Origin: Pseudonocardia sp. HH130629-09
Lineage (GTDB): Bacteria > Actinomycetota > Actinomycetes > Mycobacteriales > Pseudonocardiaceae
DNA: 64,000 nucleotides
Direction: 5' to 3'
Assembly: GCF_001294645.1 (NCBI RefSeq)
Contig: NZ_CP011868.1
Coordinates: 5,828,001-5,892,000 of the forward strand
In this document: positions 1 to 64,000 of the stretch, piece by piece
How the letters are laid out: the number at the start of each line of letters is the position of its first letter
How positions within the stretch are numbered: position 1 is the first letter of the stretch
The notes under the pieces: model-generated
What the model was told of the DNA's origin: nothing
The model's input: the letters and a program-made list of their open reading frames with translations, nothing else
Databases searched by the model: none
Translations under genes and position numbers: made by a program

Positions 1-970
1 CGGTCCCGACTGGCTCGACCCGGCGGTGATCATCGAGTCCCTGGGCCCGTGGGCCCTGGTGGGCGTCGCCGCGATCATCTTCGCGGAGTGCGGGCTGCTG
101 CTCGGGTTCTTCCTCCCGGGCGACTCGCTGCTGTTCACCGCGGGCCTGTTCGTGGCGCAGGGCGCCATCGACGTCCCGCTGTGGCTGGCCAGCCTGGTGC
201 TGGTGGTGTCGGCCTTCGCCGGCAACGCCGTCGGCTACGGGATCGGCTACCGCGCCGGCCCGGCGATCTTCGACAAGCCCAGGTCGAAGCTGTTCAACCC
301 CAAGCACGTCGAGAAGACCCACGAGTTCTTCGAGAGGTACGGCAACCGGGCCATCGTCCTGGGTCGGTTCGTGCCGATCGTGCGGACCTTCATCACCGTC
401 AGCGCGGGCGTCGCGCGGATGGACCCGAAGCGCTACCTGACGTACTCGCTGATCGGCGGCGTCGCCTGGGCGGCGGGCGTGACGGTGCTGGGCTACTTCC
501 TCGGCCAGTTCACCTTCGTCCGTGAGCACATCGACCTGATCCTGGTCGCGATCGTGCTGGTCTCGGTGCTGCCGATCGTGTTCGAGGTGCTGCGGGCGCG
601 GGCCGCGTCGAAGCGTGGGGGTCCCGCCGGCCCGGTCGACGGCGTCGCGGGCGCCGCGGCCGGTGCGGCCGCCGCCACCGTCACCGGCCACACCGCCGAC
701 GACGACCCGGCCGCGGTCACCATGCAGATGCCCGCCGTCGGGAACGGCCCGGCACCGCAGCACGGGCAGCCCCGGGACGGTCAGGCCCCGTACGCACCGC
801 AGCCCGGTCGCGCACCGCGGTCCGGTTACGCCCCGCAGAGCGGTCACGCCCCGCAGCACGGCGGGCCCGCGCCCCGGCCCGGCGCCGGGCCCCGTCCCCA
901 GGACGGGACCGAGCCGCCGTACCGCCACACCACCGGCCATCCCGCGATGCCGCCCCGCGCGGGCGGCTGA
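1..970 (+). CDS. DedA-family membrane protein (5' end outside window)
   Basis: DedA/VTT-domain integral membrane protein, a family linked to membrane lipid scrambling and envelope homeostasis. The frame is open to the left edge, so the first few codons are probably missing; a GTG at 26 is only an internal candidate. Typical DedA signatures are present: GFFLPGDSLLF near the N-terminus, and GRFVPIVRTF followed by SAGVARM, with hydrophobic helices around them and two more near residues 145-190. The last 110 or so residues are a Gly/Pro/Gln-rich, probably disordered cytoplasmic tail, unusually long for the family. It is convergent with the trmH operon and separated from it by a perfect hairpin. 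Confidence 0.9.
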   Translation, partial: GPDWLDPAVIIESLGPWALVGVAAIIFAECGLLLGFFLPGDSLLFTAGLFVAQGAIDVPLWLASLVLVVSAFAGNAVGYGIGYRAGPAIFDKPRSKLFNPKHVEKTHEFFERYGNRAIVLGRFVPIVRTFITVSAGVARMDPKRYLTYSLIGGVAWAAGVTVLGYFLGQFTFVREHIDLILVAIVLVSVLPIVFEVLRARAASKRGGPAGPVDGVAGAAAGAAAATVTGHTADDDPAAVTMQMPAVGNGPAPQHGQPRDGQAPYAPQPGRAPRSGYAPQSGHAPQHGGPAPRPGAGPRPQDGTEPPYRHTTGHPAMPPRAGG

Positions 971-980
971 GCCTCGACCG

Positions 981-1014
981 GCACGTTTCCGCCCCCGGCG
1001 GGGCGGAAACGTGC
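981..1014. terminator. Bidirectional hairpin terminator between dedA and trmH
   Basis: A perfect 15-bp stem (GCACGTTTCCGCCCC and its complement) with a 4-base loop lies 10 bp after the dedA stop and just beyond the stop of the convergent methyltransferase gene. There is no clear U-tract, as is usual in high-GC actinobacteria. Its position between convergent genes supports bidirectional termination. Confidence 0.8.
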
Positions 1015-1017
1015 TGA

Positions 1018-1665
1018 TCACCAGGCGTCGGACAGGTCCGCGTGCTCGCGGATCCAGCTGTGCATCACGATGCCGGACGCCACGCCGGCGTTGACCGAGC
1101 GCGTCGAGCCGAACTGGGCGATCGACACGACCAGGTCCGCGGCGGCACACAGCTCCGGGGAGAGACCCGGGCCCTCGGCGCCGAACACCAGCACGCAGTC
1201 CCGCGGCAGCGACGTCCGCTCCAGCCGGACCGCCCCCGCGACGTTGTCCACCGCGACCACGGCCAGACCGTGCTCCCTGGCGAACGCGACGAGCCCGCCG
1301 GCGTCGGCGTGGTGGTGCAGCCGCAGGTAGCGGTCGGTGACCATCGCGCCGCGCCGGTTCCACCGCCGTCGTCCGACGATGTGCACGCCGGCGACGCCGA
1401 AGGCGTTCGCCGTGCGCACCACCGTGCCGATGTTGTGGTCGTGGCCGAGGTTCTCGATCGCCACGTGGAACGGGTGCGCCCGGCGTGCCAGGTCCGCTGC
1501 GACCGCCTCACGACGCCAGTAGCGGTAGCGGTCGACGACGTTGCGCCGATCCCCCTGCTCCAGCAGCTCCGGGTCCCAGTGGTCGCCGTCGGGCCACCGC
1601 CCGGCCCACGGGCCCACCCCGACCTGGCCGGGGACCGACCACTCGCTGGGCCCTGACTCGCTCAT
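1018..1665 (-). CDS. TrmH/SpoU-family RNA 2'-O-methyltransferase
   Basis: A 215-residue SPOUT methyltransferase that would transfer a methyl group from S-adenosylmethionine to a ribose 2'-OH in tRNA or rRNA. All three SpoU motifs are visible: motif 1 around residues 71-90 (ENLGHDHNIG then RTANAFG), motif 2 FGAEGPGLS at 161-169, and motif 3 around 182-198 (QFGSTRSVNAG). These form the trefoil knot that binds the cofactor. The ATG at 1665 was chosen because it overlaps the pyrE stop by 4 bases (ATGA), so the two are translationally coupled. An upstream in-frame start would run deep into pyrE. The exact RNA target cannot be told from sequence. Confidence 0.9.
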   Translation of the reverse strand: MSESGPSEWSVPGQVGVGPWAGRWPDGDHWDPELLEQGDRRNVVDRYRYWRREAVAADLARRAHPFHVAIENLGHDHNIGTVVRTANAFGVAGVHIVGRRRWNRRGAMVTDRYLRLHHHADAGGLVAFAREHGLAVVAVDNVAGAVRLERTSLPRDCVLVFGAEGPGLSPELCAAADLVVSIAQFGSTRSVNAGVASGIVMHSWIREHADLSDAW

Positions 1666-2222
1666 CCCAGCTGCAGGTCCGCCAGCCCCAGCAGCGCGCG
1701 GTACGGCACGCCCTCGGCCTCGACCGCCTCCCGGGCGCCGGTGTCGCGGTCGACGACCGTGCACACGCCGACGACGTCGGCGCCGGCCGCCAGCACCGAC
1801 CGGACCGCGGTCAGGACCGAGCCGCCGGTGGTGGAGGTGTCCTCGACGACCAGCACCGGAAGACCGGCGATGTCCGGGCCCTCGATGAGCCGCTGCATGC
1901 CGTGCTTCTTGGTCTCCTTGCGGACGACGAACGCGTCGACCGGGTCGGTGTCCGGCTCGGCCGCCGCCGCGTGCAGCACCGCCGTCGCAACCGGGTCCGC
2001 GCCGAGTGTCAGCCCGCCCACCGACCGGTAGGTCCAGTCCGCGGTGAGCTCGCGCAGCAGCCGCCCGATCAGGGGGGCCGCCTCGTGGTGCAGCGTGACG
2101 CGGCGCAGGTCGATGTAGTAGTCGGCCTCCGCGCCGGAGGAGAGCGTGACCCGCTCGTGGACGACGGCGATCTCCCGGACCAGCGCGGCCAGCCGGGAGC
2201 GGTCGGTGTGTGCGGAGCTCAT
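1662..2222 (-). CDS. pyrE: Orotate phosphoribosyltransferase
   Basis: A 186-residue enzyme that joins orotate and PRPP to give orotidine 5'-phosphate in de novo UMP synthesis. The PRPP-binding motif LVVEDTSTTGG spans residues 124-134, and the catalytic loop RKETKKHG lies at 101-108. Length is normal for the family. The ATG at 2222 overlaps the stop of the upstream short-chain dehydrogenase by 4 bases, and the pyrE stop overlaps the trmH-family start by 4 bases, so the three genes form a tightly coupled minus-strand operon. Confidence 0.95.
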   Translation of the reverse strand: MSSAHTDRSRLAALVREIAVVHERVTLSSGAEADYYIDLRRVTLHHEAAPLIGRLLRELTADWTYRSVGGLTLGADPVATAVLHAAAAEPDTDPVDAFVVRKETKKHGMQRLIEGPDIAGLPVLVVEDTSTTGGSVLTAVRSVLAAGADVVGVCTVVDRDTGAREAVEAEGVPYRALLGLADLQLG

Positions 2223-2992
2223 GTGCGATCCCTGTCGAACGTCGCCGTGATGCGTCGCAGCAGGCCCCGGGGCAGCACCCCGGTCGCCCCCACGATCGCC
2301 TTGTACTGCCGGGAGGGCACCGAGACGACCCGGCCTCGGCCGAGGTCGGCGAGCGCCTCGTCGACGACCTGGGAGGCCTCCAGCCACAGCGGGCCGCGGC
2401 GGGCGCCGACGTCGATGCCGGCGCGCTCGTGGAACTCGGTGCGCACGTAGCCGGGGCACAGCACCATCGCGCGCACCCCGGTGCCCTGCAGCGACGCGGC
2501 GACGCCCTCGGTGAAGGAGATGACCCACGCCTTGTCGGCCGCGTAGGTGGAGCCGCGCCCGGCCAGGAAGCCCGCGACGCTGGCGACGTTCAGCACCGCG
2601 CCGGTGCCGCGGTCGACCATTCCGGGCAGCACGGCCCGGGTCAGCTCCAGCACGGCGGCCACGTTGACCTGCAGCTGCCGAGCCAGGTCGGCGGCGTCGT
2701 TGTCCAGGAACGACGAGCCCAGCGCGAGCCCGGCGTTGTTGACGAGCAGGTCGACCGGGGCGAGGTCGGGATCGGCGAGGCGGCGCACGACGCGGGCCCG
2801 CTGGTCCGGTTCCGACAGGTCGGCGGGCAGCACCTCCACGACCACGCCGAGGTCGCGGTAGCGCTGCGCGGCGGCCTGGAGGCGGTCGGCGTCGCGCGCC
2901 ACGAGCACGAGGTCGCGGCCGTCGGCGGCGAGCCGATCGGCGAACGCGGCACCGATCCCCGACGACGCGCCCGTGATCATGACGGAGGGCAC
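2219..2992 (-). CDS. Short-chain dehydrogenase/reductase (SDR)
   Basis: A 257-residue classical SDR, a cytoplasmic NAD(P)-dependent oxidoreductase of unknown substrate. It has the cofactor motif TGASSGIG (residues 7-14), NNAG (85-88), the catalytic Ser near 138 and the YxxxK pair Tyr150/Lys154. Arg34 after the second beta strand hints at NADP preference. It is the first gene of the SDR-pyrE-trmH operon. The promoter should lie in 2993-3146, shared with the divergent monooxygenase. Confidence 0.9.
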   Translation of the reverse strand: MPSVMITGASSGIGAAFADRLAADGRDLVLVARDADRLQAAAQRYRDLGVVVEVLPADLSEPDQRARVVRRLADPDLAPVDLLVNNAGLALGSSFLDNDAADLARQLQVNVAAVLELTRAVLPGMVDRGTGAVLNVASVAGFLAGRGSTYAADKAWVISFTEGVAASLQGTGVRAMVLCPGYVRTEFHERAGIDVGARRGPLWLEASQVVDEALADLGRGRVVSVPSRQYKAIVGATGVLPRGLLRRITATFDRDRT

Positions 2993-3252
2993 GCGGAGAG
3001 CCTAGTGCGTCCGAACCCGACCGGCGCAGGCGCGACGGTGGCCGACGGGCCCGGTGTGACCCGCACGACACGGGTGTCCGGCGACCTGCGTGAGACCGGC
3101 CGCTCTCGCGTGCCGGTGCACCACGAAGCCTTTACCGTCGAGACTATGACGTCCGAGGCGCTGCCGATCCAGCGGCCGGTCGATCCCGCCGCTCCCCCGG
3201 CTCCTCCGACGGGCCGCACGGCCCGTCACCCCGTCGTTCGAGGGTCGCGGTC

Positions 3253-4746
3253 GTGGGGGCCGGGTTCACCGGACTCGCCGTGGGCCTGGCCCTGCTACGG
3301 CGGGGTGTGCACGACTTCGTCCTGCTGGAGCGGGCCGACGACGTCGGCGGGGTGTGGCGCGACAACACCTATCCCGGGGTCGGCGTCGACACGCCGTCGC
3401 CGCTGTACCAGCTGCGGGCCATGACCAACCCGGACTGGAGCGACCTCTACGCGCCCGGCCACGAGGTGCAGGACTACGCACGGCGCCTGGCCCGCTCGAC
3501 CGGTCTGCTCGACCACGTCCGCTTCGACGCCGACGTGCTCTCCGCGCGCTGGGACCCCGCGGACGCCCGCTGGCGGATCGCGACCCCGTCCGGCGAGTTC
3601 ACCGCGGACGTGCTGGTCAGCGCGGCGGGGCTGGTCGCGGACCCGAGGCTGCCCGACGTCGAGGGCCTCGCGGACTTCCCCGGACCGGTGTTCCACTCGG
3701 CCCGCTGGGACCACGACGCGGACCTGACCGGCTCGCGCGTCGCGGTCGTCGGGACGGGGGCGACGGCGGTCCAGCTCGTCCCCGAGCTGCAGCCGCGCGT
3801 CGCCGAGCTGCACGTCCTGCAGCGCACCCCGGCCTGGATCCTGCCCAAGCCCGAGCGGCCTGTCGGCGAGCGCACCCGTCGCACGCTGGCGGCGAACCCG
3901 CTGCTGTGCCGGATGCAGTTCGACGTCATGTACGTCGGCGCCGAGCTGCTCGCCGCCACCCGGCGGTCGCGGCTGCTGCGCGAGGCGCTCACCCGGGTCG
4001 GCCGCCGGCACCTCGCCGCCCAGACGCCCGACCCGCAGCTGCGTGCCCGGCTGACCCCCGACTTCGACTACGCCTGCAAGCGGCCGCTGGTCTCGAACGA
4101 CTACCTGCCCGCGATGAGCGCGCCGAACACGACGCTGCACACCGGAGGACTCACCCGGGTCGAGGGGCGGACCGTCGTCTCCGGCGACGGCAGCCGCGCC
4201 GAGGTCGACGCGATCGTGCTGACCACCGGGTTCGAGGTCGGCGCGACCGCCCCGATCGCGCGCCGCATCCACGACGCGCACGGCCGCTCGCTGCACGACC
4301 ACTGGGGTTCCTACCCGCGCGCCTACCTGGGGATGAGCTACCCCGGTTTCCCGAACCTGTTCCTGATGCAGGGTCCGAACGCGACCAGCGGGGCCAGCTC
4401 GACACTGCTGTTCTCCGAGGCCCAGGCCCGCTACGTCGCCGACGCCGTGTGCCGGATGGCGGCCGAGGGCATCCGCGCGCTCGACGTGAAGCCCGCCGTC
4501 GAGGAGCGCTGGACGCGGCGGATCCGGCGCCGGTCGGCCCGCACCGTGTACGAGACCGGCGGCTGCTCCAGCTACTACCAGAACGACGAGGGCGTCAACG
4601 TCGTCATGTGGCCCGCGAACACCGCCGAGTATCAGCTGCGTACCCGCCGGTTCCGGCTCTCGCCGTTCACGGTGGAGCGGGGCCGCAGCGGGGCGGGCCG
4701 GCCGCTGCACCCGCTGCGACCGGTCCGGCTGGCCGCGACCGCCTAG
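3253..4746 (+). CDS. Flavin-dependent monooxygenase, Baeyer-Villiger type (N-terminus possibly frameshifted)
   Basis: FAD/NADPH monooxygenase. The Baeyer-Villiger fingerprint FPGPVFHSARWD is at residues 142-153. It sits before a second Rossmann motif GTGATA (167-172), the NADPH site. The FAD motif GAGFTG begins at residue 2, so the first beta strand falls outside this frame. Codons for RVAVV lie directly upstream in frame, but no ATG, GTG or TTG precedes them back to a stop at 3148. An ATG at 3147 opens a plausible N-terminus in another frame that runs toward this one. A one-base insertion near 3228-3243 would explain this. The start given (GTG 3253) is therefore only the longest legal one. 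The stop is convergent with, and overlaps, that of the deaminase gene through a CTAG. Confidence 0.8.
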   Translation: MGAGFTGLAVGLALLRRGVHDFVLLERADDVGGVWRDNTYPGVGVDTPSPLYQLRAMTNPDWSDLYAPGHEVQDYARRLARSTGLLDHVRFDADVLSARWDPADARWRIATPSGEFTADVLVSAAGLVADPRLPDVEGLADFPGPVFHSARWDHDADLTGSRVAVVGTGATAVQLVPELQPRVAELHVLQRTPAWILPKPERPVGERTRRTLAANPLLCRMQFDVMYVGAELLAATRRSRLLREALTRVGRRHLAAQTPDPQLRARLTPDFDYACKRPLVSNDYLPAMSAPNTTLHTGGLTRVEGRTVVSGDGSRAEVDAIVLTTGFEVGATAPIARRIHDAHGRSLHDHWGSYPRAYLGMSYPGFPNLFLMQGPNATSGASSTLLFSEAQARYVADAVCRMAAEGIRALDVKPAVEERWTRRIRRRSARTVYETGGCSSYYQNDEGVNVVMWPANTAEYQLRTRRFRLSPFTVERGRSGAGRPLHPLRPVRLAATA

Positions 4747-5753
4747 CTGTACTGCCCAGGGACGCCCCAGGCCGCGACCTCGCCGGCCAGGCGCTCCTTC
4801 GTCGCGTCGTCGAGGAACGACGAGGCGAACGAGTTCGCGGCCAGCGTCCGCAGCTGCTGGTCGGTGAACCCGAGGCCGTCGCGGACGGCGGCGTAGTTCG
4901 CGTCGGCGTAGCCGCCGAAGTAGGCCGGGTCGTCGGAGTGCACCGACACGTTCAGCCCGGCCGCGAGCATCTCCGGCAGCGAGTGCAGCCCGATCCCGGG
5001 GACGCAGGCGAGCCGGACGTTGGACAGCGGGCACACCGTCAGCGGGGTGCGGTCGCGGACCAGGCGGGCGACCAGCGCGTCGTCCTCGATGGCACGGATG
5101 CCGTGGTCGACGCGCAGCACTCCCAGCTCGTCGAGGGCCTCGGAGACGTAGCCGGCCGGACCCTCCTCCCCGGCGTGCGCGACCGGCTTGAGCCCCAGCC
5201 CGCGGGCGCGGTCGAACACGGCGGTGAACTTCGACGGCGGGTGGCCCACCTCGGCCGAGTCGAGCCCGACCCCGACGATCCGGTCCAGGTACGGCTCCGC
5301 GGCCCGCAGGGTCTCCTCCGCCTCGGCTGCCGAGCGGTCGCGGAGGAAGCACAGGATCAGCCCGGCCGACACCTCGCCGGCGTGGGCCTCGACCGCGTCG
5401 GTCAGGCCGCCGATCACGTCGCCGATCGCCACGCCGCGAGTGGTGTGGGCCTGCGGGTCGAAGAACATCTCGACGTGCCGCACGCCCTGCTCCGGGCAGG
5501 TCCGCAGGTACGCCGAGGCGAGCTCGGCGAAGTCGTCGCGGGTCCGGAGGACGGCCATGTTGGCGTAGTAGACGTCCAGGAAGGACTGCAGGTCGGTGAA
5601 GTCGTAGGCGGCCCGCAGGTCCTCCACCGAGGCGTACGGCAGCGCGACGTCGTGCCGCCTGGCCAGCTCGAACACGGTCTCGGGTTCGAGCGTGCCCTCG
5701 ATGTGCAGGTGCAGCTCGGCCTTCGGCAGCGGCGGGGTCCCGGTGGTCGTCAC
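4743..5753 (-). CDS. Adenosine deaminase-family hydrolase, probably adenine deaminase
   Basis: A 336-residue zinc amidohydrolase of the adenosine deaminase family, a purine-salvage enzyme in the cytoplasm. Zinc ligands are visible in HLHIEG (His15, His17) and VAHAGEE (His193, catalytic Glu196), then DHGIR and the aspartate pair in SDDPAYFGGY (273-282). SDDPAYFGGY and HAGEEGP are typical of the adenine deaminase branch (fungal Aah1 and bacterial relatives), while true adenosine deaminases usually carry a TDN-type motif. Adenine is therefore the likelier substrate, by inference. A truncated minus-strand gene ends 30 bp upstream and may once have shared its transcript. Confidence 0.85.
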   Translation of the reverse strand: MTTTGTPPLPKAELHLHIEGTLEPETVFELARRHDVALPYASVEDLRAAYDFTDLQSFLDVYYANMAVLRTRDDFAELASAYLRTCPEQGVRHVEMFFDPQAHTTRGVAIGDVIGGLTDAVEAHAGEVSAGLILCFLRDRSAAEAEETLRAAEPYLDRIVGVGLDSAEVGHPPSKFTAVFDRARGLGLKPVAHAGEEGPAGYVSEALDELGVLRVDHGIRAIEDDALVARLVRDRTPLTVCPLSNVRLACVPGIGLHSLPEMLAAGLNVSVHSDDPAYFGGYADANYAAVRDGLGFTDQQLRTLAANSFASSFLDDATKERLAGEVAAWGVPGQYS

Positions 5754-5783
5754 CGCGACATCATCCCGCGCCGCCCGGGACGG

Positions 5784-6023
5784 TCAGGAGCTGGTGACCG
5801 TCGACGTCATGTAGGCCGAGATCCGCTGGCCACGGGAGCGGTCGCGGGCCGCGGCGCTCGCCCGGGCCCGCTGCGCGGCGGTCCGCACCGGACCGGCCGC
5901 CCAGTGCCGCCGGCAGTCCCCGGCCGCGACGACGGCGCGTCCCGCACCCGGGCGGGACGGCAGGTCCGGCAGCCGGGCCGGCTCCCGGTACCCGGCACCG
6001 CCGAGCAGCTTGCGGTTCCCCCG
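5784..6023 (-). pseudogene. C-terminal fragment of an unknown gene cut by the IS3 element
   Basis: About 76 codons with very strong G/C third-position bias read on the minus strand and end at a TGA at 5784, 30 bp before the deaminase start. The frame enters from the IS3 terminus at 6024 and has no start of its own. It contains ISAYMTSTVTSS at the end and an Arg/Ala-rich stretch before it. No family was recognised. The codon bias and the abrupt IS boundary suggest it is the surviving 3' end of a host gene disrupted by the insertion. Its 5' part was not found at the far side of the island. Confidence 0.5.
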
Positions 6024-6039
6024 AGATCGTGGAGGGTTC

Positions 6040-6969
6040 TTATGCCGCGTCTCGGGTGAGGGCGGCGTTCTCGTAGTTGATCGGTGAGAGCCCGGCGGCG
6101 GCACTGTGTCGCCGCCGGTGGTTGTAGAAGCCGTAACACCAGTCGATGACCGCCGCCCGCGCCCTACTGATGGTGTCGAAGTCGTTGCGGGACAGCACTT
6201 CCCACTCCAGGCTGGAGAAGAACGCCTCCGCCGCGGCATTGTCGAAACACGACCCGACCCGGCCCATCGACTGACGGATGTCGAGCCGCCGACACAGAGC
6301 GGTGAACGCGCCCGCGGTGTAGGTCGACCCGCGGTCGGTGTGGAAGATCACCCCGGCGATTCGGTCCGCCCCGCCGCGGGCCGCCACCGCCATCCGGATC
6401 GCCGCACACGCCAGCTCGGGGTTCGGGTGCAGCCCCGTGGCCGCGCCGAGCAGCCGCCGCGAGTACAGGTCGATCACCGTGGCCAGATACAACTTCCCGG
6501 CCGCGGTGGGGATCTCGGTCATGTCCCCGACCCATCTGCGGTTCGGCTCGGCCGCAGTGAAACCCCGACGAAGCAGGTCCGGGAACTTCGGCGCCGTGCG
6601 GTCCTGGCGGGTCAGTCCGTTGTGCCGCTTGATCCGGCGGGCGACCAGGCCCTGGCGGCGCATCGAGTCCGCCACGGTCTTCTCCGACACCCGCCATCCG
6701 GCCTCACACAGGTCGGCGTGCAGACGGGGTGAGCCGTGTAGCCGCTGGGCGTCGTCGAACGCCACGGCCACGGCGGCGTCCCACGCGCAGCGGCGCTTCT
6801 CGGTCGCGGTGGCACCACCGTCGGAACGCGCGGCGCGGTCGAGCCACTTGTACAGCCAGGAGATCGACACCCCCAACAGGGCGCAGGCCAGCGTGTGCGG
6901 CACCCGGTGGAAGGTCCTCTGGTCGGCGATGAAACGGGCCACGCTCACTTCGTCGCCTCCTTGACCCAC
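6040..6969 (-). CDS. IS3-family transposase OrfB (DDE catalytic domain)
   Basis: A 309-residue integrase-core protein. The N-terminal region looks like an HTH_21 segment (the ADQRTFHRVP region). The DDE triad is visible in GDMTEIPT, HTDRGSTY and the glutamate of NAAAEAFFSSLEWEV. The frame is -1 relative to orfA and overlaps its end, so the active transposase is probably an OrfAB fusion made by -1 ribosomal frameshifting. The GTG at 6969 may then not be used. No internal stop is seen, so it looks intact. Confidence 0.9.
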   Translation of the reverse strand: MGQGGDEVSVARFIADQRTFHRVPHTLACALLGVSISWLYKWLDRAARSDGGATATEKRRCAWDAAVAVAFDDAQRLHGSPRLHADLCEAGWRVSEKTVADSMRRQGLVARRIKRHNGLTRQDRTAPKFPDLLRRGFTAAEPNRRWVGDMTEIPTAAGKLYLATVIDLYSRRLLGAATGLHPNPELACAAIRMAVAARGGADRIAGVIFHTDRGSTYTAGAFTALCRRLDIRQSMGRVGSCFDNAAAEAFFSSLEWEVLSRNDFDTISRARAAVIDWCYGFYNHRRRHSAAAGLSPINYENAALTRDAA

Positions 6970-7235
6970 AGGACCACGGATCGCTTGAGGACATCACGCT
7001 CCATCCGCAGCTCGGCGTTCTCCGCGCGCAGCCGCTTGAGCTCCTCGACGCCGCCGCGAGACAGGCCCTCGGTGTCCTCGCGGGCCTCTCGTGCACGGGC
7101 CACCCAGTTGCCCAGCGTGCCCTCGTTGACCCCCAGGTCACGGGCGACCTGGGCGATCGGCTTGCCCGTCTCCTCCACGACCCGGACCGCTCCGTCACGG
7201 AACTCCCGGTCGTAGCGCTTCCGTACCTCTGGCAT
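6945..7235 (-). CDS. IS3-family transposase OrfA (DNA-binding subunit)
   Basis: A 96-residue protein with an HTH_8/HTH_Tnp_1 fold. The start MPEVRKRYDREFRDGAVR is classic for OrfA, followed by a helix-turn-helix (PIAQVARDLGVNEGTLGNWV) and a C-terminal leucine-zipper-like coil (LKRLRAENAELRMERDVLKR). It is thought to bind the IS ends. The overlap with orfB at 6945-6969 supports programmed frameshifting. Confidence 0.9.
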   Translation of the reverse strand: MPEVRKRYDREFRDGAVRVVEETGKPIAQVARDLGVNEGTLGNWVARAREAREDTEGLSRGGVEELKRLRAENAELRMERDVLKRSVVLWVKEATK

Positions 7236-7268
7236 CGCTACCCCTTATAGCTGATGCCTCCCCGATCA

Positions 7269-8673
7269 GGGCCTGTCTCGTGATCGGTGTTTCGGCGTCG
7301 TTGCTCAGTAGGTCTCGGCTCCCGGCCAGCGGTCACCGAACGTGATGGCGAACGCGTTGATCACGGGCTTCCAACGCATCGTCCACCTCGTGCGGCCCGT
7401 CCCGGTCGGGTCCAGGCTGCGAGTCACAAGATACAAGCATTTCATCGCAGCCTGCTCAGTGGGGAAATGACCACGCGCCCGCACCGCGCGCCGGTAGCGG
7501 GCGTTAAGCGATTCGATCGCATTCGTAGAGCAGATCACCCTTCGAATCTCGACGTCGTAGTCCAAGAACGGCACGAACTCTTCCCACGCGTTGCGCCATA
7601 GCCGGATCATCGCCGCGTACTTACGGCCCCATTTCTCGTCGAGCTCATCCATAGCGATAAGTGCTGCATTCGGGTTGGGCGCGGCATAGATTGGTTTGAT
7701 GTCGCGCTTCACCGCGTCCCAGTCCTGTCGACCCACCAGCCGGAAAGTGTTTCGGATCAGGTGCACGACGCAGGTTTGGACAATGGTTTGCGGCCACACG
7801 TTGGCCACGACCTCCGGGAGTCCTTTGAGGCCGTCGCAGACCAGGAACAGCACGTCACGCACGCCGCGGTTCTTCAGGTCGACCAGCACGCTCATCCAGA
7901 ACTTCGCGCCCTCACTGCCGACGCCCATCCACAGCCCCAGCACGTCCTTGCAGCCGTCCACGGTGACGCCGATGGCTGCGTAGACCGGCCGGTTGGCGAC
8001 CTGCCCGTCCCGGACCTTGACGTGGACAGCGTCGATGAACACCGCGGCGTACACCGAATCCAACGGCCGACCAACCCAGTCATTCATCTCGGCGACGACC
8101 TTGTCGGTGATCCGCGAGACCGTCTCCTTCGATACTGACGCCCCATAGATGTCAGCGAAATGTGCGGAAACCTCCCCGGTCGTCATCCCTTTCGCATACA
8201 GCGACAGTACGACCTCGTCGACATCTGTGAGGCGCCGCTGACGCTTCTTCACGATCTGCGGCTCGAAAGTGCTGGCCCTGTCTCTCGGAACGTCGATCTC
8301 CACGTCACCCGCGGCATCCGAGAGAACCGTCTTCGAGCGGGACCCGTTCCGCACGTTGGTGGATTCCCGGCCGGAGTCGGCCCGGTTCTTGTCGTGCCCG
8401 AGGTGCTCGGTCATCTCCTCGTTCAGCGCCGTTTCCAGAACATTCTTGGTAAAGAGCTTCAACAGGCCGTCCGGGCCGGTCAACGCCAGCCCGCGCGCCT
8501 TCGCCTCGGCCACCATCGCCGCCGCAGCGGCCCGCTCCGCCGACGCCTGCCGAGCAGGCTTCGGGTCACCCTCGCTTGGATCCACAAGGTCCGATGTCAT
8601 CACTGTCCGTGCCCATCTCGCCGGACCTCAGCCCGGCGTGTCGGGCCGAAAACACCGATCTTGAAACAGTCCC
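7269..8673 (-). mobile_element. IS256-family insertion sequence
   Basis: 1405 bp bounded by related terminal repeats: left GGGCCTGTCTCGTGATCGG and right, read inward, GGGACTGTTTCAAGATCGG. Both continue into a common GTGTTT-CGGC block. One complete transposase gene is inside. The left edge touches the IS3 element directly, and the flanks (CCCGATCA and AGCTCCTC) do not match, so no 8-bp target duplication survives. This suggests that one side was rearranged after insertion. Confidence 0.85.
7305..8603 (-). CDS. IS256-family transposase (Mutator type)
   Basis: 432 residues, full length for the family. The DDE residues can be placed in FIDAVHVKV (first Asp), LVCDGLKGLPE (second Asp) and TNAIESLNARYRR (Glu), with the conserved C/H region QTCVVHLIRNTFR between the second Asp and the Glu. 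There are no stops or frameshifts, so it is probably functional. A fragment of another IS256-type transposase lies at 15347-15416. Confidence 0.95.
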   Translation of the reverse strand: MMTSDLVDPSEGDPKPARQASAERAAAAAMVAEAKARGLALTGPDGLLKLFTKNVLETALNEEMTEHLGHDKNRADSGRESTNVRNGSRSKTVLSDAAGDVEIDVPRDRASTFEPQIVKKRQRRLTDVDEVVLSLYAKGMTTGEVSAHFADIYGASVSKETVSRITDKVVAEMNDWVGRPLDSVYAAVFIDAVHVKVRDGQVANRPVYAAIGVTVDGCKDVLGLWMGVGSEGAKFWMSVLVDLKNRGVRDVLFLVCDGLKGLPEVVANVWPQTIVQTCVVHLIRNTFRLVGRQDWDAVKRDIKPIYAAPNPNAALIAMDELDEKWGRKYAAMIRLWRNAWEEFVPFLDYDVEIRRVICSTNAIESLNARYRRAVRARGHFPTEQAAMKCLYLVTRSLDPTGTGRTRWTMRWKPVINAFAITFGDRWPGAETY

Positions 8674-8722
8674 AGCTCCTCGGGCGTGGCCGGCCGGGCC
8701 GGGGCGGCCGGGGCGGCAGCGT

Positions 8723-9715
8723 CTAGGTGTGATGTCCAGGCAGGTTGGTCAGGCGACTGATCGGCGGTAGGCCGTTGGTTGCGCTGTGGGGCCGGTGGTG
8801 ATTGTAGAAGTGCAGCCAGCCGGGGAGCGCGTCTCGCCGAGCCGTTTCGCAGGGGTGGAAGCGGGCGTATGCCCACCCGTCGGCGAGGGTGCGGTGGAAA
8901 CGTTCGATCTTGCCGTTGGTCTGAGGCCGGTAGGGCCGGGTTCGCTTGTGGGTGATGCCCAGTTCGCTGCAGGTGTCACGCCAGGCGTGTGAGCGGTAGC
9001 AGCTGCCGTTGTCGGACAGGACCCGTTCGACGGTCACGCCGCGGGCGTTCAACCAGTCCACGGCCCGGCGTAGCACACCGGTGGCGGTGTCGGCTTTCTC
9101 GTCGCTGTGGATCTCGGCGTAGGCGACGCGGGAGTGGTCGTCGATGACGGTGTGGACGAACGCTCTGCCGGTGCGCGGCTTGTAGTCGGTTCCCCTGGGC
9201 AGTCCGGGAGTGGACCGCTTGTTCAGGGCGCCTTGTCGGCGTCCGACGAAGCGGTGTCCGCCTCCGTCGGGGATGTTGCCGAACTTGGTGACGTCGACGT
9301 GGATCAACGAGCCGGGGTGTGGGTGTTCGTAGCGGCGTAGGGGCTCGCCGGTGACCCGGTCGATGTGGGAGAGCCGGTTGATCCGGCAGCGGCGCAGGAC
9401 CGCGTGCACGGTCGAGGCGGCGAGAGCGAGTCGGCCGCCGATCTGTACTGGTCCGAGTCGGTGGTGCCACCGCAGTCGCACGATCTGCTTCACCAGCCTC
9501 GGCGGGGTCTTGGCCGGCATCGACCGTGGTCGGGAGCTGCGGTCGACCATCCCGGGCGGGCCCTCGGCGCGGTAGCGGTCAGCCCACTTTCGGGCGGTGC
9601 GAGGGGCGACCATGAACATTCTGGCCGCGGTGGAGCAGGTCCAGTCCTGGTCGACGATCAGACGGGCCAGCCGTAGCCGGGCTGCTTCGGCCCACGTCAT
9701 CGGCCATGAGTACAC
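8723..9715 (-). CDS. IS481-family transposase
   Basis: 330 residues with an N-terminal helix-turn-helix (STAARMFMVAPRTARKWADR), a linker and an rve integrase core. The catalytic residues are likely in LIHVDVTKFG (Asp), VLSDNGSCYRS (Asp) and NGKIERFHRTL (Glu). The GTG at 9715 lies within the right terminal repeat. The gene has no stops and ends at TAG 8723-8725. Length and motif order are normal for IS481. Confidence 0.9.
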   Translation of the reverse strand: MYSWPMTWAEAARLRLARLIVDQDWTCSTAARMFMVAPRTARKWADRYRAEGPPGMVDRSSRPRSMPAKTPPRLVKQIVRLRWHHRLGPVQIGGRLALAASTVHAVLRRCRINRLSHIDRVTGEPLRRYEHPHPGSLIHVDVTKFGNIPDGGGHRFVGRRQGALNKRSTPGLPRGTDYKPRTGRAFVHTVIDDHSRVAYAEIHSDEKADTATGVLRRAVDWLNARGVTVERVLSDNGSCYRSHAWRDTCSELGITHKRTRPYRPQTNGKIERFHRTLADGWAYARFHPCETARRDALPGWLHFYNHHRPHSATNGLPPISRLTNLPGHHT

Positions 9716-9717
9716 AA
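8723..9717 (-). mobile_element. IS481-family insertion sequence (ends approximate)
   Basis: The element is little longer than its transposase gene. Candidate ends are TGTGATGTCC at 8728 and, read inward from the right, TGTGTACTC near 9717. They match imperfectly and the transposase stop lies just outside the left one. About 110 bp of unassigned sequence separates it from the first MITE copy at 9830, and about 50 bp of GC-rich sequence separates it from IS256. Confidence 0.65.
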
Positions 9718-9829
9718 TCCCACGACCGTCTGCCTCGTCGATCGTGGTCCGTTCCCGATTGGTGGGGATGTCTGTCAGGGGACTTGCGTCGACCTGGACG
9801 ATCCCGGCTACCTCATCGGGATAGGCAGT

Positions 9830-9994
9830 GAGCCTTTTTCAACCTGCCGTTCCGGCAGCTCAGGGGCCTGGTTGTGTGGGTGCAGACGCCGAGCTAGCGA
9901 GCCGGTGACCTGTGCAGCTGTGGTCAGAGCAGTTGCGCTGCAACCTTCGCGATCTCCTGACGCAGAAGCTCGCTGGTCAGGTTGAAAAAGGCTC
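9830..9994. repeat. 165-bp MITE, copy 1
   Basis: A non-coding element with perfect 17-bp terminal inverted repeats, GAGCCTTTTTCAACCTG. It is flanked by a 3-bp duplication AGT (9827-9829 and 9995-9997). The interior is GC-rich and has no gene. It interrupts an alpha/beta hydrolase gene on the minus strand, right after the nucleophile-elbow codons. Its ends resemble those of the IS5-type element at 15417-16171. Confidence 0.9.
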
Positions 9995-10330
9995 AGTGGC
10001 GAACGCGTCGGCGATCAGACCGCCAACGGAGCAGCCGGCCACCACGAACGGGCCAGGAACCCCGGTGGCTCGTAGAAGATCGCGGAGCTGCTCGGCGGCC
10101 CATCGAGCGGGACGGGCGACGGCAGCGTCCTCGGCTGGGAGCGGATCGCTGTTACCGAGCCCGGGTCGGGCGTAGGTGAGCACCGTGTATCCACCGAGGA
10201 GGGGCACGACATGTTCCCACTGCTCGCCGTCGCCACCAGCGCTGTCGCATAGGACGACCGTCGGCGAACCGGGCCCGGTGATCGTGGTGTCGAGTCGGAT
10301 GTCGTTGACCTCTACCTGGCGTCGTTCCAC
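9995..10330 (-). pseudogene. 5' fragment of an alpha/beta hydrolase gene cut by the MITE
   Basis: About 110 codons from a GTG at 10330 encode the N-terminal half of an alpha/beta hydrolase: an oxyanion-hole-like region (GPGSPTVVLCDSAGG), the strand with YARPGLGNSD, and the nucleophile elbow VVAGCSVGGLIADAF with Ser as nucleophile. The frame then runs into the MITE terminus and stops within it, so the acid and histidine of the triad are lost. The 3' half was not found on the other side of the MITE, which implies a further deletion or rearrangement. Confidence 0.7.
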
Positions 10331-10477
10331 CAGCCCTAGCGTGCCGAGATCAGGAGGGCCACGACAGCGCCGATCAGGGGAGCGGAAGATGCACAGTCAG
10401 CGTGCTCCTGCCTCTTTGCCTGTTCCATGGCCGGGGTAGAGCACATCAGGGCACTGGTACCGACGGCCTTGGCGAGT

Positions 10478-11137
10478 TCAGGGCCTGCTGGCCAGCAGCG
10501 TCGTCAACCTCCCGCCGTCGTCGAGAGCCCAGACGCGGACCTGTGGGTCTATCTGGTCCAGCACGTACTCCAGACTGGCCAAGCGCTTGTGCAGCGGTTC
10601 GCGGATCAGCGGCTCATGGTGGGCGATCCGGTTGCGGAGCAGGTGGAGATCGTTCACGGGTCTCTCCAGCAGCGGCCGCGTGTTGCCGCGGCGGGGTAGC
10701 TGAGGGAAGGCGTGGCGGATCGCCGGCCACAGCGTCGTGGAGTAGCGATTGGCGAGCAGGTAGCGCCAGAACCCGAATGAGAGCTCGGCGACGACCTTGC
10801 CCGGCGGAGCCCCTCGCCCGGCCCGCCTTTTCGCTGTCTGCACGTCGTCGGTGGTCCGGTTGTTGAACACTCCCTGCGGGTCGTCGAACCACTCGCCGGG
10901 AAGACCGCGTCGCTGATGGTGGGCGGTCAGCTGGTCGTGCATGGCGTTGCGCAGGATCACCTCGCCGTGCCCGAGCACTTCCCAGAACGCCGCGGACACC
11001 GAGGCGTTCCACCGATACAGACCCAAGGCCGTGCCCAGATCACCGCCACAGGCCCCCACGTAGGTGCTGAGCCTCGCCGGCGACAGGTACTGCTGGATCA
11101 GCAGCGGTGAAGCCGAGCCGGCCGGTGAATTCGACAT
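10478..11137 (-). CDS. Abi-family (Abi_2-like) protein with HEPN-type RNase motif
   Basis: A 219-residue protein of the Abi_2/AbiD-AbiF-like group, named for phage abortive-infection proteins of lactococci. The N-terminal region (LLIQQYLSPARLSTYV) and the helix with WEVLGHGEVILRNAMHDQL fit the family. The C-terminal HEPN signature R-x4-H appears as RNRIAHHEP at 168-176, a motif used by many defence RNases. If active it would cleave RNA in the cytoplasm, possibly when phage infect. No antitoxin partner is seen next to it. It sits between IS clusters, a common setting for a mobile defence gene. The phage role is inferred from family and context only. Confidence 0.75.
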   Translation of the reverse strand: MSNSPAGSASPLLIQQYLSPARLSTYVGACGGDLGTALGLYRWNASVSAAFWEVLGHGEVILRNAMHDQLTAHHQRRGLPGEWFDDPQGVFNNRTTDDVQTAKRRAGRGAPPGKVVAELSFGFWRYLLANRYSTTLWPAIRHAFPQLPRRGNTRPLLERPVNDLHLLRNRIAHHEPLIREPLHKRLASLEYVLDQIDPQVRVWALDDGGRLTTLLASRP

Positions 11138-11492
11138 CCTCTGACGACTTCCGTATCCTCGAAGGCGAAGACCCCGGAGCGATCCCTGGCCGCCCTCATC
11201 GGCGCGCTACATCACCGGGGTTTCTGCATTCTCGGGCATCGTCCGCGACAGCCTCCACCTGCCCCTGGCACGGGCGCCTCGAGCTGACGCGGTTCGCGTC
11301 GCCGCCGCCGTCGCCGCCGGGCCGGGGACCCCGGCGCCGCGGTGAACCCGCCCGGCATCCGGCGGATCATGTTCGCGGTCCCGTTCGGCGGGGAGCACGT
11401 GGCTCGCCTACCTGCGCGGGACCAGCGGGGGTCCTCGTCGCGCGGGCCGAGGCGTCCGGCTAACCCGGGTCCGCCGGACGCCCGGGTGCTGG
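11138..11492. other. 355-bp intergenic stretch
   Basis: Lies upstream of the Abi gene and downstream of the NmrA-like gene, both on the minus strand. The first part should carry the Abi promoter. Short open frames exist on both strands but lack consistent codon bias or a recognisable product. No repeat, IS end or RNA gene was seen. Confidence 0.4.
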
Positions 11493-12329
11493 TCACCGTC
11501 GCCAGGTTCCGGCCGCCGCCTCCCGCGCGACGTAGTCCTCGAAGGTGCGGGGTGCGCGCCCGAGCACCTCCCGCACCCCGTTGGTGGTGGCGGCGAGGAC
11601 GCCGCGCTCGATGAGCGTGTACATGGCGGTGACGGCACGGGCGACGTCCTCGTCGACACCCTGGCCGACCAGGCTCGCCGTGTAGTGCTCGGGGGAGACC
11701 TCGCTGTAGGTGATGGCCCGGTCCGTGGCGCGGGCGATGATGTCGACGGCCTCGCGGTAGGTCAGCGGCCGTGGACCGGTGAGCTCGTAGGTCCGGCCGC
11801 CGTGCTGTCCGGGCTCGGTCAGCACCCGGGTCGCCACGTCGGCGAGGTCGTCGATGTCGACCATTGGGTCGGTGAGGGTCCCTGCGGGCAGCGCCAGGTC
11901 GCCGGCCAGGAGGGGGGCGAGGTGGGCTTCCTCGGAGAAGTTCTGGAAGAAGTTGGTCGGGCGCAGGACGGTCCACTCCGAGGACGAGGCTCGCACGGCG
12001 TCCTCGGCGTCGCGCATGTCGTCGCCGAAACCGGAGCCGGCCCAGTCGTCGGCGCTGCGTCCGGACAGCAGGACCAGGCGCCGTACGCCTGCCGTCTCGG
12101 CGCGGTCGACGAAGGTCCCGACGGGTCCAGGGGTCGTCGGGGCCACGACGTAGACGGCTTCCACGTCCGCGAGTGCCGCCTCCCAGCCGGTGGGGTCGTA
12201 CCAGTCGAACGGGACGGCGGCGGTGCGCGAGGCGGCGCGCACCGGCACGCCCCGCAGTCGAAGACGGGGGACGATCCGCCGGCCGGTCTTACCGGTGGCG
12301 CCCAGGACGAGTGTGGGTCGGGTGGTCAT
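11493..12329 (-). CDS. NmrA-like NAD(P)H-binding reductase (atypical SDR)
   Basis: A 278-residue atypical SDR of the NmrA/HSCARG or quinone reductase-2 type. The nucleotide-binding motif GATGKTG is at residues 10-16, and a YVVAPTTPG segment follows the fourth strand. The motif for a catalytic Tyr/Lys pair is not evident, as is common for NmrA relatives, which may be NADP sensors or quinone/ergot-pathway reductases. The substrate is unknown. It is monocistronic on the minus strand. The 557 bp upstream contain AT-rich DNA unlike the host, so a usual divergent regulator gene may have been lost. Confidence 0.8.
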   Translation of the reverse strand: MTTRPTLVLGATGKTGRRIVPRLRLRGVPVRAASRTAAVPFDWYDPTGWEAALADVEAVYVVAPTTPGPVGTFVDRAETAGVRRLVLLSGRSADDWAGSGFGDDMRDAEDAVRASSSEWTVLRPTNFFQNFSEEAHLAPLLAGDLALPAGTLTDPMVDIDDLADVATRVLTEPGQHGGRTYELTGPRPLTYREAVDIIARATDRAITYSEVSPEHYTASLVGQGVDEDVARAVTAMYTLIERGVLAATTNGVREVLGRAPRTFEDYVAREAAAGTWRR

Positions 12330-12886
12330 GGGGTGGAGTCAACCCGGCCAGTGTGGACGGATCCATGGTTCGAACGCCGGGTCGCATGTCCGAACGTCTG
12401 TCATGCCAACCACCGTGCACTCTCCACTCAGATTGAGATCAAGTGTCTGAGACGCTTGCCGACATGCACTGACCGCGAGCCGATAATAAGAATTATGACA
12501 GAAGGGCAGAGCATTATTGCATCTGATGCACGATGGCCTGCCCCGCTCGAAGGTGCAGTCGGCCTGCCGGTGAGGTCGCCCTGCTCTCGTCGGCCCACGA
12601 GACTCACGATCGTCTAGCCCGACCGGCGCGGTCCACTGAGATTGAGCCACGTCCCGTCGCTGAGTCGAACGCACTCGCGGCCGTCGAGGACGGGGATACT
12701 GCTAGATCGAATACGAGCGGTTACCGGCACCCGAGGAATCCCGCCCGGCGCCAGGCCACTACTGATACACCGCGTGAACTAATAATTAGCGACGACACGC
12801 TACTAGGACCGTCGGGCCCTACCCTTCTTACCGTGCGGTGCCCATGTGCCGGCCGGAGCTGTTGCGGCTCATCATTTGACGACACT
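12330..12886. other. Gene-poor, partly AT-rich stretch upstream of the NmrA-like gene
   Basis: No convincing gene. Composition drops sharply: 12481-12540 is about 43% GC against roughly 73% for the window, and 12760-12800 is also AT-rich. Near 12367 there are palindrome-like TTCGAAC and CCGAACG sequences that could belong to the promoter of the NmrA-like gene. The segment ends at the ACT target duplication of MITE copy 2. It is probably a remnant of transferred DNA. Confidence 0.4.
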
Positions 12887-13051
12887 GAGCCTTTTTCAAC
12901 CTGCCGTTCCGGCAGCTCAGGGGCCTGGTTGTGTGGGTGCAGACGCCGAGCTAGCGAGCCGGTGACCTGTGCAGCTGTGGTCAGAGCAGTTGCGCTGCAA
13001 CCTTCGCGATCTCCTGACGCAGAAGCTCGCTGGTCAGGTTGAAAAAGGCTC
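12887..13051. repeat. 165-bp MITE, copy 2
   Basis: Essentially identical to copy 1, with 17-bp terminal repeats GAGCCTTTTTCAACCTG and a 3-bp ACT duplication (12884-12886 and 13052-13054). The right-hand ACT is directly followed by the left end of copy 3, so the two copies sit end to end and share a duplication. Confidence 0.9.
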
Positions 13052-13054
13052 ACT

Positions 13055-13139
13055 GAGCCCTTTTCAACCTGCCGTTCCGGCAGCTCAGGGGCCTGGTTGT
13101 GTGGGTGCAGACGCCGAGCTGGCGAGCCGGTGACCTGTG
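13055..13139. repeat. MITE copy 3, truncated after 85 bp
   Basis: The left 85 bp of the same element, starting GAGCCCTTTTCAACCTG, with one interior difference (CTGGCGAG for CTAGCGAG). Similarity ends at 13139. A short unassigned 18 bp and then the IS21 terminus follow. The right half is absent. Confidence 0.85.
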
Positions 13140-13211
13140 TGTCGACGACGGGCTCAGACTGACCCCCTAGCGTCGGCTTGGGATTGACCCCCTCTGCACG
13201 ACGCTGAGGGG

Positions 13212-14471
13212 GTGTTGTCGGTGGAGGACTGGGCCGAGATCCGTCGTCTGCATCGGGCCGAGGGTGTCCCGATCAAGGAGATCGCCCGCCGGCTGGGGGT
13301 GGCCCGCAACACGGTGCGCTCCGCGTTGCGGGCGCCGGGCCCGCCGAAGCGGGAACGGGGCCCGCGGGGATCGCTGGCGGATGCGGTCGAGCCGCAGGTG
13401 CGGGCATTGCTGGCGCAGTTCCCACGCATGCCGGCCACGGTGATCGCAGAGCGGATCGGGTGGGAGCACTCGCTGACCGTGCTCAAGGACCGGATCCGCC
13501 AGATCCGCCCCGAGTATGTCGGGATCGACCCGGTCGACCGGGTCGCCTACGCACCGGGCGAGATCACCCAGTGCGACCTGTGGTTCCCCGAGACCACGAT
13601 CCCCGTCGGCCCAGGCCAGGAACGGGTCCTACCGGTGCTGGTGATGACGCTGGGCTACTCGCGGTTCTTGTCCGCGACGATGATCCCCTCGCGCCAGGCC
13701 GGGGACATCCTGTCCGGGATGTGGCAGCTGATCAGCGACGTCGGGCGGGTGACCCGCACGCTGGTCTGGGACCGGGAGTCTGCGATCGGCGGGACCGGGC
13801 GGGTCTCGGCACCGGCCGCTGCGTTCGCCGGCACTCTGGCCACCCGGATCCGGCTTGCCCCACCGCGGGATCCGGAGTTCAAGGGGCTGGTCGAACGCAA
13901 CAACGGCTACTTCGAGACCTCGTTCCTGCCCGGACGTCGCTTCGCCTCCCCAGCCGACTTCAACCACCAGATCGACGACTGGCTGGCCCGGGCCAACACC
14001 CGCACCGTCCGAGCGATCGGCGGCCGCCCGGTGGACGTGCTCGCCCACGACTACGCGGCGATGACTCCGCTGCCGCCGCTGGACCCGCCGATCGGGCTGG
14101 CCCAGCGGATCCGGCTGGCACGGGACTACTACGTCCGCGTCGATGCCAACGACTACTCCGTGGATCCGCAGATGATCGGCCGGTTCGTCGATGTCGCCGC
14201 CTCACCGCGCGAGGTCGTCGTCTACTGCGCCGGCCAGGTCGTCGCCCGTCACGACCGCAGCTGGGCCCGCCACGCGGTGATCACCGACCCGGCGCACCAG
14301 CACACCGCCGCGGCGATGCGCCGCGCCCTGGCCCACGACCGCAACACCCGACAGGCCGCAGCACGCCGTCACCTCGACGGCCACCCGGTGACCCTGCGCG
14401 CACTGCCCGACTACGACGCCCTGTTCGGTGTCGACTTCGTCTCCACTGCCGAGGAAGCGAGCAGCTCATGA
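13212..14471 (+). CDS. istA: IS21-family transposase IstA
   Basis: 419 residues. There is an N-terminal helix-turn-helix (GVPIKEIARRLGVARNTVRS), then an rve-type DDE core with Asp in QCDLWFP, Asp in LVWDRES and Glu in GLVERNNGYFE. A C-terminal beta-barrel region precedes the stop. It starts with GTG at 13212, close behind the inner terminal repeat. Its stop overlaps the istB start by 4 bases. The frame is intact. Confidence 0.95.
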   Translation: MLSVEDWAEIRRLHRAEGVPIKEIARRLGVARNTVRSALRAPGPPKRERGPRGSLADAVEPQVRALLAQFPRMPATVIAERIGWEHSLTVLKDRIRQIRPEYVGIDPVDRVAYAPGEITQCDLWFPETTIPVGPGQERVLPVLVMTLGYSRFLSATMIPSRQAGDILSGMWQLISDVGRVTRTLVWDRESAIGGTGRVSAPAAAFAGTLATRIRLAPPRDPEFKGLVERNNGYFETSFLPGRRFASPADFNHQIDDWLARANTRTVRAIGGRPVDVLAHDYAAMTPLPPLDPPIGLAQRIRLARDYYVRVDANDYSVDPQMIGRFVDVAASPREVVVYCAGQVVARHDRSWARHAVITDPAHQHTAAAMRRALAHDRNTRQAAARRHLDGHPVTLRALPDYDALFGVDFVSTAEEASSS

Positions 14472-15319
14472 CAACCACACCACCGAAGATCACCACCGAC
14501 CCCGCTGGGAGCTCGGGGCCGGCCGGTCCGGTGCTGGCCGCGGTCCCCGACGGACTGCCGGCGATGATCGCCTACCTGACCCGGGTCCTGAAGACCCCGA
14601 CCATCGCGGCCAGCTGGGAACAGCTTGCCGCCCAGGCCCGTGAGGAGAACTGGTCGCACGAGGAGTATCTGGGCGCGCTGCTGCAGCGCCAGGTCGCCGA
14701 CCGCGAGTCCAAGGGCACGGTCATGCGGATCCGCACCGCGCACTTCCCCCAGGTCAAGACCTTGGAGGACTTCAACCTCGACCATCTGCCCTCGCTGCGC
14801 CGCGACATCCTGGCCCACCTGGCCACGAGCACGTTCGTCGCCAAGTGCGAGAACGTGATCCTGCTCGGCCCGCCCGGGATCGGGAAGACCCACCTCGCGA
14901 TCGGGCTCGGCGTCAAAGCCGCCCACGCCGGCTACTCGGTCCTGTTCGACACCGCCAGCAACTGGATCACCAGACTCGCCGCCGCGCACCAGAGCGGCCG
15001 GCTCGAGGCCGAGCTGAAGAAGATCCGCCGCTACAAACTGATCATCATCGACGAGGTCGGCTACATCCCGTTCGACCAGGACGCAGCGAACCTGTTCTTC
15101 CAGCTCATCGCTTCCCGCTATGAACAAGGCAGCGTCATGGTCACCAGCAATCTGCCCTTCGGCCGCTGGGGCGAGACCTTCTCCGACGACGTCGTCGCCG
15201 CAGCCATGATCGACCGCCTCGTCCACCACGCCGAAGTCCTGACCCTGTCCGGGGACTCCTACCGCACCCGCGCCCGACGCGAGCTCCTGGCCAAACACAA
15301 CCGCGCCAGCAACGACTGA
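14468..15319 (+). CDS. istB: IS21-family helper ATPase IstB
   Basis: A 283-residue AAA+ ATPase that helps IstA choose targets and assemble the transposition complex. The Walker A motif GPPGIGKTH and Walker B LIIIDEVGYIP are clear, followed by VTSNLPF (sensor 1) and a C-terminal Arg-rich end. The ATG lies inside the istA stop (ATGA), which couples translation. Length is normal or slightly long for the family. Confidence 0.95.
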   Translation: MTTTPPKITTDPAGSSGPAGPVLAAVPDGLPAMIAYLTRVLKTPTIAASWEQLAAQAREENWSHEEYLGALLQRQVADRESKGTVMRIRTAHFPQVKTLEDFNLDHLPSLRRDILAHLATSTFVAKCENVILLGPPGIGKTHLAIGLGVKAAHAGYSVLFDTASNWITRLAAAHQSGRLEAELKKIRRYKLIIIDEVGYIPFDQDAANLFFQLIASRYEQGSVMVTSNLPFGRWGETFSDDVVAAAMIDRLVHHAEVLTLSGDSYRTRARRELLAKHNRASND

Positions 15320-15346
15320 CCATCACCACACCACGCCGGGGGTCAG

Positions 15347-15416
15347 TTCACCGTCGACGGCCGCCGTGACGTGTTGGGGATCTGGGCCGGCGACGGCGGG
15401 GAAGGCGCGAAGTACT
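15347..15416 (+). pseudogene. Remnant of an IS256-family transposase gene
   Basis: About 23 codons read VDGRRDVLGIWAGDGGEGAK, matching the region of the complete IS256 transposase at 7305-8603 that reads VDGCKDVLGLWMGVGSEGAK. The left side is cut by the IS21 terminus and the right side by the IS5-type element, whose ACT duplication lies inside the fragment. It documents an older, now destroyed IS256 copy that served as a landing site. Confidence 0.75.
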
Positions 15417-16171
15417 GAGCCTTTGCCAACTTGATCTGTGCTGGTCAGCGGCTCTGCGGCGTGGCGTCGCCCGTCTACCAGGAGCTTCACCAATTCACGC
15501 CCTGCGCGGCCACCGCAAGCCAGCGGGTGCCGAGCTGGTTCTGCGTCGGTACCTCGACCGCGTTCCGCTACATCCGCGAGGCGATCGCGCTGCTCGCCGA
15601 CCTGGCCCCGAGCCTCGAGCAGGCGATCGAGGTCGCCCGCGGGAAGGCGTTCGTGATCCTCGACGGGAGCCTGCTGCGTATCGACCGGGTCGGGATGGGA
15701 TCGGACTACAACGCCGGCTTCTACTCCGGCAAGCACAAGTGCCACGGCGTGAACGTGCAGGTCATCGCCGACCCGGCCGGCCGGCTGGTGTGGATCTCAC
15801 CGGCGCTGCCCGGTGCCCGTCACGACATCGCCGCGGCCCGCCAGCACGGGATCATCGACGCCCTCGCCGACGCCGGCGTTCAGGCGATCGCCGACACCGC
15901 CTACCAAGGCGCCGGCAAACACGTCGTCGTCCCGCAGCGCAGGCGACGCCTGGACCGCGACACCGGCCGCTACCGGCCCCTGTCTGCAGCACAGAAGGAA
16001 GTCAACACCACTCACGCCCGCCAACGCGGGCCCGGTGAACGGGTCAACGCCGAGCTCAAGAACTGGCGGATCCTGCGGAAGATCTGCTCCAGCCCCAGCC
16101 ACGCCACCGACCTCGTCGCCGCTGTTCAGACGCTCATGATCACCAACGTCTGATCAGGTTGGCAAACGCTC
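15417..16171 (+). mobile_element. IS5-family element, likely ISL2 subgroup and probable MITE parent type
   Basis: 755 bp with ends GAGCCTTTGCCAACTTGATC and, read inward from the right, GAGCGTTTGCCAACCTGATC. The flanks are a 3-bp ACT duplication (15414-15416 and 16172-16174). Three-base ANT duplications are characteristic of the ISL2 subgroup of IS5. The ends share the GAGC-TTT--CAAC-TG pattern with the MITEs, which supports cross-mobilisation. The element is short because its transposase gene seems to lack part of the N-terminal region. Confidence 0.8.
15431..16153 (+). CDS. IS5-family DDE_Tnp_4-type transposase, N-terminal region altered
   Basis: A 240-residue frame. From GTSTAFRYIREAI onward it is a standard IS5/DDE_Tnp_4 transposase: Asp in FVILDGSLL, the YSGKHKCHGVNVQV block, Asp in AIADTAYQGAG and Glu in GERVNAELKNWR. 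The first 45 or so residues do not resemble the usual DNA-binding region, and pieces that do (ALRGHRK) occur in another frame. This suggests an internal deletion plus frame change at the 5' end, so the protein may be inactive. The start is uncertain. Confidence 0.7.
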   Translation: MICAGQRLCGVASPVYQELHQFTPCAATASQRVPSWFCVGTSTAFRYIREAIALLADLAPSLEQAIEVARGKAFVILDGSLLRIDRVGMGSDYNAGFYSGKHKCHGVNVQVIADPAGRLVWISPALPGARHDIAAARQHGIIDALADAGVQAIADTAYQGAGKHVVVPQRRRRLDRDTGRYRPLSAAQKEVNTTHARQRGPGERVNAELKNWRILRKICSSPSHATDLVAAVQTLMITNV

Positions 16172-16273
16172 ACTGAGCCCTTTTCAACCTGCCGTTCCGG
16201 CAGCTCAGGGGCCTGGTTGTGTGGGTGCAGACGCCGAGCTAGCGAGCCGGTGACCTGTGCAGCTGTGGTCAGA

Positions 16274-18011
16274 CCCGAATCCGCGAGTAGGCTATGAGCT
16301 GATCTTGGTCGGCCAAAGTTGATGTTGCTTGGGTCGGGAGTTGGGTGGTGGGCAAGCGGGCGGCCCGAGTGTCGCCTCGGGTGGCGGGTTCCTGTGCTGG
16401 TCGGGGCCGGTGCGGCCGGGTCAGGACGGAGCGGGCAGGGCGCGGACGCGGGCGAGGACCTCGGCGAGTAGGTGCTCGCCGGGTGGTAGGCGCAGGGTGA
16501 GGCCGCGGGCGTGGCGCACGAGGCGGGCGGGGATGGTGATCAGCCGCCGGCGCAGGGTGGCGATCATGGCCTGGCCGCCGCGGACGCCGTGCCCGACCAG
16601 GCGCCCGTCGCGGGTGCGGGCGGTGAGGTGGTGCAGCCACCCGCTGGTGGTGGCGGCCAGGAGTGCGCCCCACATCCAGGCTCGGTTCACCGCGAGGTGT
16701 CCGGAGGGGAGGTGGCGCAGCGCGGCGCCGTGCTTGGTGTCGCGGAACAGGTTCTCCACCTTCGTGCGGTGGCGGTACCAGTACTCGGCCTGCGCGGCTG
16801 CGGCAGGTGTGGAGACGTCGAGGTTGGTCACGATGAACGAGTAGGCGAACACCCCGTCGACCTTGGCCACCGTAGCGAGGTCGTCGAGCGGGAGCGCCCG
16901 CTGGGCGGGGTGCAGGGTGCGTCGGCGCCGCGCTCGCGGGTCACCGGAGACCTGGCCGTGGTCCAGGTCGAGCCGGACCCGACGGATCAGCAGCTGGGTC
17001 GCTGCGGGCCACCAGTTCGGGCAATAGTCGGCCACCGCGACCTGCGCGCCGGTCATGTCGATCGCGTCGGTCCACCCGTCGGCCGCGACGCCGTCGAGGA
17101 TGCGCCACAGCGGCGCGATGCGTCGGGCGCCGATGGCGAACTCCACGCCGACGAACAGGGCTGCGCGGGCGAGCTGCCCGGCGAAGTAGCCCGCGTCCGC
17201 ACGCACGCGGACTCGCCCCGCCCGCGCCTGCGCGGGGAGCGCGGCCAGCGCCCGGTAGAACAGCTCGGCGCTGGTGGCGCGGGGGTCATCCCGGCCCGAA
17301 CCGAGGTCAGCGGCCAGCACCACCGCGGTGTCGGCCCAGGTCGCGACGTGCGGGCGGGCGACCCGCTGGCCTTGGTGGTTGAACGCCACGCCCTGCTTGA
17401 GCCGGCCGTAAACCTCGACATCGGTGGTGTCCAGATCGATCGTCACGTCCGCCGTCAGCTGCTCGGCCCGGTCCGGGTCGACCTGGGCGAGCAGGTCCAG
17501 CGCGGTGGTGTGCACGTCACCGAGCCCGGTCTCCACCGCCGCCCACTGCCCCTCGATGAACTTGCGCGCGAGCCCGGCGGCGGTCGTGGACGCCAACCCC
17601 GGCACCGGCGTGAGTGCCTGCCCGGCGGTGTCGGCGCGGTGCCGGTCCAGCCCGACCAGGAAGTCCTCCCCGCACAGCTGCGCCGCCGACATGCCGACCA
17701 GCATCTGCCCGGCGCTGCACCCGCGGTCGCGGTCCTTGATGGGCCCGACCGCGGCGTCGAGCTTGTCGATGATCCCGAGCCGGTCGATCAGTTCGGTCAC
17801 CGCGGCCAGCCCGGAGAACCTGGTCAGCGCCGCGTCCGGCGCGCCGAGACGCACCCGCGCACACCGCGGGCGTCGCTTGCGTACTGTTCGCACCTGATAG
17901 GTGTCCTCTCAACCCGCAATGTCGTGTCGTCGCAAACACGATCATCGCAGGTCAGCGGGCACCTATCGCCATCTCCCCAGTCCGGACACCAGCGCTACTC
18001 GCGGATTCGGG
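16274..18011 (-). mobile_element. IS1380-family insertion sequence inside a MITE
   Basis: 1738 bp with perfect terminal repeats CCCGAATCCGCGAGTAG. A 5-bp duplication TCAGA (16269-16273 and 18012-18016) is visible on both sides and occurs once in intact MITE copies. This is the best-preserved insertion in the window and probably one of the most recent. Confidence 0.95.
16421..17893 (-). CDS. IS1380-family transposase
   Basis: A 490-residue DDE_Tnp_1-type protein, normal length. Features include an early TELIDRLGIIDKLDAAVGP segment, the first Asp region TIDLDTTDVEVYG, RVRADAGYF with the second Asp, and a C-terminal YRHRTKVENLFRDTKHG block carrying the likely catalytic Glu. It has no stops or frameshifts. 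It is read on the minus strand within well-defined IS ends and is probably functional. Confidence 0.95.
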   Translation of the reverse strand: MRTVRKRRPRCARVRLGAPDAALTRFSGLAAVTELIDRLGIIDKLDAAVGPIKDRDRGCSAGQMLVGMSAAQLCGEDFLVGLDRHRADTAGQALTPVPGLASTTAAGLARKFIEGQWAAVETGLGDVHTTALDLLAQVDPDRAEQLTADVTIDLDTTDVEVYGRLKQGVAFNHQGQRVARPHVATWADTAVVLAADLGSGRDDPRATSAELFYRALAALPAQARAGRVRVRADAGYFAGQLARAALFVGVEFAIGARRIAPLWRILDGVAADGWTDAIDMTGAQVAVADYCPNWWPAATQLLIRRVRLDLDHGQVSGDPRARRRRTLHPAQRALPLDDLATVAKVDGVFAYSFIVTNLDVSTPAAAAQAEYWYRHRTKVENLFRDTKHGAALRHLPSGHLAVNRAWMWGALLAATTSGWLHHLTARTRDGRLVGHGVRGGQAMIATLRRRLITIPARLVRHARGLTLRLPPGEHLLAEVLARVRALPAPS

Positions 18012-18085
18012 TCAGAGCAGTTGCGCTGCAACCTTCGCGATCTCCTGACGCAGAAGCTCGCTGGTCAGGTTGAAAAAGGCTCACT

Positions 18086-18190
18086 CCCCCGCGTCGTAGT
18101 GCATTTCCCCTGGAGGCCGGTGAAGACGAGCGCGTCGGGACGCCGGGCGACGTAGGCCGCCAGGTGGTCGAGCAGGTCGGAGCCAGGGCC
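18086..18190 (-). pseudogene. Fragment resembling a tyrosine recombinase (phage-type integrase)
   Basis: A minus-strand frame reads LLDHLAAYVARRPDALVFTG, which resembles the segment of actinobacterial site-specific integrases just before the conserved HxLR region. It runs into the MITE at 18085 and has no catalytic residues left. The part upstream of about 18190 does not look like integrase. This may be the last trace of an integrative element, but the match is short. Confidence 0.4.
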
Positions 18191-18251
18191 CCGGCGAAGT
18201 CGTAGTGGGTAGCGACTGAGCTGGGGCGACACGCCGGGCCGAGATGCGGGT

Positions 18252-18318
18252 GCGGGCACGACCCTGTTGGTGATCATGAGGTTGTCGAAGCCTTGATCAC
18301 CAACAGGGTCGTGCCCGC
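18252..18318. repeat. 25-bp perfect inverted repeat with 17-bp spacer
   Basis: The arms 18252-18276 and 18294-18318 are exact complements; the inner part of the left arm reads CTGTTGGTGATCA. Open frames leaving the two arms outward both begin with the codons for MITNRVVPA, one starting ATG on the minus strand and one TTG on the plus strand. It may be a duplicated and inverted IS end (the right arm belongs to the ISAs1-type gene) or a hairpin used in IS recombination. Confidence 0.8.
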
Positions 18319-18865
18319 GTTGTCATCTGCTCCGATCGTTGCTGTCCTGCTCGACCCCGACACCCAACTCGACGCGGCCGTCACCGAGTCGGGCTCGACG
18401 CAGGCGGCGTTGTCGCTGTTCGACGCCCTGCACTCGGTTCCCGACCCGCGACGGGCGCGCGGGGTCCGCCATGGCCTGTCACCGGTGTTGGTGCTGGTCG
18501 CGTGCGCGGTGTTGGCCGGTGCCCGCTCATCCACCGCGATCGCCGAACACACCCGGGACGTCGGTGTCGGCCTGCTGGTCGAACTCGCCGACCGGCTCGG
18601 CATCGACCCGCAGCACGCCGTACTGGTGGTGCCGCACGAGTCCACGATCCGCAGGCTGCTCCAGCAACTCGACCCCGTCGAGCTGGAGTCCGCTCTGCAC
18701 GCCTGGACCAGCGCACAGCTTGCCGAGCGCCCGACCGACACCGGTCGGCCGCGTCGAGAGCAACGGCGGGTGTGGGCGCCGGACGGCAAGACCGTGCGTG
18801 GCGCCCGTACCCCTGACGGGCAGCCACACCTACTGTTCTACGGCGACCGAACCGCCCTGAACTGA
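18293..18865 (+). pseudogene. ISAs1-family transposase, truncated after the N-terminal half
   Basis: About 180 codons match the N-terminal region of ISAs1-type (H-repeat associated) transposases: LFDALHSVPDPRRARGVRHG, then VLVLVACAVLAGARS, and the block APDGKTVRGARTPDGQ containing the first catalytic Asp. Homology ends around PHLL near 18834. The frame then runs into unrelated sequence and stops at 18865. Full-length relatives are about 400 residues, so the remaining catalytic residues are missing. It marks the right edge of the IS island. Confidence 0.8.
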
Positions 18866-19360
18866 CAGAGACGATCACCGCCCACACGCGATCTTCCGGA
18901 CAGTCCCCAGAGCGCCGCCAACAAGCGGAGCGATTCAGCGAGCCGGTCGGGGCCGACGATGGGAACACCGAACCTGCGGATGGTGGCAGCGGGTGCGTCG
19001 GACCAGTCGTAGGTCAGACGAACCTGCGTCCCACCACCGGTCGGCGCGAGGTCGTATCGCCACGTCCAGCCGAGCGGCGCGCCACCGTGAACGGCCGTGG
19101 TCCACGCGTTGGTTCGATTCAGGTCGAACATCGTCAGGATGTTGTCGGACAGGTAGTGCTCGACGGCGTCGCCGTCGATGTAGGTCATGTTCATCGTGAA
19201 GACCTGACCGACGCCGGACAGGATCTCGGCGGTGGTCGGCTCTCCGACCCATCGCCGAGCCGTCGAAGTGCCGATGCATCGCCGGGTCGCGCAACAGCTC
19301 GAATGCTGCCGATGCCGGCGCGTCGATGACGGTGGCGGCGGCGTGAGCTGTGGACACCAC
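18838..19360 (-). pseudogene. SRPBCC-family protein, frameshifted
   Basis: A lipid/ligand-binding START-like protein encoded in two frames. The first, from GTG 19357 or 19360, reads VIDAPASAAFELLRDPAMHR. The second, from about 19247, continues VGEPTTAEILSGVGQVFTM and reaches the typical GWTWRYDLAPTGGGTQVRLT region. One extra base in the ATGGGTCGG stretch around 19244-19252 accounts for the shift. The 3' end runs into the edge of the truncated ISAs1 gene, so the last residues are probably not native. This could be a real lesion or a base-calling error. Confidence 0.7.
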
Positions 19361-19425
19361 AGCGATACTGCCGCATCTCCCCCTTCCGGTGCCCTCCCTC
19401 CGCTCCACGGACGGGGACGACGGGG

Positions 19426-19800
19426 TCAGAGCGCGGGCGGCACGTCGCGGCGGGCGACCCACCAGGTCACCACCCCGGCGCCAGTGAGCAGCGGGACGAG
19501 CACGAGCACCGCGGGACCGGCGAACACCGCGACCACGCCCAGGGTGATCGCCGCGATCCCGGCGCCGATGCCGCTGGCCACGGCCAGCACCGTGGCCCGC
19601 TCGCCGATCGGCTGCCCGGCCACCCAGGACAGGGTGCGGGCCACCCCGGCGACCACCACCGCCAGCACGATCCCCGCGACCACCGCGGCCGGTGGCAGCG
19701 CGGCACCCGCCGCGAGCGCGACCGGGATCGCGAGCGCGGTGAGGACAGCGGACAGCAGGGCGCGGAGGGACCGCCGCAGCGGCGGGACCGAGGGTGTCAC
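19426..19800 (-). CDS. Small integral membrane protein, unknown function
   Basis: A 124-residue protein with four predicted hydrophobic segments: about 12-32, 37-58, 69-88 and 92-113. A short Arg-rich N-terminus (PPLRRSLRALL) suggests a cytoplasmic start. No family motif was recognised. It has strong third-position GC bias and is followed by a separate SRPBCC pseudogene. Its neighbour upstream is a flavoprotein on the same strand, 54 bp away. Confidence 0.65.
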   Translation of the reverse strand: MTPSVPPLRRSLRALLSAVLTALAIPVALAAGAALPPAAVVAGIVLAVVVAGVARTLSWVAGQPIGERATVLAVASGIGAGIAAITLGVVAVFAGPAVLVLVPLLTGAGVVTWWVARRDVPPAL

Positions 19801-19854
19801 GTCTCCCCATTGTGCAGGGGTTGACCTGGGGTTTCGATGTAACCTGCGCGACCC

Positions 19855-20487
19855 TCAGTAGAGCCGGGCCGCGTAGCCGGCGCCGTAGTACTCCTCGATC
19901 TTCTCCAGCGGCTCGTCGGGGCGGGCGAGCCGCTTGGCGAGCTGCGCGGTGGAGGGCAGCGCGTCCGGCGCGGGCCAGCTCTCCGTCGCCCACAGCTCGG
20001 AGCGCAGGAACGCCTTGGGGCAGTGGAAGTAGATCTGCTCGATCGCGACCTCGCAGGCGAGCAGCGGCCGTCGGCCCTTCACGGCGAGCTCGTCGAAGTA
20101 GGGCGCGTCGCGGACGAGGCGGGCCCGGCCGTTGATGCGCAACGTGTCGTTGCGCCCCGGCACCAGCAGGATGACGCCGACGTGCGGGTTCTCCAGGACG
20201 TTGCGCCAGCCGTCGACACGACCGTTGCCGGGACGCTCGGGGATCGCGACCGTGCGGTCGTCGACGACGTGCACGAACCCGGCCGGGTCGCCCTTCGGCG
20301 AGACGTCGCAGGTGCCGGCCCGGCCCGACGTCGCCAGCAGCAGGAACCGGGACGCCGCCAGCCAGGCGCGGTGCACGTCCACGAGGTGGTCGCGTTCCTT
20401 CGCCAGGGCGGGTGCGATCGGCTGCCCGGTGATCTGCTGCAGCTCGGCGAGGGTGCGGATCTCGGTTCCGTGCGCGTCGGACGTCAT
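19855..20487 (-). CDS. Pyridoxamine 5'-phosphate oxidase-family FMN-binding protein
   Basis: A 210-residue split-barrel protein of the MSMEG_1061-like group, thought to bind FMN or F420 and act as an oxidoreductase. Recognisable blocks are FLLLATSGRAGTCDVSPKGDPAGF (residues near 50-75), IPERPGNGRVDGWRNVLENPHVG and the LRINGRARLV strand. The C-terminal CPKAFLRSELW is typical. ATG 20487 was chosen because it begins the conserved region, and upstream codons lack bias. Substrate unknown. Confidence 0.85.
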   Translation of the reverse strand: MTSDAHGTEIRTLAELQQITGQPIAPALAKERDHLVDVHRAWLAASRFLLLATSGRAGTCDVSPKGDPAGFVHVVDDRTVAIPERPGNGRVDGWRNVLENPHVGVILLVPGRNDTLRINGRARLVRDAPYFDELAVKGRRPLLACEVAIEQIYFHCPKAFLRSELWATESWPAPDALPSTAQLAKRLARPDEPLEKIEEYYGAGYAARLY

Positions 20488-20564
20488 GGGTCGACGGTAG
20501 GCGCGGACGGGCGCGGGGCCGGGAGAGTTCCGGTCACGGGCGTGGGGACGACCGGCATCACCTG

Positions 20565-21211
20565 CTAGCCCAGGACGGGCGTCATGCCCGGCTCCCGCCC
20601 GGTGGCGGCCAGCGCGAGCGCCGTGTCGTCCTCCCACCCCGCGACGGCGGCGTCCCCGGCCAGGCGCAGCACCGTCTCCCGCACCACCGCGAGCCCGGAC
20701 GCCGGCGGCGCGGGCGCGTCCGGCAGCACGACGGTCATGTCGAGGTGGTGCACCACGACCTCCACCACCCAGGTCGCGACGAAGTCGCCGACGTCGAGGA
20801 CGACCCCCTGGAACTCCAGCCGGTAGGGCCGCTCGAGGTCGGCGACGAGCCGGCGCAGCCCGCGCAGCGTCGTCGCGACGTGGGCGACCTGACCGGTCGG
20901 ACGGGCGTAGGCCGCGGCGACGGCGCGGGCGAAGCGCTCGTGCGCCCAGCCCGGCTGCTCGGGCCCGGTCGGCGGTGCGGTCCAGTAGGTCGCGAGGTCG
21001 GCGTCGGCGGGACGGTCGGTGCGGGCGGGAACCCGGCGAGCATCTCGACCAGGCCCAGGTGCAGGTGCGCGAGGACGTCGACGGCGAGCCAGCCGTGACA
21101 GCGGCTGCGAGCGTGCAGGTCGGTGTCGTCGACGTGGTCGAGCAGCGCGGACAGCCCGTCGAGCGTGTCGAGGAACGCGGGCCGCGCCACGTCGAGCGGA
21201 TAGGCCGTCAC
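20565..21211 (-). pseudogene. Maleylpyruvate isomerase-family (MDMPI/DinB-like) protein, frameshifted
   Basis: The start is GTG 21211, overlapping the stop of the reductase gene upstream by 4 bases. The first frame gives LLDHVDDTDLHARSRCHGW and VLAHLHLGLVEMLAGFPP, the metal-binding helix pattern of mycothiol-dependent MDMPI N-domains. From about 21030 the sense frame changes and continues ADADLATYWTAPPTGPEQPG and then VVEVVVHHLDMTVVLPD to the stop at 20565. A single missing base near CCCGCC restores the frame. It may be an assembly error or a true lesion. Confidence 0.7.
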
Positions 21212-22161
21212 AGCAGATCGGCCCCGGACCGCGAGGCCGGCTGCTCCCCGGCCGCGGCCATCTCCTCGGCCACCCGCATCAGCTCGGTGTTGACCGGGGT
21301 CGCGATCCGGTGCGCCGCGCCCAGGGCCACGATCTCGCCGTTGAGGTACCGGGCCTCGATGGAACCGGAACCGCGCCGGAGGCTCTGCCACGACGACGAG
21401 CCCCGCCGCGTCGCACCCGCGACCGGCCGCTCGGTGATGATGCCCTCCCGGCGGACGCGGTCGTCGTCGCCGGTCCTGGCGGCGATCCCGGCCGCGGCCA
21501 GCACGGCGTGGCCCTCCGCGGTCGCGGCCTGGACGAGGCGGGGGGCGTCCGGGTCGTCGAGCCCGCAGATCGCGTCGACCGCGTTGGCCAGGTTCGTGAG
21601 CAGCTTGCCGTACTTCGCGGCCATCACGTCCGGGTCGGCGCGGGAGGAGAACCCGGCCGCGGTGAGGTCGGCGACGATCGCTTCGGTGGTGGCGTCGACC
21701 CCGGAGGCGAACCGGCCGACGTCGAGCACACCCGGGACCGGCGACGACGACGCAACGACGACACCCGGTTCGTAGTGCTCGGCGGGCAGGATCACCAGCA
21801 TCGCCTGCACCCGGTCGGTGCGACGCGCGGCGAGGCGCTCGTTGGCGACGCCGTTCTGCGCGCACGCCACGGTGATCCCGGGGGTCGCCTTGAGCAGCGC
21901 GGCCAGCGGCGGCGGGGTGTCCTGCGACTTGACGGCGAGGATCGCGACGTCGTCGGGGGTGGGGCGGGCCTCGGCGACCGTGCTCACGGCCTCCACCGGA
22001 TGGGTGGTCGACCCGTCCGGGGTGTCCAGGCGCAGCCCGTGCTCGCGGATCGCGTCGAGATGCGCGCCCCGGGCGACGGCGACGACCTCCCGCCCCGCCG
22101 CGTGCAGCCGCGCCGCGATCGTCCCGCCGACCGCCCCTGCCCCGATCACCACGTAGCGCAC
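21208..22161 (-). CDS. Ketopantoate reductase (2-dehydropantoate 2-reductase) family
   Basis: A 317-residue NADPH-dependent reductase of the PanE/ApbA family. PanE itself makes pantoate for coenzyme A; paralogs of other specificity are common. The nucleotide motif GAGAVGG is at 7-13. Other family landmarks are LAVKSQD, CAQNGVANE, AKYGKLLTNLANAV with the catalytic Lys, and the SIEARYLNGEIV block with the conserved Glu. It overlaps the MDMPI gene by 4 bases, so the two probably form one operon. Whether this is the pantothenate enzyme cannot be decided here, so no symbol is given. Confidence 0.85.
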   Translation of the reverse strand: MRYVVIGAGAVGGTIAARLHAAGREVVAVARGAHLDAIREHGLRLDTPDGSTTHPVEAVSTVAEARPTPDDVAILAVKSQDTPPPLAALLKATPGITVACAQNGVANERLAARRTDRVQAMLVILPAEHYEPGVVVASSSPVPGVLDVGRFASGVDATTEAIVADLTAAGFSSRADPDVMAAKYGKLLTNLANAVDAICGLDDPDAPRLVQAATAEGHAVLAAAGIAARTGDDDRVRREGIITERPVAGATRRGSSSWQSLRRGSGSIEARYLNGEIVALGAAHRIATPVNTELMRVAEEMAAAGEQPASRSGADLL

Positions 22162-22238
22162 GACGCCGATCCTGACTCAACCGTCGTGCCGGCGCACCAC
22201 CGACGGCGGGGCAGTGGGTGCCCGCCGTCGTGGAGGAA

Positions 22239-22961
22239 TCAGACCAGATGGGTGGCGAGGAACCGGTCGACGGCCGCGCGGCCGGCGGCGACGTGCGGCT
22301 CGACCTTCCACTGTTCCACCAGCTCCGCGCCCGGCGCGAGCTCGGCGAGCCGGCGCGACACCGGCCCCGGGTGGAAGGCGTCGGTCCCCATGAGCACCAG
22401 CCACGGCGTCGTGACGTGGGCGAGCGCCTCGTCGGGAACGGAGTACAGCATCCCGCCGCCGCCCCACATGTTCGTGCGGAACGCGGCCCAGTCGTCGTCG
22501 GAGACTCCGGGGTGGTCGGCCTCGATCCCGGCGCGCCAGCTCGCGAAGCTCTTCTCGAACAGGTGCTGGTTGTCGGCACGGCCGACGGGCTGCAGCGCGA
22601 CCGCGGCCCGGATCCGCTGCTGCTCGGTGACCAGCAGGTTCGCGATGTAGGCGCCGCCGATGCACATGCCGAGCACCGCGCACTCGGAGACGCCGAGGTG
22701 GTCGAGCAGGGCCAGCTGGTCGGCGGTGTAGGTGTCCCAGCCGTCGTCGCCGTGGATGTCGGCGACCGAGGACCCGGCGTTGCGCTGGTCCATCGCGATG
22801 ACGCGGTACCGCTGGGCGAGGTGGGTGACCGGGTTCCAGGGAGCGTTGTCCCAGGCCGCGATCGTCGAGTTCATGCCGCCCGGGGCGAGCAGCAGGACCG
22901 GGAAGCCCGTGCCGTGCTCCTCGTAGTGCAGTGTCACGCCGGGGCGCTCGAAGGAGGGCAT
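22239..22961 (-). CDS. Alpha/beta hydrolase with a Cys nucleophile elbow
   Basis: A 240-residue alpha/beta hydrolase. The oxyanion region is LLLAPGGMNSTI and the strand with MDQRNAGSS follows. The nucleophile elbow reads VLGMCIGGAYI, with Cys100 where most relatives have Ser. The likely acid is in LVLMGTDAFHPG and the histidine in VEPHVAAG. Cys nucleophiles occur in dienelactone hydrolases, but the overall sequence looks like a general hydrolase. Substrate unknown. The gene lies 9 bp downstream of a membrane protein gene on the same strand. Confidence 0.85.
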   Translation of the reverse strand: MPSFERPGVTLHYEEHGTGFPVLLLAPGGMNSTIAAWDNAPWNPVTHLAQRYRVIAMDQRNAGSSVADIHGDDGWDTYTADQLALLDHLGVSECAVLGMCIGGAYIANLLVTEQQRIRAAVALQPVGRADNQHLFEKSFASWRAGIEADHPGVSDDDWAAFRTNMWGGGGMLYSVPDEALAHVTTPWLVLMGTDAFHPGPVSRRLAELAPGAELVEQWKVEPHVAAGRAAVDRFLATHLV

Positions 22962-22970
22962 GAGCCGAAA

Positions 22971-23795
22971 CTAGGCCACCCGCGGGGGAGTCCGCTTCTC
23001 CGGACGGCGTCGCGCCAGGATCGAGGTGCCGTAAACGACGAGCGCCAGCCCGAGCAGCAGCAGCCACCACAGACCGGGGCGGACGGTGTCGTCGAGCAGC
23101 GTGATGCCGACCAGACCGGGCACGACGACCTGGGTGACCATGTAGAGCGCGGTCACCGTGGAGACGTCGCCGAGCTGCAGTGCGCGGGCGTAGTTGTACA
23201 GGCCGGTCAGCGCCATGCCGACCAGGATGTAGACCAGCGGCTCGCGCAGCAGACCGGCGAGGTCGACGCCCTCGGACACGTGCATCGCGCGGATGCAGAC
23301 CGAGCCGCCGCCCAGCCCGAGCCCGGCGAGCACCGCCGACGGCCACGGCTTGGTCGAGTTGGTGACCGCCAGCGTCGCCCCCATGAACACCACGAGCGCC
23401 GCGATCAGGACGGCCACGGTCGTGCCGTGGCCGGTCAGGGCCTGCTTGCGCTCGGTCCCCGCGCTGCCGGCGACGAACGCGAGCCCGAGGATGCTGGCGC
23501 CGATCGCCAGCCGGTGCACCGGCCGCAGCCACTCGCCGCGGAAGTAGCGGGCGTACAGGGCCGTCATCGCGATGGCCCCGGCGAGCGTGGCCTGCACCGC
23601 GAAGATGGGGATGTACTGCAGCGCCACGACCATGCAGAGCCAGGTCACGAGGTCCATCCCGATCCCGCCGACGAACCGGGGCCGGGCCAGGACCGCGCTG
23701 GTGCGCCCGCCCTGGTTGGCCGCGTCGGCCTGGAGGATGGCGGCGACGGTGCTGCAGAGCATCGCGAGCACCGCGAAGAACATCCCGATCAGCAC
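22971..23795 (-). CDS. DMT/EamA-type membrane transporter-like protein
   Basis: A 274-residue protein with nine or ten hydrophobic helices in two similar halves, as in the drug/metabolite transporter superfamily. Helix segments include MLIGMFFAVLAMLCSTVAAI at the start and GLWWLLLLGLALVVYGTSIL near the end, followed by an Arg-rich cytoplasmic tail. The substrate cannot be told. It is directly upstream of the alpha/beta hydrolase (9-bp gap), suggesting a two-gene operon. Confidence 0.75.
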   Translation of the reverse strand: MLIGMFFAVLAMLCSTVAAILQADAANQGGRTSAVLARPRFVGGIGMDLVTWLCMVVALQYIPIFAVQATLAGAIAMTALYARYFRGEWLRPVHRLAIGASILGLAFVAGSAGTERKQALTGHGTTVAVLIAALVVFMGATLAVTNSTKPWPSAVLAGLGLGGGSVCIRAMHVSEGVDLAGLLREPLVYILVGMALTGLYNYARALQLGDVSTVTALYMVTQVVVPGLVGITLLDDTVRPGLWWLLLLGLALVVYGTSILARRRPEKRTPPRVA

Positions 23796-23862
23796 GGGCG
23801 GGCACGGGTCAGGTCACGGGCGGCACGCGGGAAGATCGGCACCGGCCGATTGTGACGTACTG

Positions 23863-24198
23863 CTACCGGGTGCCGGCCGGGCGGGCGTCCGACGGGGCGG
23901 GCCGCTGCTCGGGCAGCGCCGCGGGCATCTCGAAGAAGCCGCTCATCAGCCCGCGGCCGGGCTGCTCGTCACGCGTGTCGGCGGCGGCCTGCCAGGGAGA
24001 GGTGCCTACCTGGACGGCCCGGCGCTGGGCCAGCACGGCCCGCGGGCGCTCGGTGAGGACCAGGACGCCGACCGTCAGGGCCACCCCCACCAGCAGCGGC
24101 CCGCCGACCACCAGGATCGGCCAGCCCACCACGGCATAGGCGAGCACCAACGCACCCGCTGCCATGCCGATGACCGCCCCCGCCAACCGCGTCACCAC
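23863..24198 (-). CDS. Small membrane protein, unknown function
   Basis: 111 residues with two hydrophobic segments (about 5-25 and 28-50) and a long soluble C-terminal tail ending in a Pro/Ala-rich stretch. No family recognised. Good codon bias and a plausible GTG start at 24198. It stands alone between the transporter gene and the Hsp70-like gene, all on the minus strand. Confidence 0.6.
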   Translation of the reverse strand: MVTRLAGAVIGMAAGALVLAYAVVGWPILVVGGPLLVGVALTVGVLVLTERPRAVLAQRRAVQVGTSPWQAAADTRDEQPGRGLMSGFFEMPAALPEQRPAPSDARPAGTR

Positions 24199-24380
24199 GC
24201 GCCCCTCTCACCCGTGCCCCCGAACCGTGACGACCACGGTTTTACCACGTCGGAGGGGGTGGAGACGGGCGGCGCGACGCGGTCGCGCTCACACCTTCGG
24301 GCGCGGCCGTATCGCATTCCGTATGGGGCCGAGCCGGCGTGGGGGCTCCCGTGTCCACGCCGGCCCGGCGGTCCGAATCA

Positions 24381-24404
24381 TCCCGCCCCGGGGTCCGGGC
24401 GGGA
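24381..24404 (-). terminator. Hairpin downstream of the Hsp70-like gene
   Basis: An 8-bp stem (TCCCGCCC and its complement) with an 8-base loop lies 78 bp past the stop of the Hsp70-like gene. It fits a terminator for that transcript but has no U-tract and a short stem. Confidence 0.45.
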
Positions 24405-24481
24405 CGGGGTGGGGGTCACTCCGCGCTGTCGTCGCAGCGCACAGCGTGATCGGTGATCGATTTCCTTGTCCCCCAGGATGA

Positions 24482-26533
24482 TCACGCGGCTGCCGGAGGG
24501 ACGCTCGACGACGGCGCGGGAGCCGTGGTCGTCGGGCCCGGGACCGGGCTGGTCGGGTCGGTGGCGGGCGGGGTGGTGACCGGCGGGGTGGTCGGATCGG
24601 ACGTGCCCTCCGCCGGCGTGTTCGGGCCCGTGCTGGTCGCCGGCGGTGTGGTGACCGGCGGGGGCGACACCACCGGGGCGGACGGCACGGCCGGTCCCGG
24701 AGCGGCCGGGGCAGGCGCGGCCGGAGCGGGCGCGGCCGGAGCCGGGGCGCCGGGCGCGGTCGGCGCAGCGGCACCCGCGGTGGCCGCGCCACCCGAGGTG
24801 CCGGCGCGCGTCCCACCCACGGGGGCGCCCGCGACCGGGCCGGCCGCGCCGCCGGCGGCCGGGGCGGCGCCCGGGGTGACCGGAGCCGGTGCGACGGCCG
24901 GTGAGCTCAGCACGGGGGCTGCGCTCAGCTCACCGATCCCCGGGCTCGTCGTGGGCCAGAACAGCAGCGCACCCGCGATGGCGGCGGCACCGGCGAGGCC
25001 ACCGGCACCGACCATCAGGCGCTGCCGGGTGACCACGCCGCGGCGGGCCGCGCCGGCGGGGGCGTCCCGGGTGACCAGGGTGTCCGGCGCGGGACTCTCC
25101 GGGCGGGCGACGGCCGGGCCGGTCACCTGTCCGGCCCCGAGGACCGACGTCCGTGCGGGGGCGGGGGGCTGGGCCGTACGGGTGCGGGGGACCGCGGTCA
25201 GCGGGCCGGTCGGCGGCTCCGGGTCGAGCAGGGCGACGGCCGTGCGGTCCGTGGCGGGCGCCTCGGTCCGTGCGGTCCGCTCCCGCTCGCCGCGGGTCGG
25301 CCACGCGGGGGTGGTCCGGTCGGTCCGGTCACCACGGTCGACGCTGCCGGCGCGGTCGGCGGTGTCCGGCCCGGGCCGGTCCCACGGGCTGTGCCCGGCG
25401 GGGTCGACGGGCTCGCGGGGGGTGGGGACACCGGTCAGCGGCGCCATCCGCACACCGGGCCAGGAGGTCCCGGCCCCCGGCGCGACGGCGAGTGCCGCGC
25501 CCCGGGCGGCGTCGGCCACCGGGTCCGCGACGACGGCGACCGGGCGGCCCAGTGCCGCCGAGACCGCCTGCACCACGACCGGCATCCGTGCGGCGCCGCC
25601 GGCGAGCAGCACCTCGGCGTCCGGGGCGGCGGCCACGACGTCCTGCACCAGGTCGGTGACCGGCTCGAGCAGCGGGCGGGTGAGCTCGTCGAGGTCGGAG
25701 CGGTGGATGCGGACCGCGGTCCGCAGGCCGGGCAGCTCCACCGGGACGGTCGCGACCGTGTCCCGGGACAGCAGCTGCTTGGCGGCGCGGCACTCGTCGC
25801 GCAGGGAGGTCAGAGCGGCCACGGTCCGCGGGTCGTCGAGGTCGAGCGCGTCGAACGCGGCGGCCGTGGCCGGGGAGGAGGACCGGACGAAGGCGAACGC
25901 CGCGTCGTCGACGTCTCCGCCACCGGTCCGGCAGGTCAGCGTGCGACCGACGGCGTCGGGCAGCACCCCGGGTGCGGCCGCGGCCAGCACGGTCGCGGTG
26001 GTCCCGTTGCCCCCCAGGTCGACGACGGCGAGCGGCCCCCCGGCCGGCACGACGGCGCGGTGGGCGAGCGCGACGGCCTGCGGCGCGGTCACCAGCGAGA
26101 CGGTCAGCCCGCGGCGACGCAGGGCGGCGGCCAGCAGGTCCCGCTTGTGCCGGCCCCAGCCCACCGGGCAGGTGACGCCGATCCGGGACGGCGGGCCACC
26201 GTGCCGGGTGGACACCTCGTCGACCAGGACGCGCACCAGCCGGGCGCACAGGTCCTCGGCCGCGTAGGCGAAGCCGCCCAGCGACAGCGGTGTCGGGTCC
26301 CCGACCCGGTCGAGGAAGCCACGTGCGACACGGTCCGGCTCGGCCGGGGCCCGGCGACGGGCGGGCTCACCGCAGAGCAGGTCGCCCCCGGGCGTCGCGA
26401 CGAGCACTGCGGGGAGCACGTCGCTCCCGTCGCGGCCGCCCAGCCGGACGGACTCCGCGGCACCACCCGTGCGCAGCACGGCCGCGGTCACCGAGGTGGC
26501 CCCCAGATCGATCCCGAGCAGGTACGACACCAC
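24482..26533 (-). CDS. Hsp70-like ATPase with membrane anchor and Pro/Ala-rich tail
   Basis: 683 residues. Residues 1 to about 350 form an actin/Hsp70 ATPase fold: phosphate-1 loop GIDLGATSVTAAV, phosphate-2 VDLGGNGTTATVL and the adenosine motif VLLAGGAARMP. Instead of a substrate-binding domain there is a charged, Pro/Thr/Arg-rich linker (about 350-510), one transmembrane helix (MVGAGGLAGAAAIAGALLFW, about 520-540) and a low-complexity Ala/Pro/Thr tail of about 130 residues, probably outside the membrane. It is divergent from the IniB-like genes across 242 bp, which suggests a shared role and perhaps shared control. Many actinobacterial Hsp70 family proteins of this build are uncharacterised; chaperone activity is not assured. 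Confidence 0.85.
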   Translation of the reverse strand: MVSYLLGIDLGATSVTAAVLRTGGAAESVRLGGRDGSDVLPAVLVATPGGDLLCGEPARRRAPAEPDRVARGFLDRVGDPTPLSLGGFAYAAEDLCARLVRVLVDEVSTRHGGPPSRIGVTCPVGWGRHKRDLLAAALRRRGLTVSLVTAPQAVALAHRAVVPAGGPLAVVDLGGNGTTATVLAAAAPGVLPDAVGRTLTCRTGGGDVDDAAFAFVRSSSPATAAAFDALDLDDPRTVAALTSLRDECRAAKQLLSRDTVATVPVELPGLRTAVRIHRSDLDELTRPLLEPVTDLVQDVVAAAPDAEVLLAGGAARMPVVVQAVSAALGRPVAVVADPVADAARGAALAVAPGAGTSWPGVRMAPLTGVPTPREPVDPAGHSPWDRPGPDTADRAGSVDRGDRTDRTTPAWPTRGERERTARTEAPATDRTAVALLDPEPPTGPLTAVPRTRTAQPPAPARTSVLGAGQVTGPAVARPESPAPDTLVTRDAPAGAARRGVVTRQRLMVGAGGLAGAAAIAGALLFWPTTSPGIGELSAAPVLSSPAVAPAPVTPGAAPAAGGAAGPVAGAPVGGTRAGTSGGAATAGAAAPTAPGAPAPAAPAPAAPAPAAPGPAVPSAPVVSPPPVTTPPATSTGPNTPAEGTSDPTTPPVTTPPATDPTSPVPGPTTTAPAPSSSVPPAAA

Positions 26534-26641
26534 TGCTCCCCCCTCGTCGAACCGGCACGCCGGCGTGGTCCTCTCCCCGACCCATCGGCGGGGGCCGCTC
26601 CGGCGTTAGCCGGTGCCGCGCAGCGGAACGAAGTGGGGGAC

Positions 26642-26682
26642 CGATCCCCTAACGGCCCCCCGACGGACCCGGAGCGATCCCC
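26642..26682 (+). promoter_or_regulatory. Direct repeats upstream of the first iniB-like gene (candidate operator)
   Basis: Two copies of CGATCCCC (26642-26649 and 26675-26682) lie 33 bp apart, close to three helical turns, in the 242-bp divergent region. The first is within a small inverted repeat GGGGACCGATCCCC. The iniB-like start at 26776 has a good ribosome site (CCGGAGG). The spacing suits a dimeric or multimeric activator, but this is pattern-based only. Confidence 0.35.
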
Positions 26683-26775
26683 GATGGCCGGGCGGCCCGG
26701 CGCCCCTAGCTTTCGTCGTCAACACCGGTCGTCGCCGACGGACCGGTCACCCCCCGAGCGACTCCGGAGGCCGAC

Positions 26776-27582
26776 ATGGCTGCACACGACATCTCGCTGA
26801 TCGACTTCATCAAGCTCCTGCTCGGCAGCGGCTCCGAGAGCATCCAGGTCCGCGACTGGTTCAACGACAACCCGAACGCGGTCCTGCAGCACTACGGCCT
26901 CGCCGACCTGTCCCCGGAGGACGTCCGCGACGCGCTGGTCATCGCGCAGGACAACGACACCGTGTCCTTCGACCGCCACTACGACACCGGCTTCAACTGG
27001 GGCGGCGACGAGGGCGGCTGGAGCGAGGGCAAGGGCGACCACGGCCACAAGGCCGCCGCCTCCCACGAGAACGTGCACGTCAAGGACGTCTGGCACACCG
27101 AGAACATCGACGACCGCGACACCATCGTCGACAACTCCGTGAACCAGCACATCAACACCCACGGCGGCGACTTCGACCAGGACATCGACATCCGGTCGAC
27201 CACCGCCTCCGGTGACGGCGCGGTGGCCGCCGGCGGTGACATCGACGGCTCCACCATCACGACCGGCAACGGCAACGTCGTGGGCGACGGCAACAACGTG
27301 GTCAAGGGCGACGGCAACACCTCCGCCTTCGGTTCCGGCTCGGCCACCAAGACCGGCGACATCTCCGCCGACAAGGGCGGCGCGGTCTCCATCGGCGGCA
27401 ACGCGACCGGCTCGCACGACGCGACCGACTCGTTCAACAAGACCTGGACCGAGACCCACGAGAACACCGAGATCCACGACTCCGGGAACCTCGACGCCAG
27501 CACCGAGACCCACACGTCGATCGACGACCACAGCCACACCGACATCGCGTCGCACAACGGCATCGACCTCGCCGTCGGCTGA
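26776..27582 (+). CDS. IniB-like protein 1 (IniB N-terminal domain, Asp/Asn/Gly/Thr-rich core)
   Basis: 268 residues. Residues 1-65 match the IniB N-terminal domain: SLIDFIKLLLGSGSESIQVR, then DWFNDNPNAVLQHYGLADLS and SPEDVRDALVIAQDNDTVSFDR. After a His/Gly-rich linker comes a core (about 115-225) of short turns such as ASGDGAVAAGGDI, NVVGDGNNVVKGDGNT and FGSGSATKTGDIS, which could form a beta-solenoid. The C-terminus is acidic and rich in Thr/His/Asp. There is no signal peptide or membrane helix. Mycobacterial IniB is the first gene of the isoniazid- and envelope-stress-inducible iniBAC operon, with unknown biochemistry. A perfect hairpin follows 15 bp after the stop. Confidence 0.8.
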   Translation: MAAHDISLIDFIKLLLGSGSESIQVRDWFNDNPNAVLQHYGLADLSPEDVRDALVIAQDNDTVSFDRHYDTGFNWGGDEGGWSEGKGDHGHKAAASHENVHVKDVWHTENIDDRDTIVDNSVNQHINTHGGDFDQDIDIRSTTASGDGAVAAGGDIDGSTITTGNGNVVGDGNNVVKGDGNTSAFGSGSATKTGDISADKGGAVSIGGNATGSHDATDSFNKTWTETHENTEIHDSGNLDASTETHTSIDDHSHTDIASHNGIDLAVG

Positions 27583-27597
27583 CCCACCGCACCGCCC

Positions 27598-27638
27598 GGT
27601 GACCGGGCCGGGACGCCCCCGACCCCGGCCCGGTCACC
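27598..27638 (+). terminator. Strong hairpin between the two iniB-like genes
   Basis: A perfect 15-bp stem GGTGACCGGGCCGGG with an 11-base loop begins 16 bp after the first iniB-like stop. It could terminate, or partly attenuate, transcription, or protect the 3' end of the first mRNA. No U-tract follows. Confidence 0.7.
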
Positions 27639-27705
27639 ACCTCCCGCACCACCCGAACCCTCCGCCGAGCGCGCGAGCCCGGCGGCACCCGCAGAGGAGA
27701 TCGCC

Positions 27706-28500
27706 ATGTCCGTCGAGAAGTCGCTGATCCAGTTCATCCTGGACCTGCTGAAGGACCCCAAGGCCCTGGCCGAGTTCAAGGAGGACCCGCACGGTGTCCT
27801 CGCCCAGTGCGGCCTGTCCGAGGTCTCCGCCGACGACGTCCGCGACGCCCTGGTCCTGGCCCAGGACAACGACGACGTGTCCTTCGACCGTGACTACAAC
27901 ACCGGCGGCGGCCACGGCGGCCACCACCACACCCCGCCGCCGCCCGTCCACCACGGCGAGGACCCGGTCAAGTACATCGACAAGTACGTGACCAACAACC
28001 ACTACACCTACAACGTCGACGACCGCGACACCATCGTCGACAACTCGGTGAACCAGAACATCGACACCGGCGGCGGCGACTTCAACCAGTCCATCGACAC
28101 CAAGTCGGTCGTCGCGTCCGGCGACGGCTCGGTGGCCGCCGGCGACGACATCCGCGACTCGACCGTCACCACCGGCCACGACAACATCGTGGGCGACGAC
28201 AACAACGTGGTGAAGGGCGACGGCAACACCACCGCCTTCGGTTCCGGCTCGGCTACCAAGACCGGCGACATCTCCGCCGACCACGGTGGCGCCGCGGCCG
28301 TCGGTGGCACCGCCACGGGCTCGAACGACGCGACCGACTCGTTCAACAAGACCCACACCGAGACGCACAGCTCGACCGACATCGACGACTCGTTCAACGC
28401 CGACACGAGCACCCACACCGACACCGATGTGGACAACCACAGCCACACCGACGTGCTGTCGCACAACGACGTCTCCACCGACGTGCACGTGGGCCTCTGA
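27706..28500 (+). CDS. IniB-like protein 2 (tandem paralog)
   Basis: A 264-residue paralog of the preceding gene. The N-terminal domain reads SLIQFILDLLKDPKALAEFK, then DPHGVLAQCGLSEVSADDVR and DALVLAQDNDDVSFDRDYNT. A His/Pro linker (HHHTPPPPVHHG) replaces the Gly-rich one. The core (about 105-215) is nearly the same as in protein 1: DDRDTIVDNSVNQNIDTGGG, NNVVKGDGNTTAFGSGSATK and TGDISAD. The tail is again Asp/Ser/Thr/His-rich. The linker and N-domain diverge more than the core, so the core is probably the functional part. Start ATG 27706 follows GCAGAGGAGATC, a good ribosome site. A very strong hairpin follows the stop. Confidence 0.8.
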   Translation: MSVEKSLIQFILDLLKDPKALAEFKEDPHGVLAQCGLSEVSADDVRDALVLAQDNDDVSFDRDYNTGGGHGGHHHTPPPPVHHGEDPVKYIDKYVTNNHYTYNVDDRDTIVDNSVNQNIDTGGGDFNQSIDTKSVVASGDGSVAAGDDIRDSTVTTGHDNIVGDDNNVVKGDGNTTAFGSGSATKTGDISADHGGAAAVGGTATGSNDATDSFNKTHTETHSSTDIDDSFNADTSTHTDTDVDNHSHTDVLSHNDVSTDVHVGL

Positions 28501-28547
28501 CCCACCGCACTGCTCCGGGCGGAGGAGCAGGTTCGACCGCCCGGACC

Positions 28548-28587
28548 GACGGCCCCGGACACCCACCCGTGGGTGCCCGGGGCCGTC
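28548..28587 (+). terminator. Very strong hairpin between iniB-like 2 and the dynamin-like genes
   Basis: Arms GACGGCCCCGG-CACCCAC and GTGGGTG-CCGGGGCCGTC pair with one small internal mismatch around a 2-base loop, 47 bp after the iniB-like stop and 76 bp before the iniA-like start. It should act as a terminator or attenuator, so the GTPase genes may have lower or separate expression. Confidence 0.75.
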
Positions 28588-28663
28588 ACCGTTCGTGTAT
28601 CCATGACGAGGACGTGACGGATGCCGCCGGGCACCGTCCGCGACGTATCTGGGGGGAGCGGTC

Positions 28664-30493
28664 GTGGCAGTGCCGGAGGCGGTCGCGCTCGTCGACCTCG
28701 CCCTCAAGGCGGTCACTGCCTACGACCGCCCCGACCTGGCGCCACGGCTGCGGCAGACGAAGGCGCGGCTGACCGACCCGGTCGTGCGGGTGCTGGTCGT
28801 CGGCGAGTTCAAGCAGGGCAAGAGTCAGCTGGTGAACGCGCTGGTCAACGCCACCGTGTGCCCCGTCGACGACGACATCGCCACCGCCGTGCCGACGCTC
28901 GTGCGCTTCGGCGAGGAGACGTCGGTGACCCTCGTGCGCGAGGCCCCCGGGACCGACGGCGTGGCGACCGAGAAGGCCGAGCGGACCGTCGTCGGGCTCG
29001 ACCAGCTCGCCGAGCACGTCTCCGAGGCCGGCAACCCCGGCAACCGGGCCCGGCTCACCCGCGCCGAGGTCACGCTGCCCCGCAAGCTCCTGCAGAGCGG
29101 GCTGGCCCTGGTCGACACCCCCGGCGTCGGCGGGCTCGGGTCCGCGCACGGCGCCGCGACGATGTCGGCGCTGCCCACCGCGGACGCGGTGCTGCTGGTC
29201 TCCGACGCCAGCCAGGAGTACACCGCCCCCGAGCTGGAGTTCCTGCAGGCCGCGCGCAAGCTGTGCCCGAACGTCGCCTGCATCGTCACCAAGACCGACC
29301 TGTACCCGCACTGGCGGCGGATCGTCGAGCTCGACGAGCGCCACCTGCGCACCGCCCGGATCGATGCCGAGCTGCTGCCGGTGTCCTCCGCGCTGCGGCT
29401 GCACGCGGCCCGCACCCAGGACCTCGACCTCATCGCCGAGTCCGGCTTCCAGGCGCTCACCAGCTTCCTGCTGCGTAAGGTCGTCGGTGCCGCCGACGAC
29501 CTCGACCGCCGCTCCACCAGCCAGGACGTCCTCGTCACCTGCCAGGCCCTGGAAGCCACGATGCGGGCCGAGCTGATGTCGCAGAACGACCCGGAGAAGG
29601 CCGGTCAGCTCGCCCGCGAGCTGGAGGCCGCGCGGTCGCGCGTCGACGGGCTGCGCCAGCGCTCCGCGCGCTGGCAGACCACGCTGACCGACGGCGTCGC
29701 CGACCTCATCGCCGACATCGAGTACGACCTGCGCGACCGGCTGCGCGCGGTCTCCCGCGACGCCGAGCAGCTCCTGGAGGACGCCGACCCGGCCGACATC
29801 TGGGACCAGTTCGCCGAGTGGTTCCACAAGCAGGTGGCCCACGCCGTCGCCCAGAACTTCGTGTGGACGACCGAGCGGGCACGCTGGCTGGCCGAGCAGG
29901 TGGCCGAGCACTTCGCCGAGGCCGTCGACGTGACCCTGCCCGAGCTGCGGGTCGCGGGCGGCTCGGTGGCCGGGCTCGTCGACCCGCTGGAGATGCCCGC
30001 GGACGAGAAGTTCGGCATCGGGCAGAAGCTGTTCGTCGGCGCCCGCGGCGGTTACGGCGGCATGCTGATGTTCGGTCTCGCCTCCACCTTCGCCGGGATC
30101 GCCCTGCTCAACCCGCTCTCGGTCGGTGCGGGTCTGCTGTTCGGCGCCAAGACCGTGCGCGACGAGAAGAAGCGCTTGAAACAGCGCCGCCAGGCCGAGT
30201 CGAAGAACGCCGTGCGCCGGCACATCGACGAGGTCACCTTCCAGGTCGGCAAGGACTCCCGGGACAACCTGCGCCGCATCCAGCGCGACCTGCGCGACCA
30301 CTTCACCACCGTCGCCGACGAGCTGTCCGAGGCGCTGAAGGAGTCGGTCGCGGCCGCGCAGACCGCCCTGAAGGACGACGCCGAGCGTCAGCAGCGCGTC
30401 GCGGACCTGGAGGCCGAGCTGGAACGGGTGACCGGCCTCGCCGAGCGGGCCAGGGCACTGGCCGCGGCCGTGGGCTCCGGTGGTCCGACGTGA
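28664..30493 (+). CDS. Dynamin-like GTPase, IniA-type
   Basis: 609 residues. G1 is GEFKQGKS at 47-54, G3 DTPG at 151-154 and G4 TKTD at 209-212. A helical stalk follows, then a hydrophobic hairpin (about 465-497, LMFGLASTFAGIALLNPLSV) that would insert into or cross the membrane, and a basic plus coiled-coil C-terminus (QRVADLEAELERVTGLAERA). This is the layout of mycobacterial IniA, a bacterial dynamin-like protein shown to remodel or fission membranes. GTG 28664 follows a GGGGGGAG ribosome site. It overlaps the next GTPase gene by 4 bases, so the two are co-translated as a pair. Confidence 0.88.
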   Translation: MAVPEAVALVDLALKAVTAYDRPDLAPRLRQTKARLTDPVVRVLVVGEFKQGKSQLVNALVNATVCPVDDDIATAVPTLVRFGEETSVTLVREAPGTDGVATEKAERTVVGLDQLAEHVSEAGNPGNRARLTRAEVTLPRKLLQSGLALVDTPGVGGLGSAHGAATMSALPTADAVLLVSDASQEYTAPELEFLQAARKLCPNVACIVTKTDLYPHWRRIVELDERHLRTARIDAELLPVSSALRLHAARTQDLDLIAESGFQALTSFLLRKVVGAADDLDRRSTSQDVLVTCQALEATMRAELMSQNDPEKAGQLARELEAARSRVDGLRQRSARWQTTLTDGVADLIADIEYDLRDRLRAVSRDAEQLLEDADPADIWDQFAEWFHKQVAHAVAQNFVWTTERARWLAEQVAEHFAEAVDVTLPELRVAGGSVAGLVDPLEMPADEKFGIGQKLFVGARGGYGGMLMFGLASTFAGIALLNPLSVGAGLLFGAKTVRDEKKRLKQRRQAESKNAVRRHIDEVTFQVGKDSRDNLRRIQRDLRDHFTTVADELSEALKESVAAAQTALKDDAERQQRVADLEAELERVTGLAERARALAAAVGSGGPT

Positions 30494-31968
30494 GCGCGCT
30501 GACCGAGCAGACCCGCGCGCTGCTGCGCCGGACCCTGGACGCCTACGGCGACTCCCCGCAGGCCGCGGGCTGGCTGCGCCACCACCTCGACCGGTTCGAC
30601 GAGCCGCTGCGCGTCGCGATCGCCGGGAAGGTCAAGGCCGGCAAGTCCACCCTGCTCAACGCCCTGGTCGGCGAGCGGATCGCACCCACCGACGCGGGCG
30701 AGTGCACCCGCATCGTCACCTGGTACGCCGACGCCCCCACCCCGGGCGTGCGGATGCACCTGCGCTCCGGCGCCGACCGCCCGCTCACCCTGGCCCGCCG
30801 CGACGGTGCCCTGCAGATCGACCTGCAGGGCACCCGGGTGGAGGACGTCGACCGGCTGCACGTCGACTGGCCGTCGCAGCACCTGCGCCGCACCAACCTG
30901 ATCGACACCCCCGGCATCGGGTCGCTGACCACCGACGCGGCCGGCCGGGCCGGGGAGTTCCTCACACCGGAGGACACCCCGTCTCCCGCCGACGCCGTCG
31001 TCTACCTCATGCGTCACCTGCACGCCGGTGACGTGCGGTTCCTGGAGGCATTCCACGACCGCGGCGTCGCCCGCGCGACCCCGGTGAACACCATCGCGGT
31101 GCTCTCGCGCGCCGACGAGATCGGCGTCGGCCGGCTCGACGCGCTGATCTCGGCGCGCCGGATCGCGCGGCGCTACCGCGGCGACGACAAGCTGCGGGGG
31201 CTGTGCCAGACCGTCGTCGCCGTCGCCGGGCTGCTCGCAGAGACCGCCCGCACCATGCGGCAGGACGAGTACGTCGCGCTCACCGAGCTCGCCGCGCTCC
31301 CGCGTGGCGACGTCGAGGCGCTGCTGCTGTCGGCCGACCGGTTCGGACGCACCGATCTCGACCGGCCCGACGCCGCCGCCCGGATCGCGCTGCTGGAGCG
31401 GTTCGGACTGTTCGGCGTCCGGCTCGGGACCACGCTGATCCGCCAGGGAGTGAAGGACCCGACCGCGCTGGCCGACGACCTGGTGCGCCGCTCCGGACTC
31501 GACGAGCTGCGCGCGGTGCTCGACACCCAGTTCTCCGAGCGCCGCGACCTGCTCAAGGCCCGCTCCGCGCTGCTCGCCGTCGACCTCGTGCTGACCCGTG
31601 AGCCCCGCCCGGCGACGGCCGCGCTGCGTGCCGAGGTGGAGCGGATCCTGGCCGGGGCGCACGAGTTCGTGGAGCTGCGGGCCCTGGCAGACCTGCGCGC
31701 CGGGAAGATCGTGTTCCCGCCGGAGGCGCTCGCCGACGCCGAACGGCTGCTCGGCGGCGAGGGCGGCTCGGCGTCGGCCCGGCTGGGGCTCGACGGCGCC
31801 GCGGGCCCGCGCGAGGTCCACGACGCCGCCTCCGAGGCGCTGCGCCGCTGGCGGCGGCGGGCGGAGAGCCCGCTGACCGGGCGGGCCTCGGCGGAGGCCG
31901 CGCGGATCGTGGTGCGCTCCTGCGAGGGGCTGCTCGCCGAGGCGTCCCGACCGCACGCGCACCACTAG
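30490..31968 (+). CDS. Dynamin-like GTPase, IniC-type
   Basis: 492 residues from GTG 30490, inside the preceding stop (GTGA). G1 is GKVKAGKS at 46-53, G3 DTPGIGS from 139 and G4 LSRAD near 207-210. The rest is helical and lacks an obvious membrane hairpin, as in mycobacterial IniC, the presumed partner of IniA. It probably forms a hetero-assembly with the upstream GTPase at the inner membrane. The ending PHAHH is rich in His. The minus-strand MarR gene converges 7 bp beyond the stop. Confidence 0.87.
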   Translation: MSALTEQTRALLRRTLDAYGDSPQAAGWLRHHLDRFDEPLRVAIAGKVKAGKSTLLNALVGERIAPTDAGECTRIVTWYADAPTPGVRMHLRSGADRPLTLARRDGALQIDLQGTRVEDVDRLHVDWPSQHLRRTNLIDTPGIGSLTTDAAGRAGEFLTPEDTPSPADAVVYLMRHLHAGDVRFLEAFHDRGVARATPVNTIAVLSRADEIGVGRLDALISARRIARRYRGDDKLRGLCQTVVAVAGLLAETARTMRQDEYVALTELAALPRGDVEALLLSADRFGRTDLDRPDAAARIALLERFGLFGVRLGTTLIRQGVKDPTALADDLVRRSGLDELRAVLDTQFSERRDLLKARSALLAVDLVLTREPRPATAALRAEVERILAGAHEFVELRALADLRAGKIVFPPEALADAERLLGGEGGSASARLGLDGAAGPREVHDAASEALRRWRRRAESPLTGRASAEAARIVVRSCEGLLAEASRPHAHH

Positions 31969-31975
31969 GCAGGAG

Positions 31976-32425
31976 TCAGGGCGTCGTGTCCAGGGCATGC
32001 AACGCCGCGACCAGCGGGGCCAGCTCGGGTCGTGTCGCCGCGTCGGCCAGTGCCCGTTCCAGCGCCCGGTCGTAGCCCGGGCGGGCGCTCTCCAGGAGCA
32101 GACGCCCCTGTTCGGTGAGCTCGGTGTAGATGCCGCGCCGGTCGGTGGGGCACAGGTACCGCTGCAGCAGACCCCGGTCCTCCAGCCTGCCGACCAGCCG
32201 GGTCGTCGCCGACGGGCTCAGCGCGACCACCGACGACAGCTGGGCCATCCGCAGGTGGAACCCGTCCTGGCGGGCCAGCGCGTCGAGCACGGTGTACTCC
32301 ACCACCGACAGCCCGTACGAGCGCTGCAACGCCCGCTCCAGGTCGTCCTCCAGCCGGGCGTGCAGGGCGGCCAGGGTGCGCCACCCCCGCGCCCGCGTCT
32401 CGACCGCGTCGTCGTCGAGCGACAT
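31976..32425 (-). CDS. MarR-family transcriptional regulator
   Basis: 149 residues with the winged-helix layout of MarR: VEYTVLDALARQDGFHLRMA, recognition region VALSPSATTRLVGRLEDRGL and the wing CPTDRRGIYTELTEQG. It would repress genes in the cytoplasm and be released by a small ligand. It is divergent from a short-chain dehydrogenase gene (142-bp gap), the usual arrangement for its target. No clear palindromic operator was seen between them. It sits next to, but convergent with, the IniC-like gene. Confidence 0.9.
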   Translation of the reverse strand: MSLDDDAVETRARGWRTLAALHARLEDDLERALQRSYGLSVVEYTVLDALARQDGFHLRMAQLSSVVALSPSATTRLVGRLEDRGLLQRYLCPTDRRGIYTELTEQGRLLLESARPGYDRALERALADAATRPELAPLVAALHALDTTP

Positions 32426-32566
32426 GGCATCCGTCCCCTTCGGGTGTCGGTGCTACGTTGGCGGCGTCAGCAATAACCAGAGTGTGCAACTATCGGCGTG
32501 CGCTGGCTGTTGCGCGTGCCGTCACCACGATACGAGACGGCCGCCCCGACTCCTGGAGAGACAGCC

Positions 32567-33303
32567 ATGCACCTCGACCTGACCGGCCGGACCGCCCTCG
32601 TGACGGGTTCCACCCAGGGCATCGGACTCGCCATCGCCGTCGGCCTGGCCCGCGCGGGCGCCCGGGTCGCGGTCAACGGCCGTACGGCGGACCGGGTCGA
32701 CGAGGCCGTCGCCCGGGTCCGGGACTCAGCGACCCTGGTGGCGGCGCTGCCCGACGTCGACGTCCTGGTCAACAACCTGGGCGTCTTCGGCGCCCAGGAT
32801 GCCCTCACCATCACCGACGACGACTGGCGTCGCTACTTCGAGGTCAACGTCCTGACCGCCGCCCGGCTGATCCGGACCTACCTGCCCGGCATGCGGGACC
32901 GCGGCTGGGGCCGCATCCAGAACATCGCCAGCGACTCCGCGATCGTCATCCCGGCCGAGATGATCCACTACGGTGTGTCCGAGACGGCGCTGCTGGCGCT
33001 GTCCGGGGGTTCGCCAAGGAGGCGGCTGGCAGTGGGGTCACCGTCAACTCGGTGATCGCCGGGCCGACGCACACCGCGGGCGTCGAGGACTTCGTGTACC
33101 AGCTGGTCGATCCGGCCCTGCCCTGGGACGAGGCCCAGCGCGAGTTCATGCGCACCCACCGGCCGCAGTCGCTGATCCAGCGGCTGATCGAGCCCGAGGA
33201 GATCGCCCACATGGTGACCTACCTGGCCTCCCCGCAGGCCTCGGCCACGACCGGAGCCGCGGTCCGGGTGGACGGCGGTTACGTCGACTCGATCCTGCCC
33301 TGA
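32567..33303 (+). pseudogene. Short-chain dehydrogenase/reductase, frameshifted and internally shortened
   Basis: The sequence starts well: VTGSTQGIGLAIAVGLARAG, VNNLGVFGAQDALT, a catalytic region NIASDSAIVIP then HYGVSETALLAL. At about 33005 the frame changes; the rest, GFAKEAAGSGVTVNSVIAGP to the normal end VDGGYVDSILP, is in another frame. One missing C in a CCCGGGGG-type run explains it. In addition, about 20 residues between the second and fourth strands seem absent (VARVRDSATLVAALPDVDVL), which may remove part of the cofactor site. The Tyr of YxxxK is present but Lys is replaced by Thr (YGVSET). It was probably the MarR target. Confidence 0.75.
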
Positions 33304-33313
33304 CCGAGCGGGG

Positions 33314-35911
33314 TCAGCCGCGGTCGCCCAGGATCCGGCGGAGCTCGTCGAGCAGCTCGCTGCGGCTGCGCACCCCGAGGCGCTGGCGCATCCGGGCCAC
33401 GTGGTGCTCGACGGTCTTCGCCGAGATGAACAGCGCCTCACCGATCTCACGCTGGGTGCGCCCTTGCACGACGAGCTCGGCGACCTCCAGCTCACGCTCG
33501 GACAGCAGTCCCGACGCGGCCGGCTCCGGGGCGGCCTCGACGGGCGCCGGAGCCGCGACGGCGGGCTCCTCGGCCACCGGGCGGGGCTCCTCCGCCGGCG
33601 GTGGGACGGTCCCCTGACGCAGGTCCGTGCCCGCGGCCTGCAGGGCCCGCGCGCAGGCCAGCAACGCCGACACCGCGCGCCGGTCCCCGGTCCGCAACGC
33701 CGCCTGCCCGGCGAGGCGGCCGCCGTCGAAGGACAGGCCGACGGCGTGCAGCCCGCGGGCGGCGGCCTCGACCTCGGCCGCGTCGACCCGGTCCTCCAGC
33801 ACCCCCACCCAGTGCGGGGCCGCCGTCGCCATGGCGTGGGCGAAGCGGCTGCCGCAGGCCGCGCGCTGGAGCTCGTCGGAGCGGGCGCGGGCGGCCTCGA
33901 CGTCGTCGGTGAGGACCGCGGCCTGCAGCCGTGCCCAGTGCAGCGGGGCGGCCCACAGCGCGGGCCGGCCGAGCCGGTCGAGCAGCGCGTCGGCCTCGGC
34001 GAGGTGCGGGGCCACCCAGCTCTCCTCCCGCAGCCGCGACGCCGCGGTCACCAGCTCCCCGAGCGGCTGCAGCACGTAGAGGTCGACCGGGTGGCGGACG
34101 ATCGCCTGCCGGGCCCGCGTCCAGGACCGCATCAGGGCGCCGAGGTCGGACTGGCGGCGGGCGATCGCCACCTGCAGTGCCGCGGCGAGGAACTCGTCGC
34201 GCGGTTCGAGGGTTTCGTCGCCCGCGTCGACGGCGGCGAGCCGCTCCGATGCCGGGCCGGTCGCGCCGCGCAGCAGCGCGATCCAGCCGAGCAGCAGCCG
34301 GTGCCGGGCCCGGGCGGGTGCCCCGCCGAGCCCGGTCCGCAGGGCACGGTCCAGTACGGACGCGGCGACATCGAACTCCCCGGTGTGCACGGCCACCAGC
34401 GCGGCCAGCGCGGCCGGGGTGTCGGGCAGCAGCGCGGCGCCGTGCGCGGCCTCCAGGAGCCCGGCGGCGCGGGCCAGGCCGGACAGTGCTGCCGTCGGGG
34501 AGCCCTCGACCGAGTCGAGCATGCCGCGGGCGGTCAGGTCGTCGGCGCCGTCGACCAGGGTGGGTGCACGGCCGGCGACGAACCCGGAACCGCCGCCCCC
34601 GACGACGGCGCGGGCCTCCTCCAGCGCCCCGGTCCCGATCAGGACGGGCACGGCCGCAGCGGGCGGGCGCTCCCCGGACACCGCGGCGGTCCACCGGTAC
34701 AGCTCGGCACTGCGCGCCAGCAGACCCCGCCGGGCGAGGACGGCGGCCGCGACCGACCCGGCCCGGACGGCGTCGGTGGCCTCGACGGCGTCGGTCGCGG
34801 ACAGCACCGAGTCGGCGTGCCCGAGCGCACCGTCGAGGTCCCCCGCGACGAGGTGGGCCTGCGCGCGGTGCGCGGCGACGGTCAGCGGGGGTGCCCCCGC
34901 GGCGACGGCCTCGGCGTAGAACCGGACCGCGTCCGGGCTCTCCGCGCGGGCCGCCTCGGCCGCGGCGGCCCGGAACACCGCGGCGGCACGCTCCCCGGTG
35001 GCCCCGGACCCGCGCAGGGTGCGGGCGACGGCGAGCACGCTCCCGCCGCGGTCGAGCTCGATCTCGGCGAGGTGGCGGCGCAGCTCGGCCCGCCGGGCGG
35101 GCGCGACCCGGGCGCGGATCGACTCGGCGACCAGCGGGACGACCCGCCCGTCGGGGGTGCAGAGCCCCGCGGCGACGGCCCGGCCGGACAGCTCGTCGAG
35201 CTCGGCGATCTCGGCGCCGACGCCGATGCCTGCCGCGTCGGAGATCCCGAGCAGCGGGACGAGCACCTCGCCGTCGACGGGGGCACCGAGCGCGAGCGCG
35301 GTGACCAGCTCGACCACCCGTGGGTCCTCGGCGTCGACGGCGTAGCCGATCTGCTCGGCGAGCTGCGGGGGTACCGGCCCGCCGACCCGGCCGGTCGCGA
35401 GTAGCCGGTCGACCAGCATCGGGGACCCGGCGGTGCGCTCGGCGACGGCGCGGAGGGCCTCGTCGGTGATCCGGGTCCCGGCGACGCGGGCGGCGCGCGC
35501 GGCGATCCCGGCGGCGTCGAGCGCGCCCAGGACCAGCGGCGGGGCGGCGGCCAGCGTCGCCCCGAGCCGGGCCAGCGCGCGGCCGCGCGGCCAGGGCCGG
35601 AACGCGACGACCAGCCGGGCGTCCGGACGGCCCGCCTGATCGCGCAGGTCGGTGAGCTCGTCGTCGCCGAGGTCGTGGGCGTCGTCGACGACGGTCACGC
35701 CCTCCCCGGCGCCGGCCTCGGTCCACACCCGGACCAGCTCGCGCAGCACCGTCGACTTTCCCGCCCCGGCCGGACCGGTGACGGCCACCAAGCGCGGCGC
35801 GGCCGGGTCCTCGGCGACGGCCCGGACCAGCGCGATCGACGCGGGGGCGCCGGCGAGCGGGCCGGTCGCCGTCGCGGGGGAGGGGGAGGGGGACGTCGTG
35901 GGTGCCGCCAT
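33314..35911 (-). CDS. Large ATPase-LuxR transcriptional regulator
   Basis: 865 residues from ATG 35911, which has a GGAGGGG ribosome site; an upstream in-frame start would almost meet the divergent gene. The Walker A is TGPAGAGKS (45-53) and a Walker-B-like VTVVDDAHD follows, then a long helical repeat region. The C-terminal LuxR helix-turn-helix reads LSERELEVAELVVQGRTQRE, then IGEALFISAKTVEHHVARMR. This is the MalT/LAL-like layout of signal-sensing activators. In Mycobacterium a large regulator (IniR) lies beside iniBAC and responds to trehalose; this gene is a positional candidate for a similar role, but it is separated by the MarR/SDR pair. Confidence 0.85.
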   Translation of the reverse strand: MAAPTTSPSPSPATATGPLAGAPASIALVRAVAEDPAAPRLVAVTGPAGAGKSTVLRELVRVWTEAGAGEGVTVVDDAHDLGDDELTDLRDQAGRPDARLVVAFRPWPRGRALARLGATLAAAPPLVLGALDAAGIAARAARVAGTRITDEALRAVAERTAGSPMLVDRLLATGRVGGPVPPQLAEQIGYAVDAEDPRVVELVTALALGAPVDGEVLVPLLGISDAAGIGVGAEIAELDELSGRAVAAGLCTPDGRVVPLVAESIRARVAPARRAELRRHLAEIELDRGGSVLAVARTLRGSGATGERAAAVFRAAAAEAARAESPDAVRFYAEAVAAGAPPLTVAAHRAQAHLVAGDLDGALGHADSVLSATDAVEATDAVRAGSVAAAVLARRGLLARSAELYRWTAAVSGERPPAAAVPVLIGTGALEEARAVVGGGGSGFVAGRAPTLVDGADDLTARGMLDSVEGSPTAALSGLARAAGLLEAAHGAALLPDTPAALAALVAVHTGEFDVAASVLDRALRTGLGGAPARARHRLLLGWIALLRGATGPASERLAAVDAGDETLEPRDEFLAAALQVAIARRQSDLGALMRSWTRARQAIVRHPVDLYVLQPLGELVTAASRLREESWVAPHLAEADALLDRLGRPALWAAPLHWARLQAAVLTDDVEAARARSDELQRAACGSRFAHAMATAAPHWVGVLEDRVDAAEVEAAARGLHAVGLSFDGGRLAGQAALRTGDRRAVSALLACARALQAAGTDLRQGTVPPPAEEPRPVAEEPAVAAPAPVEAAPEPAASGLLSERELEVAELVVQGRTQREIGEALFISAKTVEHHVARMRQRLGVRSRSELLDELRRILGDRG

Positions 35912-36017
35912 CCTCGTCCGCCCCTCCGGTCGCCCGATCGGGTCGCCCGATCGGGGACGACCGAGGGTAGCGGGTGCGGTGACCGGTCCCCCCGCCGGAC
36001 CCGGCAGGATCACCGGA

Positions 36018-36650
36018 GTGCGTGAACACGTGTGGGCGATCGTGCTGGCGGGCGGCCGGGGCCTGCGTTACGGCCGGCTGAAGCAGCTCGACGAGCTGGC
36101 CGGGACCCGGCTGGTCGACCACACCGTCGCCGCCGCCCGGCGCACCTGCGACCGGGTCGCGCTCGTGCTCCCGTCCGGTGTGGACTGGGATGGCGAGCCG
36201 GTCGACGCACTCGCCGTCGGCGGCGACCACCAGTCCGAGTCACTGCGTGCCGGGCTCGCCGTGGTGCCCGGCGACGCCGGGATCCTGGTGCTCGCCGACC
36301 CCGCACACCCGCTCGCCGCGGACCGGATCTTCACCGACGTCGTCGACGCCGTGCGTGCCGGAGCGGACGGGGCGGTGCCGGTCGTCCCGCTGCTGGAGGT
36401 GGTGCAGCGGGTGGTCGACGGCGTCGTCGTCGAGACCCTCCCCAAGCAGGACGCGGTCATCACCCAGTCACCGCAGGCGTTCCGGGCGGACGTGCTGCGG
36501 GCCGCGCACGCCGACGCACCCCGGCCGGTGGAGAACTCCGGGATGCTCGCCGGGCTGGGCCACCGCGTGGTGACGGTGCCGGGGGACCCGGCGAACCTGC
36601 ACGTGGCGAGCCCGGAGGACCTGGCCGTCGTCCGGCGGCTGGTCAGATGA
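36018..36650 (+). CDS. IspD-like nucleotidyltransferase
   Basis: A 210-residue protein of the IspD/MobA nucleotidyltransferase fold. IspD makes CDP-methylerythritol in isoprenoid synthesis. The N-terminal signature is IVLAGGRGLRYGRLKQLDEL, where Arg and Lys match the IspD catalytic pattern. The middle motif is LVLADPAHPLA instead of the usual HDAARP, and later QSPQAFR and SPEDLAVV are close to IspD. The central change suggests an altered substrate, so this may be a paralog rather than the housekeeping enzyme. It starts with GTG 36018 and is divergent from the LuxR-type gene (106 bp). Confidence 0.7.
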   Translation: MREHVWAIVLAGGRGLRYGRLKQLDELAGTRLVDHTVAAARRTCDRVALVLPSGVDWDGEPVDALAVGGDHQSESLRAGLAVVPGDAGILVLADPAHPLAADRIFTDVVDAVRAGADGAVPVVPLLEVVQRVVDGVVVETLPKQDAVITQSPQAFRADVLRAAHADAPRPVENSGMLAGLGHRVVTVPGDPANLHVASPEDLAVVRRLVR

Positions 36651-38154
36651 GCGTGCCGACGTCCTGGGCGATCAAGTCGTCGGTGGCGCGCTCGACGACG
36701 GCCGCGATCGTCATCGACGGGTTGCAGGCCGCCGTGGTGCCCGGCATCAGCGACCCGTCGAGCACGTAGAGCCCGCGCTGGCCCTGCACCCGGCCCGCGA
36801 CGTCGCAGACCGTGCCGATGCACGCACCGCCGAGCGGGTGCCAGGTCGTCGGCACGACGTAGGTGGTGTCGACGAAGGTGCCGCGTACGCCGGTGGTGCG
36901 GGCCATCCGTTCGTGGCTGCGCGCGGTGAGCGGCGCGTCGCCGTCGAGCGGCCACTGCACGACGCCCTCCTGGCGCACCGGGTCCCAGGTGACACGACCG
37001 CGGCCGGCGCTGACGCCGTAGCCGACGATCATCGTGACGGTGCGGCCGAGCCCGAGCGGCAGCGGCGGCAGCGACGCCTGGATGATCGTGTTCGCCGATG
37101 CCGGGTCCGCCCAGTCCTTCGTCCCGAACACCACCGGCCCGCCCTGCACCGGGCCGAAGTCCTCGACGGGGGAGACCCAGGTGCAGATCCGGTCGCCGTT
37201 GGTGACCCAGTTCTCGCCGAGGGCGTCGGGCAGGTCCGGGATCGTGTCGTGCGCGCGGGCGCGTAGCAGCAGCCGGTTGGTGTTCTGCGTCCCCGCGGCG
37301 AGCACCAGCGCCGGAGTCGTGATGATCTTCTTCTCCTGGGAGGTGCCGGTCTCGTCGATCCGGTCGACGTGCACCTCCCAGCGCCCGTCGGCGGCCCGGA
37401 TGACGTCGGTGACCTGGTGCAGCGTCGCGACGGTGACCCGGCCGGTCGCCTCGGCATCGGCGAGGTAGGTGACGTCGACGCTGTGCTAGCCGCCGTTGTT
37501 CACACCGAGCGCACCGTCGCCGTTGGTGTAGGTGGCCTTCATCTCCCCGCGCAGCTCGGCCAGGGCGTAGTCCCGGTCGATCGGCATCGGGATCATCTCG
37601 ACCTCGTAGCCGGCGGCCTCGGCGCGGTCCCGGAACACCCGCGACGAGCTGTAGGTGGGGGAGTTGATCAGCTCGTCGGGTGCGGTTCCAGGCGCAGCAT
37701 CCGCGCGACCCGCGGGTAGTGCTCGCGGGCGAGCACGTCGTAGTCGAGCTCGCGGGGCATCGTGGCCGCGAACAGCTCCGCGGACGGCTGCAGTGTCATG
37801 CCCTGGTAGGTCAGTGACCCGCCGCCGCCGCCCGCCGCGCAGAACACGTCCATGCCGTTGCCGCCGACCCGCTGCAGCAGACCGGTGTAGCGGCCGGGGG
37901 ACAGCGGGACCGCGCCCGGGGTGCTCCGGGTCGGCCGTCCGAGCAGCACCGACAGCGGGTTCGGCGGCCCGTCCAGCGGGTCGGCGACGGTGTCGAGTCA
38001 GAACAGCCTGCGGTCGGGATTGGTCAGGACCCGCGGGAAGGTCTCCGCGTTCGGGCCGGTGTCCCAGCGCCGACCGCGCTCCAGCACGCCGATGCCCGCG
38101 CCGAGCTCGCCCGCGCGGTGCGCGAGCTGCGCGACGCGGACCGGTGAGCGGGGC
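36643..38154 (-). pseudogene. GMC oxidoreductase (cholesterol oxidase-like), multiply disrupted
   Basis: The C-terminal part is intact from about 37480 down: VPTTWHPLGGACIGTVCDVA and YVLDGSLMPGTTAACNPSMT carry the GMC/cholesterol-oxidase active-site His and FAD-binding end. Upstream are at least three lesions: a TAG at about 37484-37486 where NGGK-HSVD is expected, a frameshift near 37675-37685 between RMLRLEPH and DELINSPTYSSS, and a TGA at about 37996-37998 where RRLFW-LDTVADPL is expected. The N-terminal FAD motif is missing; coding similarity begins at GVLERGRRWDTGPNAETFPR and meets the neighbouring methyltransferase stop. The gene is dead. Confidence 0.85.
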
Positions 38155-39342
38155 TCAGACCGCGAGTAGCTCCGTCGACCCGAGCCCCAGCTCGTCGAGC
38201 GTGGCCCGCACCTCGCCGGCGTAGACCGGGTTCATCAGCAGCACCGACCGCGGCGGGGAGTCCAGCAGGTCCTTCGGCGCGCGGATCGGCAGCCCGAGCC
38301 CGCCCATGAAGCGGCCCTGAAGGCCGGGGTTGATGTCGACGACCGCGCCGACCGCGCCGGTCCCCTCCGCCCCGCCCTCGACGACGTTGAGGAAGGTCAG
38401 CCCCTTCGCCCCGCCGCCCCAGACGACCACCTCGTCGCCGATCGCGGCCCGGCCGCCCAGCCACTCCCGCCAGCGTCCGACCTGGTCCGACACCCGGGTC
38501 GCGAAGTCCAGGCAGGCGCCGCGCAGCGCGTCGCGCAGGTGCGGCTCCAGCGCGGGCGCGCCCGGGCTCCCGTCCGGCCCCGCCTCGGCGACGACGTACT
38601 GGTCGGCGTAGGTCAGCCGCACCTGCGGGTCGGAGAAGCCGACACCGGCCAGGAACGTCCGCATGGTCGCCGGGGTGAAGTAGGAGCAGTGCTCGTACTG
38701 CAGGTCCCAGAAGGCGCCCTCGTCGAGGATCCGGCCCAGGTCGGGCACCTCGGCGAGCAGGGCCCGACCACCGCCGCGACGCAGCCCGGCGTACAGCTCC
38801 GCGCCGAAGACGGCGAGGTCGGGGATGTGCTCCAGGGTGTGCCGGCAGACCAGGGCCGCGGTGCCCGGCTCGACCTGGTCACGGGCGAACTCCGCGGGGA
38901 CGGCGGTGAGCCGGTCCGCGAGCTCGGGCCGGACCCGCTGCGGTACGAAGTGCGGGTCGATCCCGGTGACCCGGCCGACGCCGGCGCCGAGCAGCTCGGC
39001 GGCGAAGTCACCGGACCCGCAGCCCACCTCGACGACGTGCTGTCCGGCCAGGCCGAACCGCGCCACCCAGTCCGCGGTGATCTCCGCGGCGTAGGCGGCG
39101 AAGCGGGGGGAGTGGTGCTGGGACTCCTCGTGGTCGCCGGTGTAGTCGAGCAGCCCCGGGTCGAAGTCGCGGTTGAACACCAGCCCGCAGCGCTCGCAGA
39201 GCACGAGCACCTGGTCACCGGTGGCCATCGACCGCGCCGAGACCGGGTCGGGCAGCACCGCGGTGCCGTGCACCGGCAGCCCGGTCACCGAGAAGAACGG
39301 ATCGCTCGCGGGCGCGTCGCACGTGGGGCAGCGGTTCAGCAC
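38155..39342 (-). CDS. Class I SAM-dependent C-methyltransferase (zinc-binding N-terminus)
   Basis: A 395-residue protein of the sugar C-methyltransferase type (Methyltransf_13/14 layout). The N-terminal zinc site is CPTCDAP with a second pair CERCGLVFN. The SAM motif is VVEVGCGSGDFAAELL, and the C-terminal domain has VWGGGAKGLTFLN and a MNPVYAGEVRATLDELG end. Such enzymes methylate C-3 of NDP-deoxysugars in antibiotic or glycan pathways, but no sugar-nucleotide genes are adjacent, so the substrate is open. It is alone on the minus strand between the dead GMC gene and the amidase. Confidence 0.85.
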   Translation of the reverse strand: MLNRCPTCDAPASDPFFSVTGLPVHGTAVLPDPVSARSMATGDQVLVLCERCGLVFNRDFDPGLLDYTGDHEESQHHSPRFAAYAAEITADWVARFGLAGQHVVEVGCGSGDFAAELLGAGVGRVTGIDPHFVPQRVRPELADRLTAVPAEFARDQVEPGTAALVCRHTLEHIPDLAVFGAELYAGLRRGGGRALLAEVPDLGRILDEGAFWDLQYEHCSYFTPATMRTFLAGVGFSDPQVRLTYADQYVVAEAGPDGSPGAPALEPHLRDALRGACLDFATRVSDQVGRWREWLGGRAAIGDEVVVWGGGAKGLTFLNVVEGGAEGTGAVGAVVDINPGLQGRFMGGLGLPIRAPKDLLDSPPRSVLLMNPVYAGEVRATLDELGLGSTELLAV

Positions 39343-39416
39343 CGGGCGAGACTAGCGGCAGTCCGTCACCCGTCCGTGCGGGCGCTCTCCGCCCGCGCGT
39401 GGCCCGCGCGTGGCCC

Positions 39417-40598
39417 TCAGCGGTTCAGCACGCCCTGCGGGTCGTGCGCGTCCGGGACGGGACTGCCGGAGGTCCCGAGCAGCTTCTGCCACTGCGGGTG
39501 GTCGACGACGTCGGGCACGCTCTCCACCCGTCGCGCCGCCGCGAGCACCTCGACCGCACGGGCGGCGTCGCCCTCGGCGCCCGCGCGCACCGTGCGGGCC
39601 AGCTCCGGCCAGGTCTCCCCGCCGAGCAGACCGTTGACGTCGTCGGCGCGGTGCGCGCGCTGGAACTCGCTCACCGCGGCCGCGGTGCGGTCGTCGAACC
39701 GGCCGTCGGGCTTCCCGGTCAGCGACCCGGCGTCGCGCAGCAGGTACTGGGCCGCCTCGACGATCGGTCCGCGGTCGCCGGTGCGCAGCAGCGGCCAACT
39801 CGCCTTGGTCGCCTCGGTGCGGGAGAGCCGCCTGCCCAGCAGCCCCGCCACCTCGCGACGCAGCCGGGGCAGCGCGGCGTAGAGGCGGTCGCCGGGGCAG
39901 AGGGTGTTGCGGTAGTCGCGGTGGCCGTAGAGCTCGGTCGGGGCGATGCCGTAGCGCAGGCAGATGTAGGCGCAGGTGATGCGCAGAGAGTTCCACAGTG
40001 CCGGCGTCGGGTCGACACCCATGTAGGTGCCCTCGTTCTCGATGCCGATCGCGATGACGTTCTGGCCCGGCGAGTGCGCCCCCTCGACGACGCGGCGGCC
40101 CCCGTTGAGCTCACCGAGGCTCCAGAGCCTGCCCTCCAGCACGTGCCCGCCGCGCGAGATGGTGAAGTGCTGCCCGGAGTCGAGCCAGCCGTTGCGGTCC
40201 ATGTGGTAGTTCTGGATCGCCCTCGCCATCCGGTGCGCGGCGCCGACGCTGTAGTCGGTCGTGTTCGCCCCGGCCGTGTGGTGCACCAGGATCCGGATCG
40301 GACGCCGGTCCCAGATCTTCGGCGCGGACTTCGGCTTGCGCGCGCCCCACTCGAAGCAGCGCGCGATGAACGGGATCGGCACGCCCTCCGCGAGGGGGCC
40401 GGCACCCGCCGGTCCGGGCATGCCGTCCGGCCCCGGGACCGCCGACGGACCAGACACCGGGTCGGTGGCGGGCGGGGCGGGGTCGGTGGCCGGCGGCGGC
40501 CCGGCGAACGCCCGGCCGGGCAGGACCAGGCCCGCGCCGGCGACCGCGCCCCCGACCAGCAGCCCGCGGCGACTCCAGCTCTGCCCCGGCTCGCCCAT
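39417..40598 (-). CDS. Tat-exported N-acetylmuramoyl-L-alanine amidase (PGRP) with peptidoglycan-binding domain
   Basis: 393 residues from ATG 40598, chosen because it begins a twin-arginine signal ([19 protein letters not shown] then GRAFA). A Pro-rich linker follows, then a PGRP/amidase_2 domain whose zinc ligands can be placed in LVHHTAG, and [12 protein letters not shown], with QHFTISRGG and IENEGTYMG as further family blocks. The C-terminal half has a PG_binding_1 repeat ([20 protein letters not shown]). It would cleave the amide bond between MurNAc and the stem peptide outside the membrane. Monocistronic. Confidence 0.9.
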
Positions 40599-40773
40599 CG
40601 CTGCTGCCCCCCATCGGCCGCACCGAGCCGGTACCGCCTTCGTCACACACGCCACATCCGTCCCGTGCGACTCCACATTCTCTCGGTTCACAGGAGAAGT
40701 ACGGCGCGGGCGCGCCGGTCGAGCGCGTCACACAGGTGGGCGGTCCCGACCCGCACCTGCGCCCTTGCCTGGG

Positions 40774-40815
40774 TTACCCGTCGGTAATACTCTGGAGTCA
40801 GTTACCGGCCGGTAA
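40774..40815 (+). promoter_or_regulatory. Two palindromic operators upstream of fadE5
   Basis: TTACCCGTCGGTAA (40774-40787) and the perfect palindrome TTACCGGCCGGTAA (40802-40815) are 28 bp centre to centre. Between and across them lies a possible -10 (TAATAC, 40784-40789). The arrangement fits a TetR-type repressor of fatty-acid genes. No such regulator gene is in the window. The fadE5 start is 38 bp further on. Confidence 0.7.
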
Positions 40816-40852
40816 GTCGATCGGCCCTGGCACGAACGGCGGTGAAGGACGG

Positions 40853-42691
40853 ATGGGCCACTACAAGAGCAACGTGCGCGACCTCGAGTTCAACCTCTTC
40901 GAGGTGTTCGAGGTACAGAACCACCTCGGGACGGGGCCGTTCACCGACGTCGACGTCGACACCGCCAAGGGCGTGCTGTCGGAGCTGTCGACCGTCTGCA
41001 CCGGACCGCTCGCGGAGCACTACGCCACGATCGACCGCAACCCGCCGGTCTTCCACCCCGAGGACCACACGGTCACCACCCCGCAGGAGCTCAAGGACGC
41101 CTACAAGGTCCTCTGGGACGGCGAGTGGTGGCGCCTCGGCCTGCCGAACGAGCTGGGTGGCATGGGCATCCCGCCGTCGGTGCAGTGGGCCGCCGCCGAG
41201 CTGATGTGCGGCTCCAACCCGGCCATCTTCATGTACATGGCCGGCCCGAACTTCGCCTCGATCCTCCACAAGAACGGGAACGAGGAGCAGAAGCGCTGGG
41301 CCCAGCTGATGATCGACCGCGGCTGGGGCGCCACGATGGTGCTGACCGAGCCGGACGCGGGCTCGGACGTCGGGGCCGGCCGGACCAAGGCGATCCAGCA
41401 GGACGACGGCACCTGGCACATCGAGGGTGTGAAGCGCTTCATCACCTCGGCCGAGCAGGACTTCACCGAGAACATCATGCACCTGGTGCTGGCCCGCCCC
41501 GAGGACGCGAAGCCGGGCACCAAGGGCCTGTCGCTGTTCCTCGTGCCGAAGTTCCACTTCGACACCGAGACCGGTGAGCCGGGCGAGCGCAACGGTGCCT
41601 TCGTGACCAACGTCGAGCACAAGATGGGCCTCAAGGCCTCCACGACCTGCGAGCTGACCTTCGGGGCGCACGGCACCCCGGCCGTCGGCTGGCTGCTCGG
41701 TGACGTCCACAACGGCATCGCCCAGATGTTCCAGGTCATCGAGTACGCCCGGATGATGGTCGGCACCAAGGCCATCGGCACCCTGTCGACCGGTTACCTC
41801 AACGCGCTCGAGTTCGCCAAGGAGCGCGTGCAGGGCGCCGACCTGACGAAGATGACGGACAAGACCGCGCCGCGGGTCACGATCACCCACCACCCGGACG
41901 TCCGTCGCAGCCTGATGCTGCAGAAGGCGTACGCCGAGGGCCTGCGCTCGGTCTACATCTACACCTCGACCTTCCAGGACAGGGTGCGCCTCGGCGACGA
42001 GGGCAGCGGGATCAGCACCGAGCTGGCGGAGAAGGTCAACGACCTGCTGCTGCCGATCGTCAAGGGTGTCGGCTCCGAGCGCGCCACCGAGCAGCTCGTG
42101 CAGTCGCTGCAGACCCTCGGCGGGTCCGGCTTCCTCCAGGACTACCCGATCGAGCAGTACATCCGGGACGCCAAGATCGACTCCCTCTACGAGGGCACCA
42201 CCGCGATCCAGTCCCAGGACTTCCTGTTCCGCAAGATCGTCCGGGACAACGGGCAGGCGCTCGCGCACGTCGCGGGCGAGATCCAGGCGTTCATCGACTC
42301 CGAGGCGGGCAACGGCCGGCTCAAGGAGGAGCGCGAGCTCCTGCGCACCGCGCTCACCGACGTGCAGGGGATGCTCGGCACGCTGACCGGCTACCTCTAC
42401 GCCTCCACCAAGGACGCCACCGAGCTGTACAAGGTCGGCCAGCACACCGTGCGGCTGCTCATGGCGGTCGGCGACCTGCTCGTCGGCTGGCTGCTGCTGC
42501 GTCAGGCGACCGTCGCGCTCGCCGCACTGGGCACCGACGGCGTCCCGGCGAAGGACCGGGCCTTCTACGAGGGCAAGGTCGGCGTCGCGACGTTCTTCGC
42601 GAAGTCCGTGCTGCCCCGTCTGACCTCGGAGAAGGCGATCATCGCGAACGCCGACAACGCGCTCATGGAGCTCGACGAGGCCTCGTTCTGA
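40853..42691 (+). CDS. fadE5: Acyl-CoA dehydrogenase, FadE5-like
   Basis: A 612-residue FAD-dependent acyl-CoA dehydrogenase that would introduce the alpha-beta double bond in beta-oxidation. It belongs to the long FadE5/DmdC class, not the 380-residue type. The start [20 protein letters not shown] is the classic FadE5 beginning. Other landmarks are [19 protein letters not shown] (FAD/substrate site), [20 protein letters not shown] and the C-terminal [20 protein letters not shown], which holds the expected catalytic Glu. ATG 40853 has a GAAGGAC ribosome site. Two palindromes upstream suggest repressor control; a long hairpin follows the stop. Confidence 0.92.
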
Positions 42692-42703
42692 TCTGGTTCC
42701 CAT

Positions 42704-42751
42704 GACGAAGGGCCCCGGGTGCGGACTCCCCGCCCGGGGCCCCTCCTCGTC
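42704..42751. terminator. Bidirectional terminator between fadE5 and the CBS gene
   Basis: The arms GGGCCCCGGG (42710-42719) and CCCGGGGCCC (42733-42742) pair perfectly, and GACGA/TCGTC extend the stem beyond a small bulge. It lies between convergent genes, 13 bp after the fadE5 stop and just outside the CBS stop. Confidence 0.8.
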
Positions 42752-42757
42752 GCACCG

Positions 42758-43183
42758 TTACCGCGCGATGTAGCTCTCCAGCTGCTCGCGCTCCTGCTCG
42801 AGCATGTCCATCCGGGCCTTGACCAGGTCGCCGATGGACACGATCCCGGCCAGCGCCCCGTCGACGACGACCGGCAGGTGCCGCACCCGGCGGTCGGTCA
42901 TGACCCGGGCGAGGTCACCGACGCCGTCGCCGGGCGAGCAGGTGACCACCTCGGTGGTCATCACCTCGGCCACCCGCGCGTCGAGCAGCGCGGCGCCGTG
43001 ACTGTGCAATCGGCGCACCACGTCCCGCTCCGAGACGATGCCGACCAGCCGGTCGCCGTCGACGACTGGCAGTGCGCCGAGGTGCCGCTCGGCGATCGCC
43101 CGGAGCACCTCGACCACCGGGTCGTCCGGCGCCACGGTGCTCACCGCGCTGCCCTTGCTCCTCAGAACGTCCGCGATGCGCAT
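42758..43183 (-). CDS. CBS-domain protein
   Basis: 141 residues comprising two CBS motifs: about 8-62 (VVEVLRAIAERHLGALPVVD, GIVSERDVVRRL) and 73-128 (VMTDRRVRHLPVVVDGALAG, IVSIGDLVKARMD). A Bateman module binds adenine nucleotides, often ATP or NADH. No catalytic partner domain is attached. The C-terminal LEQEREQLESYIAR is helical. Similar stand-alone CBS proteins in actinobacteria are stress-related, but the role here is unknown. Monocistronic. Confidence 0.9.
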   Translation of the reverse strand: MRIADVLRSKGSAVSTVAPDDPVVEVLRAIAERHLGALPVVDGDRLVGIVSERDVVRRLHSHGAALLDARVAEVMTTEVVTCSPGDGVGDLARVMTDRRVRHLPVVVDGALAGIVSIGDLVKARMDMLEQEREQLESYIAR

Positions 43184-43280
43184 TGGGGGTACCCCGATCC
43201 CTCGCTGTCCGACGGCTAGAGGGATCAGGGTACGAATGTGACGTGGGTTACGTCACCCCCCGGACGGGACCATCACCGGA

Positions 43281-45854
43281 TCAGCCGCCGCACTGCACGA
43301 TCGGCTGAGGGTTGTACTTGACCGTCCGGGTCTCGCTGGTCGACTCCCCGGTCTGCACGTTGCGCATCGTCCGGGTGTCGGTCGCGGTGAAGCCCGGCGA
43401 GCCCGAGCTCGCGCTGCACGGCTGCCCGGCCGGGATGTTGACGACCTGCGGCTGGGTCGGGTTGGTCCGCGGCCCGGTCGTCGAGGTGACGTCGTACATC
43501 TTCTGGCCGACGAACGAGACGGTGACGTTGCTGGGCGTCCACGCCGTGCGGATCAGCACCGGAGTGGGGCCGTCGTTGCGGAACTTGACGTCGATGAGGT
43601 CGTCGAAGACCGTCGCCTCGCGGGCCACCGGGTAGCGGCTGATGTAGTAGCTGTGCTCCTTGTGCTCGATGTCGGTCATGCCGGCGAAGTACGAGGCGTT
43701 GTACAACGTCGTCGCGAGCTGGGAGACACCGCCGCCCACGCCGCGCGCCGGGTGACCGTCCTCGATGATCCCGGCCTCGACGTAGCCGTTGGCGGCGTTG
43801 CGCGGGTTGCTGACGCCGTTGAGGCTGAACGTCTCGCCGGGCTGCACGATCTGGCCGTTGATCGCCTCGGCGGCGCGCTTGATGTTCTGCCCGGAGTCGG
43901 CGGCGAACCCGCCGGTGGTGAACGTCGAGATCTCGGTGGCGTTGCCCAGCGACTCCAGGTCGGCCGTGGTGATCTCGGCCGGCTTGTTCGCGTAGACCGC
44001 GGCGACGGTCCGCTCGCCCTCACCGGTGAGGATCGGCAGCACGTTCGCGAGGGTCGCGTCGTAGTCGATGCCGCGCCCGTCCTGGGACGGGACGATCCGC
44101 GGCGGGGTCGAGGCGAAGTCGAGCTGGGCGTCGACACCGGGCTTCTCGGTGCTCGCCAGCTGGGGCTGCGCCACGTCCTCGAGGGTCTTGTTCGCGATGA
44201 CCGGCTTCAGCTTGGCCGTGCCCTCGGGGTCCGCGGTGAAGCTCAGCGCGGTGGTGATGTCCTCGGGGGTGATGGTCGCGTTCGCGCCCTCACCGGTGAT
44301 CGTCAGCGGTCCGGAGACGGCGGGCAGGGCGACCTCGTCGATCGCCTGCTGCACGTCGGCCGGGGTGGTGACGGCCTGCTCCACGATCAGCGGCAGCTGC
44401 ACCGGCTCGCCGGACGCCCACTGCTCCTCGACGACGCCGACGGCCGCGTCGACGTCGAGCTGCTGGCCCGGCTCCGGCGCGACCGGCATCGGGGTGACGC
44501 CCTGCCACTGGACCGAGCCCTCCTTGGGCTCCTTCATGACCAGCGGGGCCATCTGCTCGAGCGCGGTGCGCACGGCGCGGTCGTCGGCGGAGTTGACCAC
44601 CCCGACCTCGCGGGTGGTGAAGAACGAGGAGATCCGGGTGATCGGGTTCAGCGGCTGCTCGCCCGCCTCGTCGAGGGTGCGCGCGTAGTCGACCTGCAGG
44701 CCCGCGGCCTTCGGGTCGATCTCGGAGCGGACCTCACCGGCCTGGACCGGCACCGGCGCGCCGGCACGCGGCTCGATCGCCGCCTGCAGCGTCTCGGTGG
44801 CCTGGGCCCGCGACATGCCGCCGATCTGCTGACCGGCGACGACGACGCCGCGCGGCACGCTGCCGGAGCTGAGCACGAGGTCGCCGACGTACCCGAGGGC
44901 GAGCACACCGAGCGCGGCGGCCGCGACGATCAGGCCGACCGGGCGCTTGCGCTGCGGGCCGTCACCGCTCTCGCCGTCGCCACCCTCGTCGCCGCCACCC
45001 CCGTCGCCGCCACCCCCGTCGCCGCCGCCGGGACCACCGGGGCCGCCCGGCCCACCCGGACCGGTCGCGGCCGCGGGGCCCGCGGCACCGAACGCGCCGC
45101 CGAGGACCGCGGTGCCCGCGCCAGGGCCGCCGGTGTGGATGCGGGCGGTCTGCTCGCCCGCGCCGCCCGCGGACGCCGCCGCGGACGCGGCGGGGGTGAC
45201 CCGGGGCAGGACCTGGGTGCGCTGCTCACTGAGCGGGGGGACGCGGACGGTGTCCTGGTCCCGGCCCTCGGGGGTGGCGGGGACCGGGCGGGTCGGGTCC
45301 TGTCCACCGGAGGTCCGGGGGCCGGGCTCCGACGTGGCGGGCGCCGGGGCACCACCGGCCTGCGGTCCGGTCGTGCCCGGATCCTGCCGCGGCGCCGGGC
45401 CGGGCTGCGGGGCACCGGTGCCCGGGCGCTGCGGGGACGGCTGGTGCCCGGCGGGCGACGGTGCGGCCGGGTCGTCCGCGGTGGTGGCCTGTCCGACGAC
45501 GGTGCGGGCCGCGGGGGACTCCGGCGGCGCCTGCTCGGCGGCCTCGGCCGGATCCGCGGGCCCGGACGCGTCGGCGGCCGGAGTTTCGGCGGCCCGGGCC
45601 TCGGCGCTCCGGGTCTCGGTGGCCCGGGTGTCGGCGGCCGGGGCCTCTGCCGCGCCCTGCGGCGCGTTGGTCCCCTGCGCGGGGGCGGCTGTGGCGGGCG
45701 CAGCGGCTGCCGCGGGACCGGGCGAGGGACGGCGGTCGGGCATCACGGGGCGACCGGCACCGGCGGCGTCGCCGTTCGGCTGGTCTCCCGGCTCCGGCGC
45801 GGCCGTCACCGGCTGCTCGTCCGCGTCGTCGGACGAGGGAGGGCGCTCGGGCAT
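43281..45854 (-). CDS. VanW-family protein with long disordered N-terminus
   Basis: 857 residues. Residues 1-300 are low-complexity (Ala/Pro/Gly/Thr; a GPGGPGGPGGPGGGDGGGG run near 265). One transmembrane helix follows (about 304-325, LIVAAAALGVLALGYVGDLV), then an exported region with two PG_binding_4-like repeats (such as QIGGMSRAQATETLQAAIEP) and a VanW domain (QNIKRAAEAINGQIVQPGET, GVGGGVSQLATTLYNASYFA) and a C-terminal G5-like strand region. VanW was named from a glycopeptide-resistance cluster; its action on the cell wall is not settled. It is a single-pass membrane protein facing the wall, transcribed alone. Confidence 0.9.
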   Translation of the reverse strand: MPERPPSSDDADEQPVTAAPEPGDQPNGDAAGAGRPVMPDRRPSPGPAAAAAPATAAPAQGTNAPQGAAEAPAADTRATETRSAEARAAETPAADASGPADPAEAAEQAPPESPAARTVVGQATTADDPAAPSPAGHQPSPQRPGTGAPQPGPAPRQDPGTTGPQAGGAPAPATSEPGPRTSGGQDPTRPVPATPEGRDQDTVRVPPLSEQRTQVLPRVTPAASAAASAGGAGEQTARIHTGGPGAGTAVLGGAFGAAGPAAATGPGGPGGPGGPGGGDGGGGDGGGGDEGGDGESGDGPQRKRPVGLIVAAAALGVLALGYVGDLVLSSGSVPRGVVVAGQQIGGMSRAQATETLQAAIEPRAGAPVPVQAGEVRSEIDPKAAGLQVDYARTLDEAGEQPLNPITRISSFFTTREVGVVNSADDRAVRTALEQMAPLVMKEPKEGSVQWQGVTPMPVAPEPGQQLDVDAAVGVVEEQWASGEPVQLPLIVEQAVTTPADVQQAIDEVALPAVSGPLTITGEGANATITPEDITTALSFTADPEGTAKLKPVIANKTLEDVAQPQLASTEKPGVDAQLDFASTPPRIVPSQDGRGIDYDATLANVLPILTGEGERTVAAVYANKPAEITTADLESLGNATEISTFTTGGFAADSGQNIKRAAEAINGQIVQPGETFSLNGVSNPRNAANGYVEAGIIEDGHPARGVGGGVSQLATTLYNASYFAGMTDIEHKEHSYYISRYPVAREATVFDDLIDVKFRNDGPTPVLIRTAWTPSNVTVSFVGQKMYDVTSTTGPRTNPTQPQVVNIPAGQPCSASSGSPGFTATDTRTMRNVQTGESTSETRTVKYNPQPIVQCGG

Positions 45855-45981
45855 GACGTGGGACTTCCTTTCCGCACTGCCATCGACTCTGTCATCGAGG
45901 CCGACGTCGCCGCCTGCGTCGACACCGCCGTCGAACCGGGTGGGCCGCGGGTCCGTGCGGACCGGCGCGCCCCGGGGGGGA

Positions 45982-46302
45982 TCAGAGGTAGAGACCGGTC
46001 CCGTGCTGGGTGGCCTCGGAGGCCACCGCGTGCAGATCCCGCTCGCGCATGACCAGGTGCCCGACGCCGGCGATCTCGACCTCGTACTGGTCCTCCGGGG
46101 CGAGCAGGACGCGGTCGCCGGCCTTCACCGTGCGCACGTGCTGTCCCACCCCGACCACCTCTCCCCAGACCAGACGCTTGGCGACCTGTGCGGTTGCCGG
46201 GATCACGATTCCGGCCGAGCTCCGTCGCTCGCCGGAACCCTCGACCCTCTTGATCATGACTCGGTCATGGAGCATCTGGATCTCGAGTTTGGGCTCGGCC
46301 AC
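45982..46302 (-). CDS. GroES-like chaperonin-family protein
   Basis: A 106-residue Cpn10-fold protein. It begins LEIQMLHDRVMIKRVEGSGE and includes SSAGIVIPATAQVAKRLVWG, then KAGDRVLLAPEDQYEVEIAG. The mobile loop region differs from housekeeping GroES and no groEL is adjacent, so it is probably a specialised paralog. GTG 46302 was chosen since the sequence upstream lacks family similarity. The protein may cap a chaperonin or bind another partner. Confidence 0.8.
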   Translation of the reverse strand: MAEPKLEIQMLHDRVMIKRVEGSGERRSSAGIVIPATAQVAKRLVWGEVVGVGQHVRTVKAGDRVLLAPEDQYEVEIAGVGHLVMRERDLHAVASEATQHGTGLYL

Positions 46303-46380
46303 CGGGCCGATGCTACGGGTGACCCCTGACGCCCCCGGCAGCGCCCGGGGCGGGCGACAGCCTGCCCCGAACGTGGAACG

Positions 46381-46423
46381 CCCCGCGGCGCTACCGAGTC
46401 GGGGGTCGGGTGGCGCCGCGGGG
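46381..46423 (-). terminator. Hairpin downstream of the ATPase gene
   Basis: The arms CCCCGCGGCGC (46381-46391) and GCGCCGCGGGG (46413-46423) pair perfectly over a 21-base loop. It lies 75 bp beyond the stop of the AAA ATPase gene (minus strand) and upstream of the GroES-like start, so it would end the ATPase transcript. Confidence 0.65.
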
Positions 46424-46498
46424 CTCAGCAGGGGTTTCGCACTGCCACGACGACCCGTTACACCGCAAACAGTTTTCACTCGTCCGGAGCAGTGGGGC

Positions 46499-47689
46499 TC
46501 AGGTGTTGGCGAGCAGGTACCGCCCGAAGTGCGGCACGGTGAAGGCGATCTGCCCGCGCTGGGCCGAGAACACGAGGCCCTTCTTGAGCAGGCTGTCGCG
46601 CGCGGGGGACAGCGACGACGCCCGCCGGTCCAGGTGCTTGGCGACCAGCGACGTCTCGACGGGGTGGTCCTCCCCGTCGGTCAGCTCGGCCATCGCCCGC
46701 AGGTACTCCCGCTCGGCGGGCGTCGCCCGCTCGAAGCGGGAGCCGAAGAAGCCGACCGCGAGCTCGGCATCGGCCTCGGGGGCGGCCATCTCGACGTCCT
46801 TCGCACCGATCGGGCTGGTCGGCGCGGCGTCCCAGGCGGCCTTGCCGTAGGCCTGCACGAAGTACGGGTAGCCGCCCGAGCGGACGTAGAGGTCGTCGAG
46901 GGCCTCCTGGTCGAAGGTCGCGTCCTCCCGCTCGGCGGGGGCGATCAGCGCGAAGTCGGCGTCGGAGCGGTCCAGCCGGTCGATCCGCGAGTACTTGAAC
47001 AGCCGTTCCGAGTAGGACTTCGACGCCGACAGCACCGCGGGCAGGTGCGGCAGCCCCGCCCCGACGACGACGAGGGGCACCCGGGCCTGGGACAGCTCGT
47101 GGCAGGCGGCGCAGAGCGCGGAGACGTCCTCGGGCCGCAGGTCCTGCATCTCGTCGATCAGCAGGGCGATGCCGGATCCGACGTCCTGGGCGAGCTCGGC
47201 GACCTCGGTGAACAGCTCGACCAGGTCGATCTCGATGTCGCCCGAGTCCGCGCGCCCGTTCTTCACCGGGACGTCGATGCCGGGCTGCCAGCGCTCCCGC
47301 AGCTTCGTACCCTCCGGCGACGACCGGAGCGCGAACGCTTTGAGCACCCCCAGTACCTCGTCGATGCGCTCGGGGGCACGGTGCCGGACGGCGAGGTCGC
47401 GGATCGCGCGGTGCAGCGCCGCGGACAGCGGACGTCGCAGGTCGGCGTCCGGCCGGGCCTCGATCTTCCCGGCGCCCCAGCCGGCGTGCATCGCCATCGA
47501 GCGCAGCTCGCCGAGCAGGACCGTCTTGCCGACGCCGCGCAGCCCGGTGAGCACCAGGCTCCGCTCCGGGCGACCGCGGGCGACCCGTTCCAGGACGATC
47601 TCGAAGGCGTCCACCTCGCGGTCCCGACCGGCCAGCTCGGGCGGGCGCTGACCCGCGCCGGGGGCGAACGGGTTGCGCACCGGATCCAT
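46499..47689 (-). CDS. AAA-type ATPase (AAA_16/Orc1-Cdc6-like)
   Basis: 396 residues. The Walker A is LTGLRGVGKTVLL, the Walker B LLIDEMQDL, and sensor region VVGAGLPHLP. The C-terminal part (ATPAEREYLRAMAEL, then SSLSPARDSLLKKGLVFSAQ) is a winged-helix fold. The layout is like archaeal Orc1/Cdc6-type or STAND ATPases seen alone in actinobacterial genomes. Its function is unknown; binding to DNA or use as a signalling switch are both possible. ATG 47689 starts at MDPVRNPFAPG, just before the domain. Confidence 0.8.
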   Translation of the reverse strand: MDPVRNPFAPGAGQRPPELAGRDREVDAFEIVLERVARGRPERSLVLTGLRGVGKTVLLGELRSMAMHAGWGAGKIEARPDADLRRPLSAALHRAIRDLAVRHRAPERIDEVLGVLKAFALRSSPEGTKLRERWQPGIDVPVKNGRADSGDIEIDLVELFTEVAELAQDVGSGIALLIDEMQDLRPEDVSALCAACHELSQARVPLVVVGAGLPHLPAVLSASKSYSERLFKYSRIDRLDRSDADFALIAPAEREDATFDQEALDDLYVRSGGYPYFVQAYGKAAWDAAPTSPIGAKDVEMAAPEADAELAVGFFGSRFERATPAEREYLRAMAELTDGEDHPVETSLVAKHLDRRASSLSPARDSLLKKGLVFSAQRGQIAFTVPHFGRYLLANT

Positions 47690-48033
47690 GCGACGACGGT
47701 ATCCGCCGATCTTCGGAATTCCGTAGACGACGGCGGCGTGTCGCCTCCCCGCCACCCGGGCGACCCAGCGACGCTGATAATCACTCAGCGTGGTCACACT
47801 GCCCGTCCGGGCCGACTCCGGCATCGCCCGTGGGGTCCGTCGCGAACGCACCGTGCGAGTGCGGCCGGAGAATGCCGGCGTCGTCGTCACGATCCGGTGG
47901 CCCATGCCCCGCGACCTTCCGCGACCGCTGCTGACCAGCAACACTCTGCTGTGTGCACCACCCTGTCGCACGTGACTACACCCGGGAGGGGAGCGCCGTG
48001 GGTCGACACCGAGGACGGCACCGCGCCGACCGG
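47690..48033. other. 344-bp intergenic stretch with an uncertain short frame
   Basis: This is the region upstream of the AAA ATPase gene. A plus-strand frame from GTG 47790 to 47975 (61 codons) has GC-rich third positions but no recognised product and no clear ribosome site. A GATAATCACTCAGC patch at 47775-47789 could contain a promoter. No RNA gene or repeat was identified. Confidence 0.3.
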
Positions 48034-48132
48034 ATGCATCACTCCACACTGCGGATGAAGCCGATCACGCTGCGTCGCCGGAGGCTGGAGAGCCTGCGCA
48101 CTCTGCTCGCAGGAGCGCGCCCCGGCTGGTGA
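48034..48132 (+). CDS. Possible small Arg-rich protein (32 residues)
   Basis: A short plus-strand frame from ATG 48034 (or ATG 48055 for 25 residues) encodes a basic peptide with MKPITLRRRRLESLRTLLAG near its middle. Its TGA is followed 3 bp later by a perfect terminator-like hairpin (48136-48171), the arrangement expected for a genuine small transcript. No clear ribosome site and no known family. It could be a small protein, a leader peptide or a by-product of an RNA gene. Confidence 0.35.
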   Translation: MHHSTLRMKPITLRRRRLESLRTLLAGARPGW

Positions 48133-48135
48133 GAG

Positions 48136-48171
48136 GGACGGCGGGGACGCCCCCGAACGTCCCCGCCGTCC
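48136..48171 (+). terminator. Perfect hairpin after the small frame
   Basis: 14-bp perfect arms, GGACGGCGGGGACG and its complement, around an 8-base loop. It has no U-tract. It also lies 125 bp downstream of the fxsA stop (minus strand), so it could terminate fxsA transcription instead. Confidence 0.65.
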
Positions 48172-48296
48172 ACCACCCCGGCCCGAGGCGTGCCGCGCCC
48201 GGCCGTCGCACCCCCTGGTGCCGCCGTCGCACCCGCCGCACGGGGTGCGGAGACCGCGTGCGGGGTGCGCCGGGCGACCACGGGCCCGGTGACGGG

Positions 48297-48806
48297 TCAG
48301 GTGCGGTCGGGACCGTCCACGACCTCGCCCTCGACGACCGGGCCGGTGCCCGCGGCGGGACCGGCGATGCGCGGGTACACGGTCGCCGTGCGCGGCTCGG
48401 TGACGGTCTCCCCCTCCACCACGGTGGCGCCGTAGCGGATCCGCGCGGTGCGCAGACCCGGTGCGGCCCGCTCGGCGGCGCTCACCATGCGACGCCGGAC
48501 CAGGGCCCGGGTCGGAGGGAACACCAGGGCGAGGCCGAGCACGTCGGTGATCAGGCCCGGCAGGAAGATGAGGATGCCGCCGGCGGCGACGAGCAGCCCG
48601 TCGGTCGCCTCCTCGTGCGCCAGCTTCCCGCGCTGAACCGCGGTGGCGAGCGCGCGGGCGGCGCGGACGCCCTCCCGGCGGGCGAGCAGGAGCCCGAGCA
48701 CGGACCCGGCGAGCAGGACCAGCAGGGTCCAGCCCAGCCCGATCCACGCGATCAGCCCGGCGAGCGCGACGATCTCGAGCACGACGTAGAGCAGCACGAA
48801 CGGCAT
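48297..48806 (-). CDS. FxsA-family membrane protein
   Basis: 169 residues. The N-terminal LLYVVLEIVALAGLIAWIGL, a second helix TLLVLLAGSVLGLLLARREG and the FLPGLITDVLGLALVFPPTR block are typical of FxsA (suppressor of phage F exclusion in E. coli). The tail after about 115 is soluble. ATG 48806 starts at MPFVLLY. The biochemical role is unknown. It is near but not fused to the dehydrogenase operon, 91 bp from the E2 stop on the same strand. Confidence 0.88.
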   Translation of the reverse strand: MPFVLLYVVLEIVALAGLIAWIGLGWTLLVLLAGSVLGLLLARREGVRAARALATAVQRGKLAHEEATDGLLVAAGGILIFLPGLITDVLGLALVFPPTRALVRRRMVSAAERAAPGLRTARIRYGATVVEGETVTEPRTATVYPRIAGPAAGTGPVVEGEVVDGPDRT

Positions 48807-48897
48807 GCCCGTACAACGCACGGGCACGCCGTTCTGCTCCCGGATCGCCCGAGTTCCCCGGATCGATCTCCGGGGGCACTCGGATGATCTCCCCAGG

Positions 48898-50688
48898 TCA
48901 CCAGGTGAGGGCGATCCCGGGGTCGTGCAGCAGCGCGCCGACGTCGGCGAGGAACCGCGAGCCCTCGGCCCCGTCGACGAGGCGGTGGTCGAACGACAAC
49001 GCCAGCCGGCACACGGTGCGCACGGCCAGCTCGCCGTCGACGACCCACGGGGCGGGCTTGATCGACCCGACGGCGAGGATCGCGGCCTCGCCGGGGTTGA
49101 TGATCGGCGTCCCGATGTCGACGCCGAGCACACCGACGTTGGTGATGGTGAACGTGCCACCGACCAGGTCGGCCGGGGCGGTCCGGCCCGCCCGTGCGGT
49201 GTCGGTGAGCGTCGTGAGCGCGTCGGCCATGCCGCGCAGGGTGAGGGTGTCCGCGTCGCGGATCTTGGGGACGACGAGCCCGCGCGGCGTCGCGGCGGCG
49301 ATGCCGAGCTGGACGCGGGCGAAGTAGACGATCTCGCCGGCGCGCTCGTCCCAGCTGGCGTTGATCGCCGGGGTCCGCGCGGCGGCCAGGCAGGCGGCCT
49401 TCGCGACGAACGCCAGCGGGGTCAGCTTGACCCCGGCGAACTCGCGCGAGGCCCGCAGCCGGTCGCGCAGGGCCATCGTCTCGGTGACGTCGACGTCGAG
49501 GAACTCGGTGACGTGCGGCGCCGTGAACGCGCTCGCGACCATCGCCGCGGCGGTGGCCTTGCGGACGCCGCGGATGGGCTCGCGGCGGTCCTCGGTGGGT
49601 CGGGTGGTGGCGCTCGCGCCCGGCCCGGCCGGAGCCCCCGCCGACTCCCCGGCGCCCTGGCCGGCGACACCACCCTGGGCGGCGGCAGTCTGACCAGCAG
49701 CAGCAGTCCGGTCGACGGCACCCGGGGCAGCGGCGCCCGCGACAGCGGCTCCGGTGACACCTCCGGCGGCCCCCGCCACGACGGCGCCCCCGGCGACCGA
49801 CGCCCCGGCAGCGGACGTCCCGGCAGCGAATGCCCCGTCCTCGGATGCCCCGACATCGGATGTCCCGGCGGCGCGGCCGTCGACCGCAGCGTCGTTCCCG
49901 GCGTCCGTGAGCCCGGCACCCGTCGCGGCGGCGTGCACGTCCTCACGGGTGATCCGGTCGTCCCGCCCGGTCCCCCTCACGGTCCGCAGGTCGACGCCCA
50001 GCTCTCGCGCGAGCAGGCGGACCGGCGGTGGGGCGAGGGGGACCTGCGCGGCCCGCGGCCCGACACCGTCGCCCGGGGCGGCGCCGGCCGGAAGACCGGT
50101 GGAGGTCGCGGGAGTGGTCTGCTCGGGCGCCGGGACCGGGGCCGTCCCCGATGCAGCACGGCTCCCGGAGCCTTCGGCTGGGGGCTCGGCGGAGGGGGCC
50201 GGCACCACGGAGCCGGCGGGCGCAGCGGCCGCGGCAGATGCGGTGGGAGCGGCGGCGGGTGCAGCGGGATCGGCGGCAGCGGGATCGGCGGCCGCGGGAT
50301 CGGCGGCAGCGGGATCGGCGGCAGCGGGATCGCGCCGCGGCCGCCGCCGCGCGGAGCCCTGCCGCGGCCCGTACCCGACGAGCGTCGCGATCCGCCCGTC
50401 CTTGCCCGCCTCACCGATCTTGGCTCCGGCGTCGGCGTCGGGCGCGGACCCAGCGGTGTCGATCGCGATGATCGGCGTCCCCACCGCGACGGTCGCGCCC
50501 GGCTCGACCAGCAGCTCACCGACCGTCCCGGCCCACGGCGAGGGCAGCTCCACGGCCGCCTTCGCCGTCTCGATCTCCACGATGACGTCGTTGACCGCAA
50601 CCGTGTCCCCGGGCGCCACCCGCCAGGTGACGATCTCGGCCTCGGTCAGCCCCTCGCCGACGTCGGGCAGCTTGAAGTGCTCACGCAT
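48898..50688 (-). CDS. Dihydrolipoamide acyltransferase (E2) of a 2-oxoacid dehydrogenase
   Basis: 596 residues. The lipoyl domain at 1-80 has the lipoylated Lys43 in EIETAKAAVELPS. The E3-binding domain (about 218-255, PPVRLLARELGVDLRTVRG) follows a long Ala/Pro/Asp linker with a 15-bp DNA repeat. A second long Ala/Gly/Asp linker precedes the catalytic acyltransferase domain ending in LSFDHRLVDGAEGSRFLADV with the active-site His. E2 passes the acyl group to CoA. It lies 10 bp after the E1 beta stop in one operon with E1 alpha. Sequence cannot fix branched-chain versus pyruvate specificity, but the alpha/beta E1 layout favours branched-chain 2-oxoacids. Confidence 0.9.
   Translation of the reverse strand: MREHFKLPDVGEGLTEAEIVTWRVAPGDTVAVNDVIVEIETAKAAVELPSPWAGTVGELLVEPGATVAVGTPIIAIDTAGSAPDADAGAKIGEAGKDGRIATLVGYGPRQGSARRRPRRDPAAADPAAADPAAADPAAADPAAPAAAPTASAAAAAPAGSVVPAPSAEPPAEGSGSRAASGTAPVPAPEQTTPATSTGLPAGAAPGDGVGPRAAQVPLAPPPVRLLARELGVDLRTVRGTGRDDRITREDVHAAATGAGLTDAGNDAAVDGRAAGTSDVGASEDGAFAAGTSAAGASVAGGAVVAGAAGGVTGAAVAGAAAPGAVDRTAAAGQTAAAQGGVAGQGAGESAGAPAGPGASATTRPTEDRREPIRGVRKATAAAMVASAFTAPHVTEFLDVDVTETMALRDRLRASREFAGVKLTPLAFVAKAACLAAARTPAINASWDERAGEIVYFARVQLGIAAATPRGLVVPKIRDADTLTLRGMADALTTLTDTARAGRTAPADLVGGTFTITNVGVLGVDIGTPIINPGEAAILAVGSIKPAPWVVDGELAVRTVCRLALSFDHRLVDGAEGSRFLADVGALLHDPGIALTW
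50266..50333. repeat. 15-bp tandem repeat within the E2 linker
   Basis: Four copies of GGGATCGGCGGCAGC (one with GGCCGC) plus a partial fifth. On the minus strand they encode ADPA-type units of the flexible linker. Being a multiple of 3, copy-number change keeps the frame and alters linker length. Confidence 0.85.
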
Positions 50689-50698
50689 GTGCTCCTCC

Positions 50699-51679
50699 TC
50701 ACCAGGCCAGGGAACGGTCGACGGCGTCGAGCACCCGGTCCAGGTCCGGCAGGTACTCCTCCTCCAGCCGCGACGGCGGGTAGGGCGTGTCGAAGCCGGT
50801 CACGCGCAGCACCGGCGCCTCCAACGAGAAGAAGCACTCCTGCTGGATCCGGGCGGCGACCTCCGAGGTCACCGACGCCTCCGGGGGCGCCTCGGACACC
50901 ACGACCAGCCGTCCGGTGCGCCGCACCGACTCCGCGACCGGGCCGAGGTCGAGCGGCGACAGCGACCGCAGGTCGATCACCTCGAGGTCGCGGCCCTCCT
51001 CGGCGGCCGCCCCGGCGGCGTCGAGACAGGTCCGCACCATCGGCCCGTAGGTGGCGACGGTCAGCGTCGAGCCCGGCCGCACCACGCGCGAGGCGTGCAG
51101 TGGGAAGGCCGAGCCCAGGTCGGTGTCGGCGTCGAGCTCGCCCTTCTCCCAGTACCGGCGCTTCGGCTCGAAGAAGATCACCGGGTCGTCGGAGACGATC
51201 GCCTGCTGGATCATCCAGTGCGCGTCGGCCGGGTTCGAGCAGGTGACCACCTTGAGGCCCGCGACGTGCGCGAACAGCGACTCGGGCGACTCGGAGTGGT
51301 GCTCGACGGCGCCGATCCCGCCGCCGTAGGGGATCCGGACGACGACCGGCACCGGCACCCGGCCCTGCGTCCGGTACCGCAGCTTCGCCAGCTGGGACAC
51401 GATCTGGTCGTAGCCGGGGAAGACGAACCCGTCGAACTGGATCTCGCAGACCGGGCGGAACCCGCGCACCGCGAGTCCGATCGCGGCGCCGATGATCCCG
51501 GACTCCGACAGCGGGGTGTCGAGCACGCGCTGCTCGCCGAAGTCCTTCTGCAGCCCGTCGGTGATGCGGAAGACGCCGCCGAGCCGGCCGACGTCCTCGC
51601 CCATGACGAGCACCTTGGGGTCGCGCTCCATCGCGGCACGCAGCCCGTCGTTCAGTGCCTTGGCCATCGTGGTCGGCAC
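50699..51679 (-). CDS. 2-oxoacid dehydrogenase E1 component, beta subunit
   Basis: 326 residues. Begins with TTMAKALNDGLRAAMERD and GEDVGRLGGVFRITDGL, and includes DTPLSESGIIGAAIGLAVRG and YGGGIGAVEHHSESPESLFA, all typical of E1 beta. With E1 alpha it makes the thiamine-diphosphate heterotetramer that decarboxylates the 2-oxoacid and charges the lipoyl group on E2. GTG 51679 lies 3 bp after the E1 alpha stop; ATG 51667 is an alternative. Same operon as E2. Confidence 0.92.
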   Translation of the reverse strand: MPTTMAKALNDGLRAAMERDPKVLVMGEDVGRLGGVFRITDGLQKDFGEQRVLDTPLSESGIIGAAIGLAVRGFRPVCEIQFDGFVFPGYDQIVSQLAKLRYRTQGRVPVPVVVRIPYGGGIGAVEHHSESPESLFAHVAGLKVVTCSNPADAHWMIQQAIVSDDPVIFFEPKRRYWEKGELDADTDLGSAFPLHASRVVRPGSTLTVATYGPMVRTCLDAAGAAAEEGRDLEVIDLRSLSPLDLGPVAESVRRTGRLVVVSEAPPEASVTSEVAARIQQECFFSLEAPVLRVTGFDTPYPPSRLEEEYLPDLDRVLDAVDRSLAW

Positions 51680-51682
51680 GGA

Positions 51683-52870
51683 TCAGCCCTCCTGGTCGGC
51701 GAACGACGCGTGGTAGGCCAGGAACTCCTCGCGTTGGCGCTCCACCGTCGGCGACGGCTCGGCGTAGACCTGGGAGAATATCCGCTCCGGGCCGGGCTGG
51801 GGCATCGCCCGGCAGAAGGCCCGCATCCGCTCGCCCAGCGCGTCGGCCTCGGCATCGACGGCGTCGAAGAAGTCGGCGCCGACGCCGTGCCGCCGGGCCA
51901 GGTGCACCCGCACCCGCTCGATCGGGTCCTTGAGCTTCCACAGCTCGACCTCGTCGGCGAGCCGATAGCGGGTCGCATCGTCGGAGGTGGTGTGGGAGTC
52001 CATCCGGTAGGTGAACGCCTCGATCAGCACCGGGCCGTTGCCGGTGCGGCACTCGTCGAGCGCCCAGCGGGTGACGGCGAGGCAGGCCAGCACGTCGTTG
52101 CCGTCCACCCGGACGCTGGGGAAGCCGTAGCCGCGGGCGCGCTGGTAGAGCGGCACCCGGGTCTGGCGCTCCGCGGGCACCGAGATCGCCCACTGGTTGT
52201 TCTGGCAGAAGAAGACCAGCGGCGCGTCGTAGGCGGCGGCCCAGACGAAGCCCTCGTGCACGTCGCCCTGACTGGTGGCGCCGTCGCCGAAGTAGCAGAT
52301 GGTGGCCTCGCCCGTATCGCGATCGCCGACCTTCGACTCGAAGCGCTGGCCCATCGCGTAGCCGGCGGCGTTGAGGCACTGGTTGCCGATGACGATCGTG
52401 TACGGGTGGAACCGGGTCGCGACCGGGTCCCAAGTGCCGTGGTCGGTCCCCCGGAAGATGCCGAGCAGCTCGGTCGGGTCGACCCCGCGGCACCAGGCGA
52501 CGCCGTGCTCGCGGTAGCTGGGGAAGCACATGTCCTCGGGCGCGAGCGCGCGGCCGGAGCCGACCTGCGCGGCCTCCTGGCCGAGCAGCGGCACCCAGAG
52601 GCCGAGCTCGCCCTGACGCTGCAGGGAGTTGCCCTCGCGGTCGGCGCGCCGGACCAGGACGAGGTCGCGGTAGAGCGACCGCAGGTCCTCGGCGGTGATG
52701 TCGACGGTGTAGCGGTCGAACCGCTCGTCCGGCACCCGCTCGCCCTCGGGGGTGAGCAACTGGACGAGCTCGGGCCCGCCCTCGTCGACGCCCTTCAGCC
52801 CCGCGACGACCTGGTCGTGGCTGGGCTGCGACCGCGGATCGGTCGGTATCCACGCCTGGGGTTCGTCCAC
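51683..52870 (-). CDS. 2-oxoacid dehydrogenase E1 component, alpha subunit
   Basis: 395 residues. The thiamine-diphosphate motif runs from YFGDGATSQGDVHEGFVWAA to the NNQW of FFCQNNQWAIS. Other markers are VPLLGQEAAQVGSGRALAPE and TYRMDSHTTSDD (phosphorylation-loop region of the family). The GTG at 52870 has a GGAGGT ribosome site 6 bp upstream, so it is preferred to a start seven codons earlier. First gene of the operon E1 alpha-E1 beta-E2; no lipoamide dehydrogenase (E3) gene is nearby, which is common since E3 is shared. Confidence 0.92.
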   Translation of the reverse strand: MDEPQAWIPTDPRSQPSHDQVVAGLKGVDEGGPELVQLLTPEGERVPDERFDRYTVDITAEDLRSLYRDLVLVRRADREGNSLQRQGELGLWVPLLGQEAAQVGSGRALAPEDMCFPSYREHGVAWCRGVDPTELLGIFRGTDHGTWDPVATRFHPYTIVIGNQCLNAAGYAMGQRFESKVGDRDTGEATICYFGDGATSQGDVHEGFVWAAAYDAPLVFFCQNNQWAISVPAERQTRVPLYQRARGYGFPSVRVDGNDVLACLAVTRWALDECRTGNGPVLIEAFTYRMDSHTTSDDATRYRLADEVELWKLKDPIERVRVHLARRHGVGADFFDAVDAEADALGERMRAFCRAMPQPGPERIFSQVYAEPSPTVERQREEFLAYHASFADQEG

Positions 52871-53054
52871 GGCAGACCTCCTCGGTCGCACCGGGCGGGG
52901 TGGCGCCCGGGAGCGTCGGCTCCAGGCCCGTGCGGGTGGTGCGGCCCCGGGACGCGCAGGCGCGTCGCCGCCGATCCTGGCACGTCACCGGCCCCGAGGA
53001 GAACCGGCGGCGGGCGGGCCGACGGGTGGACGACGGACCGTCGGACGTCCACAT

Positions 53055-53087
53055 ACGACGGTCCCGGCGCCCGGCCGGGACCGTCGT
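53055..53087 (-). terminator. Hairpin downstream of the MT0933-like gene
   Basis: A perfect 14-bp stem ACGACGGTCCCGGC with a 5-base loop, 10 bp beyond the stop of the small minus-strand gene. It insulates that gene from the dehydrogenase operon. Confidence 0.75.
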
Positions 53088-53096
53088 GGAGGGAGG

Positions 53097-53462
53097 TCAG
53101 GCGCCGTGCGGACGCTCCGGGTTCGGCGGCGGGAACGCCGGGGGCTGCTGCGGGGTGCGCTGCGTCGGAGCGTCGGCACCGCCCGCCGGGTACGGCGGGT
53201 TCCCGGCGGCCGCGCGGGGCGGGGCGGGCGGGGTGGTGCCCGGCGAGCCGAAGCCGTAGCCGGGCTGCGGGATGCCCGCGGCGTCCTTCGCCTTGCGGGC
53301 GGCGCCGGCGATCTGGTTCGTGTACTTGCCCTTGGTCTGCTTGTCGACGAACTGGGCGGCGGAGTCGAGGGCCTTGCCCGCCTGGTCCGGGTGGGACCGG
53401 GCGTAGCGGCGGGCGGCCTCCACCGCGCCGGCCAGAACGGTGAGCCTGCGGAACAACGACAT
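53097..53462 (-). CDS. MT0933-type antitoxin-like small protein with Pro-rich tail
   Basis: 121 residues. Residues 20-65 (HPDQAGKALDSAAQFVDKQT, then KGKYTNQIAGAARKAKDAAG) match the amphipathic repeat of the MT0933/Rv0909 antitoxin-like family. The rest is a Pro/Gly/Ala-rich tail, longer than usual. No toxin gene is adjacent, so an antitoxin role is doubtful; it may be a structural or nucleoid-related protein. ATG 53462 starts MSLFRRL, in line with family proteins. Confidence 0.65.
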   Translation of the reverse strand: MSLFRRLTVLAGAVEAARRYARSHPDQAGKALDSAAQFVDKQTKGKYTNQIAGAARKAKDAAGIPQPGYGFGSPGTTPPAPPRAAAGNPPYPAGGADAPTQRTPQQPPAFPPPNPERPHGA

Positions 53463-53670
53463 CGTCGAGGACCTCCGTGACGGTGGGGCGCCGCGTCGGT
53501 GCCGCGACGCCCGGTCGTCGCACCAACAGTAGGCGAACGTGCGCGGCCCGGCGCGGGCTCGCGGCGTCATGGGACGAGCACGTAACGGATCGGTCGCCAG
53601 GCGGCGGGAACCACTCCCCAAGTGGCAGGATCCCCGCCGTTCGACCCGGCATCATCTGGAAGGCAACCGC

Positions 53671-54606
53671 ATGACGACCGCGAGGACCCGCAGTGTCCGC
53701 TCCCTGACCGGGATCGCACTGACCGCACTGACCGCACTGGTCCTGGCCGGCTGTGGTGCCGGCGGCGACGGCAGCGGGGGAGGCGGCTCCGCCGGAGCAA
53801 CCGGTACCGACGCCCCGATCCCGGCCGTCGCCGAGGACGACCGGCTCGCCGCCCTCGTCCCCGACGAGGTCAAGCGGGACGGCACGTGGGTCGTCGGCAC
53901 CGACCCGACCTACCCGCCGAACGAGTTCACCGCGCCCGACGGCACGACGATCATCGGCATGGACGTCGACCTGGGCACCGCGGTCGCCCAGAAGCTCGGC
54001 CTGACCGCGAGGTTCGAGCAGAGCCAGTTCTCCGGGATCATCCCGGGCATCACCGGCGGCCGCTACGAGGCGGGCATCTCCTCGTTCACCGTCAACCCCG
54101 AGCGCACCCAGGTCCTCGACATGGTCAGCTACTTCTCCGCGGGCACCAGCCTGGCGACCCGCAAGGGCAACCCGGACGGGATCGACCCGAACGACCTCTG
54201 CGGCAAGGCGATCGGCGTCCAGCAGGGCACCGTGCAGGTCGAGGACGTGCAGGCCCGCAACAAGAAGTGCACCGACGAGGGCAAGCCGGCCATCCAGGTC
54301 ACCGAGCTGCAGGCGCAGACCGACGTGACGCTCGCGCTGAACTCGAACCGGATCGTCGCGATGCTCGCCGACTCCCCGGTCGCCGCCTACGCGCAGACCA
54401 CCACCAACGGTGCGGTCGAGGTCGTCGGGCAGCCCTACGACACCGCGCCGTACGGCATCGCGCTGAAGAAGAACGACGGCCAGTACGCGCAGGCCGTGCA
54501 GGGCGCGGTCCAGTCGCTGATCGACGACGGCACCTACAAGCGGATCCTCGACAAGTGGAACGTCGGCAACGGCGCGATCCCCACGTCCTCGGTGAACGGT
54601 GGCTGA
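53671..54606 (+). CDS. Polar amino-acid ABC transporter, substrate-binding lipoprotein
   Basis: 311 residues. A lipoprotein signal (LTALVLAGC, modified Cys28) is followed by a Gly/Ser linker and an SBP_bac_3 domain: TWVVGTDPTYPPNEFTAPDG, DVDLGTAVAQKLGLTARFEQ, GTVQVEDVQARNKKCTDEG and a typical end YKRILDKWNVGNGAIPTSSV. It binds an amino acid or similar solute outside the membrane. It overlaps the permease start by 8 bases, giving a three-gene operon binding protein-permease-ATPase. Confidence 0.92.
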   Translation: MTTARTRSVRSLTGIALTALTALVLAGCGAGGDGSGGGGSAGATGTDAPIPAVAEDDRLAALVPDEVKRDGTWVVGTDPTYPPNEFTAPDGTTIIGMDVDLGTAVAQKLGLTARFEQSQFSGIIPGITGGRYEAGISSFTVNPERTQVLDMVSYFSAGTSLATRKGNPDGIDPNDLCGKAIGVQQGTVQVEDVQARNKKCTDEGKPAIQVTELQAQTDVTLALNSNRIVAMLADSPVAAYAQTTTNGAVEVVGQPYDTAPYGIALKKNDGQYAQAVQGAVQSLIDDGTYKRILDKWNVGNGAIPTSSVNGG

Positions 54607-55519
54607 GCCGGCGACCACCGGCGCCCGACCCGAGCCCCGCGACGCGATCGGGGTCCGGCACCCCGGACGGTGGGTCGCGATCGCGGTGCTCGCGGTCCTG
54701 GGCGCGATGCTGGTCAACTCGCTGCTGACCAACGAGAACTTCGGCTGGCCGGTGGTCGCGCAGTACCTGTTCGCCGGCCCGGTGCTGAACGGGCTCGCGA
54801 ACACCCTGGTCCTGACCGTCCTGTCGATGCTGATCGGCATCGTGGGCGGGATCGGGCTGGCGGTCATGCGGCTGTCGCCGAACCCGGTGCTGTCCGGGGT
54901 GTCCGGGGTCTACCTGTGGCTGTTCCGCGGCACCCCGCTGATCGCCCAGCTGCTGTTCTGGAGCTTCCTGTCCTCGCTCTACCCGAACCTGTCGCTCGGC
55001 ATCCCGTTCGGCCCCGAGTTCGTCGTGTTCGACACGAACTCGCTGATCACGCCGTTCCTGGCGTGTCTGCTGGGCCTCGGGCTGAACGAGGCCGCCTACA
55101 TGGCCGAGATCGTGCGCGGTGGCATCCAGTCGGTCGACCAGGGCCAGAGCGAGGCCGCCGGAGCACTCGGCATGACCCGCGCGCAGACCCTGCGCCGGGT
55201 CGTCCTCCCGCAGGCGATGCGGGTGATCATCCCGCCGACCGGCAACGAGACGATCGGCATGCTGAAGACGACGTCTCTGGTCGTCGTCATCGGCTACACC
55301 GACCTGCTCACCTCGGTGCAGCGGATCTACTCGACGAACTTCCAGACCATCCCGCTGCTCATCGTGGCCGCGGCCTGGTACCTGCTGCTGACCTCGCTGC
55401 TCACCGCCGGCCAGCGTGTCGTCGAACGTCGCTACGGCCGCGGCGTGGCCGGTGCGGTCACCGAGGCGACCCCGCTGGTGCGGCTGTTCTCGTTCCGGAC
55501 CGGAGGGAAGACCTCGTGA
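54599..55519 (+). CDS. Polar amino-acid ABC transporter, permease
   Basis: 306 residues with about five to six helices and the HisM/GlnP-type motif: [20 protein letters not shown], then [20 protein letters not shown], the EAA loop that contacts the ATPase. GTG 54599 sits inside the end of the binding-protein gene. Only one permease gene is present, so it probably works as a homodimer. Confidence 0.92.
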
Positions 55520-56277
55520 CCCCGATGGTGCGAGCCGAGTCGGTCGGCAAGAGCTTCGGCGACGTCGAGGTGCTGCGCGGCGTCGACCTCGTCGTCGAGG
55601 CGGGGCAGGTGTGCTGCGTGATCGGGCCGTCCGGCTCGGGCAAGTCGACCCTGCTGCGGTGCATCAACCACCTGGAGACCATCGACACCGGACGGCTGTG
55701 GGTCGACGGCGAGCTGATGGGGCTGCGCGAGGAGAACGGGACGCTCTACCGGCTCCGCGACTCCGCGCTCGGCCGCCAGCGCCGCGAGGTCGGCATGGTG
55801 TTCCAGCGGTTCAACCTGTTCCCGCACCGGACCGCGGCGGAGAACGTGATGGAGGCGCCGGTCGTCGTGCGCCGCGAGTCCCGGGCGGCCGCGCGCGAGC
55901 GGGCGGTCGAGCTGCTCACCCGGGTCGGGCTCGGCGACCGCGCCGACGCCTACCCCGCGCAGCTGTCCGGCGGGCAGCAGCAGCGGGTGGCGATCGCCAG
56001 GGCGCTGGCGATGCGGCCGAAGCTGATGCTGTTCGACGAGCCGACCTCGGCGCTGGACCCGGAGCTGGTCGGCGAGGTGCTCGACGTGATGCGCGAGCTG
56101 GCCCGCGAGGGCATGACGATGGTCGTCGTGACCCACGAGATGGGCTTCGCCCGTGAGGTCGGCGACGCGCTGGTCTTCATGGACGACGGCCGGATCGTCG
56201 AGTCCGGTGACCCGCGCGCGGTGCTGTCGGACCCGAAGGAGGAGCGCACCCGCGCGTTCCTGTCGAAGGTGCTCTGA
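55516..56277 (+). CDS. Polar amino-acid ABC transporter, ATP-binding protein
   Basis: 253 residues. Walker A is GPSGSGKST (37-45), signature LSGGQQQR near 149-156, and Walker [15 protein letters not shown], then the H-loop [12 protein letters not shown]. GlnQ/HisP-type. GTG 55516 overlaps the permease stop (GTGA); an ATG at 55525 is an alternative. The insertion [20 protein letters not shown] before the Q-loop is longer than in short relatives. Last gene of the operon. Confidence 0.93.
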
Positions 56278-56325
56278 ACGGTCGGGCGCCGCGGCCGGGT
56301 TAGCATCCGGGGATGTTCAACCGCG

Positions 56326-57160
56326 GTGGCCTCCTCGTTCGACGAGTGGAGCGCGATCGCGGACACCGGTGTCGTCCCGCTCCGGGTCCGGCCCCCGGTC
56401 ACGGGTCCGTCGGGGTTCCACGGCGAGATCGCCGGGTGCGCCGTCGACGGCCGGGGTGGGCGTCTCCCGGATCGCCGCCGATCCGTGCCGGATGACCCGG
56501 TCCGGGTCGGTGGACGACGCACCGGACACGCTCTTCCTGTCGATCCAGCACAGCGGAGCGCTGCGGGTGGCCCAGGCGGGCCGGGTCGCCCGGGCCGTCG
56601 CCGGGGAGGCCGTGCTGTACCGCAGCCGGGACCGGCCGTCCCTGGTCTGCGAGGAGTCCACGTTGTGTGACGGTGCAGGTGACCGGGGAGTGCGCGGAGC
56701 TCGGCGGGACGGCCGTCGCCGCGGGGCTCGCGCGGACGATTCCGGCCCCGACGCCGGCGCTGCGCGTGCTGGCCGCGACGCTCGGCCCGCTCGGGCGGGC
56801 CGCCGGCGACCTGGATCCGGTGCCCGCCGCCCGGATGTCGTCCGCCGTGCTCGAGATCCTCGGCGCCCTGCTCGGCTCGCTCGGGGGCACCGAGACACTC
56901 CCGACCGGCCCGGTCGCCCTCGCCGCGACGCCGCAACGGTTCGTCCTGGACCAGCTCACCGACCCCGGCCTCTCCGTCGACACCGTCGCCCGGCGCTTCG
57001 GGGTCTCCGGCCGCTACGTCACCCGGGTGTTCGCCGAGGCGGGTGGCCGAGCTGCTCGCGGGTCAGGACCCCGTGGGACATCGCCGTCCTCCTCCCGGCG
57101 GCCGCCCGCACCGCGGCCCGCCGTGGAGCAGTCTGGGCCCGCCCCGGGAGCCGGGCCGTC
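56326..57160 (+). pseudogene. AraC-family regulator with several frameshifts
   Basis: The sense text moves through three frames: SSFDEWSAIADTGVVPLRVR (56326 frame), then GVGVSRIAADPCRMTRSGSV to PSLVCEESTLCDG (next frame, to about 56660), then VTGECAELGGTAVAAGLART to VDTVARRFGVSGRYVTRVFA (third frame, to about 57040), where AraC-binding and first helix-turn-helix regions can be recognised. A further shift follows at AELLAGQD, and the second helix-turn-helix is missing. Each change equals one extra base. The end is close to the 26-bp tandem repeat. Clearly non-functional unless heavily mis-sequenced. Confidence 0.75.
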
Positions 57161-57167
57161 GTTCCCG

Positions 57168-57271
57168 GCCCCGATGGGGGCGTTGCGGGAACAGCCCCGA
57201 TGGGGGCGTTGCGGGAACAGCCCCGATGGGGGCGTTGCGGGAACAGCCCCGATGGGGGCGTTGAGGGAACA
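57168..57271. repeat. 26-bp tandem repeat, four copies
   Basis: Units GCCCCGATGGGGGCGTTGCG + GGAACA at 57168, 57194, 57220 and 57246; the first three are identical and the fourth has GAG for GCG. Each contains the small palindrome CCCC-GAT-GGGG, so each can fold into a hairpin. The copies directly abut with no spacers. They lie between a dead regulator gene and the convergent AhpD-like gene. Confidence 0.95.
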
Positions 57272-57284
57272 TCGGCCGCGGAGC

Positions 57285-57866
57285 TCAGCTCCGGGGGATG
57301 CGTCCCATCAGGAAGAACTCCGGGTTGGGGCGCAGCGCGGTCAGGTGCGCGAGCCGGTTCGACATCGCGAACAGGGCGGTGATCGCGCCGACGTCCCAGA
57401 TCTCGTCGGAGGTCAGGCCGGCGGCGCGGGCGTCGTCGAGATCGGCCTCGGTCAGCGACTCCGAGCTCCGGGCGACCAGCAGGGCCAGGTCGACGATCGC
57501 GCGCTCGCGCTCCGACAGCTCGACCGCGTAGGGGTTGGTCGCGACGCGGTCGGCGATCTCCGGGTCCTTGTACCGGATCCGGAGGATCGCCCCGTGCGCG
57601 ACGACGCAGTAGGTGCAGTCGTTGGCCCCCGAGGTGGCGACGACGACCAGCTCGCGTTCGGCCTTGGACAGTCCGTCGTCGGAGTCCATCAACGCGTCGT
57701 GGTAGTCCAGGAACGCCCGCAGCTCCCGCGGGCGCCGGCCCAGGGCCCGGAACACGTTGGGGACGAACCCGGAGCGCTCGGCGATCGCGCCGATCCGCTC
57801 CGCCAGGTCCGGCGGGAGCCCGTCGAGGTCGACGTGCCCGAACCTGCTCACCTCGTGCTGTGCCAT
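57285..57866 (-). CDS. AhpD/carboxymuconolactone decarboxylase-family peroxidase-related protein
   Basis: 193 residues. The redox motif CTYCVVAH (Cys84, Cys87, His91) follows SKAERELVVVATSGANDC, as in AhpD-type alkylhydroperoxidase-like proteins. Length fits the uncharacterized peroxidase-related group. It probably reduces peroxides or handles thiols such as mycothiol in the cytoplasm. The gene ends 14 bp from the tandem repeat and begins 11 bp after the response-regulator stop, so it may be in one operon with the two-component system. Confidence 0.88.
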   Translation of the reverse strand: MAQHEVSRFGHVDLDGLPPDLAERIGAIAERSGFVPNVFRALGRRPRELRAFLDYHDALMDSDDGLSKAERELVVVATSGANDCTYCVVAHGAILRIRYKDPEIADRVATNPYAVELSERERAIVDLALLVARSSESLTEADLDDARAAGLTSDEIWDVGAITALFAMSNRLAHLTALRPNPEFFLMGRIPRS

Positions 57867-57876
57867 GTCCCGGACG

Positions 57877-58542
57877 CTAGTCGGGATCGGGCGCCGCGAC
57901 CCCCGTCCGATAGGCCCACACGACGGTCTGCAGCCGGTCCCGGGTGCCGATCTTCGCCATCGCCCGGCCCAGGTGCGACTTCACCGTCGACGTCTCGACG
58001 ACCAGCTCCTCGGCGATCTCGGCGTTGGAGAGCCCGCGGGCCAGCATCCGCACGATCTCGGTCTCCCGCGGCGTCAGCGGGGCGACCCCGCCGTCGGGCG
58101 CGGTGTCCGGTGCGGGGCGGCGCCGCGCGAACTCGGCGATCACCCGGCGGGTGACGGTCCGGTCGATCAGCCCGTCGCCACGGGTGAGGCGGCGGACGGC
58201 GTCGACGAGGTCGTCGGGGTGGGTGTCCTTGAGGACGAACCCGCTCGCGCCCGCCTCCAGCGCGCCGAACACGTAGTCGTCGAGGTCGAAGGTGGTGACG
58301 ACGAGGACCGCGGGGACCGGGTCGTCGAGGCCGGTGATCTCCCGGGTCGCGACGAGCCCGTTCCCGCCGGGCATCCGGACGTCCATGCAGACCACGTCGG
58401 GCCGGTGCGCGCGCGCCAGCGCCACGGCCTCCGGCCCGCTCGCGGCCTCTCCGACGACCTCGACGTCGCCGGCCAGCTCCAGGAACATCCGGAACCCGGC
58501 CCGGACGACGGCCTGGTCGTCGGCCAGCACCACCCTGATCAC
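57877..58542 (-). CDS. NarL/LuxR-type response regulator
   Basis: 221 residues. The receiver domain has acidic pair DD (8-9), phospho-acceptor Asp54 (VVCMDVRMPGG) and the Lys of VLKDTHPDDL. The LuxR helix-turn-helix (LTPRETEIVRMLARGLSNAE then IAEELVVETSTVKSHL) is at the C-terminus. GTG 58542 overlaps the histidine-kinase stop by 4 bases, so the pair is translationally coupled. Confidence 0.93.
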   Translation of the reverse strand: MIRVVLADDQAVVRAGFRMFLELAGDVEVVGEAASGPEAVALARAHRPDVVCMDVRMPGGNGLVATREITGLDDPVPAVLVVTTFDLDDYVFGALEAGASGFVLKDTHPDDLVDAVRRLTRGDGLIDRTVTRRVIAEFARRRPAPDTAPDGGVAPLTPRETEIVRMLARGLSNAEIAEELVVETSTVKSHLGRAMAKIGTRDRLQTVVWAYRTGVAAPDPD

Positions 58543-59852
58543 GCGCGTCCCCCTCCGGTCTCCGGGCCGGGGTCGTGCGGGACGACCAGGCGGACCTGCC
58601 AGCCGCCGTCGTCGGTCCGGACCGCGGAGAACGTCCCGCCGACCAGCTGCGCGCGCTCGCGCATCCCGGCCAGCCCGAACCCGCGGGTGCCCGGGGCGTC
58701 GGCGGAGGGCGCCGGGGTGCCGCGCGCGGGCCCGTTCACGACCTCGACGGCGACCCGGTCGTCGGCGTGGGTCACCGTCACCCGGACCGGGGCGCCGGGG
58801 GCGTGCTCACGGGCGTTGGCCAGTGCCTCCTGCACCACCCGGTAGCAGGTGACGTCGGCGACCGGGGACGGCTCGCCCGGGTCCCCGCGCCGGACCAGCT
58901 CCACCGGACCGCCCAGCTCCCGGGCCTGCTCCACGAGCCCGTCGAGCTCGGCGAGGCCGGGCACCGGGGTATCGGCCTCGGCGCCGCCCGCCCTCGGCTC
59001 CCGCAGCGCCCCGACGACCAGACGCAGGTCGTGCAGGGTGCGGCGACCCTGCTCCCGCAGCCGGGACGCCGTCCGCCGCGCCTCGTCCGGGTCCCGGTCC
59101 ACCAGCCGCTCGACCACCGCGGCCTGCACCACCATCGCCGACAGGTGGTGCGCGGCGACGTCGTGCAGCTCCCGGGCCATCCGGGCCCGCTCCCGGGCGA
59201 CGGCGGCGTCCGCCCGTTCCCGGTACGCCGCGACGACACCGGCGGTGTGCACCCGGTCCAGCTCGGCGTAGCGCCGCCGGGTCCGCAGGTACACACCCAG
59301 CAGCAGCGGGCCGCCGTAGACCAGGACCGCCGACAGCACCTGCGAGACGACCAGCCCGCCCGCGCCGAGCAGCGCGTCGCCGGACGGGCGTACCGCGGTC
59401 CCGGTGAGCACCACGGCCGTCTCGACGACCGCCGCGGCGCCGACCAGGGCCCCGGCCCGGCGCGCCGGGAGCCGCGACCCGCAGGTGCCGGCCGCGATCG
59501 CCGTCGCCGGGCCGCGCAGCGCCGCACCCACCGGCATCAGGACGACGTTCACCAGCCCCAGCCCGACCGTCAGCGCCAGACAGACCGCGGGGGCGGTGCG
59601 GCGCAGCGCCAGCAGCAGGTTCTGCACTGTCACCACCCCGAGTGCCAGCGCCACCGTGCCCTGCGCGAGGCCCAGCTCCGCGGCCGGGCCCGGTGCCAGC
59701 ACCACCGGGGTGACCACCGCGAGCGTCCCGGCCGCGACGAGCACCGCCAGCGCGGTGTCGCGGCGTCGCGGTCCGGCCAGGCCCAGCGCGGTGAGCCGGG
59801 CGTCGAGCCGTTCCACGACCGTGCGGGGTGGCGGTTCGGGGTGCGGGTGCAT
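58539..59852 (-). CDS. Sensor histidine kinase (HisKA_3 type)
   Basis: 437 residues from ATG 59852. About five hydrophobic segments in the first 180 residues form the membrane sensor. The dimerisation/phospho-acceptor helix is RMARELHDVAAHHLSAMVVQ (His about 229). The HATPase domain has VVQEALANAREHAPG and GFGLAGMRERAQLVGG. Partner of the downstream NarL-type regulator. The signal is unknown. The 35-bp gap to the serine hydrolase upstream on the same strand suggests they are co-transcribed. Confidence 0.92.
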   Translation of the reverse strand: MHPHPEPPPRTVVERLDARLTALGLAGPRRRDTALAVLVAAGTLAVVTPVVLAPGPAAELGLAQGTVALALGVVTVQNLLLALRRTAPAVCLALTVGLGLVNVVLMPVGAALRGPATAIAAGTCGSRLPARRAGALVGAAAVVETAVVLTGTAVRPSGDALLGAGGLVVSQVLSAVLVYGGPLLLGVYLRTRRRYAELDRVHTAGVVAAYRERADAAVARERARMARELHDVAAHHLSAMVVQAAVVERLVDRDPDEARRTASRLREQGRRTLHDLRLVVGALREPRAGGAEADTPVPGLAELDGLVEQARELGGPVELVRRGDPGEPSPVADVTCYRVVQEALANAREHAPGAPVRVTVTHADDRVAVEVVNGPARGTPAPSADAPGTRGFGLAGMRERAQLVGGTFSAVRTDDGGWQVRLVVPHDPGPETGGGRA

Positions 59853-59887
59853 GGGGTCTCCGGCCTCGGGTGGGGTGATCGTAGGGC

Positions 59888-61867
59888 TCAGTAGGTGAGG
59901 CTCGGCAGCAGCAGGCCCGCCACGACCGCCACCACCGCGATGCCGGCCAGGGCGAGCAGCAGCATCACCCGGCCGGTCACCGACCACGCGCCGGCCCTGG
60001 CGCGCAGTGCGGTGACCACCCCGGCCGCCGCGACGGGCACGCCCACCACCCCGATCCACTGGAGCACCTGGAGCCCGCGCAGCACCGGGAGCGGCACCTC
60101 GCCCAGCGACGCGATCGTGAGCACCGAGACCACCCAGCCCGTGAGCGCGACGAGCGCCGCGAGCGCCGCGGCCCGGGTGAGACCGTGCGCGACCCGGTCG
60201 GCCCGCGGCCGGGTCGCGACGACCACGCCGTACCGGCGGCGCCACAGCGCCCCCGCCGGCCGGGCGACGAGCGCACCGAGGAGCACCACGACCGAGCCGG
60301 CCAGCACCGTGCCGAGCAGCGTCGCGTCACGCAGCGGGCCGACCGACAGCTCGGTGAACGCCGCGTCGTGACCCAGTGCGGTGACCCGGCCGTCGGCATC
60401 GGTGCGCACGGTCAGGAGCCGCTGCCCGCCGACCTCCCGCCACAGCCCGGGCCGGACCTCGGCGTAGGCGGCGGGGCGGACGTCGTTCGGGGCGGGCGAG
60501 ACCAGCAGCGTGCCGTCCGGCCGGGCCGCCACGCGCATCTGGGCCAGCAGGTTCATCGCCCCCATGAAGGTGCTCTCCGACCGCCGGGCCGACTCGTAGG
60601 TCCCCGCGATCGCGGCGGCCCTGGCCGGGGTGCCCGCGTCCGGAGCCGGCGCCGGGCCCGCCGGACCGGGGAGGTAGCGGTCGGTGAACCCCTCGGTCAC
60701 CGCGCGCCGCAGATCCAGGGTGTCCGCGCCGCCGCGACCGATGCTGTTCGTCGTGACGAACACGCCGATCCGCTCGGCCGGGTACAGCTGCAGGTGCGAG
60801 TGGAACCACTGGGTGTCGCCGCCGTGGCCGAGGACGAGGTGGCCGTTGCGGCTCTCGTCGAACACCCCGAGTGCCATCCGCGGGCCGTCGGCGAGCGCGC
60901 CGAGGGTGTCCGGGCCCAGCGCCGGGCGCTGCATGAGTGCCCACGCGGCGGGGGAGAGCAGCGGGGTCGAACCGGGTGCGCCGAGCAGGGCTGAGGCGAA
61001 CCGGCCCATGTCGGTGGCCGACGCGCTCAGCGACCCCGCCGGGGCCGGGCTGACGAACTCGAACGGCATCGGCGGGGCGTCGACGCTGGTGTGGCCGTCC
61101 GACATCGCCGCGGCGACGGCCGCGGGCAGCGGCTGGTCGAAGGTCGCGGTCGTCATCCCGGCGCGGTCGAGCACCTCGCGCTGCACGTACCGCTCGAAGG
61201 GCTCGCCGGTGACCCGCTCGACGACGTGCCCGGCCAGGCCGTAGCCGTAGTTGGAGTACGACGGCACGGTGCCGGGGGTGCTGACCTGCTCGGGCGGGTC
61301 GGTGGCGAGGAACTCCCGCAGTGACGGGCCACCCGGCCCGGTGCGGATGAGCCCGCGGATCTGCTCCTCGAAGCCCGCAGTGTGGCTCAGCAGGTTCCGC
61401 AGGGTCACCGGGCCGCGGGGCATCGGCACGTCGATGTCGAGATGGCGGCGGACGTCGGCGTCGAGGTCGACGAGGCCGCGGTCGGCGAGCTGCAGCACGG
61501 CGACCGCGGTGGCCACCTTCGACACAGACCCGACCCGGAACAGTGTCCGGACGGGGTCGACCGGCCTGCCCGGTCCGGCCGAGCCGTAGCCGCGGGCGGC
61601 GAGCACCTGCCCGTCGCGAACGACGGTGACCGCGGCCCCGGCGATCCCACTCCGGTCGAGCGCGGCGGGGACGAGGCCGTCCAGCCAGGCGCCGACGTCG
61701 GCGGCGGTGAGCGGAGCGGTCGGGACGGCCGTCCGCGGAGCCGGGGCGGGGGCCGGTGCGGCCGGGGCCGCCCAGCCACCGACCAGAGCCGCGACCAGGA
61801 GGACGAGCAGGGCGACGGTGGCAGCGCTGCGGCGGGGCGGGCCGCCGGTCCGGCGTGCGGTGATCAT
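59888..61867 (-). CDS. Serine beta-lactamase-like hydrolase with C-terminal membrane domain
   Basis: 659 residues from ATG 61867. An N-terminal signal or anchor (TVALLVLLVAALVGGWA) is followed by a Pro/Ala linker and a class C beta-lactamase/penicillin-binding-like fold: SVSK (Ser114, Lys117), YSNYGYGLAGH, and a later HGGDTQW (KTG-equivalent region HGG). The C-terminal 180 residues have four or five hydrophobic helices (LLGTVLAGSVVVLLGALVA, then ALAALVALTGWVVSVLTIAS). Such proteins act on peptides or esters outside the membrane rather than necessarily on beta-lactams. It is the likely first gene of a run with the two-component system. Confidence 0.88.
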   Translation of the reverse strand: MITARRTGGPPRRSAATVALLVLLVAALVGGWAAPAAPAPAPAPRTAVPTAPLTAADVGAWLDGLVPAALDRSGIAGAAVTVVRDGQVLAARGYGSAGPGRPVDPVRTLFRVGSVSKVATAVAVLQLADRGLVDLDADVRRHLDIDVPMPRGPVTLRNLLSHTAGFEEQIRGLIRTGPGGPSLREFLATDPPEQVSTPGTVPSYSNYGYGLAGHVVERVTGEPFERYVQREVLDRAGMTTATFDQPLPAAVAAAMSDGHTSVDAPPMPFEFVSPAPAGSLSASATDMGRFASALLGAPGSTPLLSPAAWALMQRPALGPDTLGALADGPRMALGVFDESRNGHLVLGHGGDTQWFHSHLQLYPAERIGVFVTTNSIGRGGADTLDLRRAVTEGFTDRYLPGPAGPAPAPDAGTPARAAAIAGTYESARRSESTFMGAMNLLAQMRVAARPDGTLLVSPAPNDVRPAAYAEVRPGLWREVGGQRLLTVRTDADGRVTALGHDAAFTELSVGPLRDATLLGTVLAGSVVVLLGALVARPAGALWRRRYGVVVATRPRADRVAHGLTRAAALAALVALTGWVVSVLTIASLGEVPLPVLRGLQVLQWIGVVGVPVAAAGVVTALRARAGAWSVTGRVMLLLALAGIAVVAVVAGLLLPSLTY

Positions 61868-61989
61868 GTCGTCGAGCCTCGCCGGAACGGGCCCCCGGCA
61901 CATCGGGCGCAGGTCGGCACTGCGGCCTACGACCTCCGACGGAGACGGCTCTTCCGCACACGCGGCCCGATCCGGGACCATGTCGCGCC

Positions 61990-62328
61990 ATGGGAGTCCC
62001 GGAGCAGGTCCGCACGCAGCTCGCGACCTGGTGCACCGAGCAGGTGCCCGACGGCGAGAGCGACCGGCGCCGGATCGCCTACACCACCGCCGGCAACACC
62101 GTCACGATCCTCGACCGGCGGCCGCCCACGTTCCCGGAGCTGGGTGCGGCATGGTCGTCGACGGCACTGGCGCAGCTGCGGGTCGACGACCCCGGGCCGG
62201 GCAGCTGGACGCTGTACCGCGTCGCCGACCCCGGCTCGGGGCAGCGCTGGCAGCCGGCGGGGCCGCCGGACACCGACCCGTTCGTGCTGCTCGCGCGGGT
62301 CGCCGCGACGCTCCGCGCGAGCAGCTGA
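61990..62328 (+). CDS. DUF3024-like protein
   Basis: 112 residues. The blocks TILDRRPPTFPELGAAWSST, ALAQLRVDDPGPGSWTLYRV and RWQPAGPP follow the DUF3024 pattern of short actinobacterial proteins. Function unknown. ATG 61990. It is divergent from the serine hydrolase and convergent with the large gene on the right. Confidence 0.75.
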   Translation: MGVPEQVRTQLATWCTEQVPDGESDRRRIAYTTAGNTVTILDRRPPTFPELGAAWSSTALAQLRVDDPGPGSWTLYRVADPGSGQRWQPAGPPDTDPFVLLARVAATLRASS

Positions 62329-62331
62329 CGC

Positions 62332-64000
62332 TCAGTCGTCACGGCCGCCCGTGACGGCCGGGCGCGGACCCGGTGCCATTGCCGACGGTGTCGACGGGCG
62401 GGACGGCTCGTCGTCGGGCGGGGTCGTGTCCGACCCGCGCGGAGCCGGGCGCGGCGCGGGCACCGACGGGTCGACGGTCTCGTGGGCGCCGGCCTGTCCG
62501 GCCTGCACCAGGACGGTGACCGGGATCTCCGGTGCCTCCGCGGCCGTCCGGGCGGCGGGGACCGACGGCAGCGGCGGCACGACCGGGGACCCGGGGCCCG
62601 GCCGCACGGCGGCGGTGCGGTCCCCGGTGCCGCGCAGGAAGCGCGCCGAGGCCTGGTTCAGCACCTCGAGCAGGGTCGTCCCGGACGAGGCGGCCCGCGG
62701 CTCGTCCCCGACGACGGCGAGCATCCGCGGCGCCGCCGCGGTCAGCAGCAGCCCGTCGGCCTGCATCGCGCCCGCACCCAGCACGACCACCAGGTCGGCG
62801 GTGTCCGCCGGGGGCAGCGCGCCGAGGACGTCGTCGAGGGGCTCGCAGACGACCAGGCCGAAGCCGGGGACGCCACGGCCGGCGTCGGCCGCCCAGGTCT
62901 CGGCGAGCTGCGGGTGGGTCCGGGCGAGTTCGCCGAGCAGCCGGTCCAGCTCGTCGCGGTCGGCGACCTCGCGCCGGGCACGGTCGAGCTCCTCGAGCGC
63001 GTCGGCGTAGGCCTGCGGGTCGTGTGCCCGCAGCGCGTCCACGACGGCGTCGTGCTCCGGCGCCCGCGCCCCGTAGGGCACCCGGTCGGCGCAGGTGGCG
63101 GCCAGGCGTTCCAGCTCGTCGGCGGCCTCGGCGGGGTCGCCGTGCTCGTCGTAGTCGACGATCGCGCGGGCGACCCGCTCGGCGGCGGCCAGGTCCGGCA
63201 CCGAGACCGGGGAGTCCTGCTGCAGGAACAGCACGTCGTGGCGCAGCGCGCCGACCGACCGGGCGGTCGCCGCCACCCGGTCCAGGGTGTCGGTGAGCGC
63301 GGGCAGCTCGGAGGGGTCCCGCGGGATCGGCAGGCCCAGCACCGCGCACAGCCGCGCGATCTTGTCATCGCGGCGGGCCAGATCCAGGTGCCGGACGATT
63401 GCGACCACGTGGTCGTAGCTCTGCGGGGCCTCCCCGCCGACACGGAAGCGGCGCAGGTGCGGCTCGGCGTCCTTCTGCTCCTGCGGGCGGAAGTAGGACC
63501 GGGTCCGGCCGCCGGAGTCGAGGAAGTCCAGGTAGCGGCGGACGAGGTCGGCGCCGCCCTGGGGCAGCGGCTCCACGATCTCGACCGTGGGACCGGCGGC
63601 GTGCCGGGCGCGGTCGTCGCGCTGGCGGGCCGCGTGCCCCTGCAGCGCCTCGAACTCGGCGCGCAGTCCCTGGTGGACCAGGCGACCGACGACCTCGCGC
63701 AGCCGCTCGGCGTCCGGGGCCGCGGCGATGGCCTCCAGCGAGCCCAGGACGCACCGGGAGACCTGGGTGACGGCCCCGCGCCGGGCGGCGTCGAGGTCGC
63801 GCAGCAGACCGGGGACGATCCGGGCCTCGCCGGTCTCGGCGCCGGCCACGACCCGTGCGGCCCGCTCGCAGCAGCCCGCGACGTCCGCCGGGTCGGGCAT
63901 GCCGTCGGCGTCGGGGAGGCGCTGGCCGCGCCGGGCGGTGCGGTCCGCGCCGACCCGGGCCAGCAGGCGGCGCAGCCGCTGCAGCTCGCGGACCGGCAGC
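62332..64000 (-). CDS. C-terminal part of a large protein, possibly a degenerate helicase/AAA protein (runs off right edge)
   Basis: The frame stays open to the right edge, so the true start is outside the window; ATG 63900 is only internal. The visible 550 residues are Arg/Glu/Ala-rich and helical. Segments such as SYDHVVAIVRHLDLARRDDK and DLVVVLGAGAMQADGLLLTA with MLAVVGDEP look like worn superfamily-1 helicase motifs (a DExx-type strand, then a strand like motif III), but no Walker residues are visible here. A Pro/Thr-rich disordered tail follows residue 420 or so. The assignment is tentative. Confidence 0.6.
   Translation of the reverse strand, partial: LPVRELQRLRRLLARVGADRTARRGQRLPDADGMPDPADVAGCCERAARVVAGAETGEARIVPGLLRDLDAARRGAVTQVSRCVLGSLEAIAAAPDAERLREVVGRLVHQGLRAEFEALQGHAARQRDDRARHAAGPTVEIVEPLPQGGADLVRRYLDFLDSGGRTRSYFRPQEQKDAEPHLRRFRVGGEAPQSYDHVVAIVRHLDLARRDDKIARLCAVLGLPIPRDPSELPALTDTLDRVAATARSVGALRHDVLFLQQDSPVSVPDLAAAERVARAIVDYDEHGDPAEAADELERLAATCADRVPYGARAPEHDAVVDALRAHDPQAYADALEELDRARREVADRDELDRLLGELARTHPQLAETWAADAGRGVPGFGLVVCEPLDDVLGALPPADTADLVVVLGAGAMQADGLLLTAAAPRMLAVVGDEPRAASSGTTLLEVLNQASARFLRGTGDRTAAVRPGPGSPVVPPLPSVPAARTAAEAPEIPVTVLVQAGQAGAHETVDPSVPAPRPAPRGSDTTPPDDEPSRPSTPSAMAPGPRPAVTGGRDD

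Follow-up and report, generated by a model that had tools for sequence, protein, structure and literature searches.

The window, a 64,000-nucleotide stretch of the Pseudonocardia sp. HH130629-09 genome (contig NZ_CP011868.1, positions 5,828,001 to 5,892,000), carries five genes between positions 24482 and 31968, all of them where the preliminary description had placed them: an Hsp70-like gene on the minus strand, and iniB1, iniB2, iniA and iniC on the plus strand. A sixth gene of the locus, coding for an IniR-type regulator (33314-36013, minus strand), had been overlooked. The features are as follows:

22971-23795, strand of the Hsp70-like gene: transporter-like gene after the Hsp70-like gene
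23863-24198, strand of the Hsp70-like gene: small membrane-protein gene after the Hsp70-like gene
24482-26533, minus strand: putative pseudo-Hsp70, 683 aa, without a substrate-binding domain; the nucleotide-binding domain (aa 1-350) is followed by a disordered linker, one membrane helix and a tail rich in Pro, Ala, Thr, Ser and Gly
24962-25036, minus strand: single predicted membrane helix, aa 500-524 (AlphaFold model and sequence prediction)
25484-26533, minus strand: Hsp70-type nucleotide-binding domain with GIDLGATSV, GEPARRRAP (no DnaK Lys), DLGGNGTT (not DLGGGTFD) and GGAARMP
26644-26654, plus strand: ATCCCCTAACG element in the divergent promoter region, a candidate IniR site judged from sequence; element class enriched upstream of iniB
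26677-26710, plus strand: ATCCCCGATGG-N17-CCTAGC element upstream of iniB1; full pattern single in the genome
26776-27582, plus strand: IniB1, the first of the IniB genes; its IniB N-terminal domain scores under the curated cut-off and is followed by a low-complexity tail
27706-28500, plus strand: IniB2; IniB_NTERM domain, low-complexity tail without a confident model
28664-30493, plus strand: IniA, bacterial dynamin-like GTPase (Pfam PF00350, solved-structure match)
30490-31968, plus strand: IniC, dynamin-like GTPase (PF00350 dynamin N-domain), with a 4-base overlap with iniA
33314-36013, minus strand: IniR-type regulator, AAA/STAND ATPase with a LuxR HTH (GerE), convergent with iniC; the true start may lie inside the ORF

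Both GTPases exceeded the cut-off of 27 bits for the dynamin domain PF00350 (74.2 bits for IniA and 42.5 bits for IniC), which bore out their assignment as dynamin-like proteins, and the reported four-base overlap of their genes was verified as GTGA at 30490-30493. IniA matched the solved structure of M. smegmatis IniA (6j72) with an E value of 1.8e-133 over nearly the full length (residues 7-603 versus 5-599), and IniC shared 45% identity over 490 aa with its counterpart in a close M. smegmatis relative. According to the accessible parts of the respective papers, M. smegmatis IniA cuts membranes in vitro (PMC6715688), and normal vesicle levels require both IniA and IniC (review PMC11077946).

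The notion of two tandem IniB-domain genes stood firmly for IniB2, which scored 68.8 bits against NCBIfam IniB_NTERM (cut-off 40); IniB1 remained under the cut-off with 29.6 bits but was 60% identical to IniB2. A beta-solenoid fold is not claimed for the IniB tail, as AlphaFold gave nothing confident past about residue 55, and the Foldseek search with the whole IniB model yielded a lowest E value of 4.1. A role of IniB as a RiPP precursor was also set aside: the scores between IniB and the LigA-like/SonA (borosin leader) helical domain were too weak for a claim of kinship.

The IniA homologue, the IniB_NTERM domain, IniC and the IniR-type regulator (37% identical over 854 aa to its mycobacterial counterpart) were all found, and the locus is a complete iniBAC envelope-stress module with an iniR gene and a conserved Hsp70-like gene, the form that a known cell-wall stress locus takes in actinomycetes. 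It shares with the mycobacterial iniR-iniB*-iniBAC region the near-full-length IniA homologue, IniC, two IniB-like genes and the IniR regulator. It differs in that iniR lies beyond iniC in the window, convergent with it and separated by two other genes, and in that the Hsp70-like protein shares no more than 34% identity over 288 aa with the copy in the close M. smegmatis relative.

Conservation was followed in two sets of IniA loci with enough upstream sequence, a named set of 55 and an order-wide set of 76. In the named set, a divergent Hsp70-like gene was present at 53 loci, IniB at 50 (51 with L136, whose IniB was overlooked by the position rule of the script), IniC at 55 and IniR at 54; the order-wide numbers were 61, 66, 71 and 68, respectively. 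The refuting outcome named in the preliminary description, an Hsp70-like gene that is not conserved beside iniB, iniA and iniC, is thus contradicted by 53/55 and 61/76 loci. All 10 strong loci sampled outside the order, which were selected by IniB, carried all five of these gene types, IniA included, in varying order. Chance or artefact as the origin of the arrangement was ruled out, since it recurs across the order and the same genes occur in loci outside it.

Two statements of the preliminary description had to be withdrawn. The locus is not unusually expanded: at least two IniB genes were present in 44 of 116 IniB-bearing loci (22/50 in the named set and 22/66 in the order-wide set, counting loci with room), and iniB* beside iniBAC already appears in the accessible text of PMC5760070. 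Nor is the combination foreign to the described mycobacterial operon. For M. smegmatis, one sentence of the same text (Boot et al. 2017, PMC5760070) puts a dnaK-like gene next to iniR, and the iniB of that species is reported there as missing; in its accessible part, M. smegmatis is the only species for which such a gene is named. In family f8, which includes the close M. smegmatis relative (L161), the Hsp70-like gene was divergent from the first IniB gene in 21 of 25 IniB-bearing loci. The gene set recurs throughout the order, also in mycobacteria. In the mycobacterial family, however, the divergent Hsp70-like gene is missing from four loci (L177, L179, L180 and L188) that do contain iniR, two IniB genes and iniA/iniC, with another copy located beside iniC; the divergent gene is thus not indispensable there.

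The Hsp70-like protein matched PF00012 with 73 bits (best stretch, residues 87-349). In the AlphaFold model, a confidently predicted Hsp70-type domain (residues 1-350) is followed by a linker without order, a single membrane-type helix (500-524) and a tail that is likewise disordered, and the best solved-structure matches to the model were DnaK ATPase domains. The likeness to DnaK/Hsp70 chaperones is thus one of the nucleotide-binding domain fold; the window protein differs from them in lacking the substrate-binding domain, the lid, the catalytic Lys and DLGGGTFD, and in having an extra membrane helix and a Pro-rich tail. No substrate-binding domain or lid was found in it, the Pfam match stopping at residue 349 with the low-confidence linker, helix and tail following instead. 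The earlier wording "no substrate-binding domain but a membrane anchor" is therefore correct for the window protein, on the basis of the AlphaFold layout and the DnaK ATPase-domain matches.

The label of an ATPase was not supported by the catalytic positions. The Lys of DnaK was present in 6/6 DnaK proteins and in none of 155 Hsp70-like copies (121 of them with a residue at this position and 34 with a gap), and the DLGGGTFD-type signature was lost in 95 of the 155, the window copy among them. Of these 95, 85 sit in loci with an Hsp70-IniR tandem, a count that includes second copies and is confounded by ancestry. The adenosine-side GG motif was largely retained while the hydrolysis residues were gone, and judged from these residues the protein looks like a pseudo-ATPase. 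A nucleotide fold kept in this form would suit an ATP sensor tying iniBAC induction to the rise of ATP after treatment with cell-wall drugs, with the membrane helix incidental, and the accessible text of PMC6104191 shows in BCG that induction is dependent on the increase of ATP caused by the drugs. We nevertheless consider such a sensor improbable, as the authors of PMC6104191 already proposed the ATPase domain of IniR itself for this role and the accessible literature does not report the gene at this locus in BCG, the organism of that study.

A membrane helix was found in 99 of 130 divergent Hsp70-like copies, and hydropathy revealed none in 19 complete order-wide copies. The anchor is lineage-specific, and because of these 19 copies a transmembrane sensor is not possible as a general mechanism.

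The tandem arrangement of the Hsp70-like gene and iniR offers another view of its role. The estimated median gap in tandem pairs was -12 nt (n=78). Stop/start overlaps occurred in 30 of 79 pairs against a mean of 9.5 in control windows (range 4-16). A start in the IniR frame lay within 20 nt in 63 of the 79 pairs, against a control mean of 35.6 (range 20-49); as the latter controls are already so high, the weight rests on the overlaps. The frequent joining of the Hsp70-like gene to the regulator gene suggests a role in stress sensing. Tandem order and motif loss are confounded by phylogeny, and a few organisms occur in both locus sets. No Hsp70-IniR fusion proteins were present in the loci examined. 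Operon coupling is absent in the window and at most loci of its genus, where iniC stands between iniR and the other genes of the module.

The earlier proposal of a partnership between the Hsp70-like protein and the IniB-like proteins is not supported: joining of its gene to iniR is frequent, three loci (L127, L144 and L145) retain the gene although no IniB was found there, and the 19 complete relatives showed no membrane helix by hydropathy. The proposal keeps some room because the distance test paired the Hsp70-like protein best with IniC (partial correlation 0.54, versus 0.26 for IniR and -0.10 for IniA), a result which did not favour IniR as the partner and is partly against a reading centred on IniR. 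Hsc70 helps to take apart membrane coats, and by analogy the protein might be a working part of the membrane machine that anchors IniB and the IniA/IniC GTPases or drives their cycling. Its divergent position next to the IniB-IniA-IniC genes, the correlation with IniC and the helix in most divergent copies agree with this; the missing catalytic residues and substrate-binding domain, the copies without a helix, the loci at which no IniB was found and the gene overlaps with IniR make it, in our view, rather unlikely.

The Hsp70-like gene might also merely share the divergent promoter region and serve another envelope task together with the small membrane-protein and transporter-like genes that follow it on the same strand at 11 of 24 loci with the gene. 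This we regard as very improbable: the transporter-like gene was matched (>100 bits) at 20 named-set loci, all Pseudonocardia, in contrast to the Hsp70-like gene, iniR and iniBAC, which together are spread across the class.

The region ahead of iniB contains conserved ATCCCC(G/T)A elements. CCCCTAAC was found in 55 of 122 upstream regions against 0.6 expected and CCCCGATG in 55 of 122 against 3.5 expected; the full pattern occurs once in the whole genome, at 26677-26710. MalT boxes contain GGGGAT, similar to ATCCCC on the other strand. The accessible text of PMC5760070 describes IniR as a specific, MalT-like activator of iniBAC, for which the authors infer sensing in the periplasm. The system would differ from E. 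coli MalT in that the candidate holding partner is the putative pseudo-Hsp70, not a transporter part.

We infer, as the tentatively preferred reading, that the pseudo-Hsp70 serves IniR as a gate or sensor and that IniB, IniA and IniC remodel the membrane. In this lineage the pseudo-Hsp70 would be tethered to the membrane, presumably with its tail outside, would bind nucleotide without normal hydrolysis and would either partner or gate IniR. Upon cell-wall damage the inducing signal would rise, and the pseudo-Hsp70 could change state and free or help IniR, which would then occupy the ATCCCC(G/T)A elements of the divergent promoter and switch on iniB1-iniB2-iniA-iniC. IniB, with a small helical domain that may serve for docking and a low-complexity tail, might gather at the damaged envelope, where the IniA/IniC pair would bend and cut the membrane for repair or vesicle release.

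Among the papers listed in a literature search of largely freely accessible work, none dealt with the Hsp70-like gene beyond the single sentence in PMC5760070. New here are the apparent pseudo-ATPase character of the Hsp70-like protein, the Hsp70-IniR stop/start overlaps and the conserved ATCCCC(G/T)A elements before iniB. IniR is known as the regulator of iniBAC. A conserved degenerate Hsp70 gene, overlapping iniR in many lineages and its product often membrane-anchored, is a concrete candidate for the link from envelope damage to IniR. It is possible, although doubtful, that IniR, a STAND regulator, has its missing receptor or gate in a pseudo-Hsp70 without normal ATP hydrolysis. The Hsp70 fold would then serve as a signalling subunit that is translationally coupled to the regulator in many actinomycetes and that, in membrane-anchored lineages, would pass envelope damage inward to induce the IniB coat and the dynamin pair. 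If true, a chaperone fold would have been reused for signalling.

The five genes of the preliminary description, which had proposed an iniBAC-like stress locus with an anchored Hsp70-like ATPase, two IniB-like proteins and two dynamin-like GTPases, were all found in the window, on contig 1 of the two-contig, 6.3 Mb genome. The first GTPase is IniA, because its residues 7-603 match the solved M. smegmatis IniA (E 1.8e-133); its closest relatives are in Pseudonocardia, the nearest being 96% identical over the best segment among the best 80 of 349 confirmed named relatives. The second is identified from its sequence as IniC and shares 45% identity over 490 aa with the IniC of L161, a locus of the mycobacterial family f8 with an IniA closely related to that of M. 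smegmatis. The reported overlap was also confirmed, the GTG start of iniC overlapping the iniA stop (GTGA). IniB2 exceeded the IniB_NTERM cut-off; IniB1 remained below it, yet the two are 60% identical. The confident part of the IniB2 model is limited to four helices (about residues 6-54), weakly resembling the borosin precursor SonA.

A regulator gene had been overlooked, and the features added to the locus and genome are as follows:

33314-36013, (-) strand: IniR-type regulator of 899 residues (AAA-type ATPase and LuxR-type DNA-binding domains)
31976-33303: MarR gene and split SDR gene, separating iniC from iniR in this strain
L076 (a second stretch of the same genome), 1198-3018: second Hsp70-like gene, SBD-less product with a membrane helix

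The regulator is 37% identical to that of L161 across 854 residues. According to PMC5760070, IniR is the specific activator of mycobacterial iniBAC and its sensing is assigned by the authors to the periplasm. MarR had no match at the iniA-bearing loci among L035-L074, and none over 40 bits at the named loci L079-L158. The SDR reading is split over two frames that overlap (32498-33055 and up to 33303), which may reflect a frameshift or a misassembly. Small membrane protein and transporter-like genes lie 3' of the Hsp70-like gene on the same strand (22971-24198) and are kept there across much of the genus.

The Hsp70-like gene proved to be a conserved neighbor of iniBAC in the co-occurrence check that the preliminary description had proposed. 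Among 40 stretches picked by IniB matches, drawn from the genus and from two further families in the order, it was present in 23 of 26 holding IniA; the remaining three (L037, L039, L067) all end close upstream. The named set comprised 80 loci found by IniA alignment (the best 80 of 349 confirmed), 55 of them with at least 6.5 kb upstream. In these 55, a divergent Hsp70-like gene occurred in 53, IniC in 55, IniR in 54 and IniB in 51 (50 by the position rule, which overlooked that of L136). No IniB match was obtained at L127, L144, L145 and L154 of this set, the first three of which retained the Hsp70-like gene.

An IniA-like match (E <= 1e-40) was detected in 118 of 248 genomes of the order. 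Eighty stretches were fetched, and the 76 with room contained the divergent Hsp70-like gene in 61, IniB in 66, IniC in 71 and IniR in 68. The divergent gene accompanied 60 of the 66 IniB-bearing loci (exceptions L177, L179, L180, L188, L197, L198); in f8 it accompanied 21 of 25 IniB-bearing loci. Five of the 76 (L182, L184-L187), all from genus g39 of f8, were lone IniA-like dynamins with no IniB, IniC, IniR or Hsp70-like neighbors. Across the class, 32 of 296 genomes had IniB, and 13 of these 32 belong to other orders. Twelve stretches were fetched and two weak matches left out; all ten strong stretches outside the order carried the five genes in varying order, the Hsp70-like gene being non-divergent in L240-L243. 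One f8 stretch cut by a contig end held IniR, Hsp70-like and IniB genes, and one weak match was IniB alone.

Genomes of the genus have as many as seven additional IniB genes, which were seen in stretches with neither GTPase nor Hsp70-like match (L048, L050, L059, L060, L063, L066, L069, L070, L072). In L043, L061, L062, L064 and L074, a different Asp/Asn/Gly-rich protein, by eye without the IniB N-terminal domain, directly follows the divergent promoter. Mycobacterial-family loci (L161, L162, L164, L165, L167-L172, L174, L175) have another degenerate Hsp70-like gene, on the far side of iniC or of iniR, and a true dnaK lies within the same 18-kb stretch in L169, L172, L173, L176, L178 and L183.

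Residues 1-350 of the window protein were modelled as an Hsp70 nucleotide-binding domain. There is no substrate-binding domain, as had been stated; instead, a linker modelled with low confidence leads to a single membrane-type helix and then to a Pro/Ala/Thr/Ser/Gly-rich tail of 159 residues. The proposed membrane anchor holds for the window protein and is not general: by the hydropathy rule 99 of 130 divergent copies have the helix, and the 31 without it, some of them truncated at contig ends and others narrowly below the cut-off, include 19 complete order-wide ones. A catalytic Lys is essential in DnaK. It was found in six of six DnaK of the alignment and in none of 155 Hsp70-like copies (121 with another residue, 34 with a gap). 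The DLGGGTFD-type signature was lost in 95 of the 155, as in the copies of f8, of the window itself and of its nearest relatives (L036, L079-L081), and kept in 60, among them most other Pseudonocardia copies. It is intact in the L076 protein, which is 39% identical to that of the window; the L076 gene adjoins, by eye, an apparent transposase gene.

Hsp70-like and iniR genes stood in tandem at 56 of 76 loci in the order-wide set and at 18 of 55 in the named set (best 80 of 349), the main exception being the window's genus, where iniR lies beyond iniC. Their estimated median gap was -12 nt (78 pairs). An IniR-frame ATG/GTG overlapped or abutted the Hsp70-like stop in 30 of 79 pairs, whereas control windows placed deeper in that frame averaged 9.5 (4-16); a start lay within 20 nt in 63 of 79 versus a control mean of 35.6 (20-49). 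This overlap is of the same kind as that of iniA/iniC in the window; no Hsp70-IniR fusion protein was found. Partial distance correlations over 127 loci were 0.79 for IniA-IniC, 0.54 for Hsp70-IniC, 0.26 for Hsp70-IniR, 0.18 for IniR-IniA, -0.03 for IniR-IniC and -0.10 for Hsp70-IniA, so this test, confounded by rate, did not favor IniR over IniC as the Hsp70-like partner.

Upstream of the first IniB, CCCCTAAC and CCCCGATG each occurred in 55 of 122 regions, versus 0.6 and 3.5 expected, respectively; the read-backwards control for CCCCGATG gave 0. For CCCCTAA this control was 19 and 21, compared with observed values of 26 and 79, and that for ATCCCC is uninformative, because in reverse these patterns become AATCCCC and CCCCTA, which belong to the same elements. 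The combination ATCCCCGATGG-N14-20-CCTARC occurs exactly once in the genome, at window positions 26677-26710. These elements are candidate IniR sites.

The iniBAC module is already known, and the dnaK-like neighbor has been the subject of one published sentence; no account of its class-wide conservation, degenerate active site or iniR overlap appeared among the literature matches listed. According to PMC6104191, iniBAC induction requires an ATP rise; in vitro membrane cutting by IniA is reported in PMC6715688, and joint support of vesicle release by IniA and IniC in the review PMC11077946. We infer that the pseudo-Hsp70, the protein with degenerate catalytic motifs, may serve as the gate or sensor of IniR. 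Absence of the divergent copy from some mycobacterial-family loci, anchors that are not universal and separation of the two genes in the window's own genus argue against this role.
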